From assembly GCA_023205875.1 (NCBI GenBank), contig CP060767.1, positions 62,001 to 126,000 of the forward strand: 64,000 nt of DNA, written 5' to 3'. Source of the DNA: Chloropicon primus. Taxonomy: Eukaryota; Chlorophyta; Chloropicophyceae; Chloropicales; Chloropicaceae. The position numbers were made by a program, and so were the translations under genes. Below are positions 1-64,000 of this stretch, piece after piece (positions within the stretch are counted from its first letter, which is position 1; each line of letters begins with the position of its first letter). The notes below the pieces were generated by a model, which had not been told where the DNA came from, made no database searches, and saw nothing but the letters and a program-made list of their open reading frames with translations.

Positions 1-1174
1 GGGCGTTGCCGTGCCAGGAGGAGCGAGAAGCGGATGGGGAGCGCATGCGCTGTGCCTTGCGTTGCATTGGATGCAGCGCAAACCTTCGACTCCGAGTCGA
101 AGCGGGAGAGCGACAAGGAAAAGAAGAACGCAAACAAATCCAAGGCGGGGGAGGAGGCCACGACCTCCTTCGCAAGTCCAGCAGGGGAGAGGGGACGGTA
201 AGTTGCCTCGCACCGCGTCTTGTCTCATGACTTGCTTCTCTAACTCCGCGTCCCGTCTCCTCACTTCCCTCACTCTTCCTCGGCTCAGTGAGACGGAGGA
301 TGGCCTTTGCAGGCTGAAGATCGGTATCGTTGGATTCGGCACCTTCGGTCAGTTTCTAGCGAAACGTTTCGTTTCTCAGGGGCACGCCGTCCTGGCCACT
401 TCCCGCTCAGACAAGTACTTGCCAGTTGCCGAGGAGCTTGGCGTCGAATACTTTTCCAACGTGGACGACTTTTGCGAGGAGCACCCCGAAGTCGTCGTGC
501 TCTGCACGAGTATCTTGTCGACTGAGCGAGTGGTTCAAAAGTTCCCGTTCCTGAGGCTCAAGAGAAACACCTTGCTGGTTGACGTGCTCTCCGTCAAGGA
601 GTTTCCCAAGAAGTTGTTGTTAAGGGAGGTGCCGGAGGAGTTTGACATTCTTTGCACGCACCCGATGTTCGGACCCGATAGCGGCAAGGGAAGTTGGGAG
701 GGGCTGCCCATGATGTTCGACAAGGTTAGAATGGACTCGGAGAACAAGAAGAACGAGGAGCGCTGTCACAATTTTTTGAAGATCTTCGAGCACGAGGGGT
801 GCCGCATGATCCCCATGTCGTGTGAGGAGCATGACAGGCAGGCTGCTTCAACTCAGTTCATCACGCACACCGTGGGAAGAATGCTGGGCGACATGGCGTT
901 GGAGTCCACCCAGATCAACACGAAAGGATATGAGTCCCTCCTCACGCTGATTGAGAACACCTGCAACGATTCGTTTGAGCTGTACTATGGATTGTTCATG
1001 TACAACCAGAACGCCACAGAGACTCTGGAGGCAATGGAGAGGTCTTTCGATCGAACGAAGAAGAGGCTGTTCGACCAGCTCCACGAGGTGCTGAGGGAGC
1101 AGATCTTTGGGGAGGGCCAGCCGGCGCACATACGGGAGCAGCAGCAAAGTGCAGGAAGGAAACTTAACAAGTAA
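1..1174 (+). CDS. Arogenate/prephenate dehydrogenase (TyrA family), 5' end outside window
   Basis: This NAD(P)-dependent dehydrogenase makes tyrosine from arogenate, normally in the plastid. The model is two exons, <1..197 and 313..1174. The intron is GTAAGT...TTTGCAG (115 nt), and it joins an upstream frame that is open from base 1 to the Rossmann fold that starts LKIGIVGFGTFGQFLAKRF. The GFGTFG nucleotide loop and the HPMFGPDSG substrate motif are present. The region before the fold is basic and Ser/Ala-rich, as in a transit peptide. An in-frame ATG lies at 34, but the open frame continues to the window edge, so the true start is probably to the left. Arogenate is preferred over prephenate by analogy with plants; this was not shown. 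Confidence 0.85.
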   Translation, partial: GVAVPGGARSGWGAHALCLALHWMQRKPSTPSRSGRATRKRRTQTNPRRGRRPRPPSQVQQGRGDGKLPRTASCLMTCFSNSASRLLTSLTLPRLSETEDGLCRLKIGIVGFGTFGQFLAKRFVSQGHAVLATSRSDKYLPVAEELGVEYFSNVDDFCEEHPEVVVLCTSILSTERVVQKFPFLRLKRNTLLVDVLSVKEFPKKLLLREVPEEFDILCTHPMFGPDSGKGSWEGLPMMFDKVRMDSENKKNEERCHNFLKIFEHEGCRMIPMSCEEHDRQAASTQFITHTVGRMLGDMALESTQINTKGYESLLTLIENTCNDSFELYYGLFMYNQNATETLEAMERSFDRTKKRLFDQLHEVLREQIFGEGQPAHIREQQQSAGRKLNK

Positions 1175-1216
1175 AGATACACACACGCTTGTTGTACACA
1201 CCCAGATAGAGAGCCC

Positions 1217-2041
1217 TCATTTCTGCTCCGAGGACGGCCCTTGATCTTCTCTCCTCCTCTTGCTCGGCCCTTGCCCCTTGTTCCCTGAGGCGCCACTGCT
1301 GGCTTCCCCGCTCGTTGGTTTGCGCTTCTCGGTGGTGGTTGCCCCCTTGGCACCCGCCGTGGGATAGAAGTCCGTGTGAAACGCGTCGTACAGCCTCTTG
1401 ACCTTGGTCGGACCGAGGCCAGGACAGCCACTGAGGTCCTCCTCCGTCAACTGAAGGATGTCCTTGAGGGTGTGGAAAGCAGCAGTCAAGGTGAGGACAT
1501 CCGTCCGGTTCACGCCCCTGATCTGCGTCAGGGCCTGGGTCACCCGCGTCGTGTAGTCCTCCGTCGGCACATTCGTCTTGTTTCCCAGCAACAGATCGTG
1601 AGGCTTCGTCTCATACGTTTTGAAAGTCTCGATGTACCTCGCACACTCCTCGTAGCTCCAGGCGCAGAACAGCGTCAAGTCCGACAAGCAAGCCAGCTTG
1701 GTGATCGCGGCCAAGGGCTTGACAGGGTCGTCCACATCCACGTGGACGAGGAGAACCCTCAGCCTAAAGGCCCTTTGGAGCTCCCTGATCCTCAAGTGGA
1801 TGTACTGCGGGTGAAGGAGGTGGTACTTGAGCGACAGGAAGAGGGCCACGCACGACGGACCCATCTGGTAGTCCGGAACGAGGTCATCCGCGTACTCCCA
1901 CCTCACGTTCTTGATAAACCGGAGCAGAGGGTTTCCCGTCTGCCTCTTGCTCACCCACACCGCCAGACTCGGGTTCCCCGTCGTCGCGTTCGCGTTCTTC
2001 GCCTTCACCCACCCCTTCCTCGCGTCCTTCCTCGACACCAT
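1217..2041 (-). CDS. ERCC1: ERCC1/Rad10 structure-specific endonuclease subunit
   Basis: ERCC1 is the non-catalytic partner of XPF in nucleotide excision repair and interstrand crosslink repair. The central nuclease-like domain is clear (NPLLRFIKNVRWEYADDLVP, then MGPSCVALFLSLKYHLLHP). A C-terminal double helix-hairpin-helix follows (LSGCPGLGPTKVKRLYDAF), then a Lys/Arg/Ser tail. The model is a single exon of 274 aa. The ATG at 2041 was chosen because the 63 in-frame bases upstream, up to an ATG at 2104, consist largely of a GTGAC tandem repeat. The family has a longer N-terminal extension in animals; here it is short. The gene is tail to tail with the TyrA gene, 42 bases apart. Confidence 0.85.
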   Translation of the reverse strand: MVSRKDARKGWVKAKNANATTGNPSLAVWVSKRQTGNPLLRFIKNVRWEYADDLVPDYQMGPSCVALFLSLKYHLLHPQYIHLRIRELQRAFRLRVLLVHVDVDDPVKPLAAITKLACLSDLTLFCAWSYEECARYIETFKTYETKPHDLLLGNKTNVPTEDYTTRVTQALTQIRGVNRTDVLTLTAAFHTLKDILQLTEEDLSGCPGLGPTKVKRLYDAFHTDFYPTAGAKGATTTEKRKPTSGEASSGASGNKGQGPSKRRREDQGPSSEQK

Positions 2042-2063
2042 CCTCCTGTCGAGCCTCGAGACC

Positions 2064-2090
2064 ACGTGACGTGACGTGACGTGACGTGTC
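2064..2090. repeat. GTGAC tandem repeat in ERCC1 5' region
   Basis: About five copies of GTGAC lie 23-49 bases upstream of the chosen ERCC1 ATG. Each junction gives TGACGTGA, which resembles bZIP/CRE-type sites. It may be regulatory, or merely a microsatellite inside an extended N-terminus. Confidence 0.5.
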
Positions 2091-2316
2091 TCCCCTTCGG
2101 TCACACCCCTCCACCTTCCGCACCGTCACGCTGCCATCGCCATCGCCATCGCCATGGCCAGCGTCAGCGTCAGCGTCAGCGTCTCCACTGGAGAGGAAAG
2201 GAAAGGTGTGTTCGTCTTGGAGGAGGAGGATGGCGCCTCACCTCTGTGGAGTGGACTGGGCTTGATGCCTTGGATGAAAAAACAAAACACATGGGTTGAT
2301 AGATGGCTTATTACTT

Positions 2317-3360
2317 TTACGACGTCTTGGCTCGTTTGCTCTCGTTGTCCGCGCCCGAAGGAGCAACCCTGATGGACGGGTCCGTCATACCCCTATGATG
2401 ATACAGTTTGACCTTATCCCTGAGCTTGCCCTTAAGGTCCACTAAACTCTTCTCAAGTCGAGCAATGCTCTTGTACTCGTAGTCGTGACGATTGAGAAAG
2501 TCCTGGTAGGAATGGTGATGCCCCTGCAGCGTTTGGACCTGTTGCTCAAGTACCGCGTTCGCCCCAACGAGCTTGTCCCCAATGTTCACCAGTTCTCGGG
2601 AATCGATCATCTCCATGCACCCGTCGTCGTCCAACACTGTCGCGATCCCTTTGCAGTTGCCAATGATGTTCTTAAACGTGTCCCTCAACACCTGCACGCT
2701 TACTTTCATGACTTGTCTTTGAGTACTCGACAGCAACACGCGAGGGTCACCCGCCAAGACAGGAGTCTTCACCATCTTCTCTTCACCGTTGCCTTGCGGT
2801 GGACCATTGCTAGGGCCTGCCTCACCCGAACCACCACCATTACCGTGGTTCCCTTGCTGCTGCTGCCCTTGCTGGGAAAGGGAAGACGTGTACGCTGGCC
2901 TGCCTCTTTCGCTTGGCTTGTGTGTCACCGTTACCGGCAAAACGACGCTGACCTCCTGCTGGTGGCTTGACCTGTACGAGCTCGGAGCTCCTGCTTGAGT
3001 TGCCGTCTCAGCAGGAAGGCTAGGCAACGTGCTCGGAGTCGTGGTGGTGACGTAGGACATCACAGCCTTGACGTTCTCTCTGAAAGTCATGAGCCTCTTG
3101 TACGTATCGTCCTCGATCTTTTTGATGAGGTCGTCCTTGCACTGGTCTTGCTGGACCACCGCACCCTTATCCGCATTGTTCTTCGTCCTCTCCTTGTACT
3201 CGGTTTTCTGATCGTAAGGCCACTCGCCCAACCTCGCCTTCTCCCATTGAGACTTCAAGGCGTACACACTGACACCCAACCTCTCCGCCGCTTCCGGGAG
3301 AGGGAGGCACGAGGCCTCCACCAAGGCGTCCAACGGGATCTCTCTCTCCTCAAAGTTCAT
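2317..3360 (-). CDS. RWP-RK-like motif protein with coiled-coil C-terminus
   Basis: A single exon of 347 aa. Residues about 18-50 (LPLPEAAERLGVSVYALKSQ ... GEWPYDQ) resemble the RWP-RK DNA-binding motif of plant and algal nitrogen and gamete regulators, but the signature RWPYRK reads EWPYDQ, so DNA binding is uncertain. A low-complexity Gln/Gly/Ser/Pro middle follows, and then a helical region with heptad-like spacing from about residue 215. The last residues are basic (ESKRAKTS). The motif match is what I see; a regulatory role is inference. It is also possible that the helix-turn-helix-like segment is unrelated to RWP-RK. Confidence 0.5.
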   Translation of the reverse strand: MNFEEREIPLDALVEASCLPLPEAAERLGVSVYALKSQWEKARLGEWPYDQKTEYKERTKNNADKGAVVQQDQCKDDLIKKIEDDTYKRLMTFRENVKAVMSYVTTTTPSTLPSLPAETATQAGAPSSYRSSHQQEVSVVLPVTVTHKPSERGRPAYTSSLSQQGQQQQGNHGNGGGSGEAGPSNGPPQGNGEEKMVKTPVLAGDPRVLLSSTQRQVMKVSVQVLRDTFKNIIGNCKGIATVLDDDGCMEMIDSRELVNIGDKLVGANAVLEQQVQTLQGHHHSYQDFLNRHDYEYKSIARLEKSLVDLKGKLRDKVKLYHHRGMTDPSIRVAPSGADNESKRAKTS

Positions 3361-4378
3361 CTCAACCTCTTGTTCTCACTTCCTTCCAACGGAGTCCTTC
3401 TCCTTCTCCTTCTCCTTCTCCTGCAATCAAACCAAACCAAACCAAACCGCTCGTGATTACGATGGCGCTGGCTTACGATGAAACGATGACGATGGCGCTT
3501 CCTCCTCCTCGTTGCCTGATCAGGCAAGGGACAAGGACAAGGACTTGTGCTTGGTATGTCTTGGTGGTTCGGCAGCAAGCTTATGTCCGTGTGATCGCTT
3601 GTTTCCGAGTCCGAGTCCGAGTCCGAGTCCGATCCAAGCAAGGCCAGGTGGTAGGCGGAAGGAGTGGCACCCCAAAGCCCGAGAGTGGAAGAATATCCTA
3701 ATTACTTTCATCAAAGGACTCGACCCCCGACCAAGACAGGCTGGACCCCCGACCAAGACAGGCTGGACCCCCGACCAAGACAGGAGGGGTCCCCCTCCAT
3801 CCCTTCTTGTCATCTTCTTGTCATCTTGTACGATCTTGTAAAGTATTGATAAAGTATAGAGTATTGATAGAGGAAGAGGAAAAAAGAGGGTCGTCGCATT
3901 GGACCAAAAGAGTGTACGGAAGGGGACACTCGTTTGGAGGAGTCAGGGGAAGCGCGGAGCGAGGGGACTGGAGGCGAAGGGGCCTTGTGTTGCGACGGTA
4001 TTGCGCGCGACGGGGGTTCGTGAGAGCAACGGAGAGGGTCCAGAGGGAACGAAGCGTCTTAAGATCTTTCCGTGGATACCTCATTGGAAGGATTTGGCCA
4101 CCGGAGGGAGCGGGAAGGGTGAGGGAAGGGCGAGGAGGAGGGAGCGGAAGGGCGAGGAGGAGGGAGCGGAAGGGCGAGGGAGGGGCGAGGAGGAGGGAGA
4201 GGGGGGAGGGGATCGAGGGGAAGGGGTGGGATGACGCGACCATCACAGGCGAAGAGAATCGTCTGAAGAAGAGGTCTTGCTGCGAAGGGGGAGCGCTTGC
4301 CTTTTCCTGGCCGGGGAGAACGAGCCGCAGAGGTGTCGGTTACAAGAACACAAGGATCGTCGAGTGCATGGTGTGATC
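3361..4378. other. Divergent intergenic region with minisatellite and GC-rich low complexity
   Basis: This lies between the head-to-head RWP-RK-like and PWWP-ARID genes. It holds CTTCTC and GTCCGA simple repeats, a 22-bp minisatellite, and GGGCGAGGAGGA-rich purine sequence at 4110-4230. No convincing coding region was seen. A weak copy of the dispersed promoter element lies at about 4060-4105. Confidence 0.6.
3721..3791. repeat. 22-bp minisatellite, three copies
   Basis: Three head-to-tail copies of a 22-bp unit containing CCGACCAAGACAGGCTGGA; the last one is diverged. There is no coding support. The spacing is far too short and regular for a CRISPR array. Confidence 0.9.
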
Positions 4379-6772
4379 ATGGCGGAGGTTGCCGAAACTC
4401 CGCCTTACACCTCGAGCGTGGTGTCCGGGAGGCTGGTGTGGGCTGGGATGGAGGGGTACCCCATGTGGCCGGCCCAGGTGATCGCTCCGGAGCACTGCGT
4501 GTTCTTCAGCAGAGACCTGACGTATCAGAAGCTGACTCGGGTGCTCTTCAAGCAGAAGTCGCTTCTCAGGGACTTGGAGGAGAACAAGAGAGGGAAGCCC
4601 ATGGTTGTGAGGTTCTTTGGGGAGTGCTCTTGGCAGATCTACGGCACGGCTGACCCCATGATAAAAGACTTCACCTTGTTGGACTTCATGGCTCTGGAAA
4701 CGAGGAAGAAGAGGGTGGAGCAAGATTACAAAAACATAGACTTGGCGGAGTACTCGAAGGCTCTGAACGAGATCCAGTACGTCGCCCTGAAGCGCAGCGG
4801 TAGCCTGGAAGAAAAAGACCTGAAGCATATGTTCCCCTCCGAAGAGACCTGGGACATCGATGCGTTCGACATACTCGTGAAGGCGAAGGAAAACGATTAT
4901 CTGGAGCAGGAGCTCGACGACTTGGAGTGCTACAACAAACTGGGGAACACCAAAGAGTACGGGGATTTCGCGGAGAGCCTGTGGAAGTTTTGGATCAGCC
5001 CGGTAGGCCCCGGCCGAAACGAGGAAGTGACCAAGAAGGAGCGAACTCTGAAATCCGGAAAGATATGCGGGAAGACCATCAACCTGCACAAGCTGTGGCT
5101 CGAGGTGAACCGCCGGGGGGGCTCAGACCAAGTGTCGAAGAGAAAATGGTGGGCTGAAGTCGGGCAAATGTTTCAGCCGGGAATGCAAACGAAAGTCGCA
5201 GATATCGACAAAATAGTCAAGACTTGCTATATGGAAGCGCTTGGCGATCTAGAGCTGTTCCTTCGGAGTGACGAGGAGCACAACGTCGAGGGGATCACTC
5301 TCCCAGAAGAGGAACTGGTGGAGGCGGACCTGAAGCTCTTCAAGAAACCGAGGGAAAAAATTCCGGTAGACGTGCTACCTTTCGACAAAAGGGAGATCGG
5401 GGAGAGCTTGGGGGAGCTAAAGCTGCTGGCGGTCGAGCCGAGGCTGAGTCCATGCAACGGCTTTGATGAGGATTACTTGGCGCAGCTGGGAGACACACTT
5501 CGGACTTTGGGCGAAGGCCAGTTGTGGAATCTTGCCACGTCCATGAAAGACAGGGTCGAGATCATGATTCCAAACCCAGACTCCGAAGACGGCGATTTGA
5601 GGATTGTAGCGGAGAAGAACGTGGATGTACATTACGTAGACGTAGAGAAAAAGCCACCGGGGGATGCCAAGCGGAAGCTGAAGGAGGAAAAAAGCAATAA
5701 CATTCAGAAGGAGAAGAAGAAGAAGAAAAGGTTGGTGAAAATAAGAGACGCCAACGAGGCCAAGGATTATTTGCCGACTGCAGAGAAGTCAGTTGAGGTG
5801 GAGAAGAAGAAGAGAAGAACAACGAGAAAGAAGCAAGCTGATGAGTCCGCGGTGAAGCAGGGCAGCGGTGCACTCGCAAATGCGTGGCTGATGAAGTGGA
5901 AGAAACGAATCGATGAGACCACGACTGAGCAGGAGGAAAGCGATTCGCCGACTGCAGAGAAGTCAGTTGCAGCTGAGGTGGAGAAGAAGAAGAGAAGAAC
6001 AACGAGAAAGAAGCAAGCTGATGAGTCCGCGGTGAAGCAGGGCAGCGGTGCACTCGCAAATGCGTGGCTGATGAAGTGGAAGAAACGAATCGATGAGACC
6101 ACGACTGAGCAGGAGGAAAGCGATTCGCCGACTGCAGAGAAGTCACTTGAGGTGGCAGAGGCCCCAAGAAGAGAGGCTCCGGAGTCATCGCAGGTTGTTC
6201 CACCTCCTTCAGAAGAACCAGAAACTGTGACGATCACAGCAGACATGATCATCGTGGAGGTCCAGGGCCAAAACCTTCCGAATGATATTGTCTTCAAAAC
6301 CTTTTGTAGCAGTCGGTGTGACTGTGAGCTCAAGGAGATCAGGAAGGAGCCTGAAAAGAAGACACTCCTGGTGTTCGACACTTCCAAGATTGCGGAAACG
6401 GTCATGAAAAAGCTGGGCGATTGGGAATTTCCCCGTTCAAAGGATTGGAAAATCAAATTGGTCAAAGAATCATCCTACGAGAAGGAGAAGGAAAACGAGG
6501 TGATCAAGAAAAACATCATCACAGACCTCCGAAAGATGAAGCCCCCTGCGCCCTTGCTCCTTGGCAGGAGTCTGCCTCCCCCTAGTAGGACTGTGACAAG
6601 CCCAGCACCTCAACAGCAGCGGGGGCCACCCCCAAAGCCAAAGAGGTTGAAGAATTTCGATCACAGTCGATTTATCAGGTTGGGAGAGGATCAAAGGGAA
6701 TTTCATGACCTCCTCTGCGATCTTGAGACCGCTCTGGCTGCCCCAGCACATGAAAGGCCCGCCTACCCTTAA
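4379..6772 (+). CDS. PWWP and ARID domain nuclear protein
   Basis: A probable chromatin protein of 797 aa, single exon. The PWWP-type domain is near the N-terminus (SGRLVWAGMEGYPMWPAQVI, signature PMWP) and would bind methylated histone and DNA. An ARID/BRIGHT-like DNA-binding domain spans about residues 205-290 (GKTINLHKLWLEVNRRGG, then KRKWWAEVG). A Lys-rich middle with a tandem duplicated block follows, then a segment at about 625-705 that could fold as a small alpha/beta domain, and a Pro-rich tail. The ATG at 4379 (MAEVAETPPY) was preferred over an in-frame ATG at 4277 because the latter adds only a low-quality extension. A TGTAA motif sits 13 bases after the stop. No orthologue was recognised. 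Confidence 0.75.
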   Translation: MAEVAETPPYTSSVVSGRLVWAGMEGYPMWPAQVIAPEHCVFFSRDLTYQKLTRVLFKQKSLLRDLEENKRGKPMVVRFFGECSWQIYGTADPMIKDFTLLDFMALETRKKRVEQDYKNIDLAEYSKALNEIQYVALKRSGSLEEKDLKHMFPSEETWDIDAFDILVKAKENDYLEQELDDLECYNKLGNTKEYGDFAESLWKFWISPVGPGRNEEVTKKERTLKSGKICGKTINLHKLWLEVNRRGGSDQVSKRKWWAEVGQMFQPGMQTKVADIDKIVKTCYMEALGDLELFLRSDEEHNVEGITLPEEELVEADLKLFKKPREKIPVDVLPFDKREIGESLGELKLLAVEPRLSPCNGFDEDYLAQLGDTLRTLGEGQLWNLATSMKDRVEIMIPNPDSEDGDLRIVAEKNVDVHYVDVEKKPPGDAKRKLKEEKSNNIQKEKKKKKRLVKIRDANEAKDYLPTAEKSVEVEKKKRRTTRKKQADESAVKQGSGALANAWLMKWKKRIDETTTEQEESDSPTAEKSVAAEVEKKKRRTTRKKQADESAVKQGSGALANAWLMKWKKRIDETTTEQEESDSPTAEKSLEVAEAPRREAPESSQVVPPPSEEPETVTITADMIIVEVQGQNLPNDIVFKTFCSSRCDCELKEIRKEPEKKTLLVFDTSKIAETVMKKLGDWEFPRSKDWKIKLVKESSYEKEKENEVIKKNIITDLRKMKPPAPLLLGRSLPPPSRTVTSPAPQQQRGPPPKPKRLKNFDHSRFIRLGEDQREFHDLLCDLETALAAPAHERPAYP
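5773..6150 (+). repeat. Tandem duplication inside the PWWP-ARID coding sequence
   Basis: Copy 1 (5773-5946, 174 bp) and copy 2 (5947-6126, 180 bp) are nearly identical. Copy 2 carries a 6-base insertion, and a partial third copy starts at 6127. Both lengths are multiples of three, so the frame is kept. Each unit encodes a Lys/Arg-rich stretch followed by GSGALANAWLMKWKKRIDE. Confidence 0.95.
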
Positions 6773-7062
6773 CACCTCTGAGCATGTAACATTACTACCT
6801 CGATGATATCGGTTACATCAAGTTCATCGTCACCCCGAGGGTCAAACGGGTCGAGTGAGCGCTCCATCGAGAGCCCAAGAGGCAAGGACTCGCCCTGCCA
6901 TCCTCTCTTCTCTTCCATCAAGCTTGCATTGCCCCTTTTCTCACAACAAACCCAAACTCTGCAAAAGTTTTGGCTTGCTGAAGGAAGAGAGCAAGCTCTC
7001 CAAATTTTTTGAACGAAACCGCGCCAAAGGAGAGAGTGACAGCCACGAGGACGAGTGCGGCC

Positions 7063-9326
7063 ATGTTCGCTCGAAAGAAGCGCCTGGAGCTCCAGGTGAA
7101 CGCCCTCAGCGATCCTCGGACACAAAACACTCTCGATGCTTACTTGAGAACGAACCATTACAACAAGAGGGTCGAGAAAACGAAGGAGGAACAAGGTAAG
7201 GACTCGCATCGCATTGCAAAATGAGGAGAGAAGGGCAAAGAAATGCCGTCGAGTTGTGTCAAGGTGGGAGAGGTTCGGGTCACTGACGACGGCATCCTGG
7301 TCCCGTTTTGCCTTTGGTTCAGAAACGCGGGCGACGAAGAAGCCGAAGATCGAAATAGCGACTGAGAAGCCGGCGACAGGTGCTGGGGATGACAGAGAGG
7401 TGCTCGTCGTTGGAGAAGTGGAACGGGGCGGGGGAGGGGAGGAGGTGCAGCACGGCGGACTCGCGAGGCCGATGGAGCTGATCAGCGGAAGAATCGATGT
7501 CCTGGACTCGATGACGAGCACCTCGAAGCTGGATGAGGAAGAGGTGGGGCTCACCTTGGATATGGAGAAGGTGTCGAAGAAGGAGTTCCAGCTGAGGTCC
7601 GCGCTTGCGATATCAAGAAGGACGGCGCCCCAAAGCCGTTTCGGCGTGCTGATGAATTCGTTCGGTGGACTCTCTTTAAGGAAGTCAATGAGCAGGCCGT
7701 ACGCGTTTCACAACTACAAAAAGTACGGGGTCCAGGGTGTGGTGCGAACGTTCATGGATGACGGTGAGGCGAGGGGCAACTTTCGAGCCAGAGTGACGCA
7801 CCTGCGCCTGGATTCTAGGGGAGACATTGCTGTGGCAGGCGCGGAGGATGGTTTGATTCTTGTGTACCGAACGCGTTCGCTGGACCACGCAGCAAGACAC
7901 AAAAAGAACGACTCGACGAGACCCCTCTTGACGATCCCAAATGTGAGTCACCGTCATCGAGCGACAACAAAGCATACTCAAACAAAACCTGACGTGTGTG
8001 TGTGGTCACCCCTTCTAACGTCTTTTCGTTCTGGTTTCCTTGCCGACACAGGGTAATGGCCCCTGCCAGGACGTGCGGTGGAACCCAAGAGACGAGAACG
8101 AGATCGCGGTGGCAAGTGGCTACAACAGGCAAATTCGTATCTATGATCTGTGCCGCTGGACAAGAGGCAGTCCTCCAACGCGGGCTCTTGCGGCATCCTC
8201 GACGTGCAGCCGCAGCAACGAGCGCGGGGGCACCCCAATGCACGCCGGGGTGGTTCGAGTGCAGCACCTGGAAAGCATGGGGCGCTACGTCATCGCGGGG
8301 GGCACTGCTGGTGGAGAGATACTCTTGTGGGATACGAGATGTAAAATTAGGGGGAGCTCGGGGGCTTTGCACGATTGCCCGTGTGGTGTCGTTCGATCCG
8401 ATGATGACATGAGATCGGATCAAGGGTACACGAGCTCCCTATCAAAAATGTTCAAGCAAAAGGAGGACTTGCGCAGCAAGTGCTCGCTGAGGAGCCGGGC
8501 CAGCCCCGTGGTGTCGATCCTGGAGTGCGGGAACAACACGGGGATATTGCACTCTTGCAACTCCAGGGGTGATATCGTTTCCTGGGATACGAGGCAGAGG
8601 AAGACAACGGGTTTCTTCTCAAACAGTTTTGGTGGTGGCGCGAGGTCCGGGGGCGAGTACTTCCACCCCCTCAATAAGGATGCAAGACCGGTCAGGTTGC
8701 AGGACGAGTTGATCACGTTCTGCCGCGGCAACGACCCGAACGGTGCCGAACGTGCCTACGGCAGACACCGCGTGCCCGAGAGTGACATGGGAAAGCTCTT
8801 CGCCTCGACCACGCTTGTAGCGATGAAGCCAGATCCCAAGGACTCCCGGAGGCTTGCCTTCGCCCTCAGCAGCGGGGTGAGTGGCGTGTGCCACGTATCG
8901 AGCAGGGACTTGACGGTCACAAAAGTAATCTTGGGGATGCAAAACGTGTTGAACGATGTCCCGGACACGGAGCACTGGAAGACACTTCCCGCGTCCGTCA
9001 GGAATGATCCGAGGGTGTCCCGAGGCGTAGGTCTCGATAACAACGACCTCGGAGCGGAGCAGGTCCGCGAGCCTGTGGTAGACCCGGAATGGACCCTCAA
9101 GGGCGAGGCCCTTTGCAACCTCGATTCCAGGCAACGCAACATGACTCTCAAGATCCACGATGCCTCATGTTGCCAAGCCTACCCGACGGACCCACCCGTG
9201 ACGCAGCCCCTCCAAGGCCACATCGCTTCTTGCATTGCCAGCCATCCCTTCACGGACGATTTGTACCTCGGCACGAGTTGTGGCCACCTCTGCGTGGTCT
9301 CCCAAGGGGTCGGGCCCCCGATGTAA
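7063..9326 (+). CDS. WD40-repeat protein, function unknown
   Basis: Three exons: 7063..7195, 7323..7942 and 8052..9326. The introns are GTAAGG...TTCAG (127 nt) and GTGAGT...CACAG (109 nt); frames join exactly, giving 675 aa. The N-terminus is basic and helical (MFARKKRLELQVNALSDPRT). WD-type blades include CQDVRWNPRDENEIAVASGY then IRIYDLCRW, and YVIAGGTAGGEILLWDTR. A C-terminal blade ends HPFTDDLYLGTSCGHLCVV. An in-frame ATG at 7009 could extend the protein by 18 aa. I do not recognise the subfamily; WD40 proteins are scaffolds in many nuclear complexes. Confidence 0.75.
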
Positions 9327-9806
9327 TAGCATTACTATTTTTTTGTGTTGTGCGTGTGTTGTGTTGACAAGTGACTGAAACACCCCCACACACACCCTTG
9401 GACACACCTTGTGTCTGCCAATCATCTCGTCCTCCTCTCTCTCTCTTTCTTCCCAAGGCAATGGGAGCGGGATTGGAAGGGACAAGATCACATTGAGGAT
9501 CACGGACCCATGACCCCATGCCCCTTGACCTTGCCTCCATCCACCCTCCATCACCTCCATCACCTTGCCTCTCCTCATTCCTCATCTCTCCTCTGCAGAT
9601 CGTCGTCCTTCATTAAAAAAATCTTAAGGAAATCGGAGAGACCGAGAGAGAGACCGAGAGAGAGAGAGAGAGAGAGAGAGATGGTCCGTCATCTGATCCC
9701 TGTGCTCGGTTCTTCACACTGGAAATTGACTTTCCTTTCCCTTTCCCTTTTTTTTCGCGAAACCACGACGCAGGGTTTGTTTACCAGGAGTACCAAGGCG
9801 AACAAC
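9327..9806. other. Intergenic and leader region of CAP gene
   Basis: Between co-directional WD40 and CAP genes. It contains CACACA, GAGA and TTTTTTTT tracts, with a pyrimidine-rich stretch just before the CAP start. No coding region was supported. Confidence 0.6.
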
Positions 9807-11616
9807 ATGGAGGTGAGTGAGTGAGTGAGTGAGTGAGTGAGTGACCTGAACCACGACGACGACCCTTACTCCTCCTCCTCCTCCTCAGCAGGAGCAGGAA
9901 CGTCCTCTACTTTGTGTGTGTGTGTGTGCGTCGTGTGGCATCCCATCCCATCCCATCCCATCCCAACTGCGGAATGGAATGGAGTTGTGACTGACTGAAC
10001 CATGTTGTTATTGTTTATGATGGTGACGTTGATGTTGGACAGGCTTCGATGGAAAGCTTAGTGAAACGTCTCGAGTCGGTGTGCGCTCGGTTGGAAGGAG
10101 TTGGAGGAGCACCTCAAGGTGTTGGTGTTGCCGCGGCGCCGCAACAAGGAACAAGTGGTGGCTCCGGTGGTGGTGCAGCTGGAGGAGCATCGGTCGAGGG
10201 CTTTCAGGCTCTGATCGATACCAAGGTGAACAAGCTCGTCAGCACTGCGTCGGCGATCGGAGAGGCCGACCTCGTGAAGACCACGGGCTTCCTCAAGACA
10301 GCTTTCGATGAGGAAGCAAAGGTATGTGTCCCAGCAGTGGAACCATGGACAGCAAGAGCAGGAGGTTGCTTCGTTTCTCCCTTTTTTTTTTCTTGCAAAG
10401 CAAGGCAAACTGACCCCCATGTTGTTCCTTTCGCCCACCTTTGTGAAAGATCATTGCTTGTGTCTCGAGCTGCAAGAAGCCTGATATGCAGACGCTTCAG
10501 TCGCTGTTGAAGCCGACCGCGGACCAGATTGGTGCGTGCTATGACTTCGCGGGAGACAGGAAGAACAAGGCCTTCCAGCACACCAAGGTGATGTCCGAGT
10601 GCATGCAGGGCCTGACTTGGGTTGCGTACATGGAAGGAAGCGGCATGTCCATGCCGATGAAGACGGTCCAAGAATCGTGGAACAGCGCCGAGTTCTTCGC
10701 GAACAAGCTTTTGATGCAATACAGGGGCAAGGACAAGAAGCAGGTGGAATGGATTACCACGCTCAAGGAGCTGATGACGGACCTTGCTTCGTACGTGAAG
10801 GAGCACCACGCCACGGGACCGGCCTGGAACCCGCGAGGAGGGGACGCCAAGTCCTTTGACCTTGGCGGAGCCAAACCTCCTTCCTCGTCCTCTGGCGGCG
10901 CCCCCGCCGCGCCCCCCCCACCTCCAGCGGGAAGCCTCACGCAGGCCAAGCCCGCGAGCGGCTCTGGGGCTGGAGGAAACAAGGCCGCACTTTTCAGCGA
11001 GCTGAACAAGGGCGCCGACGTCACTGCAGGTCTGAAGAAGGTCACGGCGGACATGAAGGCCAAAAACAGAACCGATAAGTCGGGCTTGGTGAAAGCTGCG
11101 CCAAAGCCAAAAAAGAAGGAAACGGGACCGAAGATTGGCAAGACCCAGTTCGCGGGTGGCAAGTGGTTCGTGGAGGGCCACGTTCAGAACAAGGAGATCG
11201 TCATCGAGGAGACGAAGTCCAACCAAGGTGTCCTGATCACGGGAAACACGGACTGCGTGGTACAAATCAAGGGAAAGGTGAACACCATCATCGTGGACAA
11301 CTGCAAGAAGGTCGGAGTCATCTTCCAGGATGTCATTTCTACTGTGGAGACCGTGAACTGCAAGAGCATCCAGCTCCAGCCGCTCGGAAAGATCCCGAGT
11401 ATTGCCATCGATAAGACTGACGGCTGCCAGCTCTACCTCGGCAAGGACTCTCTCGACACTGAGGTTGTAACGGCAAAGTCTTCTGAGCTCAACATCATCG
11501 TTCCACAGGGAGAAGACGACTTCAAGGAGATTGCTTTGCCTGAGCAGTTTGTGAGCAAGTACGACTCTGCTACCAACTCGTTTGTCACTGCCCCTGCCGA
11601 GCACGGAGCAGGCTAA
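9807..11616 (+). CDS. CAP: Adenylyl cyclase-associated protein (CAP/Srv2), actin monomer recycling
   Basis: CAP recharges G-actin and cooperates with cofilin in the cytosol. Exons are 9807..9812, 10043..10321 and 10450..11616, giving 483 aa, close to the family length. The first coding exon is only ATG GAG, followed by GTGAGT repeated as a GTGA microsatellite. Intron 2 is GTATGT...GTGAAAG (128 nt). The N-terminal oligomerisation helix (MESLVKRLESVCARLEG), the helical folded domain, a Pro-rich segment (APAAPPPPPAGS), a WH2-like segment and the C-terminal beta-helix CARP domain (VLITGNTDCVVQIKGKVNTI) are all in order. Without the 6-nt exon, translation could start at the second Met (10049). Confidence 0.88.
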
Positions 11617-12553
11617 TTTTTTTTGGAAACGAGCCAAGCCCAGGTTTTACATGCATCAGATCGTCTCTTTTTGTTATCTCTCTCTCTCTCTCTCCTCGAA
11701 ATCCGCCAGGAGCTGGAAGCACCCCAACAGAAGAAGAAGGAGGCGGAGCAGGTCTCTTCTTCTTTTGTGGTGATCCCCATTGAGAGTTGTGAGGGGTCGC
11801 AACCAAGCAGCAGCCAGCATCTGTCCGTGGTTGTGTGCCGAGGTGCCACCCTGTCACCCCCAAGCCCATCGTTGCAACAAACCAGATCTCGAGTTGTCCT
11901 GTCCTTGCCATTGTAGTGGAGGACTGGATCACCGACAGGACGAACCTGACACGCGGTGATACGACGGACAACCTGCCTGAAAGGTTGTCGATCCAACGCC
12001 GTCGACGGTTCTTCTCTCAGGATCCACACGAGTTTCTTGGTGTTTATTAGAGAATTCCCGATGCGTCCACGTGGTTCGTTTTTCCTTCTTCCCTCCTTTC
12101 CTTTGGAGGGGTGTGCCGTCGAGGATCCTTCCAAGAACAAAAGGATACGCCGATAAAAGCCTTGGAGTTAGCCTCGACCACCATCCCAACCGCACCCGCA
12201 CCCGCACCTCCTCCTCCAGTCTTTCTTGATTCATCAGACGCACAAGACAAGACCCTTACCCTTACCTTTAGTGGCACCGAGCTGCAGCTTTGGGTGGCAA
12301 CCACAACAACAACAACAAAGCTCGCTCGTGACGTTTGGTGACCTTTGGGTATCGGTCGGGTCGGTGGTGGTGGTCCTCGAGGTCTGGGAAGGCAGCAGAA
12401 GCAAGGCAAGGAGCGCGCTTCTGCCCTGCCTCCCTCCCTGCCTGCCTGTCTGTCTTTGACAAACAAGTCTGGCTGCCTTGGTCTTGGTGTGACTCCTGGT
12501 ATGGATGTGCCAAGCACGAGTCCACAACAGCAAGTACAGGTAGTATAAATAGC
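11617..12553. other. Intergenic region upstream of kinase gene
   Basis: 937 bases between co-directional genes. TC tract at 11673-11695, CCCGCA repeats, ACAACAACA, and CCTGCCTGCCTG. I see no gene. An ATG at 12501 could give a 13-codon exon joined by a 32-nt GTAGTA...CCGCAG intron to the kinase; such a short intron is doubtful. GTATAAATAG at 12541-12551 resembles a TATA box, which would put transcription start close to the kinase ATG. Confidence 0.5.
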
Positions 12554-13429
12554 ATGCTTCTTGTTCCGCAGATCTCCTATGAGGAGTTCAAGGGCGTGTA
12601 CGAGATGTTGGATATCTTGGACAGGGGGACCTTCTCCTTGGTGCGCAAGGCGGTGGTGCGGAGCACCAACGAGCTCGTGGCAGTAAAGATCGTGGACACG
12701 TCCAACTTTCCTGGAGCGGAAGGGGTGGTCCAGCGTGAGCTCGAGGCTCTCATGGTGGTCCAGCATCCCAACTGCATACAGATGCGAGCGTACTGCCGAA
12801 ACTCGAACTATGTGTACATCGTGGTCAACCTCGCCAGGGGAGAGGTCCTGGTGGATTGGTTGCAAGAGAAGCGGCAATGCACAGAGCTGGAGACTGCCAT
12901 CATTGTCCATGGGATCCTTCAAGGTGTTTTCTATCTTCACTCGAACAACATCGTTCACAGGGACCTCAAGCTGGACAACCTCATGTTTGAGTCTCCGGGG
13001 GACATCAATTCTCTTAAGATACTGGACTTTGGTTTCAGCAAGGTCTTGCAAGGGACAGGGGACATCCTCCAAACGATCTGTGGGTCGCCTCAGTACGTCG
13101 CTCCCGAGATATTGAACATGACTTCGTCTGGGACGAACCAGCCGATACCCTACACGCACGCAGTGGACGCATGGAGCATCGGGGTGATCATGTACATGCT
13201 TATAGCCGGCTATGCCCCGTTCGACGAGGACAACGAGATGAAGATGTACCACAAGATCATTCAGGGAGAGTTTTCCTTCCACTCCGCGCCTTGGGACAAC
13301 GTCTCCAACCAGGCCAAGGAGCTCATCTGCGGCCTGCTGAACGTGGATCCCATGAGGAGGATGACGGTCCCGCAAGCTATTGCCTCCCCCTTCATCGCCA
13401 AGTTTGCTCAACATTACAAGCAGCACTGA
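12554..13429 (+). CDS. Ser/Thr protein kinase, CAMK-like
   Basis: A minimal kinase domain of 291 aa. The Lys of VAIK is in LVAVKIV, the catalytic loop is HRDLKLDNLMF, the Mg loop is DFGFSK, and the activation segment ends CGSPQYVAPEIL, typical of CAMK/CAMKL kinases. The glycine loop reads LDRGTFSLV, so the first glycine of GxGxxxxV is Asp. The start is uncertain: ATG at 12554 (MLLVPQISYE), ATG at 12605, or a spliced upstream exon at 12501. No regulatory domain follows the kinase fold, so the function and partner are unknown. Confidence 0.8.
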   Translation: MLLVPQISYEEFKGVYEMLDILDRGTFSLVRKAVVRSTNELVAVKIVDTSNFPGAEGVVQRELEALMVVQHPNCIQMRAYCRNSNYVYIVVNLARGEVLVDWLQEKRQCTELETAIIVHGILQGVFYLHSNNIVHRDLKLDNLMFESPGDINSLKILDFGFSKVLQGTGDILQTICGSPQYVAPEILNMTSSGTNQPIPYTHAVDAWSIGVIMYMLIAGYAPFDEDNEMKMYHKIIQGEFSFHSAPWDNVSNQAKELICGLLNVDPMRRMTVPQAIASPFIAKFAQHYKQH

Positions 13430-13696
13430 ACTCAAGTGAAAGGAATGATGGGACTGACCTTTGTTTTGTGGATCTTCGCTGCCAAAGTATACTACCAAGT
13501 CCCGCGGCACCGACGACGGGCGTCACAACAAGAGTCACCACGCGACGCGATGGACAGTTTTTTACAATAACAAGTAACAATAATAATCGAGCACAAACAC
13601 CTCAACGTAATGAGGACTCCACTCCCACCACTCCACCACTCCCGGCTCCCCACTCCCGGCACTCCCGGCACTCCCGGTGGTTTGGTTTGAGCGAGT
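13430..13696. other. Convergent 3' intergenic spacer
   Basis: Tail-to-tail spacer. A TTTTTTACAATAAC stretch near 13557 carries the reverse complement of TGTAA for the minus-strand gene. CTCCCGGCA repeats lie at 13640-13680. No gene. Confidence 0.5.
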
Positions 13697-14418
13697 TCAA
13701 CCTCCCCGACTCGCCCTTCCCTTGAACGAGTCGTCGAGTATCTGCCTCAGGTCCCTCTCCCCCTCCTCCCCGTCCCCGCTCCCGTCTCCCTGCGTGGAGT
13801 AGTACAACAGTGCCGCCCCAGCTGCCCCAACCGTTGCCGCCATGGCCGTGCTTATTCCCAAAGCCTTGAGCTGGGAAGGGAAGGGGATGAGCAACGCCAG
13901 CCAGCCAGCCGCAGAGTTCAATGCAAGGCAAGGTGGTGTCAGTCCGCAGAGGGCAGTGATGGGATGAGCAAGGGAAGGAGACTCACCGCTGTCGGTACCG
14001 CCCGCCTGCGAAGGACGGGGTCAATGGCCCCAGCCTCGCTGGGCTGAAACCCGCACGGGATGCTTTCCACGAGGAAAGGAAAGGTGAGACACAAACAAAA
14101 AAGGAAAGGTGAGCCGGTCTCGGGTCAGCAAGCTGGAACTTTGTCTCGACAATATCTTGGCCACCATCATTACCTCGTGGTTTGCCTTCCCCTTCCGCCA
14201 ACCTTCCCTCCATCCATCCCCCTCGATGCCTTGGCCTGCAGGGGCTCCCCTTGCTCATCGAGTCCCTTCCGTCGCAGGAAGAACCTGATGAGGAAACTGT
14301 TCGCTCCTTCCTCGTTGAAGAGCGTCCCTCGATACAGCACGGTCGAGGCGGAGACGGCCGCCGTCGTGCAAGTGCATGCCGCACCCAGCGCTAGCCACGT
14401 CCCGAGCCCGAGCCCCAT
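13697..14418 (-). CDS. Small two-helix membrane protein with a 19-nt microexon
   Basis: Exons on the minus strand are 14418..14174, 14005..13987 and 13870..13697, giving 145 aa. Donors are GTAATG and GTGAGT; acceptors are CTTCGCAG and a clean CCCTTCCCAG. The phases 2 + 19 nt + 0 join perfectly. A hydrophobic segment lies near the N-terminus (GLGTWLALGAACTCTTAAVS) and another in exon 3 (STAMAATVGAAGAALLYYS), with an acidic then basic tail. No family was recognised; it could be an organellar inner-membrane or thylakoid protein. An upstream in-frame ATG at 14508 would add 30 Ser/Pro-rich residues. Confidence 0.55.
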
Positions 14419-14693
14419 CTCGTCCTCCTGGCCCACCAGAGTGGATGATGGAGAGGAGGACAGGAGGGATGGATTGGAAGGAGAGAGGGGAGAGGAGGGG
14501 AGCGGCACTCGTGCAGACCTCGCTCCCTCTTACTCACACACACACACACACACACACTCACTCTCTCTCTCTCTCTCTTTTGCCCTTGTCACTTTGCTCT
14601 GGAGGGGGGACGATGGAAGGTGCAGGTGTACAATACAACAATTGGACCAAGCCTCTTGCCTGGGTCGGAGAGGGAAGGCAAGGTGTCAAGATA

Positions 14694-15260
14694 TTACAGG
14701 GATCGTACTGCTGACGCAAGGTCCCGGCAGCCATCGCCGGTGTAAGCGCTCAACGCAAAGGATTGGATGTTCGTTGCTTTCCAAGAGGAGACCATGTTGC
14801 CGACTTGGGCGCGGCTCATGGTAAAGGGAGCGTCTGTTTTGGTGAAGATGGCGAGCAGAGGCTTCCCTTCCAAAGCTTTGGAGGAGGCCAAGGTCATGAG
14901 CTCCACGCTAGCCGTAGCGAAGGAGGAGTCATCCGAGAGATCAATGCAAAAGACGACGCCGGTGCACGCGTCCAAATACGTCTTCCACAGCGGTTTCATC
15001 GCCCCGCCAACCTCCCTCAGCGTGAAACATCTCTGGCCTTTGACTTTTACGGTATCCACGTTCACGCCTATCGTGGGAACCACGTTTGTGGAGAAGCCTG
15101 CTGCCTCTGCTGCCGCAGCGGCCCGCTTTCCTCCCGACTTGGCGGACAGGATTTCCTTCAACCTTCGGACGAGCAGGGTCTTCCCCGATCCCTCCAAGCC
15201 CAAGAAGAGAATCTCCAGATCCGTCTTCCCATCGCGGCTGCTCTTCTTCTTCCTCAGCAT
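14694..15260 (-). CDS. ARL16: ARL16-like small GTPase
   Basis: Arf-like GTPase of 188 aa, single exon. The P-loop is GLEGSGKT. Switch I has PTIGVN, the G3 region reads REVGGAMK (where most Arfs have WDxGG), and the G4 motif is TKTD. The REVGG variant and the absence of an N-terminal myristoylation Gly match ARL16, a cilium/Golgi-linked Arf relative in animals. The ATG at 15260 (MLRKKKSSRDGK) was chosen because the frame further upstream has only GTG. TTACA, the complement of TGTAA, lies right at the 3' end. Confidence 0.8.
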   Translation of the reverse strand: MLRKKKSSRDGKTDLEILFLGLEGSGKTLLVRRLKEILSAKSGGKRAAAAAEAAGFSTNVVPTIGVNVDTVKVKGQRCFTLREVGGAMKPLWKTYLDACTGVVFCIDLSDDSSFATASVELMTLASSKALEGKPLLAIFTKTDAPFTMSRAQVGNMVSSWKATNIQSFALSAYTGDGCRDLASAVRSL

Positions 15261-15985
15261 GGCGTCCTCGCAAAAGCACGCCACGGCAGTTCCCCAGGCT
15301 CCTCCCCTCTCTACGCTTCACCACCTTACCGAGCACAACCAACCAACCTGCTGCAATCCAAAACCAAACCCCATCCGACGAGGTCGTGGGGCCTGAAGCT
15401 ACGTGCGACGAATCGTCAAACCTCGAGGACCTTCCCTCTGCCTCAACCCTCGTTCATCACAACCGCAGCACCGCTAACCCCCTCACCTGTCTCTCGCTTG
15501 GGAAAACTTGTCTCGTGCTCAGTTCAGGTGTTTGTCAAATCCTCACCAGGGCGTCATTCTCCACAAGGGAGGTACCCTGTGAAAGATCAAGCGATTTTTG
15601 ATCCAGTGGTACTCCTTCCACCCCGCTCTGCCTCTTCCCTCACCCACAGCACCGCTCCCAACTCGGCCCCTCTCTCCCAAGGCCAAGATCCTGTCTTGGC
15701 GCTTTCTCCTAAAAACTGGAGCATTTTCCCGCCACCAGGAGGGAGGAGGAGAGAAGCGGCGGAGGAGAGAAGCGGCGGGGGAGAGAGCGGCGGGGGAGAG
15801 AATTCAGGGCGATGGGAAGGTGTGGCGCGAATATTTGACTCCGTGCCTTTCCGTGGATACCTTCCTCGACGAAAACGGTGCTCCGTGAGGGAAGCAAGAG
15901 TCCGAAACTGGGTTGAGAGATAGGGAGGTAGGGAGGGACAGAGCCAAGAGGAGGAGGAGAGAGGGAGAGGGAGGAGAGAGGTAAC
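15261..15985. other. Divergent promoter region ARL16/SLD5
   Basis: Head-to-head spacer of 725 bases. It holds one copy of the dispersed element (15540-15600) oriented to ARL16, and GGAGAGAAGCGGCGG repeats near 15740-15790. No coding region was supported. Confidence 0.6.
15540..15600 (-). promoter_or_regulatory. Dispersed promoter-associated element, ARL16 copy
   Basis: TCCTCACCAGGGCGTC followed 25 bases later by TGAAAGATCAAGCGA. It matches the arrangement of the other copies and points to ARL16, 280 bases away. The middle is diverged. Confidence 0.55.
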
Positions 15986-16864
15986 ATGGAGCCGTCGCCC
16001 TCGCCGTTGGATGGCGGAGCGGAGGGCGTGGATTTGCCCCCGGATTCACTGGGTGCGGAGGACTTCGCCCCTTTCAACGGCGGAGCGGGCGACAACGTGG
16101 CGAACGACGCCCAGCTCATGAGACAGGTAAGCGCGAGAGGGGTCCTTGGGCGGAGAGAGAGGAACGGGGAGCGCGGAGTGTTTGGCTTGGAACGAGGAGG
16201 TCTTCGCGGCAACAAGTGAGAAGGGACTCACACGCCGTTCGTTCGTTTGTTTGTTTGTTTTGTGTTCGCGTTCGCGTTCGCCCAGGCGTGGATCAACGAG
16301 TGCCTTGCCCCGGAGATCTTGATGTACAAGGAGGATATCGTGGACCGGACTCGGACCGAGATCGCGCGGCAGGAGAAGATCGTCGAGGACTACGAGCAGG
16401 ACCACGCCAACGCCTTGACACGAATGATCAGGCTCGCCGAGGTCAACCGGATCAAGTTCAGCCTCAGGAGCTACCTCAGGAAGCGCCTGAGCAAGATCGA
16501 GGCGTACGCGATCCACTTCTTCGCGAACGATGAGCTCTCCTCGCGTTTATCCCCCCAGGAGCACGAGTTCGCCAAGGAGTACATCCAGAACATGAACGAC
16601 CTGTTCCAAGAAAGCATCTTGAAGAAGATGCCCCGGGACTACGACTCCCTGCTCCACCAGTCGCAGGCCATGGAGTCCGAGGTCCCGGACATGATCCCCG
16701 AGCCCCACCTGGACAAGCACGTCTTCGTCAAGGTCACGGACGACCTGGGGGACATCCGGATCGACCGGGAGAACAGCATCCGGCTGGCGCAGGGGGACAT
16801 CTTCGCCATAAGGTACAACCTGATCAAGGAGTTCGTGGACACCGGGAGGGTGGAGCTCATTTAA
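15986..16864 (+). CDS. SLD5: GINS complex subunit SLD5 (GINS4)
   Basis: SLD5 is part of the CMG replicative helicase. Exons are 15986..16126 and 16286..16864; the intron is GTAAGC...CCCAG (159 nt, phase 0). The product is 239 aa, the usual size. The N-terminal acidic leader is followed by the GINS alpha domain (AWINECLAPEILMYKED, FSLRSYLRKRLSKIE), and the C-terminal beta domain carries KHVFVKVTDDLGDIRID and ends DTGRVELI. A TGTAA lies 76 bases after the stop. Confidence 0.9.
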
Positions 16865-17046
16865 TGGCAGAAGTGGAGGGAGGGGGCCGGGGTCCGACAG
16901 AAAATATAGGGGACGCGGGTGACAACGGACGATAATCATTGTAATGTGGATGTTTGTATGTTTAGTATCAGTATCAGCGACGACGATTGCGAGGGAAGGA
17001 AGGAGGAAAGAGGAAGAAGACTTGCGTTTGTGTTTGTGTTTGTGTA

Positions 17047-17089
<43 letters not shown>

Positions 17090-17546
17090 GAAAATCAGGA
17101 TGAGGGATCAAGGATCAGGATTCTCTTTCTTTCTTTGGGGAAGGACAAGACTTGGTTCTCCCGGCTGTCCTGTCTGGCTGCCTCTCCCCTTTCCCACTAG
17201 ATCCTCTTGATGTTGGTGGTCTCTCTTGGGATGAGATCTCTCGGGATTCCTGCGATGTGATTGGCTGAAAAGTGGATTAAATAAAAAATAAATTGAGGAC
17301 GAGGGGAGGCCTCCTGTAAGAACAGAACACGTCGATCGATCGCGATCACAACCACGACGACGACGACGACGAGGACGACGACGACGACGACGAGGACATT
17401 GACATTAGCGCGCGCGCGCTCTGCCGGAAGGGAAGGAGGAAAAGAACCAACCGCACGCGCACACGCACTTTTGCTTCTTCGGTTGTTGTGAAAACTTCTT
17501 CAAGGCCTTGTTGTTCTTCATCTTCAATCTTCAATCTTCAATCTTC
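16865..17546. other. Intergenic region upstream of chlH
   Basis: Contains (GT)n at 17055-17089, a CGACGA tract at 17355-17400, alternating GCGC at 17408-17420, an AT-rich stretch near 17275-17295, and four TCTTCAA units directly before the chlH ATG. No gene was seen. Confidence 0.6.
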
Positions 17547-20500
17547 ATGAAGAGCCAGAGGGTACAGAGGAAGATGGGGACGTCGTGCGGGTCGGCGGTG
17601 ACCTCGCAGACGCGCATGGGACGCGCGCGCGTCTGCGTGCCGTCGTCGAGGAGGAGAACGAGCCAAGGTTCGTCGTCTCTGCAAGGTCTGGCGCGTCACG
17701 TCGTCGCACGGGCTGCGATGACGGAGGCTCCGGAGAGGTCTCCCTCCCCGAGCCGCGTGGACCTGAGGGACGAGGGATCCCCGACCGCCAATGGGTTGTT
17801 CACGAACACGAACCCGGAGTGCAGGAGGGTCGTGCCTAGCGAGAAGCAGATGGAGGGGAAGACGACGACCGTCAAGGTGGTGTACGTGGTGCTGGAGGCC
17901 CAGTACCAGGCCAGCTTGTCCGAGGCCGTGGAGAAGCTGAACAACAGAGACGCGGTGACCTCAGGGGGCGTGGGCGTCGAGATTGTGGGCTACCTCCTCG
18001 AGGAGCTCAGGGACGCGAAGAACTACGAGGAGTTCAAGAAGGACGTCGAGACCGCGAACGTGTTCATCGGCTCGCTGATCTTCATCGAGGAGCTCGCCGA
18101 CAAGGTGATCGACGCCGTGCAGCCCCAGAGGGAGAGGCTCGACGCCTGCCTGGTCTTCCCCTCCATGCCGGCGGTGATGAGGCTGAACAAGCTCGGGTCC
18201 TTCTCCATGGCGCAGCTTGGCCAGTCCAAGTCGGTCATCTCCAGCTTCATGAAGAAGAAGAAGCAGCAGGGCTCCGGCGGCTTTGAGGAGGCCATGCTCA
18301 AGCTCGTGAGGACCCTGCCCTCCGTGCTCAAGTACCTCCCCTCGGACAAGGCCCAGGACGCGAGGAACTTCATGCTTTCCCTGCAGTACTGGCTCGGGGG
18401 GTCCGCGGAGAACCTGGAGAACTTCCTGCTCACCATCGCCAAGGCCTACGTCCCGGAGGCCAGCAAGCTGGCCTCCGTCCAGATCGCGGAGCCCGTGGTC
18501 TTCCCGGACGCGGGGATCTGGCACCCCATGGCCCCCACCATGTACGAGGATCTCAAGGAGTACCTCAACTGGTACGACACGAGGAGGGACATGAAGTTCG
18601 AGAAGGACGCCCCTGTCGTCGGCCTGGTCCTGCAGAGGACTCACTTGGTCACCGGGGACGAGGCGCACTACGCCGCCACCGTCATGGACTTGGAGGCCAG
18701 GGGCGCCAAGGTCATCCCCATCTTCGCGGGAGGACTCGACTTCTCCGGGCCTTGCAAGAAGTTCTTCTTCAACCCGCTGAACATGTCCAAGTCCTACGTG
18801 GACTGCGTGGTCTCCCTCACCGGCTTTGCCCTTGTCGGAGGGCCAGCCAGGCAGGACCACCCAAAGGCCATCGAGACCTTGAAGTCCCTCAACGTGCCTT
18901 ACATGGTCTCCTTGCCCCTCGTTTTCCAGACGACCGAGGAGTGGAGCGACTCGAGCCTTGGGCTCCACCCCGTCCAGGTCGCCTTGCAGGTCGCCCTGCC
19001 AGAGCTGGACGGAGGCCTCGAGCCCATCATCTTCTCCGGAAGGGACTCCAGGACGGGAAAGAGCCACGCGCTTCACGACAGGATCGAGGCCGTGTGTGAC
19101 AGGGCCATCAAGTGGGCGGAGCTCAGGAAGAAGCAGGTGAGGGACAAGAAGGTCTGCATCACGGTCTTCAGCTTCCCTCCTGACAAGGGCAACGTGGGTA
19201 CCGCGGCGTACCTCAACGTCTTCGGATCCATCTACAAGGTCTTGAAGGGTCTCCAGGACGAGGGCTACGATGTTGGCCAGCTCCCCGAGACGGACAAGGA
19301 GCTCATGGAGTCCGTCCTGAACGACACGGAGGCCAGGTACAACAGCGAGGACCTCAATGTGGCGTACAAGATGTCCGTCCCAGAGTACAAGAAGCTTTGC
19401 TTGTACCAGGAGGCGCTGGAGGAGAACTGGGGCCCTGCCCCGGGAACCCTCAACACCAACGGAGAGGACTTGCTCGTCTTTGGAAAGGAGTTCGGAAACG
19501 TTTTCATTGGGGTCCAGCCTACCTTTGGATACGAGGGTGATCCAATGAGGCTCCTCTTCTCCAAATCTGCCAGCCCGCATCACGGCTTTGCTGCGTACTA
19601 CACTTTCGTGGAGCACGTCTTCAAGGCCGACGCCGTCTTGCACTTTGGAACGCACGGCTCCTTGGAGTTCATGCCTGGAAAGCAGGTCGGCATGTCTGAT
19701 GGCTGCTACCCTGATTCCCTGATCGGAAGCATCCCAAACCTTTACTACTATGCTGCTAACAACCCATCCGAGGCGACGATTGCCAAGAGAAGGAGTTACG
19801 CCAACACGATGAGCTACCTCACCCCCCCAGCGGAGAACGCTGGACTCTACAAGGGACTGAAGGAGCTCAGCGAGCTCGTCGCCTCTTACCAGGGATTGAA
19901 GTCCTCCAACCGTGGCATTGCCATTGTCAACAGCATCATCGACAAGGCGATCCAGTGCAACCTGGACAGGGATGTGGACTTGCCAGAGGGTGATGCCAAG
20001 GACATCACCGAGGACGAGAGAGACATTGTGGTGGGCTCTGTGTACAAGAAGCTGATCGAGATCGAGTCCCGCTTGTTGCCTTGCGGGCTCCACGTCATCG
20101 GCTGCCCTCCCTCTGCCGAGGAGGCCGTGGCCACCTTGGTGAACATTGCCAGCATCGACCGCCCGGAGGTTGAGCCTCCTATCCTTGGCTTGCCTACTCT
20201 TCTCGCCAAGTCTGTCAACAGGGACATTGAGGAGATTTACCGTAACAGTGACAAGGGTGTTTTGGACGATGTCAACCTGTTGCAGGACATCACCATGGCT
20301 TGCAGGGAGGCGGTGACCGAGTTCGTCAACGAGAGCGTCGCAAAGGACGGGCGCATTGACGTTGCCTTCGTTGATATCCTTGGAAAGCTTTCTGGCGCCA
20401 AGGAGGATCCATGGGTCAGAGCTTTGAACAAGACTGCCTTCAAGAAGGCGAACAAGGAAGAGATGGAGAAGGTGTTCAACTACTTGAACTTCTGCTTGCA

Positions 20501-21806
20501 GCAGGTTGTCAAGGATGCGGAGCTCGATTCTCTCATGAAGGCCCTCAGGGGAGAGTACGTCGAACCTGGCCCTGGTGGAGACCCAATCAGGAACCCAGAT
20601 GTCCTTCCTACGGGAAAGAACATCCACGCCCTGGACCCCCAGGCCATCCCAACCAGTGCCGCGGTCCAGAGTGCCCAGGTTGTTGTGGAGCGCCTCATTG
20701 AGAGGCAAAAGCTTGACAACGGTGGCGCCTATCCTGAGACTATCGCGCTTGTCCTCTGGGGAACCGATAACATCAAGACCTACGGAGAGAGTCTTGCCCA
20801 GGTGATGCTCATGGTCGGCGTCAGGCCAAAGCCAGATGCCCTGGGAAGAGTGAACAAGCTCGAGCTCATTCCCCTTGAGGAGCTCGGAAGGCCAAGAATC
20901 GATGTGGTGGTCAACTGCTCTGGAGTCTTCCGTGACTTGTTTGTCAACCAGATGAACTTGCTGGATCGTGCCATCAAGCTCGCGGCGGAGCAGGAGGACG
21001 AGCCTCTGGAAATGAACTTTGTTCGCAAGCACGCCATTGAGCAGGCAGAGGAGCTCGGCGTCAGCGTCAGGCAGGCGGCGACGAGAATCTTCTCCAACGC
21101 CTCTGGATCCTACAGTTCCAATGTCAACCTTGCTGTGGAGAACTCGTCCTGGAATGACGAGGCCCAGTTGCAGGACATGTACCTGTCCAGGAAATCCTTT
21201 GCTTTTGACTCTGACACTCCGGGTGCTGGAATGGCCGAGTCGAAGGACATCTTCAAGAGCGCCTTGAAGACCGTGGATGTGACTTTCCAGAACTTGGACT
21301 CCAGTGAGATTAGTCTCACGGACGTGAGCCACTACTTTGACAGTGACCCAACCAACCTGGTGGAGGGGCTCAGGGAGGACGGCAAGAAGCCGGCCGCCTT
21401 CATCGCCGATACCACCACGGCCAACGCACAGGTCAGAACCTTGTCTGAGACTGTTAGACTGGATGCGCGCACAAAGCTTTTGAACCCCAAGTGGTATGAG
21501 GGCATGCTCGGCTCGGGTTATGAGGGAGCCAGAGAGATTCAGAAGAGGTTGACCAACACCTTGGGATGGAGTGCCACTAGCGGGCAGGTCGACAACTGGG
21601 TTTACGAGGACGCGAACGCCACTTACATGGAAGACGACGAGATGAGGGAGAGGCTCATGGAGACGAACCCGAGCTCCTTCCGTAAGATGGTCGCTACAAT
21701 GCTTGAGGCGAATGGAAGAGGCTACTGGGACACCAGTGAGGAGAACCTCGAGCGCTTGAGACAGCTCTACCAGGAGGTTGAGGACAAGATCGAAGGCGTG
21801 GAGTAG
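17547..21806 (+). CDS. chlH: Magnesium chelatase H subunit, plastid chlorophyll synthesis
   Basis: This large subunit binds protoporphyrin IX and inserts Mg2+ together with ChlI and ChlD in the plastid. It is a single exon of 1419 aa from the ATG at 17547 (MKSQRVQRK); an ATG at 17574 (MGTSCGSAV) is an alternative. The N-terminal 60 or so residues are Arg/Ser-rich as in a transit peptide. The N-terminal ChlH domain ([19 protein letters not shown]) and CobN-type domain follow. The conserved [20 protein letters not shown] stretch is intact. Codons are strongly C/G-ending and Arg is mainly AGG. Full length and intact. Confidence 0.96.
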
Positions 21807-21940
21807 AGTCGACGTTGCCTTTGGAGCCTGGGTTTAAGAATAAAATGTCAGGAGTTTTGTGGGTAGTAGACATAAATGTTACTTGTAGGGGAATTCATTC
21901 TTTTTATACATCCCGTGACGAGCCGCCTCACGTCCCGCGA

Positions 21941-23053
21941 TCAAGCGTCCAGGTTGAACGTGTGCCTCTTGGCTTTGTCGTTGCCCGTCATGCCTTTCCC
22001 CGAGCCTGTCACCCCAACCCTACCACTCTCAGAGGTCTTGAAGATAGATTCTTTCTTCCTCCCAGTCATGAAGCCCTTCTTCTTCTTGGAGCCCTTGCCC
22101 TGGACGAAGGACTGCCAGCTTGACTTCTTCTCGTTCTGCTTGCGATCCATCTCCACGAACCTCTCCTTCTTCTTCATGGATTTCAGAATCTTCTTCTTCT
22201 TGATCTGTGTCCTCTCGTCGTCGCTAGGTTTGATGACCAGGGACTTGGGAACCTCACTCGCAGGCTTTTCGGTCGAGAAGTCGGTCGCCTTTCTCAACTT
22301 AGGTGCCGCAACGGGCGCATACTTCCCCTCCTCGACCGTCTTGACCACTCGGTCCTCCCAAGGTCTCACCGCGTGCAAGGAAGCTTCCCTCAGCTTCCCG
22401 TCCTTGAACTCCACAACAAACGAATTCTCCTTGGCGTTGTACGAGCGCACGTAGCCCTCGCACCAATCACCCCTCACGTCATCACCGCCACCTCCTCCTT
22501 CCCCCTCCGCCTCCCTCACTCGATAAGCCTCGCACTTGTGGCCCACCGCCCACTGGGGATGCCCTTCACCTGACAGCGCTGCCTTGGCTTGGTTCCTGTG
22601 TCCCACAAACGAGTCAACAGCGTCAGTACGATGAGCACAAGCGAGTCGTCGAACGGGACCCCGCCTAGTCGGAAATGCCTGGCCCTCAGACGGATGGCTC
22701 CGTGCTTACCTTCGTATTTGCTCCTGCAGACCTGCAGGGATATTGGAAGAGGCTTTGAATTGTGGAGCAGCGCTACTGGTTGCTCCGCTCGAGCCATTGG
22801 GTTGCGGCGTTTCCCTGGGTCTCTCCCCCTCCGTTGGTTCGGGTGGACCGCTTGAACCCCCTCCACCCGTCTGCGTTGCGTCCTTGACGAGGTCTTCCGT
22901 GAGCTTGATCACTTCAACCAAGTCACCTTTCACTTGCTCCAACTCCGCCTTGTCGCTCTCCCCGAGGCCGTCACTCTCCAGGTGTGACGCCACCACCGAC
23001 AGCTGCGTCCTATACTCCGCCAGGCTCGACTTCAACTCCTCCAGCGACTGCAT
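21941..23053 (-). CDS. SMNDC1: SPF30/SMNDC1 splicing factor, Tudor domain
   Basis: Exons on the minus strand are 23053..22710 and 22595..21941, giving 332 aa. The intron is GTAAGC...ACACAG (114 nt) with phase 2 restored. SPF30 helps assemble the tri-snRNP in spliceosome maturation. The N-terminus matches the family helix pattern (SLEELKSSLAEYRTQL; LVEVIKLTEDLV). A Tudor domain follows (WAVGHKCEAYRV ... CEGYVRSYNAKENSFVVEF), then the Lys-rich tail with SWQSFVQGK and SIFKTSESGRVGVTGSGKGM as in human SMNDC1. An earlier in-frame ATG at 23077 is possible. Confidence 0.85.
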
Positions 23054-23078
23054 CTTCCACGAACCTTTCACCTTCACC

Positions 23079-23125
<47 letters not shown>

Positions 23126-23527
23126 CTTCTAATTCGCGCTCTCCTGAGCTCTGACAGGCGATGGATGGTGGAAGGAGGGAGGAGGGAGGAAGAGGCAATG
23201 CAATGGTGAGGGGCTGGCACACTGGATGACTCGCGGACACCTCTGGCTTCTCTCTTTTTCCACCATCCGTTGTGTGTGTGTGTGTGTGTGTGTGTGTGAT
23301 TGTTTGTGTTCATCGAGGGGAATGCCAACCTGTAGGGATGACTCCAGTGGGGGAGACAGAGTGGGGGAGAGGACCTGGTAGGGTATTCGTCACTCGTGTG
23401 CCACCCTAAGGGATGAAATGCTCTGATCAATGACGAATGTGCTTTATTTTCGTTGCCCGAAGAGAGCGGACGAGGTTTTTATGAGTTTTCTCAATGTTAG
23501 AACGACGACGCGTTGTCGTTATCCCAA
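23054..23527. other. Intergenic spacer rich in simple repeats
   Basis: Between co-directional minus-strand genes. (TC)n at 23083-23121 next to the SPF30 start, and (GT)n at 23272-23300. No gene was seen. Confidence 0.6.
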
Positions 23528-24086
23528 TCATTCCTCTTCCAGGTTGATGGTGTTGCCGAACTTGGAGTACAGAGTCGTCTTGAGACCATCCATGTTCTTT
23601 CTGATGTCCTGAAGCTCTCCTTCCAGCGCGGTGATGTCCTGGTCCACTTCCTCCTGCGCAGCAGTGAGCTTCTCCTCCGCCGTGTCCTCACTCATGTGCA
23701 CGAAGACAAACCCGTACGAATACTTGACAATATCCCCATCAGCAAGCATGAGCTCGTTCGAGGCATCCTCCAAGTCCTCGCTGTACTTTTTCTTCGCCTT
23801 TATTTTGCCCTGGATCTCATGGTAATGGTTGTTCAACCGTCCAAAGGCATTGATCTGGTCTTGGTCCTCCTTGGTGACCTGAGGAGCATTCGGCGCGGAA
23901 GGCTGCAACGCAAACACACGGAGCGTCAGAACATCACGACAGACGAAGCCACGAACGCCTCCACCCTCTCCCTCCTACGCGCATCAGCATCACGTATACG
24001 AACGAGGGAAGAAGAAGAAGAAGAAGAAGAAGAAGAAGACTCCTGGCAATCAAAAAAGGAGAGAGAGGAGAAGGGAGACTTACCAT
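23528..24086 (-). CDS. PFDN4: Prefoldin subunit 4, with an ATG-only first coding exon
   Basis: Prefoldin delivers nascent actin and tubulin to the CCT chaperonin. Exon 1 contributes only the ATG (24086..24084), directly followed by GTAAGT. Exon 2 is 23902..23528 after the acceptor TGCGTTGCAG. The product is 125 aa, starting M-PSAPNAPQVTKEDQDQINA. The beta-type prefoldin coiled coils flank a central hairpin (LADGDIVKYSYGFVFVHMS), and the protein ends FGNTINLEEE, typical of PFD4. The 181-nt intron carries a GAA repeat. Confidence 0.85.
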
Positions 24087-24450
24087 GATGATGGGATGGT
24101 TTGAAGCGCACGCGCGAGGGCGAGGGCAAGGGCGAGGGATGCGTTACGCGGAGCAGTCCAAGGGATTGTCGCGAAGGTCAAGCAAGCCTTGGGTCAAGCG
24201 CGGAGCCGGCGTCCTCCCTTTCCTCGAGCTGATGCCAAACGAAAACCAAAAAAATGGATTTTTTTGAAAAATGATCGCTGCTGGATCGGATGATGAAGAG
24301 GGAGGACAGATGATGACGATGAGGGTGATGGTGATGATATGATGGTGGAGGGGGGCAGGAGGAACGTCGTGTTATTGCAAGAGCAACGTACTGTGTTTGG
24401 TTTATTCGCACGTGCTGTGGAAAGACGCTAACTTTTTTCCTTTCCCTCGT
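24087..24450. other. Intergenic spacer PFD4/prohibitin
   Basis: Contains GAGGGC repeats, an A-rich/T6 stretch near 24245-24275 and a GATGAT-rich stretch near 24290-24350. No gene was seen. Confidence 0.55.
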
Positions 24451-25524
24451 TTAGCGCGCTTTTCCAACCTCCAACTCACTCAGATTGAGAAGGAGACTAT
24501 CCGTGTTCAGGAAGACTCTGTTGTTCGATCTGGAGATGACCTGACCAATGTGCCTGGCCGCCTCGATCTTCCTCAGCGTGATGAAAGAGGGGTTGTTGGC
24601 AATGGCCTTACCAATCAGCTTTGCGGACTCGGCTTCTCCCTGCGCCCTAATGATGGCACTCTTCTTCTCTTGCTCTGCCCTTTCTACCCAAAACTTGGCC
24701 CTCTCGGCTTCCTGCTGCGCAACCTGCTTTGACTCAACAGCTTGAGTGTAATCCTGAAAAGAGAGAGAGAGAGAGGAGCGCAAGGTTTTGGAGTCAGTTC
24801 GCCGTCGGACGCGATCTTACTGGATGGGGACGCACCTTGCCGAAAGTGAGCTCCTTTATCGAGACGTCGTCCACGTCGATGTTGAAGTAGCTGGCTCTGG
24901 TCGTGAGCCTCCTCCTGACCTCCGCAGAAACGGCTTCACGCATCGTCAACAGCTGCGACGCGTTGTACTGAGCGATGACGCTCTTCAGGGTCTCGGTGAT
25001 GATCGATGGAAGCACCCTGTTCTCGTAGTTCAACCCCAGGGTCCTGTAGACCTGAGGCAAAGCCGTGGGCTTTGGTCTGGACAGAACACGAAGCGTGATG
25101 TTCACCGTCTGAAGGTCGCGCGTACCCGTCGCCGAGGAGATCTGCTGAGGACGGAGCCTCACGTCGTAAATGATGGGCCTCTCGAACCAAGGCACCATGA
25201 GGTGAGTCCCTTCCGCGTAAACCTGTCAAACGGAACACAGAACAGCCCATGCCATGCCAAACGGAAAGAGTTTCAGAAAAAGGAGTCCGCATGGAAAGAG
25301 AGGGCGAGGAACACGGGACAGTCAACCGCGGCACTTACGTCGTTTTTGATCCCAACCACCCTGTTGAATACAATGGCCCTGTGTCCTCCCTCCACGTTAA
25401 ACAAGCAGTTACTGAGGGTGTAAATGCCCAAGCCTGCCGCACCGAGGAGCGCACCGAGGCCAGCGCCTGCCCTTCCGCTGCCTTTGGGCATCTTCAAGTT
25501 CTTGATCTTCTCCATGTTCTCCAT
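24451..25524 (-). CDS. PHB2: Prohibitin 2, mitochondrial inner-membrane scaffold
   Basis: Exons on the minus strand are 25524..25339, 25222..24836 and 24753..24451. Introns are GTAAGT...GACAG and GTGCGT...TTTTCAG, both phase 0. The product is 291 aa. PHB1/PHB2 rings hold membrane proteases and stabilise respiratory complexes. An N-terminal Gly/Ala-rich membrane anchor (GLGALLGAAGLGIYTLSN) precedes the SPFH/PHB domain (GGHRAIVFNRVVGIKND, then RLRPQQISSATGTRDLQTVN) and the coiled coil (AERAKFWVERAEQEKKSAII). The tail lacks the short extension of some homologues. Other in-frame ATGs at 25515 and 25620 are possible. Confidence 0.92.
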
Positions 25525-26153
25525 CCTTGCGCTCTCGTTCCTCTCGCCCCTCGCACGCTCTTCCTCGTCACAACAACCACGCGATCTCTCCCTCTGCTCC
25601 TGCTTCTCCATCCCGAACAAAATGGAATCAAGTCAGTTCATCCGAAACGCAATCCCTTCATGCGACCACTCATTCGAAAGCTGAGTGCGAGACGCGTCCA
25701 TTGGTGTGTCGCATCCCCTGCGCTTTTGCTCTCGCCGACCGTGAGGCGTCCTCGAACACTCACCTCTCTCTCTCTTGCGCTCGCTGCCACGATTTTTTGT
25801 CTTTCTGACGGCTGGAGGAATTCTCGATGATCAGCAGATCAGCAGAGATGCTGCGGAGGGATGGGAGGGGCGAGGAGGAGGATCCAATCCATGGTGGATT
25901 GCATGCAATGTGGGGATCAAGCAAGTACCAAGTCCGTGGACGTCCTGCACGATCCAATTGCAATTGCACTCAAGGGCAGAGGGGGAGAGACAGGAGGCGG
26001 AGACGGGGGAATCATTCCTTTTCCAAAGGTCTTCTTCTTTGGGCACCGCGGCGTCGTCGCCGGGTCCTGCCCGGGCAAGAATGGCCATCACCGTGATTGA
26101 TGGATGGTCGTGTTACAAAGAATCTCTCAGGCGTCAAGGCCCGCGCGTTTATT
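25525..26153. other. Intergenic spacer prohibitin/APC2
   Basis: About 630 bases between co-directional minus-strand genes. TTACA at about 26113, 40 bases past the APC2 stop, fits its poly(A) signal. No additional gene was seen. Confidence 0.55.
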
Positions 26154-28499
26154 TCACCTTTTCTTCTTCCTGTAGACAATCCCGTCGAAGGTTAGCTTGT
26201 TGTCGTTCACGAGTTTGGCGAGGAAGGCCTCGAGCTCTTGGATCGTCTTGTCGTAAACGGGTTCAAGGACAAACATCTTGAGCATGTTGTGGATCTTCTC
26301 CAACGGGAGGGACTCCAGGTTCGTCACCATTCCCATGACATAGGACTCGTAGACTTTCATGTTCATCTCCATCTGCTGCTCCTGGCTCATCACGCTCAGG
26401 TCGGGCTTCGTGTGGGCGTGAGGCTTCTCGACCTGGTCCTCGACGTCCTCAACCAGCTTATACGTCACCTTCTTGGTGCCCTTGTCTACCGACTTCTTCA
26501 GTATGCCGCTATTGACCCAGATGCTTGCCTTCTCCGCCAGGGACTCGTGGGCCATTCCCGCGGCCGCGGCAAGCTCCTCGGACTCCCAAGCCACCCTGGA
26601 CTCGAATTGAGAGATGATAAGTGCCTGGGCAACGGACACCGTGAACTCTTTGGCTTCCCCCCCGAAATCGAGCTCCAAGTCCACCACCCCGAGGTGGGGC
26701 TTCCAGTGCAAGGTCCTCGGCGCCTTGAGTGCCTTGTACTGGGAGCCAAAGGTGTCCAGCATCCACTGCACCTCCTTGGGCGTGCTCACCTCGCCCTCGA
26801 AGAGAGGGGGCCAGAAGAGCTCCGACAAGATCACTGTGCTGAAGTCCTGGGTGATTGCGGAGTGCCCCTGGCTCTGCTGCACCAGAGCCCTGATGTTTGA
26901 GGTGATCCTCTTCGAGTCTGCCATGTCCTTGAGCATGATCTCACAATCCCTCAGGCTGTTGGCGCCAAACCTCAGCTTCAGGAGCTCCAAAATCCTCGTC
27001 TCGTCGTCAATGTCGTCGTCCACCTTGGACAGAAGCCTCTCCGCGAGTATCATTTTGTACTCCTTGATGAAGTACTCCTTGTTCCCGAGAACGTCGATCA
27101 AGGCGGCGACGATGTCCTTTGAAGCCGTCTTAAAGGTGTTCCTCACGCTGGCGGAGTTGAAAAGCTGGGCAGCCTGGATCGGCACGGGCTCCCACTGCAG
27201 CTCCTTCAGGACAAGGTCGACGTCCTCGAGGTCCTCGGTGCTTTGTGCGCCGCCCTCGTGGAACCTTCCCTCCGCCCCCTCGTCCTCCTCCTCGCCCCCG
27301 TTCACCAAGAGCAAATTCTCGTCGTACACCACCATGTTCACCGTGCACCTCGTCGTGTCCTTCCTCTTCTTCAGGTAGTCCTTCACCAGCGGGCAGATGA
27401 TCTCGGACAGAATCCCGGAGGGGTCCAAAATGTTCAAGGCCTTGATGGAGGAGATGTACTGCGCGAGAATCACCGGCGTTCCGGCTCCCAGGTGCAAAAG
27501 CCTCTTCTTCAACTGGGAGCTGAACTTCTGGATGAACAGGTCGGTGAAGTTGGTGTGCTCCAAGCAGACCTTGAGGTCCTTCAGGGCCTGCATGCTCTCC
27601 GGGAAGTCCACGACGATGTCAAACATCTCCTCCGTCCTCATCCTGCCCAGGATCTCGTAGATGAAAAAATCCAGCCTGGACTTCCACTGCCCCACCACGT
27701 CGTTCTTGCTCTCCTCGCTCCCAAAGCCGTGGCTCGTCGACTCGAGAAGGAGCTCGAGGAACCCCATGATAACCCCTTGGTTATACTTCTGCGCGGCCAG
27801 CAGGCACGCCTCGGTGTACTCCCCGGCGGCCCTCTCCTCCAGCCAGTTCTCCAGGTGGCCGAACACGATGTCCGTGTAAATGTTCTCGCTCTGGTGGCTC
27901 AGGCCGAGCTTGTTCAGGGTCTGTCCCACGAAGGAGAGCCTGTCGCACCACTCCCCCCCCATCAGCGCCTCTATCCTCCCCTTCTGGTCGCCCCCCTGCT
28001 CCGAGGGGCCCTCCACCTCCATCGAGGAGGTCTCCTCGGACGTGTCGATGTACTCCCGGAACGCCTGGCGGTAGAACTGGGCGACGCAGTCCGACAGCGA
28101 CGCCGGGGCCGAGACCACCACGACGGAGTACACTATGCTCCTCGCCTCCCTCTCGATCTTGTCGAGCCAGAACTGGAGCTCCGCCGCGTTGCTCGCCGAC
28201 GGCTTCCCGCACGCCGGGGACAGCCCCGCGCTCGCGGACGCCCTCAGCTGCTCCGTGTGGCCCGACCTCACCTCCTCGACCCTCTCCAGGGTCTCCACCA
28301 GGACCTGACTCCTCTTCTTCTCGTCCGCCGTGTCCGAGCTCCCCAAGCCTCTCCACGCCCCGTCGTCCACCATGCGAGCCTTGAAGCCCCTCTCGAAGTC
28401 CACCAGGACTCTCTCCCCCACCTCGAGCCCCTTGGCCGCCTCCATCGACGGCTCGATCGACGACGACGGGTCCACGTCCATCACTACCTTGCCCACCAT
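26154..28499 (-). CDS. APC2: Anaphase-promoting complex subunit 2 (cullin-like)
   Basis: APC2 is the cullin scaffold of the APC/C ubiquitin ligase and binds the RING subunit APC11. It is a single exon of 781 aa, the family size. A cullin-repeat N-terminus is followed by the cullin homology domain with the APC2-specific block (RILELLKLRFGANSLRDCEI, MLKDMADSKRI), a winged helix (LHWKPHLGVVDLELDF) and the C-terminal APC2 domain (LEAFLAKLVNDNKLTFDGIV, YRKKKR). There is no canonical neddylation motif, as expected for APC2. Confidence 0.92.
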   Translation of the reverse strand: MVGKVVMDVDPSSSIEPSMEAAKGLEVGERVLVDFERGFKARMVDDGAWRGLGSSDTADEKKRSQVLVETLERVEEVRSGHTEQLRASASAGLSPACGKPSASNAAELQFWLDKIEREARSIVYSVVVVSAPASLSDCVAQFYRQAFREYIDTSEETSSMEVEGPSEQGGDQKGRIEALMGGEWCDRLSFVGQTLNKLGLSHQSENIYTDIVFGHLENWLEERAAGEYTEACLLAAQKYNQGVIMGFLELLLESTSHGFGSEESKNDVVGQWKSRLDFFIYEILGRMRTEEMFDIVVDFPESMQALKDLKVCLEHTNFTDLFIQKFSSQLKKRLLHLGAGTPVILAQYISSIKALNILDPSGILSEIICPLVKDYLKKRKDTTRCTVNMVVYDENLLLVNGGEEEDEGAEGRFHEGGAQSTEDLEDVDLVLKELQWEPVPIQAAQLFNSASVRNTFKTASKDIVAALIDVLGNKEYFIKEYKMILAERLLSKVDDDIDDETRILELLKLRFGANSLRDCEIMLKDMADSKRITSNIRALVQQSQGHSAITQDFSTVILSELFWPPLFEGEVSTPKEVQWMLDTFGSQYKALKAPRTLHWKPHLGVVDLELDFGGEAKEFTVSVAQALIISQFESRVAWESEELAAAAGMAHESLAEKASIWVNSGILKKSVDKGTKKVTYKLVEDVEDQVEKPHAHTKPDLSVMSQEQQMEMNMKVYESYVMGMVTNLESLPLEKIHNMLKMFVLEPVYDKTIQELEAFLAKLVNDNKLTFDGIVYRKKKR

Positions 28500-29463
28500 G
28501 AGACTTGCCCCGTCGCTGCTGCTTCTGGCGACCGGATGAAGTCAAGCTATCGACAGGACGACGTCGATGATGATCAAGTCGGTATGTTGTCGTTGATGAG
28601 AACAAGCGAAACGAAAGGCAACAAAGCGATTCGAATTCGATTGACAGCGGAAAAAAGATGGGACGAGACGAAAGATCTCGAGACGCACTTTCGTTCCGAC
28701 CAATCGAACCGCGATCCACGTACCGACCAATCCGACTTCCGTCTTCCAAGTGCTTCGCTCCTCGCCCTTGCCACTCGCGGCACGAGCAAGCAATCAAACC
28801 GGGTCTCACGCCTCCAAATCCGGCGCAAAATTCTCAACAGAGGACGAGACGAAAGATCTCGAGACGCACTTTCGTTCAAATTGAACGTTTTGTTTATCAA
28901 ACCACCGCAAGGGTTCCAAAACTCGCCGCAAAGACCCTCCCCTCCGCTGGGGACGCCGCTCTGGTTCTCTTCTGTCTCTCTTCGTTCAAAAAACCTGTGC
29001 GAAGTATACTCCAACATCTACTCCAACATATGACACTATACTCCAACATCTACTACGGAATGTGACACTAAATCAAACATTCTTCATGGGACGTTACATG
29101 AAATGTTACCCTTCAATTCCCTAAAGTGCAGTACACCGGTCTTGATATTGATTCCAAGTTTCGGAAAAATCTCTAATGTGTTACGTGTTGTAGAGAATGG
29201 ACCTGATTGGTGAGATCCAGATCTTATCTTCGGTCTCAGAGCACTGGAACGAGGAGACGGAACGGAGAGGTAAGTTTGCGGCCCAAGGGGAGGTGGAGGA
29301 GGAGGGGACCGGGACGGGCGAGCGCACCAGGTCACTCGTCTTCTCTTCCTCTCTCGGTAGACCCCTCGCGCGTCCATTTTGCCGCAATGCTTCGTTCTCA
29401 GGAGTTTGAGAACTGACTGGGCCAGGTCCTCGTTTGGGTTTGACTCGGCAATAGGGAGACGAC
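28500..29463. other. Divergent region APC2/psaH with direct repeats
   Basis: Head-to-head spacer of 964 bases. A perfect 36-base direct repeat (28661-28696 and 28842-28877) carries GACGAAAGATCTCGAGACG. The AT-richer part at 29008-29070 has repeats of TACTCCAACATCTACT and TGACACTA. No gene was supported. Confidence 0.65.
28661..28877 (-). promoter_or_regulatory. Two copies of the dispersed element upstream of APC2
   Basis: Identical 36-base copies at 28661-28696 and 28842-28877 contain CGAAAGATCTCGAGACG and end in TTTCGTTC. They match the distal half of the dispersed element and point to APC2, 162 and 343 bases away. Confidence 0.6.
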
Positions 29464-30087
29464 ATGGCAGGAGCGAGAGGAGTGATGACGACGAAGACGA
29501 GCTTCTTGGGAGCCAAGGTTGTGGCGAGGGCGCCGGCATGCGCGAGAAGGGCCCACGCGGGATCCTACAGGAGGCACGCCACGCAAGCCAAGTACGGTGA
29601 TGACGGAAAGTACTTTGATCTCAACGTAAGTCAGTCTGAACAGAGAGAGAGAGGGGGGGGGTGACGCGAAGAGATTGACGCTCGCACGAAGATAGGACTC
29701 CTCTGCGCTTCCAAACCAGACGCCTTTTTTGCTGACGTGACGGATGCCTATGTTGTTCATTTTTGATGGTGATGCTGGTGATGCTGGTGATGCTGGTTGC
29801 TGTTGTTGTTGTTGTTGTTGTAGGACATCGAGAACACTTCGGGTGCTTGGGACATGTACGGCCTGGAGGAGGGTGTGAAGTACCCCGTGTCTCAGGAGGA
29901 GTTCTTCAAGCGGGCCAGCTTTGGGCTCGCACGCAGGGAGGCCCTCCTGGGCTTCATCACCCTCGGAGGCGGAGGCGCCATCTTGACTTGGGGCGCTCTG
30001 GGTTCCAAGCAGGCGGGTCTTCCCATCACCAAGGGCCCCGCGCCACCACCGCCACCACCAGCGGAGGAGGAGGGCGCAAGCAAGTAA
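29464..30087 (+). CDS. psaH: Photosystem I subunit VI (PsaH), plastid-targeted
   Basis: PsaH is a thylakoid membrane subunit that docks LHCII onto photosystem I during state transitions; it is known only from the green lineage. Exons are 29464..29625 and 29824..30087, with intron GTAAGT...TTGTAG (198 nt, phase 0). The product is 141 aa. The first 45 or so residues form an Ala/Arg-rich transit peptide. The mature start KYGDDGKYFDLNDIENTSG and a Gly-rich hydrophobic segment (LLGFITLGGGGAILTWG), then KGPAPPPPPP, match PsaH. TGTAA lies 16 bases past the stop. Confidence 0.93.
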
Positions 30088-30175
30088 GCGCTAGGACGTG
30101 GTTGTAATTCATATGAGAATTCTCAGGGTGATGGTGCCGAGAGAGGCGTGAGTGTTTGAACTACAGAATACTTGG

Positions 30176-31213
30176 TTACGTCAGGGCTGACCCCCTCGCG
30201 GAAGTGCTCCGGCACAAGAACGTCTCCTTGGTCTCCTCCTTTCTGCTCGAAGTGAATATCGAGGCGTAGACCTCCTTGTTCGCCCCCTCCGGCATCACGT
30301 CCGTGGCGGTGAACTCCTTCTTTCCCTCCTTCCTCTTCTTGCCGTCCTGCTTGTCCTTCCCGTCCCCCTGCCTCGCCCTCTTCTTCTTCTTCTTCTTCTT
30401 CTTAGCCTGCTGGTCCTTTTCCCACTTGTCTCGCAGAGCGCGCACCTCGTCCTCCGTCCCGTTCAGAGGAAGCAGGTTGCCCTCCACCGTTCCACCGCTC
30501 AGCTCCTCCACGCACTCCTTGGCCTCCCTCACAGCCCTTTGGCTCACCACGAGGCCCGAGGGCCTCACGCAGTAGAACCTGAACCGGCCGTTCATCTCAA
30601 GCCCCGTGACCGGGCACTGGAACTGAAAGTCGCGCGAGCCGCCAGCAGGGGACTCCTCGTTCCTCTCCAGCTTCAGGTCGGTGACGCTTTGCAAGTTCTT
30701 GATGTGGCTGCAACCCGAAGGCATGCTCTTGCTCAGCAAGCGGCTGACGACCGCTTCCTTGTTGTAGAGATTCCCGAGGCAGTCCGCCACGCACGGCGGG
30801 CTCAGCTCCTCTCCCGAGAGCTGACACCTCGTCCACTTTGCCTTCTTCACTTCCCTCGGGTCGACCTTGTCAGGCTTCTGTTCCAGGAACATCTCCAACC
30901 AGGCCTTCCTGTCCTCCGCACCCGTCGACCCTCCATCCGCCCCTCCGCCTCTCAGGCCGCACACCCTCACTCTCACCACCTCCCCATGACCCAAACCCTC
31001 CAAACTCTGCAACCTCCTTCCCTTGTGAACCACTTGCACCTTCCCATGGCTGCTGCTGGGGAATTGCGATTGCGAGAGGGAGGAAAACCCAAGCTCCCGG
31101 AGGTGGACGGAGGAAGGGAAGATGCATGAGGACGGGTCCCTCTCGTCGAGGTCCACGGATGCCGTCCTCACGCCCCCTTCCAACCCTTCCAACTCAAACA
31201 CCACGCTCCTCAT
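30176..31213 (-). CDS. RTF2: RTF2 replication termination factor with N-terminal ubiquitin-like domain
   Basis: RTF2 acts at stalled replication forks and, in plants, in splicing. A single exon of 345 aa. Residues about 1-88 form a ubiquitin-like segment ending VRVCGLRGGGADGG. The RTF2 RING/U-box-like core follows (CQLSGEELSPPCVADCLGNL, YNKEAVVSRLLSK, CPVTGLEMNGRFRFYCVRPS). After LPLNGTEDEV comes a Lys-rich tail (long TTC run on the plus strand). The layout agrees with plant RTF2. The gene is convergent with psaH, 88 bases apart. Confidence 0.88.
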   Translation of the reverse strand: MRSVVFELEGLEGGVRTASVDLDERDPSSCIFPSSVHLRELGFSSLSQSQFPSSSHGKVQVVHKGRRLQSLEGLGHGEVVRVRVCGLRGGGADGGSTGAEDRKAWLEMFLEQKPDKVDPREVKKAKWTRCQLSGEELSPPCVADCLGNLYNKEAVVSRLLSKSMPSGCSHIKNLQSVTDLKLERNEESPAGGSRDFQFQCPVTGLEMNGRFRFYCVRPSGLVVSQRAVREAKECVEELSGGTVEGNLLPLNGTEDEVRALRDKWEKDQQAKKKKKKKKRARQGDGKDKQDGKKRKEGKKEFTATDVMPEGANKEVYASIFTSSRKEETKETFLCRSTSARGSALT

Positions 31214-32374
31214 CCAATACTAGAGATACGCTAAAGGAGATGGATTTTCCGCTTCTGCAGGACTGAACTCACTCGCCGGGGAGGGAGGGAGGGAGGGAGG
31301 GAGGGAGAGGAGGAGAGCTCTAGTTTGATTCCTTTTCATCTCTTTTCTTTCTGCCTCCCTCTCCCTCTTGACAAAGATTGACAATGCATGGAAGAGGGAT
31401 AGATAGAGCCCCTTCAAAAGGAGGAACAGGAGGAACAGGAGGAACAGGTCTTTCTCTTTCTCTTTCTCTCCATCCCAAGCAGAAGACCAAGCAAGGCGTC
31501 GTTTCGTCTCCCTTGGGTCTCTTTCTTGGGTAGAATTATCGTCTTGGGTAGAACCACAGTGCTGTGGTGGTGTCCAATGGTTTTCCTCCTCCTTGTGTCA
31601 CGTGTGTGCTGCAGACGAGGGGACGTTCGTTCGTGGAGGAGAAGCTTCCTTGGCCCTTGAGACGGGACGAGGAGGGGTCGGCCATCGAGCCAAACCAGCA
31701 GGCACCATCACCATCACCATCACCATCATTCCTTCCTCCTGGGTTCACAACTTGCTGGTCCTGTGCGGGATGACCGCAAAGCGTGGGGAGGAGGAGGTGC
31801 ACGGGAGTGTCGAGAGCATAAGCGAAAGGCGGTCCTCTGTGATGATGCAGAAGGCGATTGTGCACTTTTATTCCGTGGAGAATGTGATCTGGCTCCAGCC
31901 AGGGGCTTGTGCCGGAGACTTCCACCCTCTGCCTCGGCCAGGAAAGACCAAGGTGTCACCACCGAGTTTGCTGTGTCGCTTGAGCCGCTTCCTGTGCACG
32001 TCAGGAAGTTGAAAGGCAAGGCAGGAACGCGTCGCGAGGAAGTGGAAGAGACGCGTCTGTCGGAAGCATAGGCGCAGAGCGAGTGCCCCTTGCCTTCCTC
32101 GTGCTGTTCCCGTGCTTGCTTCAGGAACAACGAGTTTGCTTCAGTAAAGCTGAGTTGGATTGTAATACAAAACCAAGATTGTTGGGGAAGAAAGTGAACA
32201 GCTTGGGGCGGACAAGGTTGCGAGGCATCACGCAAAGAGCACGAGGAGTTCGTTTTACGGCAGCGCAGCCTCGCCAGCGCAAGGAGGGGAGGGAGGCTCT
32301 CATTCGACCGAGGCACCAGACATCCTCCTTATTCTTCGTGTCGTGGTCCACAAAGGAGGCACAAGGTTGGTTGG
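31214..32374. other. 1.16-kb spacer with no recognised gene
   Basis: Contains GGGA repeats (31280-31305), GGAACAGGA repeats (31421-31450), CTTTCT and CACCATCAC tracts. Short open frames on both strands lack family similarity and differ in composition from the neighbours. The distal part may be 5' leader or a missed upstream exon of the RRxS-rich gene. Confidence 0.5.
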
Positions 32375-33782
32375 ATGGACCACGGCCAGACAACCAACAC
32401 CGAGAGGGGGGGTCCCCTAGGCAGAAGATCCTCGCTTCCCGCCAGGAGGAAGTCGATCAGTCCACGAACGACGGATGCCTCCAGCGCTTGGAAGTACGCG
32501 GCCGGCTCCGTGGCCACGTTGAGCGATGGACAGGTGGTGTACAGGAGAGACTCGAGGAGGGGAAGCATTGGCAGCGCCATCATTGACGCCATGGTGGTCC
32601 CGGATGGAAATCGCAGCAGCGCTCGGTCGACCCCATCGAGCGACGAGGGTGATGCCCGCACGGCGCCGGGCGGCGGGCCGCCGGCCTCCGGTTGGGCCCG
32701 ACTGAGGAGCAGCAGCGTTTGCATCCAGTCCCTCGGCAGTGGGCCTCAGGCTTCAAAGGGGGACAGGAGGACGGTGCAAAAGGAAGTGGACAAGATGATC
32801 GAGACGAACACGAAGATTATCAAAGCCCTTGAGGAGGACGCCATCATGAGAACGCTGCGGAACGAGCGGTCCAACGCGATTCAGAACGCGTACCGGCGGG
32901 GGAGCGTCCACGCCCAGGGGGGTGAAGCCACCCAGCAGCAGGAGGCCCAGCTCGGAAGGAGATCGAGCTTCAGCGTGACCCCCGAGGGGCCTCAGCAGCA
33001 CCAGCAGGGCAGGAGGGGCTCCCTCGCCAATCGCGAGTTCATGGAGCTCATCAAGGACAAGGAGTGCCGAATCCACGAGCAGCACACGAGCAACATCAGC
33101 CCGCTCAGGCCGGGCCAAACTCAGCCTGCCGCGATGCCCATGTGGCGAGGCTACTCGGTCCTGGAGAAGGAGGACCACACGATCAGGGGCGGCACCATCA
33201 CCGCCAACCAAGACTTGAGGGGTTCCTCCCGGGGCTCGTCCCCGAACACTGCCGGAGGTAAGTTGACCCCAGCATCATCACCACCATCCTCACGACTCTC
33301 GTTCCCTTGGCACGCAACCTTCTGACACCGCCCCCGGAGCTCTCCCCCTTCCCGTCTTGGTCCCCGGCATCGTCGCGCAAGGCTACGGTTCCAAGACGAT
33401 CAAGCAAGAGATCACCTTGGCGCCCACGCACTTGGGCATCCGCTTCGGCCGAAGGAAGTCCTCCGTCTCGGAGCAGCTTGCGCAGGGCATGGAGGAGGTC
33501 GGTAGGGCTCGAGGCGAGCTGTCGAAGCGCAGCAAGGAGATCAAGCAGAACAGGAGGGAGAGCTTCACCAAGCTTTTGACGAAACCCAAAGCCCCGGGGT
33601 GGCTTGCAGCTGAGAGGCAGATGTACACGCGACGAAGGAGCCAGGAGAAGGCGGCCGAGCAGCAGCAAGTGGAGAGGAGCCCGGAGAAGATGGCCGAGCA
33701 GGCAAAGTTAAAGACGAGGCTCAGGTTTCCTGATATTAAAAAGCTCTTATACAGCAGGGTGCCTTGGTACCTTCAGTTGTAG
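32375..33782 (+). CDS. Ser/Arg-rich protein with repeated RRxS sites
   Basis: Two exons are proposed: 32375..33257 and 33382..33782 (427 aa), with donor GTAAGT. The acceptor could be GCGCAAG (33381) or CCGGAG (33339); both keep the frame. No domain was recognised. Many RRxS motifs (GRRSSLPARRKS, RRDSRRGSIGS, YRRGSV, GRRSSFSV, GRRGSLANRE, GRRKSSVSE) look like phosphorylation sites for basophilic kinases. A helical stretch (KEVDKMIETNTKIIKALEED) may be a coiled coil. The sequence suggests a phosphoregulated scaffold, but this is inference. An upstream exon is possible. Confidence 0.5.
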
Positions 33783-33850
33783 TCGCTCTTAGGACTTATC
33801 GTATTATGCACAAGGTTTTTTTCGAGTTGTTTGGGTACTCCCGTCCGACG

Positions 33851-34291
33851 TCAGGCCAAGAGGGCTTTGAACTCCTCGTAATCGACCTGACCGGAGCCGT
33901 CCTTGTCGATCTCCTGAATGAGCTTCTCTATGTCTATCGTAAGCCCAAAGTCCTTGACGACGTCGCAGAGCTTCTGGACGGAGATGGACCCGGTCTGGTC
34001 CTTGCAGCCCCCGAGAGCCACGAAGGCAGCGACCGTCTCCGAGTCGTCGGCCTTGGCCGCAAGCTTCTCCTTCTGGTTCTGGATGCACCTCAGGAACTCG
34101 GCGAACTCGATCTCTCCAGAGTTGTCGTCGTCCACCTCGCTTATCATCAGGAATATCTCCTCCGCGGTTGGGTTCTGTCCCAGAGCCTCCAGGGTTGCCT
34201 TGAGCTCATTCGCGTCAATGGTTCCGCTCCCGTCCTTGTCAAACGTGTTGAACGCCTGCCTGCACGACTCTATCTCCTCCACAGAAAGCAT
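33851..34291 (-). CDS. Four-EF-hand calmodulin-like protein
   Basis: A single exon of 146 aa from the ATG at 34291 (MLSVEEIESCRQAF). EF1 (DKDGSGTIDANE), EF2 (DDDNSGEIEFAE) and EF4 (DKDGSGQVDYEE) are canonical. EF3 (GCKDQTGSISVQ) lacks the first Asp and probably does not bind Ca2+. Its divergence from calmodulin and its length resemble flagellar light chains such as outer-arm dynein LC4, or other calmodulin-like proteins; the sequence does not decide between them. It is convergent with the RRxS-rich gene. Confidence 0.8.
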   Translation of the reverse strand: MLSVEEIESCRQAFNTFDKDGSGTIDANELKATLEALGQNPTAEEIFLMISEVDDDNSGEIEFAEFLRCIQNQKEKLAAKADDSETVAAFVALGGCKDQTGSISVQKLCDVVKDFGLTIDIEKLIQEIDKDGSGQVDYEEFKALLA

Positions 34292-34383
34292 CTTGGCCAA
34301 CTTGAACAACAACAGCAACAACAGCAGCAGCAGCTCAACAAACCTTGGAGAATCTTTGGAGAATCTTTGGATCCTCTCTACAA

Positions 34384-34414
<31 letters not shown>

Positions 34415-34830
34415 ATTCGAGTGGACTCGAGCACACGAGTTGAAGAAACCGCGGAGGATGTGTCCGCTTGTCCTCGGTGTTCCCTTTCTCCTCGCCGAGC
34501 TGCTCCGCCGAGTTTAATCCTCCGAGTTTGCGTTCTAGTCAAACTTTTTTTCTTTCTTTCTTTTTTTTTCTCAAAAGGGGGAGGGAGGAAGGAGGGGGGG
34601 GGAGGACAAGAGTCGGGTTTCCTTTGATGGATGCCCAAGATCGAGGGGGGTCAGGGCCGCGGAGGAGACTTAGGAACACCTGCATGCACAAAGAAGCTCG
34701 TGGATGATGACCGAGGATGATCGATCCTGGTTACAAAATTACAAAACAAAAAAAACAGACTTGTTTTACACACATTGGTGGTGGGTTGATACATACATAC
34801 ATACATGCTATTGGTACACACAATGGGTGG
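34292..34830. other. Intergenic spacer EF-hand/SnAK-like kinase
   Basis: CAACAACAGCAG repeats next to the EF-hand ATG, GAGA at 34397-34415, T-rich tracts at 34546-34572, and CATA repeats at 34793-34806. TTACA at 34730-34745 fits the kinase 3' end. No gene was seen. Confidence 0.55.
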
Positions 34831-35689
34831 CTACAAGACCCCGGCAACGTAGCTCGCTTCGATTTCCTCCACACTGCTCAAGCCCAGGCCCTTGAGGAGG
34901 TCGAGGAGGCTCGCCGCGGAGGGCCTGAGGCCCGGGTCGGGCGTCAGCATCCGCTTCAGGGCCGCCGTCAGGAGTTCCGAGCCCCCCGAGGGAGGGTGGA
35001 CGACCTCGACCTTGGGACTCGACCGGATTTCCTCGTAGATGTCCGCCGCCGAGGTGCTCTGGAACGGGAACTCCGCGTACCGCAACCGGTACACCGCGAC
35101 CCCCAGCGCCCAGACGTCCGCCTTGGTGCCGCTGTAGGGCTCCCCCGTGCAGCACTCGGGGGCGGTGTACGCCGGCGTTCCGGGGGAGCGCGTCACGCGG
35201 TCGTCCCGGCCGTCGAAGCGGAAGCTGGACCCAAAGTCCACGATTTTGACGACGGCGCGGCCGCTCGAGGAGGAGACCAGGAGGTGCTCCACCTTGAGGT
35301 CCCCGTGGACGACGCCCTGGCCGTGCACGAGGGCCAGCCCCGCCGCGGCCTGGCACACCACGTCGAGGAGGTGCGCCTCCCTGGCTCCCGAGCAGAGCGA
35401 GTCGGGAAGCGAGTCGAGCGCGGGGGACCCCGCGTGCTCCAGGCAGATGTACAGCTTGTCGCACGCCGGGTCGTCGATCACCTCCACGAGCCTGGCCAGG
35501 TTCGGGTGCCTCGGCAGGGAGGACAGCACCGATATCTCGTGGAGCACCACGTCCAGGGCCGAGGCCGAGGACAGGGAGGACGGGGCCGAGGGCCGAGGAT
35601 CGAGGGACGTGACCTTCTTCCTCTGAAGCACCACCTTGTTGACGACCTAGATGAAGATGGTGAAGATGGTGAAGATGGTGAAGATGAAG

Positions 35690-35720
<31 letters not shown>

Positions 35721-36187
35721 TGTTGTTGTTGATGTCAGAAAGGACGTTGACTTTGGGTGGTTGTCTGTATGGACTCCGCGTTCCTCGTGGCTCGCTCGTG
35801 GCGTGTGTGCGTGTTCCCTTGTGCGTGTTGTATGGCTCAGATAGGGGTGAAAGACTAAAAGTTTTTGTAGTTTTTATTCGTCATCGCTAGAGGACCGGCC
35901 CCCGCCAGCCCCCCAAAGACCTCATATGAACTATGCAGCATCACTGCCGTACAACACAACACAACACAGCACCACCACCACCACGACGGAGGACGACGGA
36001 GGAGGAGGAGGAAGAAAGCGCTTACCTTGACGGCGTAGAGTCGGCCGGATGCCTCGTAGAGCTTCACCCTTCCGTAGGATCCCGCCCCGAGGTGGGCGAG
36101 GTACTTGTAGTTGTTCAAGTACTTGACGCCGGTGCGAGGGTCCTTGCGCTTGTGGACCACACCCGTGCGGATCGCGGAGTCGCTCAT
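34831..36187 (-). CDS. SnAK/GRIK- and CaMKK-like protein kinase
   Basis: These kinases phosphorylate the activation loop of SnRK1/AMPK. Exons on the minus strand are 36187..36026 and 35646..34831; the intron is GTAAGC...CATCTAG (379 nt, phase 0). The product is 325 aa. It has the Gly loop LGAGSYGRVKLY, the catalytic Lys in YAVK, the family block LVEVIDDPACDKLYICLEHA, HGDLK (HGD is typical of this family), DFGSS, and activation segment RSPGTPAYTAPECC. After HGDLK the usual Asn is replaced: VEHLL rather than PDNLL. Family assignment is confident; full catalytic activity is not. Confidence 0.85.
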
Positions 36188-36385
36188 CTTCCGTCGTGGA
36201 GCCCGCCCGCGAACCTCGCGCCGCTGCCGACCAGCGGCGACGATCGTCCGCGCGCGACTGAGCGAGGCGCCGCCAGCCCGCGAACGCCGCCAGCCCGCGG
36301 ACGCCACGAAACGAATGTGCGAAGTACTATTTATGTAGCGTAATATACATTCCACGTTGTTCCATTCCTGAACATGGCATGGCTC

Positions 36386-36476
36386 CCGGGCGACCCGGGT
36401 TCGAGTCCCGGCGTGGGAACGAAAAGAAGAACAGGCTCCCACGTAGTATAGTCTGGTTAGTATACCCGGCTTTCAC
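36386..36476 (+). tRNA. trnE-UUC: Circularly permuted tRNA-Glu(UUC) gene
   Basis: The 3' half (36386-36419) precedes the 5' half (36437-36476), with a 17-nt linker between. 3' half: anticodon-stem strand CCGGG, variable CGAC, T stem CCGGG, T loop TTCGAGT, CCCGG, acceptor CGTGGGA, discriminator A. 5' half: acceptor TCCCACG, TA, D stem GTAT with loop AGTCTGGTTA and GTAT, A26, anticodon stem CCCGG, loop CTTTCAC (anticodon TTC, 36472-36474). Acceptor, T and anticodon stems pair perfectly. Total 74 nt. The break is at the canonical 37/38 intron site, with a one-base ambiguity. ATGGC just before the 3' half can pair with GCCAT just after the 5' half. Confidence 0.9.
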
Positions 36477-36480
36477 GCCA

Positions 36481-36485
36481 TTTTT
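36481..36485 (+). terminator. T5 Pol III terminator after the permuted tRNA
   Basis: Five T residues begin four bases past the 5' half, as expected if one transcript runs 3' half, linker, 5' half. Confidence 0.7.
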
Positions 36486-36511
36486 GCTCCGTGAGACAAG
36501 GGTTCTGTGAG

Positions 36512-36606
36512 AGACGTTAATTATACAAGGGTCACAACGAGATCGTGACGGCGGAGGACGACGACGGCGACTGACGTTAGTTATACAAGGGTCACAACGA
36601 GATCGT
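36512..36606. repeat. Direct repeat between tRNA and RPC82-like sequence
   Basis: Two copies (about 36512-36545 and 36573-36606) share TTATACAAGGGTCACAACGA and flanks. GACGAC-rich, CA and GA tracts follow up to the next ATG (36742). Confidence 0.85.
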
Positions 36607-36694
36607 TGATCGTAACGGCGGAGGAGGACGACGACGACGAGGACGGCGAGGACGACGACGGCGACGAGGACGACGACGAGGACGACGACGACGA

Positions 36695-36741
<47 letters not shown>

Positions 36742-36742
<1 letters not shown>

Positions 36743-37443
36743 TGGCGGCGAGAGAAGGGGTGGCCACGCTGAAGGAGCTGGAGCTGGAGTTGTGCTTGCT
36801 TCACTTGGAGGAAAACCTTGGCGGAGTGAAGGGGGCGGTGGCCAGGGTGTCGAGACTCCCGCGAAAGGGAGGGCGTGAAGCTTAGCCTCTGGATACTCAC
36901 CAAGCTGAACGTGGTTCGGAGCTACCTGTGCACGAGTCTGTTGAGCGGAGTGGAGGAGAAGCGCTTCATCTACATGCTGGACACGGACTACGCCTTCGTG
37001 CTGACGAGGTTGCCGAACTTGATGCTCGAGGTATGGTCCGACTTGGGCAAGGTCGGGGAGTACGTCCTGGAGGCCCTGATCTTCCGCGGCAGGCTGAGCA
37101 GAAGCGAAGCGGTCGGCGTGAGCAAGGGGCTGTGCGAGGAAGCGGAGCTCCAGTTAGGCTTCGGCCCGGACGACTTTGGCGAGGCGTTCGACAGGCTGGT
37201 GACGATGCATTACGTGGAGAGGGTGCCCTCGGCTCAGCTCCCCCCGCCGTGGGAGCTGACCACCGTCGAGGAGAGCATGAAGCGGGTGCAGAGGAAGGCC
37301 AAGGCGGCTTACGACAGGATGCTCAGGGAGAGGTTCGAGCTCGACTTGGGAGAGCGCGAGGAGTCCAGCGTGCTGTGGAGGGTCAAGGCCCAGGAGTTCC
37401 ACGACCGCTTCCTCTGGAGCCTCACTCTGGCAAGGCAAGCCTC
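36742..37443 (+). pseudogene. Truncated RPC82/POLR3C-like (RNA polymerase III subunit C3) sequence
   Basis: The ATG at 36742 gives TLKELELELCLLHLEENLGG and GVKGAVARV, like the family N-terminus. That frame closes near 36885, while the family match continues in another frame (EGVKLSLWILTKLNVVRSYL, VGEYVLEALIFRGRLSR, VLWRVKAQEFHDRF). About 8-15 residues of the first winged helix are missing at the switch. Similarity stops near 37443, about half way through the family. The frame stays open beyond this but runs antisense to EBP2 with no further similarity. It is either a decayed copy or a gene damaged by assembly error; an unusual intron is less likely. Confidence 0.55.
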
Positions 37444-37675
37444 TTTTAAAAACACGCGCAAGCGCACAGACGGATGGATCGACCTTACCTTCTCTTCTCT
37501 TTGCGGGACACCACACCCCTCATCTCCTGATCGATCGCAACATCGCGGAACGAACGATTTAAATATAAATAGACGACAGATCTCCTCTTTTTACAGTTCT
37601 TTCCTTCATCCTCTCTGTTTTGTTCTTGCTGCTGCTGGTCGTCGTCGTTTCTTCTTACCCGCCCAACTCACTCAC

Positions 37676-38581
37676 TCACTTCCCCCCCCTCGCCTTCATC
37701 CGCCTCGCCTTTCCAGGCCTCAGCTGACCCTTCTTCTTCTTCGCCACCCCGCCCGATGCCCCCCCCCTCTTCTCCCCCCCGGCGGCGTACTTGCCGAAGC
37801 GTCCCTGCCTCCACCCGCTGTCGTCCGCGCTCGACGCCGCGTCGTTCTGCTTCTGGATCTTCTTCCTCCCCCCGAACCCGAACTTCTTGTCCCTGGCCTC
37901 CCTCTTCTTGGACTTGGTCTTGCCAGAAAAGATCCTCGTCCCCGCGGCCTGCTTCGGCTTGCGGTTCCCGAACACCCCCTCCATCGCCTCCTCGTAGTCC
38001 TCCTCCCCGCCGTCGTCGTAGCCTCCCTTCGCCCTCTGCTTCCTCCACTTGTCCAGGTCGCTGATCTGCTTGTTCTTGGCCTGGGCGCGCTCCTTGAGCT
38101 TCTCCGCCTGGACCTGCTTGGCGTACTTCTTCGCCTCCCTCTGCTTCCTCCTCTCCTCCTGCTCCTCGCTCAGCTTCTTCTCGTACAGCAACTTCTCCTT
38201 CACGCGCTTCATGTGGTGGTCGCTCTTCACCATCTCCGCCAGGTAGTCGTCCGGACGGCGCCACTTGGTGCCGCTGGCGTCGAACTTCTCCACGGAATCC
38301 CTCACCGCGCCCAGAGCCTGCTCGTAAAACGCAACCTCCCTCTCCGCGTCGTCGTGCACCACGCTCGCCTCCATCGGATCCCGGTCGCTCGAGGTGCACA
38401 CCAGCGTGTCCTCCCACGGGGTCCCGTCCACTCGACCGAACTCCTCCAAGCGCTCGTGCATCGCCTCCACGTTGTACACGTAAACCTTCTTCTCCTCCTC
38501 CTCCTTCCCGAGACCCAACGCCGCCCTCTCCAACGCAAGCTCCTCGTCGCTATCCATCTCCATCTCCATCTCACCCTTCAT
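37676..38581 (-). CDS. EBP2: EBP2 (EBNA1BP2) rRNA-processing protein
   Basis: EBP2 is a nucleolar factor for 60S subunit assembly that works with Rrs1 and Brx1. A single exon of 301 aa. An acidic N-terminus is followed by the conserved core (RPDDYLAEMVKSDHHMKRVK, EERRKQREAKKYAKQVQAEK, LKERAQAKNKQISDLDKWRK) and a basic Gly/Lys-rich tail with FGFGGRKK, ending KARRMKARGGK. A promoter-element copy lies 31 bases upstream of the ATG. Confidence 0.9.
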   Translation of the reverse strand: MKGEMEMEMDSDEELALERAALGLGKEEEEKKVYVYNVEAMHERLEEFGRVDGTPWEDTLVCTSSDRDPMEASVVHDDAEREVAFYEQALGAVRDSVEKFDASGTKWRRPDDYLAEMVKSDHHMKRVKEKLLYEKKLSEEQEERRKQREAKKYAKQVQAEKLKERAQAKNKQISDLDKWRKQRAKGGYDDGGEEDYEEAMEGVFGNRKPKQAAGTRIFSGKTKSKKREARDKKFGFGGRKKIQKQNDAASSADDSGWRQGRFGKYAAGGEKRGGASGGVAKKKKGQLRPGKARRMKARGGK

Positions 38582-39017
38582 CCTCCTTCCTCTCTTCCCT
38601 GTCCGCTCAGTTCGGCGCCGTTTCCTTCGAGCGATGGCTCTTTCGAAAGATCAAGAAATGATCCTTCCGTCTGCGTACTCTCCTTCCGCTCTCTCCGATC
38701 GCCACAACCCGTAATCCTCGTCTCTTTCCCCTCCCTCGCTGGCGGCGGCTGCTTCTGCTTTTCTCCCAGATCTTCTTCGAAGCATTTCAGCCATGGCGCC
38801 AGGCAATGGCGTCGGCGTCCGCAACCTCGGAGAGGACACGAACACGAGGAAGTGGTGATCATGGTGGAGACGAGAGAGGGAAAGACCAGCGAATTAATGA
38901 ATCTTGTCTCATTACTTTTTTACGTCAGGTTCATCCTTTATTCTATTCTCTTTTCATGGTTATCATACATCACACTCGCGTTGCGCTCGCCCCAACCCAA
39001 CCCCACAATACCATTCC
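38582..39017. other. Spacer EBP2/ankyrin gene
   Basis: Between co-directional minus-strand genes. It contains one dispersed element next to EBP2 and an AT-richer part near 38890-38960. No gene was seen. Confidence 0.55.
38612..38668 (-). promoter_or_regulatory. Dispersed promoter-associated element, EBP2 copy
   Basis: On the plus strand it reads CCTTCGAGCGATGGCTC then TTTCGAAAGATCAAGAAATG. It lies 31 bases upstream of the EBP2 ATG in the orientation used at other genes. Confidence 0.7.
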
Positions 39018-40085
39018 TTAAACCACCCAAACGCACCCCTCGCTCCTCAACCATTCCAGAACGTCCCAGCGCTCGTTCATCGCCGCGCTCGAGCAGATCT
39101 CCCTCTCGTTCCAGGGGCACCCCTCGCTCCGGAGCCACTTGAGGACGTCGAGGTTCCCTTCCTCCGCAGCGTACTCGCAGGCGTACTTGTCCCAGTCGCA
39201 CCCCTCGCTCCTCAACCATTCCAGAACGTCCCGGTGCCCGCCTTTGGCGGCGTGCGCGCAAGTCGCGGCGTGCCACGGGCAGCCCTCCCTCCGCAGCCAC
39301 CGGAGGACATCGATACGGCCGGTCAAGGCCGCGTAGTGGCAGCAAGAGGCGCCCCAAGGGCAAGGCGGGTCCTGGCTCCGCAGCCACTGCAGGACATCGA
39401 GGTGGCCCTCTTTCGCGGCGTACGCGGCGGTCTCGAAGTTCCAGGGGCAGGGTGGCTCCTGGCTCCGAAGCCACTTTAGGAGCTCCAGGTGATTTCCCTT
39501 GGCCGCCTGGACGCAGACATCCGGGTGCCAGCCGCACCCCTCGCCCCTCACAAACTGCATGACTTCGAGACTGCCCCCGAGGGCGGCGTTGTAGCAGGCG
39601 TAAGAGTCCAAGCTCTCGACGAGGGAGCATCCCTGCTCCTTGAACCACTTAAGGATGGAAAGCTGGCCCCCCGCAGCCGCCGAAGCCCCGACAAGCCACT
39701 CGTCAAAGTCCAGAGGGATCCCTTGGCTCACCAGCCACTTCATCACCTTCTTGCTGCCCTGGAAAGCGGCGACGTGCATCAGGTGGCCGTCGTGAAGCGC
39801 GGGCCTTGCGGCTAAGTTCAGGAGCGCCCTCGCCGAGAAGGGCATCCGGTCCCACCGTATCCTCTTGAAGCTCAGGTACACCCACTTGTACCACTCCAGG
39901 CCGAACCCTGGCTTCCTCTTCAGCAGGCTCTCCCTCCTCAGGTCCGTCGTGAGCGGTCTCCCCTCCGGCCTTCGCAGCTCCTGGCTCGCCCTCCTGAAAG
40001 CCTTGCACGCCAGAGAGAACGCAAGGTGGTCGTTCCCTTCCAGGTGCTTGGCCACCTCCAGCAGCATCCCGTAGTCCCACTCCAT
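39018..40085 (-). CDS. F-box-like protein with algal-type ankyrin repeats
   Basis: A single exon of 355 aa from the ATG at 40085 (MEWDYGMLLEVAKHLEG). The first 30 residues look like a degenerate F-box helix set (LAFSLACKAFRRASQELRR). About nine 30-residue ankyrin-like repeats follow, of the type EGHLDVLQWLRSQDPPCPW and GGHRDVLEWLRSEGCDWD, a style common in algae, oomycetes and large algal viruses. Upstream in-frame codons encode a CTG-repeat poly-Leu and were excluded. The likely role is protein-protein adaptor; the substrate is unknown. Confidence 0.8.
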   Translation of the reverse strand: MEWDYGMLLEVAKHLEGNDHLAFSLACKAFRRASQELRRPEGRPLTTDLRRESLLKRKPGFGLEWYKWVYLSFKRIRWDRMPFSARALLNLAARPALHDGHLMHVAAFQGSKKVMKWLVSQGIPLDFDEWLVGASAAAGGQLSILKWFKEQGCSLVESLDSYACYNAALGGSLEVMQFVRGEGCGWHPDVCVQAAKGNHLELLKWLRSQEPPCPWNFETAAYAAKEGHLDVLQWLRSQDPPCPWGASCCHYAALTGRIDVLRWLRREGCPWHAATCAHAAKGGHRDVLEWLRSEGCDWDKYACEYAAEEGNLDVLKWLRSEGCPWNEREICSSAAMNERWDVLEWLRSEGCVWVV

Positions 40086-40572
40086 CGACATCAGCATCAG
40101 CAGCAGCAGCAGCAGCAGCAAAGCTGCTTCATGCCAACACAAAAACCTAAATTCAGGTTCTCCCAAGATAAATACGTTCGGGTCCACGATACGGTCACGG
40201 TCAGCTCGATGCGGCGCCTAGACCCCTCGCCCTTCCCCCCCTCCCTCTCCCTCTCGTTCGTCCTTCCGCTTCCTCTGCTCGTCTCTCTCTCTCTCGTCTT
40301 CGCGCTCCTCCAATCCTCACCAGAGCGTCAAATCTTTCGAGCGAGGGCTCTTTCGAAAGCGCAAGACACGAAGCTTCCGCCCGTCCGGTCCTCCTCCTCC
40401 CTCTCCCTCCGCCATGCACTCCCACCCTCCTCTCTTCCCGCGGCGTCCTCCTCGTTCCCCTCTCTCGCCGTTTTTTTTTGGCATTTTTTTGGCGGGAAGG
40501 AGGAAGAAGGACGGAGGAAGGACGACGACGGTTTGAGTTTGGTTTGGGTTTGGTTTGCGTGAGTGGAGGAGG
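40086..40572. other. Divergent region ankyrin/SGT1
   Basis: Head-to-head spacer. CAG trinucleotide repeat at 40093-40122, TC-rich tracts, one dispersed element, a T-rich stretch at 40470-40490 and TTTGGTTTGGG repeats before SGT1. No TPR-encoding exon for SGT1 was found here. Confidence 0.6.
40313..40380 (-). promoter_or_regulatory. Dispersed promoter-associated element, ankyrin copy
   Basis: TCCTCACCAGAGCGTC, then CTTTCGAGCGAGGGCTC and TTTCGAAAGCGCAAGACACG. A full-length copy pointing to the ankyrin gene, 228 bases from its ATG. Confidence 0.8.
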
Positions 40573-41214
40573 ATGTGCGACACGAGGGAGCGTTACCGGC
40601 GCCAGTGGTACCAGAGTTATGACTCTGTCTCGGTGGAAGTCTTCGTCAAAGGTACGAAAGGGATGCCTGAAGGGAAAGTGAGGACGAGGTTTGAGGAAAG
40701 GAGTTTGTGTTTGGAGGTTGAGGATGGGCATGAGGATGGACCCTACAGGTTGGTGCTCGCCCTGATGGGGGAGATCAAGCCGGAGGAGACCAAGGTGGAG
40801 CTCCTGTCAACCAAGGTGGAGATGAAGCTGGTGAAGAAGGAGGGTGGCGTGCAGTGGAGTGACCTCGAGGAAGGGCAAGGGACTGCTGGGGTGGCGAGGG
40901 TGATGGCTGATGGGTCGTCCTCGGCGGAGGCTGCGGCGGGGGAGAAGAAGAAGAAGTCCCCCAAGGAATGGGCCGCCTTGGAAGCGGAGCTGACGGAGCT
41001 CGAGAAGGAGGACAAGCCGGAGGGCGAGGCCGCTCTGCAGGCCCTCTTCAAGGACATATACTCCAAGGCGGACGAGGACACCCAGAGGGCGATGATGAAG
41101 TCCTTCCAGGAGTCCAACGGGACCGTCCTGTCGACGAACTGGAACGAGGTCGGGCAAAAGAAAGTCGAAGTGCAGCCTCCGGATGGCATGACGGTGAAAA
41201 AGTACGAGCACTGA
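40573..41214 (+). CDS. SGT1: SGT1 co-chaperone lacking the TPR domain
   Basis: SGT1 is an HSP90 adaptor for SCF ubiquitin ligases, kinetochores and, in plants, immune receptors. A single exon of 213 aa. The CS domain starts at once (RERYRRQWYQSYDSVSVEVF ... LVLALMGEIKPEETKVELLS). After an Ala/Lys linker comes the SGS domain (KEWAALEAELTELEKEDKPE, FKDIYSKADEDTQRAMMKSF, ESNGTVLSTNWNEVG, PPDGMTVKKYEH). Plant and animal SGT1 carry an N-terminal TPR that is absent here. TGTAA lies about 120 bases after the stop. Confidence 0.9.
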   Translation: MCDTRERYRRQWYQSYDSVSVEVFVKGTKGMPEGKVRTRFEERSLCLEVEDGHEDGPYRLVLALMGEIKPEETKVELLSTKVEMKLVKKEGGVQWSDLEEGQGTAGVARVMADGSSSAEAAAGEKKKKSPKEWAALEAELTELEKEDKPEGEAALQALFKDIYSKADEDTQRAMMKSFQESNGTVLSTNWNEVGQKKVEVQPPDGMTVKKYEH

Positions 41215-41536
41215 TCGACGACGACGACGCGCGCCCCTCTTCGCCCGTCAAGGGCTGGGGTCAACGAGACAAGGGTCCCACGGGATGAGTGAACGAACGG
41301 GTCCCTGCCATGCTGTTCACAGAATTTATTTATTTGTAAGCGACTGCTAGCAGTTTGTTTCGTTTAAGACATCGCTGCGACTCTGGAAAACCTGTCACCG
41401 CTCTCCAGCCGACCTTGCATGATTGTGCTTCACCCAGGAGGATGTCCCCGTCCCTCTTCAGCTCTTCCAGGGTCTCCGTCCTCAATCAGGGCAGGCACTC
41501 GACACATGGCTTCCTTGGACCTTCCTCCTTGACCGC
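41215..41536. other. Convergent spacer SGT1/Cnx1G
   Basis: 3' flanks of both genes; TTATTTATTTGTAAG at 41326-41340 is the likely SGT1 poly(A) region. No gene was seen. Confidence 0.55.
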
Positions 41537-42293
41537 TTACTTGGGCTTTGGACGAAAGACCTTGACGACGTCCTCGTTTCCCTCGAGCCTCGGGCCTCCG
41601 ATGAGGTCGATGCAGTAGGGAATCGCAGGAAACACGGCGTTGAGGCACATCCTCACTGCTGCAGGTTTCCCTGGGAGAGTCACAACCAGAGACTTGTGGA
41701 GGATCCCTGAACAAATAAAAAAAAAACACGTCAGTCCCATCCATCCATCCCTTCCTTCCTTCCTTCATCGAAGCGAAGCCAATTTGGTCCTTGTGACTTC
41801 TTACCTGCCGTCTGTCTCGACAGTATCGCGGTCGGGACGCCCTCGAGGAGGGAGGCTCTCCTCATCTCCTCCCCGAAACCAGGAAGGAGCTTGTGACACA
41901 CCTTCTCGATGGCCTCCGGCGTCACGTCCCTCGGTGCAGGACCCGTTCCTCCCGTCGTCACAATCAATGCGCTCCCTTTCTCCTCCGCGAGCTCCTTCAA
42001 CGTTCTCTCAATCACCTCAACACGAAACCGTTCGTCGTTTCATCCAACCAAGCCATCCAACCAAGCCATCAATCGATGCCATTGTTTTGTCAGCTGATCC
42101 TGTATTCCCTGGATTCCTCTCCTGCTCTGTTTGTTCTTACCTCTTGCTCGTCCGGGATGCAGGTGAGGATGTACTCGCATTCCGTAGCGATGTACTCCTT
42201 GAGAACCTCGCACACTCTCGGACCGGACTCGTCCTTGTACACGCCCTGCGATGCCCTGTCGCTTATCGTCACCACGCTCACCACAGGCGCCAT
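41537..42293 (-). CDS. CNX1G: Molybdopterin adenylyltransferase, stand-alone Cnx1G/MogA
   Basis: This enzyme adenylylates molybdopterin before Mo insertion. Exons on the minus strand are 42293..42141, 42015..41805 and 41706..41537. Introns are GTAAGA...GTTGAG and GTAAGA...GTTCAG; phases 0 and 1 fit. The product is 177 aa. MogA motifs are present: VVTISDRASQGVYKDESGP, the MPT-binding TTGGTGPAPRDVTPEA, and LPGKPAAVRMCL. Plants fuse this domain to the E domain as Cnx1; in Chlamydomonas the two are separate, and the same appears true here. Confidence 0.92.
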
Positions 42294-42294
42294 C

Positions 42295-42352
<58 letters not shown>

Positions 42353-42486
42353 GGAAACTGGAAAGATAGCATTGTCAGACCAAAAAAAAAAAGTAAAGAT
42401 TACAAGTGGTGTGATGGTGGCCGGGACAACCTTCCCTTCCCTTCCCTTCCCTTCCCCTTCCCCTTCCCTCCCTCTCAGTCCATCCA

Positions 42487-43734
42487 TCAATTAAAGTGTC
42501 TCGACATGGGCCGCCCCTGTTGCTTCTCCCTCTTTCTCTTCAGCCTCTGCTCGTACTCGTGGGAGTCGTCCACTTGGGTCAGCGTCCTCGCCAGGCTCTG
42601 CTTGGTTTTCAGGTACTGCTGGGAGTTGAACCAGCCCAGATCCTCGCGGTCGGGGTAGATGTTCGCCCCCTCGTGGAACCACGGGTGCGAGCAGGCCCTC
42701 TTGGACTTCATGCGGTTCTTTGGGTTCATGGACAGCAGGCCGCAGAGCAAGTCCAAGCACTCCTCGGTCATCCTGTGCTTGGCGAAGTTCTTCATGTGAC
42801 TCACGAACTCGTTCACGAACTTCTTCTTCCTTTGGTGCTCCTGATCGATCATCCTCTTGTAAAAGACAAAGTTCTCCACGCCGGGCCACTCCCTGTTCGT
42901 GGGTCGCCCGAACATCTTGAAGATCCTGAAAATCTGGTCGTTCTCCTCCTTCCCCGGGAGCAAAGGCTTGTCCAACAAAAGCTCCGCCATGATGCACCCC
43001 GCGGACCACATGTCCACGCCCTCGTCGTACTCGGCTCCGACCCTGTTGCTGGCGTTCCCGTCGTGCCCGAGCAGAAGCTCCGGGGGCCTGTACCACAGGG
43101 TAATGACCTTGGGGGTCATCCGAGACTTGTCTCCCATCTTCCTGGCCAACCCAAAGTCGGCGAGCTTCACGTCCCCCTTGATGTTCATCAGCACGTTGCT
43201 GCACTTCAAGTCCCTGTGGATGATCTTGTTCTTGTGGCAAGCGTTGAGCCCAGACAGGATCTGCCACATGATCAGCTTGATCTGCGGCAAGTCGAAGTGG
43301 CACGCTTTGTTGTCCCTTATTCCCGCCAAGTCGTGCTCCATGTACTCGAACACCATGTAGATCCCTCCCTTGTTGTCGTTCTCCGTCGTCGCTCTGCTCG
43401 TCACGATCTCCTTCAAGTTCACCACAAAGTCATCACTCCCGTTCGACTTCTCTCCCTTCCTCTTCCTCTCCTCCCGATCCGCCGTGAACTTGGAAAGCAG
43501 CTTGATCTCCCTGATGGCCGTGATCGGGAACCCATCCTTCTCGTTGTCCATCCGAAACTGCTTGGTTGCCACAAGGACGCCCTTGTCGTTCTTATCCTCC
43601 ATCTTATACACCTTGCCGTACATCCCTTCGCCCACTTGGCCCTTCATCTCGTAGCAGTCCTCCAGGGAACGAGACCCTGACGGTGCGCCCACAGGCGTCA
43701 GCGTCGGCAAGCTCAACTCCCCGTCCGCTCCCAT
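42487..43734 (-). CDS. PITAIRE cyclin-dependent kinase (CDKC / CDK9-CDK12 group)
   Basis: A nuclear kinase that, with cyclin T/K, phosphorylates the RNA polymerase II CTD. A single exon of 415 aa. Gly loop VGEGMYGKVY, cyclin-binding helix GFPITAIREIKLLSKF, HRDLKCSNVLMN, DFGLARK, T-loop VITLWYRPPELLLG and WSAGCIMAEL are all intact. The PITAIRE sequence is typical of CDKC/CDK12. A short insertion with Lys and Asp (about residues 85-105) follows the C-helix. The tail is basic. The ATG at 43734 (MGADGELSLPT) was chosen over one at 43812 because the extra residues are Glu/Arg low complexity. Confidence 0.9.
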   Translation of the reverse strand: MGADGELSLPTLTPVGAPSGSRSLEDCYEMKGQVGEGMYGKVYKMEDKNDKGVLVATKQFRMDNEKDGFPITAIREIKLLSKFTADREERKRKGEKSNGSDDFVVNLKEIVTSRATTENDNKGGIYMVFEYMEHDLAGIRDNKACHFDLPQIKLIMWQILSGLNACHKNKIIHRDLKCSNVLMNIKGDVKLADFGLARKMGDKSRMTPKVITLWYRPPELLLGHDGNASNRVGAEYDEGVDMWSAGCIMAELLLDKPLLPGKEENDQIFRIFKMFGRPTNREWPGVENFVFYKRMIDQEHQRKKKFVNEFVSHMKNFAKHRMTEECLDLLCGLLSMNPKNRMKSKRACSHPWFHEGANIYPDREDLGWFNSQQYLKTKQSLARTLTQVDDSHEYEQRLKRKREKQQGRPMSRHFN

Positions 43735-44243
43735 CTTCTCTCCCTCCTCCGCTGCACCTCTCTCCTCTCCTCCTCTCCTCCTCTTCGCCTCTTCGCCCTC
43801 TTCGCGTTCCACAGAATCCTCACCAGACCGCCGCTACCTTCGAGCGACCGCTCGTTCGAAAGAGCAAGAGACAACGCTTCCGCCTCCTTCCCTTCCCCTC
43901 GCACCCTCCCTCCCTGTCCCTCGCACCCTCCTCTCAAAAACTCTCGTCCCGTCCGCCTCCCTCGTCCTCGTCCCTCGATGATCGGAGAGCGCGCGCGCGG
44001 TGATCAGATCGATTGGCGGCTCGGCGGCTCCCTTCCGCAAGGGTAAGACTTTGGACGCGTCGTGGACGAGTCAGGGACGCGTTTTCGGGGCGGAAAGAGA
44101 CGTCAATCGAAAGAGCATCTCATCCTCTTTCGATCGATCATTCGCACGAAAAGAGTAACAAAAGATTGCGTCCATGAGAGACTCACGCCATGCCAATGGT
44201 TTTGCTTTTTTTTTTTTTCCCTAGGGATTGAGGGAGAGAGCAG
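43735..44243. other. Divergent region CDK/SF3B4
   Basis: Head-to-head spacer with one full dispersed element near the CDK, GCGCGCGC near 43989, and a T12 tract followed by CCCTAG just before the SF3B4 start that could be a 3' splice site of a leader intron. No extra gene was seen. Confidence 0.6.
43816..43884 (-). promoter_or_regulatory. Dispersed promoter-associated element, CDK copy
   Basis: TCCTCACCAGACCGCC, then CCTTCGAGCGACCGCTCG and TTCGAAAGAGCAAGAGACAA. Full-length copy 82 bases from the CDK ATG and pointing to it. Confidence 0.8.
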
Positions 44244-45518
44244 ATGTCTGCCGCGGGGGGGAGGATCACCGCCGGAGCGGGTGCGAACCTGCTGGGCCAA
44301 AACCATCACGACAGGAACCAGGATGCGACGTGTTACGTCGGGAACCTCGAGCGCCAAGTCACCGAGGAGATCCTTTGGGAGATCTTTGTCCAAGCAGGTC
44401 CGTTGGTGAACGTGTATCTGCCCAAGGACAGGATAACGGGAGCACACCAAGGCTATGGCTTTGTGGAGTTCAAGGGGGAGCAAGATGCGGACTACGTAAG
44501 TGAAGAGTCTCGTGCGGACTTGCTTGTGGTGTCTTTCTTATCTTTTCTTTTTCACGACAACGCTGGGAGGGGAGTTCGAGTGCCTGCGTGTGGTAGGGGG
44601 GATCGCGGCTATGATGAACAATATCCGCGCTTCTGATATGTTCTTACATATGTGAAGTACAACTGGATTAATATGGTTGAATTTCTTCAACTGAGCCAAA
44701 GATCCTCCCCACGGAAAAGCTCTCTCGAACTGCTTGTGTCGCCGAGACGGTCGCTTGGCGTCGAACGTGGAACTGACTCTCTTTTTCTTATTTTTTTTGG
44801 TCCCGTCCAACAGGCCATGAAGATCTTCAACATGCTGAAGCTGTACGGCATGCCCATCAAGGTGAACAAGTCGTCGCAGGACAAAGGCTTTGCGGACGTG
44901 GGCGCCAACCTCTTCGTGGGGAATTTGGACGGCGAGGTGGACGAGAAGTATTTGTACGACACGTTCTCTGCCTTTGGAATGGTGACGAAGACGCCCAAGG
45001 TGGCGAGGGACCCCGACACGGGCGAGTCCAGAGGCTTTGGCTTCGTGAGCTTCCGGACTTTTGAGGCGTCCGACGCCGCTATAGAAGCCATGAACGGCCA
45101 GTTCTTGTACAACAGGCCAGTCACGGTGAGCTATGCCTTCAAGAAGGACTCGAGGGGGGAGAGGCACGGCACGCCTGCGGAGAGGCTCCTGGCGCACAAG
45201 AACAGGGGCTTGGGCGAGCAGAGGCCCCACACCATGTTTGCGGCCGGGCCAGGTCAAGTGACTCCAGGCCACCAGGGAGGCGGCATGCCGCCTCCGCCTA
45301 TGCCTCCGGGAGGGGTCTTCCCTCCTGGCGGGCTTCTGCCCGGGATGCACATGCCCCCCCCTCCAATGGGCATGGGAGGTGGATACATGAGGCCGCCCCC
45401 ACCGCCAATGATGTACACTAACGGAGGGCCACCCCCACCGCCGCCGATGAACATTCATCTTCCACCCGGGATGCAAATGCAGCCAATGCAGCCACCTCCG
45501 CCTCCACCACCGATGTGA
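44244..45518 (+). CDS. SF3B4: Splicing factor 3b subunit 4 (SF3B4/SAP49)
   Basis: SF3B4 is a U2 snRNP protein that contacts pre-mRNA near the branch site. Exons are 44244..44495 and 44814..45518; the intron is GTAAGT...CCAACAG (318 nt, phase 0). The product is 318 aa. RRM1 ([20 protein letters not shown] ... [17 protein letters not shown]) and RRM2 ([20 protein letters not shown] ... [20 protein letters not shown]) are followed by a Pro/Gly/Met-rich tail. The intron splits RRM1. A TGTAA motif lies 50 bases past the stop. Confidence 0.94.
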
Positions 45519-45611
45519 AAACAGAGGAAGCGTTGGTGACGAAGTTTTGTATGTAGATTATTCAGACTGTAAGAATAGAATATAAACTACTTTTATTTTA
45601 GAATACTATTT

Positions 45612-48600
45612 TCACTGGTCTTCGTCGTCTTCGTCGTCCTCCTCCTCATCGTCCTCCAGGCCTTCCAGGAGCTCGTCTACATTTTCACCAAGCGCCTCCA
45701 GCCTTTCTCTCAGGATTTCTGTCTTCTTCTCCTCCTGGCCCAAACAAACCAAGAGATCGTTCATGGACTCGTCCGCTTCAGCCATGGCATCCTCCTTTGC
45801 CTTTTCTATTGCCGCCTCGAGGTCCTCCTGACTTGTCTGTTCTTGCGATGCGGCCGCCGACGCAGCAGAGAGCTTGGACTGCATGTCCCGCAGCTTCGTC
45901 TCCAGCTGGTAAATTTCCTCATCGCAATCGGCAGCAGCTTCGTTTCTCGCATTCTCCGTCGCCTGGTTTAACTCCTCTTCTGTGTAAGCCTTGGATGAAT
46001 TTGACTCGTACGCCTCAAAAATCTCCTTGTACTGAGCCTGGCTCGTCTGCAGCTGTTCTTTCAAGGACTCCATCTCCAGGTCGTGCTCTTGATCCTTAGT
46101 TCTCAGCGCCTCCTCCATCTCGAGCTGGGCGTCTTGCCGAGTCTTCGCTTTCATCTCTTCGAGCTCAGAGTTACTCACAGCTGCTGCGGAAGACGCCCGT
46201 GCATTTGACCTCTCCTCCTCCAATCTGTTCTTGAGATCAGTCGCCTGGAGCTTGAGCTGCTCGTTAGCTGCCTCGGAAGCGTCCCTCAATTCAGACATCT
46301 CGGTGCAGGCTTCGTTTGATCGATCCAAGTCGGCCTTCATTGCCTGGAGCTGGGCCTCGTACTTTGCCTCAACCTCTTTCACCGCCTCACTTGTTTGAGC
46401 GCTCTCATCTTTGTCTTTCAGCTGCTTTTCCATTTCCTGCAATTTGGATTCTAAGCTAAAGCTGTGCTCTTCCAGGTTATTGTAAGCATCCGCGAGGTCT
46501 TTCAGGTCATTCTCATGCTTGCCGCTTTCCTCCTGGATGCTCAAGGTTTTGGCCTCCTCCTCCTTCAGCTTTTCTGCCGACAAACGAAGCTGCCTTTCGA
46601 GGTCCTCGACCTTTTTGTCCGACTCACGCAGAGCAATGTCCAGCTCGGCTTGCTTGGCCTTACTGGCGATGAGTTCGTCTTTATCGACTTGCTCCTTCTT
46701 CTGCGATTCTCCGGTTCCCTCGGCGTCTTGAGAGGAAGAAGAGGTGACCGTCTGGCTCATGGCAAGAAGATCAGTAGCGAGGGACTCGTTTCTTGACCGA
46801 AGCTGCTTGATCTCGTCCTGCAACTTGCGAACGACCTCTGGATCCACGTTGTTGTCTCCTGACTTTGCGTCGGGCCCACTTGGTGCTTGGTTCAAATCGG
46901 GTCCGGAATAGGAATTGACGATGCCTTGCCTGACCAGCGGCTGCAATTCCTTCACCTCAGCGGAAAAGGATGAAGAAAAAATCGCGTGGAACCCGAAAAA
47001 CTCCTGGATAATCTCCAGAAGCGGCTGGGGCGCTGGGGAAGAGACAAGGCTAAAGCAGGCATCCACTTCCTTCTTTGTAATTACCTTTGAAGTTCTCAAG
47101 GGATGCAAACCTTTCTTGAATTCTGTGGAGCTTGTCATGTCCTCCCAAGTGCAGAAGAACTTATGGAGACCCACGTGCTTGCTCACGATGTCGAGGACAG
47201 AGCTCGAAGTGTAAAACATGCTCGTGCTCTTGGTCTCTACCTTCGCCAGCACGCACATTCCAAGCACAATCGAAGCCAGGCCTTTGGTCATGGCGGAACC
47301 TCCGTCTCCCTTTGCGATCAGGTCGACCACCAGGGGTATATTGGACGGCGAAGAGAAGAACTTCTCGACCGAAGAAGTGCTGTCTCGGAGCCACACGCAA
47401 AGGAGCTTGAGGACAGCTTGGCAGAGGGGCCCGTCCTTCCCACCTTCTCCCTCGCTCGAAATGACCCGCACAAACTTAGACAAGACGCCCATGTCCACCC
47501 TGTCCTTGGCCAGAGTGCTGCCATCCAGAAGAATTGCCATCACGAGGGCCGCCTGCCGTCTGCTGACCCCATCTCCCGCTGAGATGGCTTTGAGCAGATT
47601 TGTCCCAAAAGTGCCCAGCGACCCGTCACCTGCCAGCAATTCGCTGTCTTCCATGGAGTGGACCGTAGACGCGAGCACCGCCTGTCCCGTTTCGTTTTCT
47701 TCACAAAAGGAAGAGATCGTCTCGAGTGCTGCGTCCCTCTCGAATTTGGATTTGGACCCAAGGCACCTCAAAAGGATCGCCAGCAGAACCGGGACGTCTT
47801 CGTACGTGTGGTTCACAGTCCAGCGCACCGTCATTCCCGATATCGAATCTTTTGCGATGGAATTCTGCAACAGCAAGCACGAAAGAGTCCTGAATGCCTG
47901 GCCCAGGACTGCGTACGTCACTCCTCCGGTCTCCGAGGCCTCGTCCCCCTTTTCTTGGCCCCGTTGCTTGCAGGTCAAGTCGACCAAAGTATCCATGAGG
48001 TTGAAGCATTCTAGCATGTCTTGAGTCATCTTGCGGTCATTCTTGCTGGAGCAGCTGGGCGGCCTCAGCAGCACATTCAGGACCTCTAGTGCCAGGAATA
48101 CAACCTTTGGATCGACGCTTTCGTCTCCATCCGCCCCGCTGCCCGAGCTCGCAGGGAGCAGGCCGAGAAGTTTCTGAAGGTGCCCAGACTCCCTGAAGAG
48201 GAGCTGATTGGACGAGTTCTGCGTGAGGAGGTGGATGAGAAGCTCCAAGCAGTCTTGGGCGATCACTCCGCTCTTCTGTTCCTTGCCAATAATTGCGAAG
48301 ATGTGGTCAAACGCCCCCTCGAATACGACGAGTTTTTGGATCTCCATGGTGGCCTTGCACAAGCCGACGAGCAACAAAAGCGACTCGTTTCTCTCGACCT
48401 CCATGATCTCATCAGAGCCAAGCAGGTCCATCAGCTTCGCCACCGCAGTCGGAGACCCCAAGACATGCTGCTGGATCGCGTGAGAATGAATCAGGAGCAA
48501 GCTGTTCAGGCACTTGAGGGCGTTGTACCGCGTGTAAAAGTCCGATATGGGCTGGTTTGTAGCCAAAAGACCAAAGAGCATGTCAAGGTTCTTCCCCTCC

Positions 48601-49037
48601 CTGCAAAAGAGTTCCGCCACCACGATGGAAGCCCTATCGAGCTCCCGTGCCGCATTCTTCGCTGCCTCCACCTTGGACCCCTCCTCCCCCTCTCCCTCTC
48701 CCCTCCAACTCGCCAACTCCTCTAACGCTTTGGGCTCCACCCTCACGCTCAAGTTCAGCAGCTCTAACACGCCTCGTATCGCCTCCACGTCGTTCCCGTC
48801 CTCCACGATCACTTCCCGTACCACAGGGAAACCCATTTGGCCGAACGCCTCCCTCGATGCAGGCGATTCCGTCACCAACTCCTTCAACTTGGTGGTGGCC
48901 ATGGCTCTGTCTTCTGGGATAAACCCCGTCGCGATGCGTTCCAAAAGAGCCTCCACCGCTTCGGTGACTTCATCCTCGGGTCCGCTTCCGAGGACCACAT
49001 CCCCCAATCCTTTCGCCACCGCTCCTAGTACGTTCAT
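45612..49037 (-). CDS. USO1: p115/USO1 vesicle tethering factor
   Basis: p115 tethers COPII/COPI vesicles to the Golgi through Rab1 and golgins. A single exon of 1141 aa from the ATG at 49037 (MNVLGAVAKGLGDVV). The N-terminal armadillo head (VEALLERIATGFIPEDRAMA, YNALKCLNSLLLIHSHAIQQ) spans about 1-680. A coiled-coil tail of about 400 residues follows (ELDIALRESDKKVEDLERQL), then the acidic C-terminus LLEGLEDDEEEDDEDDEDQ, the family hallmark. Length and order are normal. Confidence 0.93.
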   Translation of the reverse strand: MNVLGAVAKGLGDVVLGSGPEDEVTEAVEALLERIATGFIPEDRAMATTKLKELVTESPASREAFGQMGFPVVREVIVEDGNDVEAIRGVLELLNLSVRVEPKALEELASWRGEGEGEEGSKVEAAKNAARELDRASIVVAELFCREGKNLDMLFGLLATNQPISDFYTRYNALKCLNSLLLIHSHAIQQHVLGSPTAVAKLMDLLGSDEIMEVERNESLLLLVGLCKATMEIQKLVVFEGAFDHIFAIIGKEQKSGVIAQDCLELLIHLLTQNSSNQLLFRESGHLQKLLGLLPASSGSGADGDESVDPKVVFLALEVLNVLLRPPSCSSKNDRKMTQDMLECFNLMDTLVDLTCKQRGQEKGDEASETGGVTYAVLGQAFRTLSCLLLQNSIAKDSISGMTVRWTVNHTYEDVPVLLAILLRCLGSKSKFERDAALETISSFCEENETGQAVLASTVHSMEDSELLAGDGSLGTFGTNLLKAISAGDGVSRRQAALVMAILLDGSTLAKDRVDMGVLSKFVRVISSEGEGGKDGPLCQAVLKLLCVWLRDSTSSVEKFFSSPSNIPLVVDLIAKGDGGSAMTKGLASIVLGMCVLAKVETKSTSMFYTSSSVLDIVSKHVGLHKFFCTWEDMTSSTEFKKGLHPLRTSKVITKKEVDACFSLVSSPAPQPLLEIIQEFFGFHAIFSSSFSAEVKELQPLVRQGIVNSYSGPDLNQAPSGPDAKSGDNNVDPEVVRKLQDEIKQLRSRNESLATDLLAMSQTVTSSSSQDAEGTGESQKKEQVDKDELIASKAKQAELDIALRESDKKVEDLERQLRLSAEKLKEEEAKTLSIQEESGKHENDLKDLADAYNNLEEHSFSLESKLQEMEKQLKDKDESAQTSEAVKEVEAKYEAQLQAMKADLDRSNEACTEMSELRDASEAANEQLKLQATDLKNRLEEERSNARASSAAAVSNSELEEMKAKTRQDAQLEMEEALRTKDQEHDLEMESLKEQLQTSQAQYKEIFEAYESNSSKAYTEEELNQATENARNEAAADCDEEIYQLETKLRDMQSKLSAASAAASQEQTSQEDLEAAIEKAKEDAMAEADESMNDLLVCLGQEEKKTEILRERLEALGENVDELLEGLEDDEEEDDEDDEDQ

Positions 49038-49515
49038 ACCCTCCAACCCTTCGCCACTTCCACGCCTCCTCTCTCCTCTCCTCTCCTCGCTCTCCGCTCT
49101 GTTCTTCCAGTTTTTGAAAATGCTCTCTTTGAAGGGAGAGAGGAGAGAGAGAGTCGGTGATGGTGGATTGGATGGAAGAGGGAAGAGAACGAGTAAGGTG
49201 TGTGTGTAAGTGTAAGTGTGAGTGTGATTGCCACCCACCTTCTCACTTACTTCTTCGGTCTCTGTCTCTGTCTGGTCTGTTGATGGTGAAGGGAGAGAGA
49301 GTGTAAGTTTTTTGTGTGTGGTAGAGGAAAACGGACGGTTGTCGGGGGGGTTGGAACGGGGGAAACGGACGGAGCGTGGCGGGGTGGACAGGCGCACCTG
49401 GAGCCCTCCCAACCTTCACATTTATAGGCAGAGAAATAAATTACAATTCGAGCACTACTGCAACAACAAAGGCTTCCCGTCAGCCCTCGCGGATTGCGAC
49501 GACGTCTGCTCCCTA
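49038..49515. other. Spacer p115/AP-3 sigma
   Basis: Contains CTCTCC, GTGTGT and GTCTCTGTCTCT tracts. TTACAATT near 49440 could be the AP-3 sigma 3' signal. No gene was seen. Confidence 0.55.
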
Positions 49516-50130
49516 TTAGAACGCGCGCGGGCTCTTATTATACGAGCCAGTGGTGCCGCCAGCGTTCTTGTTGGAGCTTTCCTTTTCTTGCTGCTTCATC
49601 GACCGCTCCAGCTCCTTGTATTTTGTGACGATCTCTTGACTATTCGTTTCCAGCACGAGACCTCCCGTGATCATCTGGTCCAGAATGAGGCCGGCTTTCT
49701 GCTGGTTGAATATAATGTCCAGCTCGCAGACGTTCTCGAAGCTCTTGTCCAAGGTCTCCACGTAAACCTGGATCAAGTCCAAGATGCCAAGCTCGCTCTC
49801 CGCCTTATCGCAGATGACTATAAAGTACAAGGTCGCAAAGTGTCTGTAAATCAGCTGGCTGTCCCCGCCGAAGAGGTTGTCGTCCTCCACGAAGTTGCAA
49901 AGGTCGTCCAGGCGCTTGGACACCAACCTGTACGCATCCTCAATCGCTTTCTGCTCGGAAACCAAAACCAAAACCAAAACGAAATGAAAGTCAGGGTCCA
50001 CGAGTCCACGCTGCTGGCTCGCTCTTGCGTCGTTCCGCCTTACCTGCCGTTCCTCGTTGGAGAGGCGCTCGTAAAACTTGATAAGCCTGGGCTTGCCAAA
50101 GTTATTGATGACCAAGAAGCATCGAATCAT
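49516..50130 (-). CDS. AP3S: AP-3 adaptor complex sigma subunit
   Basis: The small subunit of the AP-3 coat, which sorts cargo to vacuole/lysosome-type compartments. Exons on the minus strand are 50130..50044 and 49950..49516; the intron is GTAAGG...GAGCAG (93 nt, phase 0). The product is 173 aa. MIRCFLVINNFGKPRLIKFY, YRHFATLYFIVICDKAESEL and VETLDKSFENVCELDIIFN match sigma-3 (AP-1/AP-2 sigma have different signatures). A Lys/Ser/Asn tail of about 30 residues extends past the longin-like core. The 187-bp duplicated promoter segment starts 13 bases upstream. Confidence 0.93.
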   Translation of the reverse strand: MIRCFLVINNFGKPRLIKFYERLSNEERQVRRNDARASQQRGLVDPDFHFVLVLVLVSEQKAIEDAYRLVSKRLDDLCNFVEDDNLFGGDSQLIYRHFATLYFIVICDKAESELGILDLIQVYVETLDKSFENVCELDIIFNQQKAGLILDQMITGGLVLETNSQEIVTKYKELERSMKQQEKESSNKNAGGTTGSYNKSPRAF

Positions 50131-50667
50131 CTTTGCCCCTCCTCTCCCTCTCCCTCTCGCCTGTCGATGCCTCACCTCTTTCGGGTCCTCCAATCCTCAC
50201 CCTTTCGCCTCTTCCTTCAAGCGAGGGCTCGTTGGAAAGCCCACGAGACGCAGGTTCCTTGTACTTCAACCTCCGTCTCTCTCTTCCCCCACCGTGCGCG
50301 TCCAGACCCCTCGAAACTCCGCTTCCTTCTGTCGTCCCTCTGGCGTGGTTCTGTCTAAACCTTGGGTTGGGGGTTTCTCTTCTAGTACCAAATTTGCGAG
50401 TATTGGTTCGTTCGATAAAAGACGTTCCCCTCTGGCGGCGGCGGAGAGAAAACAGAAGAGAGAGAGAGAGAGAGAGAAGAGGAGAGGGGAGGGTACAACC
50501 CGAGAGGCCGGAGCGCACATCAAGTCGAGGCGCATCATCACCCACGAGGCAACACAACTCACAACTCAAAACTCAAGTGAACTCACTCACTCTTTCATTC
50601 ATTCACTCATTCATTCATTGAATTGGTTGAATTGGTTGAATTGATTGAAGCGGTTTGGCTGGTGAAG
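50131..50667. other. Divergent region AP-3 sigma/NOP56
   Basis: Holds the left copy of the inverted duplication with a dispersed element, GA repeats at 50458-50478, and TTCATTCATTCA and GAATTGGTT repeats leading into NOP56. No gene was seen. Confidence 0.65.
50143..50329 (-). repeat. 187-bp inverted duplication, copy at AP-3 sigma
   Basis: The reverse complement is found at 57214-57400 with one visible mismatch (50290/57250). It starts 13 bases upstream of the AP-3 sigma ATG and includes a dispersed element (50194-50256: TCCTCACCCTTTCGCC ... CGTTGGAAAGCCCACGAGAC). Confidence 0.95.
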
Positions 50668-52140
50668 ATGTCGAAGATGAGTTTCGTGTTGTACGAATCT
50701 GCATCGGGGTATGGGTTGTTCGAGTTGGTGGCCCTGGATGAGATTGGAACGAAAGCGAAGGATGTGCAGAAAACGATTAGCGACTTGAGCAGGTTCTCGA
50801 AAGTGATGAAGCTCAAGGCGTTCCAGCCTTTCACGAATACGGCGGGAGCTTTGGAGGAAATTAACGCCGTGTCGGAGGGAATTATGACGGAGAACTTGAA
50901 GGACTTTTTGGTGAGGAACTTGCCGAAAGCATCCAAGGAAGGGAAGAAGGCCAAATTCACATTGGGAATGATTGATGCCAAGCTCGCGAATGCGGTCCAG
51001 GAGGGAACCGGGTTGAAGTGCGTGTGCGACGAGATTGTTGGGGAGGTGCTGAGGGGAGTGAGGAACCACTTGACGCACTTCATCAAGGGATTGAGTGACA
51101 TGGACTTGAACAGGTCTCAGCTTTCCTTGGCGCACTCGTACTCGAGGGCCAAGGTCAAGTTCAACGTCAACAAGGTTGATAACATGATCATCCAGGCCAT
51201 CAGTTTGCTCGATATCTTGGACAGGGACATCAACACCTTCATCATGAGAGTCAAGGAGTGGTACTCTTGGCACTTTCCAGAGCTCGTGAAGCTCGTGACG
51301 GACAACTACATGTTCACCAGGACTTGCTTGCTGATCATGAACAGGAAGACCTTCACGGAGGACAAGGTCGAGAAGCTCACTGAGATTGTTGGGTCCGAGG
51401 ACCTCTCCAAGGACATCTTGGCGGCTTCCAAGCACTCCATGGGTCAGGACATTTCGGACTTTGACTTGCTGAACATCGAGAAGTTCGCCAAGAGGACGAT
51501 ATCTCTCGCGGAGTACAGGCAGACGCTCCACGAGTACCTCATCGAGAGGATGAGCAGCATCGCTCCAAACTTGGCGGAGCTGGTGGGAGAGCTCGTGGGC
51601 GCCAGGCTCATCAGTCACGCGGGTTCGCTGACCAACTTGGCAAAGTATCCAGCTAGTACCGTGCAGATCCTGGGAGCCGAGAAGGCCCTTTTCAGGGCTC
51701 TTAAGACCAAGGGCAACACCCCAAAGTACGGTCTGATCTTCAACTCGACTTACATCGGAAGGGCCAGCCAGCAGAACAAGGGAAGAATCTCGAGGTATCT
51801 CGCGAACAAGTGCAGCATTGCGAGCAGGATCGACTGCTTCTTGGAGCAGACCACAAACGTTTTTGGCAAGAAGCTCAAGGACCAGGTGGAGGAGAGGCTC
51901 AGGTTTTACGAGGACGGAACCGCGCCAAGGAAGAACGTGACGGTGATGCAGGAGGCCATGGGAGACCTGGAGGAGCAATACCCCGAGGCGAAGACTCCAA
52001 GCTCATCCAAGAAGGACAAGAAGAAGAAGAGGAAGTCAACGGACTCGATGGACGTGGACGGCGAGGACGCCGATACCCCCTCGAAGAAGAAGAAGAAGAA
52101 GGACAAGAAGGACAAGAAGAAGAAGAAGAAGGACAAGTAA
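50668..52140 (+). CDS. NOP56: NOP56 box C/D snoRNP core protein
   Basis: NOP56 is part of the 2'-O-methylation snoRNP that guides rRNA modification and processing. A single exon of 490 aa from the ATG at 50668 (MSKMSFVLYESASGYGLFEL). The NOP5NT domain, a coiled coil (VKEWYSWHFPELVKLVTDNY) and the Nop domain (LISHAGSLTNLAKYPASTVQ, ILGAEKALFRALKTKGNTP, KYGLIFNSTYIGRA) are intact, followed by a KKD/E-rich tail of about 50 residues. The SRFSKVMKLKAFQPF block marks NOP56 rather than NOP58. Confidence 0.95.
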   Translation: MSKMSFVLYESASGYGLFELVALDEIGTKAKDVQKTISDLSRFSKVMKLKAFQPFTNTAGALEEINAVSEGIMTENLKDFLVRNLPKASKEGKKAKFTLGMIDAKLANAVQEGTGLKCVCDEIVGEVLRGVRNHLTHFIKGLSDMDLNRSQLSLAHSYSRAKVKFNVNKVDNMIIQAISLLDILDRDINTFIMRVKEWYSWHFPELVKLVTDNYMFTRTCLLIMNRKTFTEDKVEKLTEIVGSEDLSKDILAASKHSMGQDISDFDLLNIEKFAKRTISLAEYRQTLHEYLIERMSSIAPNLAELVGELVGARLISHAGSLTNLAKYPASTVQILGAEKALFRALKTKGNTPKYGLIFNSTYIGRASQQNKGRISRYLANKCSIASRIDCFLEQTTNVFGKKLKDQVEERLRFYEDGTAPRKNVTVMQEAMGDLEEQYPEAKTPSSSKKDKKKKRKSTDSMDVDGEDADTPSKKKKKKDKKDKKKKKKDK

Positions 52141-52281
52141 GCCCTGCTCCGTCTTTCTTGCTCTTGGGCTCTCGTGTTTGTCTGGGCCCCTCACAACCAG
52201 CACGATGTATCTTTTCAACTTTCTAAATGTATTTTATATAGAAAAACGTTAACAGCAACCCTTGTCTCTGGCCAAAGATCG

Positions 52282-53580
52282 TCAATTCTCGTCATCCTTC
52301 GCCATGGCCACGTAAGCCTGGATCTCCTCCCCAATCGTAAGCACCGCGGGCTTGGGCTGCTCCCTCTCGAAGTCGTTGTAATCCACGAAGACGAGTGGCA
52401 CGCCCTCCCTGGGCACAGCCAAGGAGACCTTTGTCCCTCCGGTCCCCGGAACTTCCCCCGTGAATTTTGGCGTCAGCCCCGCGGCAACCAGCTTCTCTTT
52501 CCTCTCGTTCACGTCCTTATCCAGCACCGCGATCTTGATGGATTGGACGGAGCTAGCCTCCTTGGAACTCGACTTGGGGACCAGCAGGATCCCCGTGTTC
52601 TCGTCCGCGGCCCCGTAAGTCATCAAGACGGACCCCTTGATCCTAGCGGGCTCGAACCGGCCCACCTCCTTGTCCCCGTAACTCCTGTCCGCAGCCATGC
52701 CAAACACCCTCTCGTAGTACTTGGCGGCAGCGTCCACATCGTTCACGTAGACGCCGACCAAGTCAAAGGGATCCCTCCTGTTCTCGATGTAGACGACGAC
52801 CTTGTACCCATCCGGCGCGGTGATCTCAAAGTAACCGAAGCCAAAGGTGATGTCGCCCCCGGAGTTGGCAACCCGGTTGACCCGCAGGGAGTTCGACAGA
52901 GCGAACTGAAAGAACTGTCCCGAGTTGTCTTGGGTCGTGCTTGGGTTCTCCACGAGCTCGAGGGCGAACTTTCCGCCATCCGCCGCGGTCAGTGTTTCCG
53001 GCCCAAAGCTCACGAAGGCTTGGTTTCCCCTCGTCCGGTTCACTTTCATCCCGAGGCCCTGCGTCCAGAATTTCACCGATTTGTCGAGGTCCTTCACCTC
53101 CAGGACCGCGTGCTGAAGGAAGTTTCGGCTCCCGTCTACCACGCCTTGGCGCGTCCTGCTCACGAACTTCTCGTTGATCTCGTAAGCCTTGATCTGCGTC
53201 TCGAGCAGATTCTTCTCCGCCAGCGCGAGCTCGTCCTTGTTGTCAGACTTCTCCAAGGTCGAGAGCACCGCCTTGAGCTCGCCCCTCCTGATGTCCAGGA
53301 TGCCCAACTCATCCGCGAGCGCGACAGCGGGGAAGAGGGACGACAAGCTAGGAGCACAGAGGAGCGAAGCTATCGTCGCGAGGGCATCCCTCCTGGACGA
53401 TGACGAAGCTCGAATGAAGCCCGGAGCAGAAGCCCTCTCCGACGACGACCGCACAACCGCCCTTTCTCGTGCCCCGACCACACACCCGCAGGATGGTGGC
53501 CGCACCACTCCTCGACCGATCCAGACCCCATCGCAACCCGTCCTCGCAACCCCCTTGCTCGCTCTCGCCTCCCTCACCAT
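52282..53580 (-). CDS. Glyoxalase/VOC-fold protein with thylakoid-lumen type targeting
   Basis: A single exon of 432 aa from the ATG at 53580. A basic transit region is followed by SSRRDALATIASLLCAPSLS and ...FPAVALA-DE: a twin arginine, hydrophobic core and AxA-like cleavage site as in Tat-dependent lumen proteins. Two VOC modules follow, NFLQHAVLEVKDLDKSVKFW (first) and FDLVGVYVNDVDAAAKYYER (second), as in plant glyoxalase I. Metal-site residues are partly visible. The reaction (methylglyoxal-glutathione isomerisation or another VOC reaction) is not proven by sequence. Confidence 0.75.
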   Translation of the reverse strand: MVREARASKGVARTGCDGVWIGRGVVRPPSCGCVVGARERAVVRSSSERASAPGFIRASSSSRRDALATIASLLCAPSLSSLFPAVALADELGILDIRRGELKAVLSTLEKSDNKDELALAEKNLLETQIKAYEINEKFVSRTRQGVVDGSRNFLQHAVLEVKDLDKSVKFWTQGLGMKVNRTRGNQAFVSFGPETLTAADGGKFALELVENPSTTQDNSGQFFQFALSNSLRVNRVANSGGDITFGFGYFEITAPDGYKVVVYIENRRDPFDLVGVYVNDVDAAAKYYERVFGMAADRSYGDKEVGRFEPARIKGSVLMTYGAADENTGILLVPKSSSKEASSVQSIKIAVLDKDVNERKEKLVAAGLTPKFTGEVPGTGGTKVSLAVPREGVPLVFVDYNDFEREQPKPAVLTIGEEIQAYVAMAKDDEN

Positions 53581-54390
53581 CTTCCGGGTGTAGGCTCGGC
53601 TGGTTCCAAACCTTTCCTCGACGGCAAAAAAAGTCAAGCGAGTCAAACTAATCGAAAGATCTCGTGGAACGCCCCTTCGGTCCTCGCCAGAAGGCCTCCT
53701 CAATCCCCTCACCCTCACACCCACACCCACACACTCACACTCCGACCGTCCCCGTCCTACAGCGAAGCCAGCTCTAGTGACTTCGCAACTCCCCGTCGAC
53801 CACCGACCTCGTCAAGGGATGCGAGTGAGACGACCACCGATGGAAAGCTCGTGAGATGATCTTTCGATGGGTGCCTTCGATGACTCGCGTGACGCGCGGT
53901 TGCGTACGTCAAGGCTTCGTCCAGTTGTGTCGCTCGTCGGAACCCAATCGTCAAATCACGATCGAATCAAACCCCAAACTCCAGGACGTGATGGAGCGAG
54001 GTTGGGGTCAACCGAGGTGTCGATGGAAAGATCTCGAGCTCTAGTTTCGTTAGAACACCTCCTCTCTTCCCTATTCTCCCCTCCCTTGCCGTCGTCACCT
54101 CTTGTCCTCCTCCTTCAGCGCCCGCAGGTCTGACCTCTGCAAACCTCAGTTGAGGATAAAGTTGTGGAGTTTCTCAGCCACACGACGGAAGGAGGTGAGT
54201 TCCAATCCAATGGAAGGAGTTCCGCGCAACGGAAGCGGTCAAGACAGTAACCAATCGAAAGAGCGTGAGACGATCTTTTCAATGAGCGGTCGCATGACGC
54301 AAACAGGTTCCTGAGACGTTTGCTTTCGTTCGTTTTGTCCTCGATCGGCTTGGCGTGGCTTGGCATGGGCAAGGGAGAGGAGCGAGAGCC
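53581..54390. other. Divergent region glyoxalase-like/ACS-like
   Basis: 810-base head-to-head spacer with CACACC repeats (53720-53745) and four diverged copies of the dispersed element, including GATGGAAAGATCTCGAG at 54022 and CAATCGAAAGAGCGTGAGAC at 54252. No gene was seen. Confidence 0.6.
53648..54300. promoter_or_regulatory. Cluster of four diverged dispersed elements
   Basis: Copies at about 53648-53695 (AATCGAAAGATCTCGTGG), 53833-53890 (GATGGAAAGCTCGTGAGATG), 54005-54050 and 54245-54300. Some show the core in both orientations, fitting a bidirectional promoter. Confidence 0.5.
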
Positions 54391-55631
54391 ATGGCGCCGA
54401 TCGTCGGGTGGTTGGAGGATGCTGTGCGCGGGATGACGAGAACGCGAGTGGTGTTCGCTCTCGCTGGATTGACGTTCGTGGTGACGTTGAATGGGATGGC
54501 GAGGAGGAGGAGGAGGAGGAGGAGGGGAGGGAAGAAGGGCACCGAGGGGGAGGAGCAAGAGAAGCGGAAGGGGAGGGCGGCGATGGATTTGTCGTTGAGG
54601 TCGATGGATTTGACCAAGCCGGCCCTTAGTTACCTCGATGTCTTCCTGGAGGCCCTCGGGAACCAGTGGACGCCCTCGATGAACAAGGAAGAGGGCTACA
54701 TTTGCTTGCTCATAGCGGAGAACAAGTTAACGACGAGTTTGGTCAGCAAGCGTTTCAAGCAGGTCAAGACGGTCCCTGATTCAGTTTTTGCGTACACTTC
54801 GTTCAGGGGCGAGCCTAGGTTCAGGCAAGCTGTGGCAAACTACGTTGAGATGACGTTCTGCCCCCAAGCAAGGATCGATCCGGAGAACCTTGCGATCTCC
54901 AGCGGCTGCGGCGCGGTCATCGAGAACGTCTGCTTCTCGGTGTGCGAGGCTGGGGAGGAGGTCTTGATCCCATCGCCGTACTACCCTGCTTTTGACAACG
55001 ACTTGCGAGTTCGGTCGAGGGTGCTGCCCGTGCCGGTCCTGTGCTCGACGGCGACCTTTCCCCTTCCCTCGAACGAGGATCTGGACAAGGCCTTTGCGGC
55101 TTGCAGGAGCCCGAGGATATTGCTTCTGACGAACCCGCACAACCCGCTTGGGGTGGTCCTGGAGCCTGAGGAGGTGATGCGCTGCGTGAAGTGGGCTCTG
55201 CAGAGAGGAATGCACGTCGTCTCGGATGAGATTTACGCCAACAGCGTCCACGGGGCAGCAGACGGTGCGGAGTTCAAGTCAGTCATAGCGATGATGCCAG
55301 AGCTGTCGGGCATGCTCGGCAAGGAGCTCATCGAGGAGAGGGTGCACACCATCTTCGGGTTCAGCAAGGATTTCTGCGCTTCTGGATTGAGGATTGGCTG
55401 CCTTCACACGAAGAACTTGCGGCTCCTTGCGGCGATCGACAACGTGGGTTACTTCGGCGGGGTTTCCGGTCACACGGCGCACATCATGACGGAGGTTCTC
55501 GAGGACAAGTCCTTCGTGAAGAAATTCGTTCAAAAGAACCAGGAAAACTTGAGGAAGAGCTACAACACGTTGGTGTCCAAGCTGAAGGAGGCCGACATTG
55601 GTTTCCTGCCCGCGGGTGCTGGGATGGTAAG

Positions 55632-55673
<42 letters not shown>

Positions 55674-55991
55674 GAACGACATCGATCGAGTACAAGCATG
55701 AGTATGATCTGACCCTCCTTTAATGTCCAGTTCCTGTGGATCGACCTGAGAAAGTACCTGAGTGAGAGATCGTGGGAGGCGGAAAAGACGCTGTGGACAG
55801 GCCTCGCCAAAGATGCAAAGGTCCTCTTCACTCCTGGCAAGGACTGTCACGCCAAGGCGCCGGGCTTCTTCAGGGTCTGCTTCGCCTGGGTGCCGGAGCA
55901 AGCCCTCGTGATCGCGGTGGACAGGATCGTTCGACACCTGAGGAAGAACCAGTTGGACATCCCGATGCTGAAAAATTTGCTTGCCGAATGA
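54391..55991 (+). CDS. ACC synthase-like class I aminotransferase with N-terminal membrane anchor
   Basis: A PLP enzyme related to 1-aminocyclopropane-1-carboxylate synthase. Exons are 54391..55626 and 55731..55991, with intron GTAAGTCTCT...TGTCCAG (104 nt, phase 0), giving 498 aa. The N-terminus has a hydrophobic segment (TRTRVVFALAGLTFVVTLNG) followed by eight Arg. Fold-type I landmarks are TSFRGEPRFRQAVANY, SGCGAVIENVCF, PSPYYPAFDNDL, TNPHNPLG, VVSDEIYANSVH, PLP-lysine GFSKDFCASGLRIG and PGFFRVCFAW. Authentic ACC synthase activity cannot be distinguished from a related transaminase or C-S lyase. Confidence 0.82.
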
Positions 55992-56149
55992 GTGAATGCA
56001 TTGCTAGGCTCTCCTCCGATCGATCCATCCATCCATCCACCAGTGCGGTCCCGCGGTGTATAACTTACAGTTATTAATACAAACATTAACAAACAAACAA
56101 AAACTTTTCCTTTGCCTAAGCAAGGGGATCGCCAGCGGGCAACTCTCGT

Positions 56150-57007
56150 TCAATCGAGGAAGGCTCCCATCCAATACGGCGTTTCCACGTTGGGGTCCAA
56201 TCCGTTCTTCTTGTAATAGTCCTGGTGAAACTCCTCGGCAACCCAAAACGTCGTTGCTCTTCTTAGCCTGACCGCCAGCTTTCTGTTCCCCCGGCGGAGA
56301 GATTCTTTCTCCAAGGCATCCAGCGCAGCCCGCTCCTGCGAAGCAGTGGAGAAAAAGATCGCAGGGCGGTATTGAGGCCCCCGGTTCGCTTCCTGCCCCC
56401 TGTCGTCCGTTGGGTCGATGGCGTCGAGAAACGAGCGCATGGAGATCTTTGTAGCCTCCTGTAGCTCCTCCTCGGTCAAGCTCTTGTCGAATGTGACGCG
56501 AACAACCTCCACGTGGCCGCTCTTCCGGCTCTGAACCTTGCCATACGTAGGATTGCGCAGTAATCCGCCCATGTAACCGCACTCGGTATTCACCACACCC
56601 TCCACCTCCACCTCGTCCAGCGCTCTCTGCAGGCACCAGAAGCACCCACCAGCAAATGCTATAAACCCCTTCCCCTCCGGATCATCCAGCCCAGTCCCTT
56701 CTGTGAGAATCTCATTCACAGCTGGTGAGAGGTCCGGTTCACCGTGCAGGGTCTCCGCCACAAAAGCCGCCCAAATCACTGGCCTGAACCATCCCCTTCC
56801 ACCATCACCACTACCACCATTCTCCGCCTCTTGCTCGCTACCCTTGCTCCTCAACCTCGTTGTGCTTGAGGAACCTGATGTTATCAACCGATGCATCGAT
56901 GTGCGATGCCCCTGGAGCCTCCGCCACCCTCGACTCGATCTCCCTTCCGGACACAACACTCCATGGCATCCCCGAGCCACAACATCCATCCCAGCAGAGG
57001 GAAGCAT
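56150..57007 (-). CDS. MSRA: Peptide methionine sulfoxide reductase A
   Basis: Reduces methionine-S-sulfoxide in proteins. A single exon of 285 aa from the ATG at 57007 (MLPSAGMDVVARG). The N-terminal 80 or so residues are Arg/Ser/Gly-rich, compatible with organelle import. The catalytic motif is FAGGCFWCLQRALDEVEVEG; CGYMGGLLRNPTYGKVQSRK, HVEVVRVTFD, PQYRPAIFF and AEEFHQDYYKKNG complete the MsrA core. The ending YWMGAFLD lacks the C-terminal resolving cysteines of some MsrAs. Confidence 0.9.
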   Translation of the reverse strand: MLPSAGMDVVARGCHGVLCPEGRSSRGWRRLQGHRTSMHRLITSGSSSTTRLRSKGSEQEAENGGSGDGGRGWFRPVIWAAFVAETLHGEPDLSPAVNEILTEGTGLDDPEGKGFIAFAGGCFWCLQRALDEVEVEGVVNTECGYMGGLLRNPTYGKVQSRKSGHVEVVRVTFDKSLTEEELQEATKISMRSFLDAIDPTDDRGQEANRGPQYRPAIFFSTASQERAALDALEKESLRRGNRKLAVRLRRATTFWVAEEFHQDYYKKNGLDPNVETPYWMGAFLD

Positions 57008-59392
<2,385 letters not shown>

Positions 59393-60160
59393 TCTTATCT
59401 ATTATTAAACTTTACATGACTATTTATTTCATCCAAGGCCCAGAAGAGGAGGAGGACCACGAATTGGAGCACTTGCACCAAAATGCGAACCGAGGAGGAC
59501 CTCCATCCATTCATTAGCCAGCACAACCCCGTTCAAGCTCTCAGTCCAGGACTCCAGAGGGATCTCTCGATCTCCTCGGCCTAGATCTCCTCTGAGGGAT
59601 GAGCGTCGTGGTGGACCTCCTGGAGCGAGGCGAGGGCGAGTCCCGCACGACAGGGGAAGGGCAAGAAGATCGTGGCCCGCGATGCAGGACTCGAACCAGA
59701 TGGCTTGACTTGCTTCCGGGACGACCTGGCGCTTTGGAGGTCGACAACACACGTTGCTCCCTCGATTGTCTGCTTGCAGAGGTGATGTGATATGGTCAGG
59801 TGGGTTGGAAGGAATCTCGTTGCTCATGCTTCCTCCGTGATGATTGGACTGACGCGTTCTTTTCTCGCTGGTGCCACTCGGTCTGTGGGCGTGCAGTACG
59901 TCCTCCCCGTTCTCCTGGTGAATGGCGTCCTTCTTGCAGTGTTCCTCATCATCTTCCTGTGACATGAAGTTTCAAACCTAAAGCGTTCGAGAGGCTTTGA
60001 GACGGAAGACAAAGGTGGCTTGAGAGAGAGGAAGGGTCGTTCGACAGGCTGGAAGGGAACGCGATCTTCCACTCCTCCTAGGCATTGTAAACAAGTTTCT
60101 GTAAACATGGGTGTGGGCTCGGAGTTTGGTCTATACTAAATACTCTACGCTGCTTGGCTG
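59393..60160. other. Convergent spacer, possible small minus-strand reading frame
   Basis: 768 bases. A 178-codon minus-strand frame (59965-59429, starting MSQEDDEEHCKKDAIHQENG) is open, but it has no recognised domain and repeats such as CGAGGCGAGG, so I do not call it. ATTATTAAAC follows the katanin stop. A T-arm-like GGTTCGAGTCC on the minus strand at 59690-59700 has no matching stem. Confidence 0.45.
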
Positions 60161-61072
60161 CTAGTGCTGTGGTGGCGGTGGAGGGTGGCCTGAGATCGGG
60201 CAAGGCAGGCCATACTTGGCGCACGTCTCGTAAATGTTCATTTTGAGACGGTCCAGGCCGGCTGTCATGCTGTCCAGCGCGGGCCTCGCGTGGACCTCGA
60301 ATGCTTCCATGGTTCCCGCCTTCTCCTCGTCAAAGTAAAAGTCGATGACGTACCTCACCTCCTCCCCGTTTCTGTCCACGTACCAGTCGTGCCTGTCGAA
60401 GGGGGTCTCCCCGTAAAACACGGACCTCATCCTGGCCATCGGACTCAAATCGTGTGGCCTGCCAAGGAACCTCGCCAGCTTGGGCTTGTTGCCCTCGTAC
60501 TCCTTGGAGTGGAGGGACTCCCACCTCTTCACAAGCTCCCAAGTCCGCTCGTTCATTCCGTTGTGGAAGAAGACAACGTTCTCCATGTCCTCCTCGTCCA
60601 CCCCATCCGCCTTGCCCTTCCTGTTCAACGCGTTGAAGAACATCTGGGGCGAAGGGTACTGCCAAGTGGACTGCGTACCGCCTTTGGGGATGCTAGACTT
60701 CTCTCGAGATATCGACAGCGCCTTCCTCTGCCCCACAGAGGGCTGCTGGTTCGCCTCAAGGGGCATGTTGTTCTTCGAGTCTATCGTCCCCGTGCCCCTC
60801 CCACCCCAACCCAAGTTCCATATCGAACGAAACTTCGCCTCCTCCTTGCTCGCCTCGCTGCTGGCCACCTGCTGGTCTATCCTCTGGTTGTACACGTTGT
60901 ACACCGGAGACGACCCTGAGGTCGACGGGCCGAGGTCCACGGGACACGGCGCACTCTCATTACTCCCTCCACCTTCGCCATACCCGCAAGGTGGCGGAGG
61001 CTTACCACTACCAGCACCAGCACCAGCAGCCGTCACACTGCTGGACGCGTCTTTCCCCTGTGTCTGTCCCAT
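60161..61072 (-). CDS. HCCS: Holocytochrome c synthase (cytochrome c heme lyase)
   Basis: Attaches heme to cytochrome c in the mitochondrial intermembrane space. A single exon of 303 aa from the ATG at 61072 (MGQTQGKDASSS). An N-terminal heme-regulatory-type motif PCPVDL is present. The core has VYNVYNQRI, WQYPSPQMFFNALNRKGKAD, VVFFHNGMNERTWELVKRWE, KLARFLGRPHDLSPMAR, PFDRHDWYVDRNGEEVRYVI, DFYFD and RPALDSMTAGLDRLKMNIYE, all typical of HCCS. The His in PFDRHDW is retained. Confidence 0.93.
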   Translation of the reverse strand: MGQTQGKDASSSVTAAGAGAGSGKPPPPCGYGEGGGSNESAPCPVDLGPSTSGSSPVYNVYNQRIDQQVASSEASKEEAKFRSIWNLGWGGRGTGTIDSKNNMPLEANQQPSVGQRKALSISREKSSIPKGGTQSTWQYPSPQMFFNALNRKGKADGVDEEDMENVVFFHNGMNERTWELVKRWESLHSKEYEGNKPKLARFLGRPHDLSPMARMRSVFYGETPFDRHDWYVDRNGEEVRYVIDFYFDEEKAGTMEAFEVHARPALDSMTAGLDRLKMNIYETCAKYGLPCPISGHPPPPPQH

Positions 61073-61248
61073 CACGCACGCAGCAACTCCCAGAATTCCA
61101 ACGTAACCGAAAAACACCTCTCCCGAGCGCTACACTACGTTACGCTACGCTGCGTTACTCTCTCTCTCTCTCTCTCAATGGCAATGGCAATGGCAATGGC
61201 AGAAAGTCTGAAGCAGCTGTCTGTCTTGGTGTCGTCGATGCCTTTTCC

Positions 61249-61305
61249 CGTCGTTGTTTTTTTCGAGCGAATGGTCTTTCGAAAGAGGGAGACGACAAGG
61301 TTTCG
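61249..61305 (-). promoter_or_regulatory. Dispersed promoter-associated element, HCCS copy
   Basis: TTTCGAGCGAATGGTC then TTTCGAAAGAGGGAGACGAC, pointing to HCCS, 177 bases from its ATG. Confidence 0.75.
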
Positions 61306-61504
61306 TGTGTTCGGTCCTCCTCCTCCTTCTGTCCCTCCGCCGCGCGCTCTTGGCCTCGCCTTCTCTCTCTCTCTCTCTCCTCCGCAGCCAGGGGACACGC
61401 TCAGACTGAAAAAGGAAAACGCTCGAGCCGAGCAGCAGCAGAGAGGGAGGGAGAAAGGTGAGTGCAGGGAGCGAGGACGAGGGCGGAGGGGACGGAGGAG
61501 TTGA

Positions 61505-61576
61505 AAGAACGAACCGTCGTGTCGCGATCTTTCGAAAGACCATTCGCTCGAAAGGAATGGCGTCCTGGTGAGGATG
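61505..61576 (+). promoter_or_regulatory. Dispersed promoter-associated element, p23 copy 1 (best match)
   Basis: GTCGCGATCTTTCGAAAGAC, CATTCGCTCGAAAGGAATGG, CGTCCTGGTGAGGATGTGG: the most complete copy, pointing to p23. Confidence 0.8.
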
Positions 61577-61707
61577 TGGAGACACTGAAAAGAAACGCCA
61601 TCCAGGTTTGTTGTTTCTCGCCACGGAGAGAGGTGAGGTGAGTGTCCGAGGAGGGAGGCGTGGCCATGGAGGAGGGAGCGTGGAAGCGGGACGAGGAGTG
61701 GCACATT

Positions 61708-61772
61708 CTTCGTATCGTGATCTCTCGTTCGACCCATCACTCGAAAGACCTCGTGCCTTGGTGAGGATCCAC
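61708..61772 (+). promoter_or_regulatory. Dispersed promoter-associated element, p23 copy 2
   Basis: GTATCGTGATCTCTCGTTCG, CATCACTCGAAAGACC, TGCCTTGGTGAGGATCC, pointing to p23, 145 bases from its ATG. Confidence 0.75.
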
Positions 61773-61916
61773 TGATGAGAAGATCTCTGTGTTTTGATGG
61801 ATGGTTGGATGGATGATGGCGATGGCAGTTGGCACGGCCAAGGAGAAGGAGAAGGAGAAGGAGAAGGGGGTTGCTGAAGGAGGGAGGCGTGAGTGGTTGA
61901 AGAAGCCCCGGGAGTG

Positions 61917-62639
61917 ATGGAGGTTGTCAAGGCACCGAACGTGAAGTGGGCTCAGAGGAAGGACAGGCTGTTGGTCACCGTGGAGTGCCAGAACTGCAAG
62001 GAACCCAAGCTGCGAATAGAAAACGATGAGAAGGAGGGTTGCGGGGTCCTTGCTCTGTCGGGTGAAGGCACAAGGGACGGGAAGCCGTGCTCCTACGGCC
62101 TGTCACTGGAGCTGTTCGGGGAGCTGAATAAGGACGAGAGCAAAGTCAGTGTTGGGGATAGGAAGATCGTTCTCGTGCTGCTGAAAAGCAAGAGCGGGCC
62201 GCACTGGCCCCGTCTGCTCAAGGCGAAAGGGAAGGCGCCGCAAAACATCAAGGTGGACTGGGACTTGTACATGGACTCCGACGAGGAGGAGGAGCAGGAG
62301 AAGAAGTCGAATTTCGACATCGGAACCCTCGACGACTTTTCAGTAAGTGGTGGTCCGCTTTTATTGTCTTCCGCTCGTTTGCTTGGATTGGCGAAACTAA
62401 CGGAGTCCCTCCCTCGGCTCGGCTTCACAACAAAACCGCAGAAATTCGATGACCCACTTGACAAGGACGTGCACACGGACAGCGAAGACAGCGACGATGA
62501 AGGTAGGTAACCGCCATCGCGTCGTCGTGATCAAGGGCGTTCAAATGCCTTGTAACGCTTGCTCCAGGTGGTTCGATTCTCGCTGACTCGTCTCTCTTCG
62601 TCTGATCGGATTGCAGACCTCCCAGACTTGGTGAATTGA
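61917..62639 (+). CDS. p23/Sba1 HSP90 co-chaperone
   Basis: p23 stabilises the ATP-bound HSP90 dimer. Exons are 61917..62342, 62442..62502 and 62617..62639, with introns GTAAGT...CCGCAG (99 nt) and GTAGGT...TTGCAG (114 nt). Phases 0 and 1 close exactly, giving 169 aa. The CS domain has PNVKWAQRKDRLLVTVECQN, LELFGELNKDESKV and GPHWPRLLKAKGKAPQNIKV, then DWDLYMDSDEEEE. The acidic tail ends SDDEDLPDLVN, matching the family tail; the last exon codes for only seven residues including the split codon. Confidence 0.9.
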
Positions 62640-62742
62640 GTGAGGAGAATATTGTGGCACAGAATGATCTATAGGTGAACATTTAATATACTACTGCAAG
62701 CTTGCGGGCGTCCCATCGGCACGACGACGACTTGGGTGGCCA

Positions 62743-63512
62743 TCACGCGGTTTTAACGAGATTATTCATGTGCACCGAAGCGAGCTCCGCGTACTTCTTT
62801 GCTGATACTGGAAGAAAATCCTTTTCCTTTTCCGTCAGGTCTCGCATGTATCGAGCTGGCCTTCCTCCCCAAATCTCCCCGCTCGGTATTGTCTTCCCAG
62901 GTGTGAGCAGGGATCCCGCTGCAAGCATGCTCCCTCGGCTCATGACGCAGCCATCCATGACCACGGCACCCATTCCAACAAAGCTCAAGTCTTCCAACGT
63001 GCAACTGTGCTCGACGACGACGAAGACAGAGAACGAGAGGTCAGCTCTCAGGAATCTCAAACACTGCAAGCGCCAGGAGAGGGAAGAATGGGAGAGGGGG
63101 ATGGAGATGGCGCGGCAAAACTTACGCATGGAGCAAGGCCATGTGACCCACAGTGACCTGGTTGCCAATCACCGTTGGCAAGCTGGTTCCTTGAGCATTA
63201 TGTTTCGCGACGTGAATAACAGTGCCATCTTGTATGTTAGTCTCCTCCCCTATCCTGATCTCGTTCACGTCTCCTCGAAGGACCTGTCAGTGCATCAAAA
63301 CGGTGGCCAGGGTCAGTCAAGAGGACGACGGCAATCCAAAACGCAATTCTGTAAGGGCTTACGCAATTGTACCAAACGGAGCTTCCGTTCCCGATGGTCA
63401 CGTCTCCAACAACAGAAGCAGAAGGAGCTAGGAACACTTTCGAGGCGTCGAAGTTTGGCTTGCCGATCCCTTCGAGAGCCCAAGTGGAGAGCCTCCTCCT
63501 TGCGCAAAGCAT
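62743..63512 (-). CDS. Gamma-type carbonic anhydrase (left-handed beta-helix)
   Basis: Exons on the minus strand are 63512..63363, 63283..63126 and 63004..62743. Introns are GTAAGC...TGACAG (79 nt) and GTAAGT...AGCACAG (121 nt), with phases 0 and 2. The product is 189 aa; related plant proteins sit in mitochondrial complex I. Hexapeptide repeats are clear (FLAPSASVVGDVTIGNGSSV, VLRGDVNEIRIGEETNIQDG). Zn-site histidines are kept (VIHVAKH, VGHMALLH). The ending is IPSGEIWGGRPARYMRDLTE. MLCARRRLSTW can act as a mitochondrial presequence. The frame continues up to an acceptor at 63540, and an exon 63873..63721 (MYRFLYAKPLSF) would join in phase to give 249 aa. Confidence 0.87.
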
Positions 63513-63577
63513 CGCGAAGACGGTGCCCCTCTCTGGTGTCTGAGCGAAGCAAAAAAACTAATCAATCAGTCGTCATT

Positions 63578-63645
63578 CCTCGCCAAGGGCACCAAATCCT
63601 TCGAGTTAGGGGTCAGCGGAAAGATCGAGAGACGAAGGTTTCATC
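63578..63645 (-). promoter_or_regulatory. Dispersed promoter-associated element, gamma-CA copy
   Basis: TCCTCGCCAAGGGCACCAAA, TCCTTCGAG, GCGGAAAGATCGAGAGACGA; 66 bases upstream of the ATG at 63512, which favours that start. Confidence 0.65.
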
Positions 63646-63869
63646 TGTATCCCCCTCCCTCGCCCCATCCATCCCAACCGCCCTCCCTTTCCTCCAAGGC
63701 ACGACAGTTACTCCACTCACCTCCCTCCTCTCGCTTTTCCCTGAGGTGCCTCCATCCCATAGACAATTCTTGAGAGGTCGAGCAGAGAGAGGTGAGTTTG
63801 GGTTTGATGGAGAGTTTGAGGGCAGAAGGACGGGAGAGAAGGATAAAGGTTTCGCATATAGGAATCGAT

Positions 63870-63937
63870 ACATCTTACGATCTTTCTTTTAAGCCCTTTC
63901 TCGAACGATTTGGCGTCCTATGGAAGAATTGAGGCTG
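63870..63937 (+). promoter_or_regulatory. Dispersed promoter-associated element, right-end copy
   Basis: TTACGATCTTTCTTTTAAGC, CTTTCTCGAACGATTTGG, CGTCCTATGGAAGAATTG: same block order as the p23 copy, pointing right. Confidence 0.6.
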
Positions 63938-64000
63938 AAACAAAGTCTGTTCTCGTTTCTCGTTTGCGTTTGCTTGGTTGGTGTTTGATGGCAATAGCTA

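Follow-up and report, generated by a model that had tools for sequence, protein, structure and literature searches.

Structure of the permuted tRNA-Glu(UUC) gene

Positions 36385–36475 of the window are an intact circularly permuted tRNA-Glu(UUC) gene. The window, i.e., the whole 64,000-nucleotide stretch that was analyzed, corresponds to positions 62001–126000 of contig 14 in the genome assembly of Chloropicon primus (17,584,162 bases in 20 contigs), a prasinophyte green alga (Chloropicophyceae) of the marine picoplankton. We predict that this is a working nuclear gene and that the C. primus genome has at least eight permuted tRNA genes including this one, a reading to which we assign a probability of about 94%. 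Both halves of the tRNA lie on the same strand, with the 3' half upstream of the 5' half and a short linker between them. The gene and its surroundings comprise the following elements (R1 is the covariance model described in the next section):

36327..36352, + strand: AT-rich TATA-like stretch, a possible external Pol III promoter, about 33–58 nt upstream of the 3' half (sequence)
36374..36384, + strand: leader side of the putative bulge-helix-bulge, ATGGC ATGGC T (sequence; paired with the trailer GCCAT in the predicted fold)
36385..36419, + strand: tRNA-Glu 3' half, positions 38–73, with the discriminator A and the B box inside (sequence, R1 model, script parse)
36420..36436, + strand: linker (intervening sequence) of 17 nt between positions 73 and 1 (script parse)
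36437..36475, + strand: tRNA-Glu 5' half, positions 1–37, with the A box inside and the anticodon TTC at 36472–36474 (sequence, R1 model, script parse)
36476..36481, + strand: trailer side of the putative bulge-helix-bulge, C GCCAT (sequence, fold)
36481..36485, + strand: T5 run, likely Pol III terminator (sequence)
36484..36546 (contig 14, 98484–98546), + strand: first copy of a conserved 3' tail (tail search)
36565..36623 (contig 14, 98565–98623), + strand: second, partial copy of the tail (tail search)

Reading of the sequence and the script parse gave the same order of elements. The 3' half consists of C38, CCGGG (39–43), CGAC, the T arm CCGGG-TTCGAGT-CCCGG, the acceptor strand CGTGGGA and the discriminator A, and the 5' half of the acceptor strand TCCCACG, T8, the D arm, CCCGG and CTTTCA. 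The rejoined halves yield a mature tRNA of 74 nt in which all pairs of the acceptor (7/7), T (5/5) and anticodon (5/5) stems, 17/17 altogether, are standard. ATGGC occurs twice in the leader (36374–36378 and 36379–36383) and GCCAT once at 36477–36481; the T run lies downstream of the gene, and the linker between the halves does not contain a single T. The first-pass annotation, made from the letters of the sequence, had described a 3' half placed 17 nt upstream of the 5' half, a 74-nt cloverleaf with perfect acceptor, T and anticodon stems, a B box preceding the A box and T5 after the gene, and each of these statements was borne out. The proposed identity of the gene, a permuted nuclear tRNA-Glu(UUC), is supported by the sequence as well as by the covariance model and the circularization test presented below.

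Two other assignments of this region were considered and rejected. The first, an ordinary intron-containing tRNA gene, would need a 3' half downstream, and there is none (with an intron limit of 200 nt, ARAGORN called no gene in loci L001 or L040). A prokaryotic or organelle origin was dismissed on the grounds that the window sits in a contig of the C. primus nuclear genome assembly.

Detection of the gene with a permuted covariance model

Neither ARAGORN nor Rfam at the gathering threshold listed a tRNA in the window, hence ordinary annotation misses the permuted Glu(UUC) gene. The covariance model R1 was built from ten ordinary tRNAs of the same genome, permuted in silico, none of them Glu (three Arg, Pro, Val, Cys, Ala(UGC), Met, Thr and Lys). 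It was based on alignment A2; an earlier alignment, A1, was dropped because MAFFT had aligned genes whose variable loop is short incorrectly. When both strands of the 64 kb were searched, the Glu(UUC) gene was the sole match at E ≤ 10, with a score of 47.3 bits and E = 4.7e-13. Across 41 genome loci (139,592 bases), R1 gave 77 matches at E ≤ 10, and seven rows among them were permuted genes scoring 41.2–67.6 bits; the top match other than the permuted genes reached 27.8 bits and overlapped an ordinary tRNA gene.

Since Arg and Ala genes are among the members of R1, the scores of the permuted Arg and Ala genes were helped by kinship, whereas that of Glu was not. As the model covers the 37/38 break alone, it would overlook permuted genes with any other junction. 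R1 was run on all 41 loci of the first set, on 17/24 of loci L042–L065, on 19/23 of L066–L088 and on six further loci. The loci without an R1 run, all of them known ordinary genes, were L043, L052, L053, L060, L062, L064 and L065 in the former group and L066, L067, L070 and L080 in the latter.

The check on the circularized sequence suggested in the first-pass annotation gave a clear answer: ARAGORN called tRNA-Glu(ttc) in the doubled unit of 36385–36475 and nothing in the single one. For the whole set of permuted genes presented below, a tRNA of the expected identity was called in 8/8 doubled units and in 0/8 single units.

Other permuted tRNA genes in the genome

A DNA search with the Glu(UUC) gene, which skips very common words, returned three genome matches at E ≤ 0.001, all of them permuted. 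The two matches besides Glu(UUC) itself lie on contig 5, in opposite orientation, and have the anticodon CUC and a 46-nt linker. Their 3' half is identical to that of Glu(UUC) and their 5' half differs at the wobble base alone, whereas the linker and the flanks differ. As the UUC and CUC bodies are identical at 73/74 positions and differ only at position 34, the permutation is most likely older than their split.

The same search bears on the possibility of a chance resemblance or a tRNA-derived repeat. A repeated tail indeed follows the gene, but this tail is also present after ordinary tRNA genes and an SRP RNA-like gene. Moreover, chance is at odds with the E value of the R1 match, and the three matches of the gene body at E ≤ 0.001, in a search that skips very common words, are not the many degenerate copies that a repeat would leave. 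We regard such an origin as extremely improbable and retain the genuine permuted gene as the preferred reading.

Both Glu(CUC) genes are located inside an inverted repeat with arms of 590 nt, 100% complementary and 2.3 kb apart (L038:4179–4768 and 7036–7625, contig 5); the full complementarity of the arms points to a recent duplication or gene conversion.

Motifs of the D arm and a plant tRNA query led to five further permuted genes:

Ala(CGC): linker 15 nt, R1 score 67.6 bits
Phe(GAA): linker 107 nt, R1 score 64.6 bits
Arg(ACG): linker 44 nt, R1 score 62.3 bits
Ser(CGA): linker 13 nt, R1 score 41.7 bits
Ser(UGA): linker 11 nt, R1 score 37.4 bits

Altogether, eight permuted tRNA genes of seven kinds were found: Glu(UUC), two Glu(CUC), Ala(CGC), Phe(GAA), Arg(ACG), Ser(CGA) and Ser(UGA). 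When the acceptor, T and anticodon stems were counted, seven genes had complete stems and Ser(UGA) had 4/5 pairs in the T stem. The break at 37/38, the sole type modelled by R1, fits all eight genes.

A misjoin or a small inversion error in the assembly could in principle have reversed the order of the halves, and the evidence does come from one assembly only. An error of this kind would, however, have had to produce the same order in eight genes at eight places, with linkers of 11–107 nt and all fitting 37/38, in an assembly (RCC138) described as based on both Nanopore and Illumina reads (PMC12301720). An artefact therefore seems to us next to impossible, and the permuted order is taken as real.

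Ordinary tRNA genes and the search for an ordinary tRNA-Glu

The matches to RF00005 over the cut-off numbered 33, and ARAGORN named none of them Glu or Phe. The first-look tRNA scan scored 63/285 candidates, and ordinary genes outside that list surfaced later; for a few genes with introns, the anticodon given by ARAGORN seems incorrect and was read again by eye. Within this incomplete scan (63/285 candidates), no ordinary Glu or Phe gene was found by RF00005 and ARAGORN. The DNA search did not reveal an ordinary tRNA-Glu either, which answers, within the same scope, another check put forward in the first-pass annotation. With the inventory incomplete, an ordinary tRNA-Glu gene elsewhere in the genome is judged unlikely rather than absent.

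These data also weigh on the idea that the two halves are a dead relic, left in disuse after an ordinary tRNA-Glu gene had long ago been duplicated in tandem, while the working gene resides elsewhere. Tandem arrays of ordinary tRNA genes (Pro, Ala) do occur in the genome, an orphan tRNA-Met 3' half is present on contig 9 (L091), and the tRNA inventory is incomplete. A disused copy is nevertheless hard to reconcile with 17 standard pairs in the acceptor, T and anticodon stems and with UUC and CUC bodies that agree at 73/74 positions in different contexts; in addition, the cell needs a tRNA-Glu and no ordinary one was found within the incomplete scan. We thus consider the relic highly unlikely and a working permuted gene the better explanation.

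More ordinary genes were obtained via patterns and the tail search, namely Ala(AGC), Ile(AAU), iMet, Thr(CGU), Pro(AGG), Val(AAC) and Lys(UUU). The tRNA-Ala(AGC) genes form a tandem array (contig 2, 1153700–1157973) with six D-arm matches and four called genes, the second and the last match not being called, and four tRNA-Pro(UGG) genes form another (contig 4, 1124897–1127803). The tRNA-Lys(UUU) gene (L037:411–600, contig 4) carries two inserts, one of 78 nt in the D loop and one of 38 nt at 37/38. The 78-nt insert starts with GTACGT, contains CTGAC and ends with TATGTAG, and it looks like a spliceosomal GT-AG intron; after removal of both inserts, ARAGORN called tRNA-Lys(ttt). The orphan tRNA-Met 3' half (L091:79–114) has its downstream flank and the tail, and no 5' half within 341 bases.

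Neither the ordinary nor the permuted order was found for Trp(CCA) and Val(UAC) by these searches. The Val D-arm patterns recovered Val(CAC), a gene already known, plus a single place elsewhere in which no tRNA was called. The concatenated plant tRNA query matched the Ala 5' half alone; it missed the permuted Phe gene despite containing a plant Phe sequence, hence that search is insensitive.

The junction and the putative bulge-helix-bulge

The break had been placed at 37/38 in the first-pass annotation. In the Glu(UUC) gene taken alone, the junction may be 37/38 or 38/39, because C is present at both 36385 and 36476 and either cut gives the same product. The next base in the Glu(CUC) paralogue is A, which favours 37/38.

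Pairing of the flanking ATGGC and GCCAT into a bulge-helix-bulge had also been proposed. In the predicted fold, the first of the two ATGGC copies in the leader is paired with GCCAT of the trailer, and the leader–trailer pairing of Glu(UUC) exceeded that of shuffled sequences (2,000 shuffles, p = 0.0225). Inspection by eye gave a classical bulge-helix-bulge with bulges CA|C and CT|C and a weak CUUU/AUGG centre with one mismatch; the energy model kept the outer helix and the 3' bulge but preferred a different centre. The pairing itself thus held up in the fold, whereas the complete bulge-helix-bulge at the Glu(UUC) junction is plausible, the modelling being suggestive rather than proof.

The same analysis of the remaining genes gave p values of 0.081 for Glu(CUC), 0.293 for Ala, 0.0105 for Phe, 0.037 for Arg, 0.047 for Ser(CGA) and 0.057 for Ser(UGA), with a combined p of 9.8e-5 over the seven genes; taken singly, the genes give weak evidence of a bulge-helix-bulge, notably Ala, Glu(CUC) and Ser(UGA). 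In the swap tests, the gene's own leader was the best partner of the trailer in only 3/7 cases: it ranked first among the seven for Glu(UUC), Phe and Ser(CGA), second for Glu(CUC), Ala and Ser(UGA), and third for Arg.

Upstream signals and the conserved 3' tail

An upstream motif was learnt by EM from the 110 nt upstream of 33 ordinary genes, with the permuted genes kept outside the training. The motif, GTATATATAGtaAAAAATgTCA, consists of a TATA box and, after it, a box rich in A. Most of the 33 ordinary genes, from which the motif was itself learnt, carry this bipartite box (GTATATATAG..AAAAATGTCA) upstream, and it is likely to be an external Pol III promoter. The permuted genes were scored against this motif, with p values estimated versus 2,000 random window stretches and then versus shuffles of the same upstream sequence:

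Arg(ACG): 21.4, p = 0.0005 and 0.002
Phe: 20.2, p = 0.0005 and 0.002
Ser(CGA): 10.0, p = 0.0065 and 0.018
Ala: 8.8, p = 0.0065 and 0.014
Ser(UGA): 6.7, p = 0.016 and 0.15
Glu(CUC): 3.2, p = 0.08 and 0.33

The sequence upstream of Glu(UUC) did not match the motif of the ordinary genes (−0.2 bits, p = 0.26 versus random stretches and 0.37 versus shuffles). Hence, these scores support external promotion for some of the permuted genes, not for Glu(UUC).

When the 108-nt tail of the permuted Arg gene served as the query, 27 matches were obtained at 24 genome places, L082:1365–1472 (− strand) among them. Twenty-two of the places adjoin tRNA genes, including permuted ones, at about 500 nt in the case of Cys and within about 125 nt in the others; one of the remaining places comes after an SRP RNA-like gene, whose 88.9 bits fall short of the family gathering score of 105, and one after the orphan tRNA-Met 3' half. 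The presence of the tail core (within 220 nt) was compared with that of a T5 or longer run (within 40 nt) for 41 genes: 17 had the tail only, 17 the T run only, four both and three neither (Fisher p = 3.2e-5), the tail and the T run being almost mutually exclusive. Duplicate copies were left out of the 41, and so were Lys(UUU), Pro(AGG), Val(AAC), the SRP gene and the orphan Met half, which had been first seen or settled via the tail. No T4 or longer run was found within 220 nt downstream of the permuted Phe and Arg(ACG) genes. In many Pol III genes the tail seems to be a 3' element of an alternative kind that largely replaces the T-run terminator, and it may act as an alternative Pol III terminator or a 3' processing element.

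Predicted processing of the transcript

The likely mechanism is the known route of permuted tRNAs, which has been experimentally supported in red and green algae (PMC3978253). By analogy with Cyanidioschyzon and green algae described there, we infer transcription, the circle, all the processing steps and aminoacylation for Glu(UUC). Pol III would produce a single transcript comprising the leader, the 3' half, the 17-nt linker, the 5' half and the trailer, and would stop in the T run. The body would fold as a tRNA with the linker joining the acceptor ends, and the leader–trailer pairing would create a bulge-helix-bulge at the anticodon loop. Cutting at 37/38 by the Sen2/Sen34 endonuclease would be followed by the joining of A37 to C38, by a tRNA ligase, into a 91-nt circle, from which RNase P and tRNase Z would take out the linker prior to the addition of CCA. 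A putative splicing endonuclease is encoded in the genome, as judged by homology to Sen2 and Sen34: there are two PF01974 genes, with the best matches to PDB chains at E = 4.9e-25 for Sen2 and E = 3.4e-14 for Sen34.

Relation to known permuted tRNA genes

The permuted gene had been taken in the first-pass annotation as support for a prasinophyte affinity, and C. primus is indeed a prasinophyte. Auxenochlorella, however, is a trebouxiophyte, and because permuted tRNA genes occur there as well, they are not by themselves diagnostic of prasinophytes. The other organisms to which the annotation had pointed, Cyanidioschyzon, Ostreococcus, Micromonas and a chlorarachniophyte nucleomorph, are all found in PMC3978253, where 34 permuted tRNA genes of six algae and one archaeon are tabulated. 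A second chlorarachniophyte nucleomorph with such genes was added in 2015 and the green alga Auxenochlorella in 2025 (PMC12633428); further literature used in the analysis comprises PMC6731263 and PMC4494063.

The closest likeness is to the type II genes of Mamiellophyceae (Ostreococcus, Micromonas) and the Bigelowiella natans nucleomorph (Maruyama et al. 2010, as cited in PMC3978253), which belong to the green lineage and have the same order of 3' half, linker and 5' half. Their junction is nearly throughout 37/38, as here, and their linkers span 5–64 bp (PMC3978253); Chloropicon represents a different class, Chloropicophyceae. Glu and Phe are absent among the permuted species in the table of PMC3978253, whereas every Glu and Phe gene found in Chloropicon is permuted, and the 107-nt linker of Chloropicon Phe compares with 1–74 across that whole table. 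Ser(CGA) and Ser(TGA) are permuted in both sets. The permuted Arg genes of the table have the anticodons TCT in O. tauri and CCT in C. merolae, and the permuted Ala gene TGC in C. merolae, in contrast to Arg(ACG) and Ala(CGC) of Chloropicon.

The genes of Cyanidioschyzon merolae (Soma et al. 2007, as cited in PMC3978253) follow the same logic and are preceded by a TATA-like sequence. This red alga has junctions at 20/21, 37/38, 50/51 and 59/60, whereas the eight Chloropicon genes fit 37/38, the sole type modelled; the circular intermediate and aminoacylation were demonstrated experimentally in C. merolae (PMC3978253). In Auxenochlorella, which is also green but of another algal group, the tRNAscan-SE set was incomplete and the permuted genes were found later (PMC12633428). 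The archaeon Thermofilum pendens (Chan et al. 2011, as cited in PMC3978253) shares the placement of the 3' half before the 5' half with Chloropicon, but has a 59/60 junction and linkers of 7 and 1 bp.

Both Chloropicon genome papers relied on tRNAscan-SE for tRNA annotation, and neither uses the word "permuted" in its main text. We found no published report of permuted tRNA genes in Chloropicophyceae in the main texts searched. No mention of Chloropicon was found in the main text of PMC7678280, which was searched for tRNA counts, and passages of the Auxenochlorella paper (PMC12633428) mention Chloropicon in connection with ploidy and Fanzor.

The present results extend permuted tRNA genes to a further class of green algae, and to Glu and Phe. 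Some of these isotypes yielded no ordinary gene in our searches, and for them the circular route should be indispensable to survival. A more far-reaching proposal, which we put forward tentatively and consider rather doubtful, is that all Glu and Phe decoding in Chloropicon rests on permuted genes, which would make the circular precursor obligatory and essential. The arrangement might be tolerated because Pol III genes lean on external signals, the upstream box GTATATATAG..AAAAATGTCA and, in many genes, the conserved 3' tail in place of a T-run terminator. In that case, transcription could largely dispense with the internal A and B boxes and with their order. This picoalga can be cultured, its genome measures 17.6 Mb and most of its ordinary tRNA genes share an upstream box, which makes two questions testable, i.e., how Pol III starts on inverted A/B boxes and how the circle is opened by RNase P and tRNase Z. 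In practical terms, essential tRNAs can be overlooked when the tRNA genes of such algae are counted with tRNAscan-SE.

Another small RNA gene was noticed in the window, a snoU36a-like C/D snoRNA at 44606–44698 (RF01302, 62.4 bits). Its end overlaps the start of the open frame 44652–45518, which presumably encodes an RRM splicing-factor protein.
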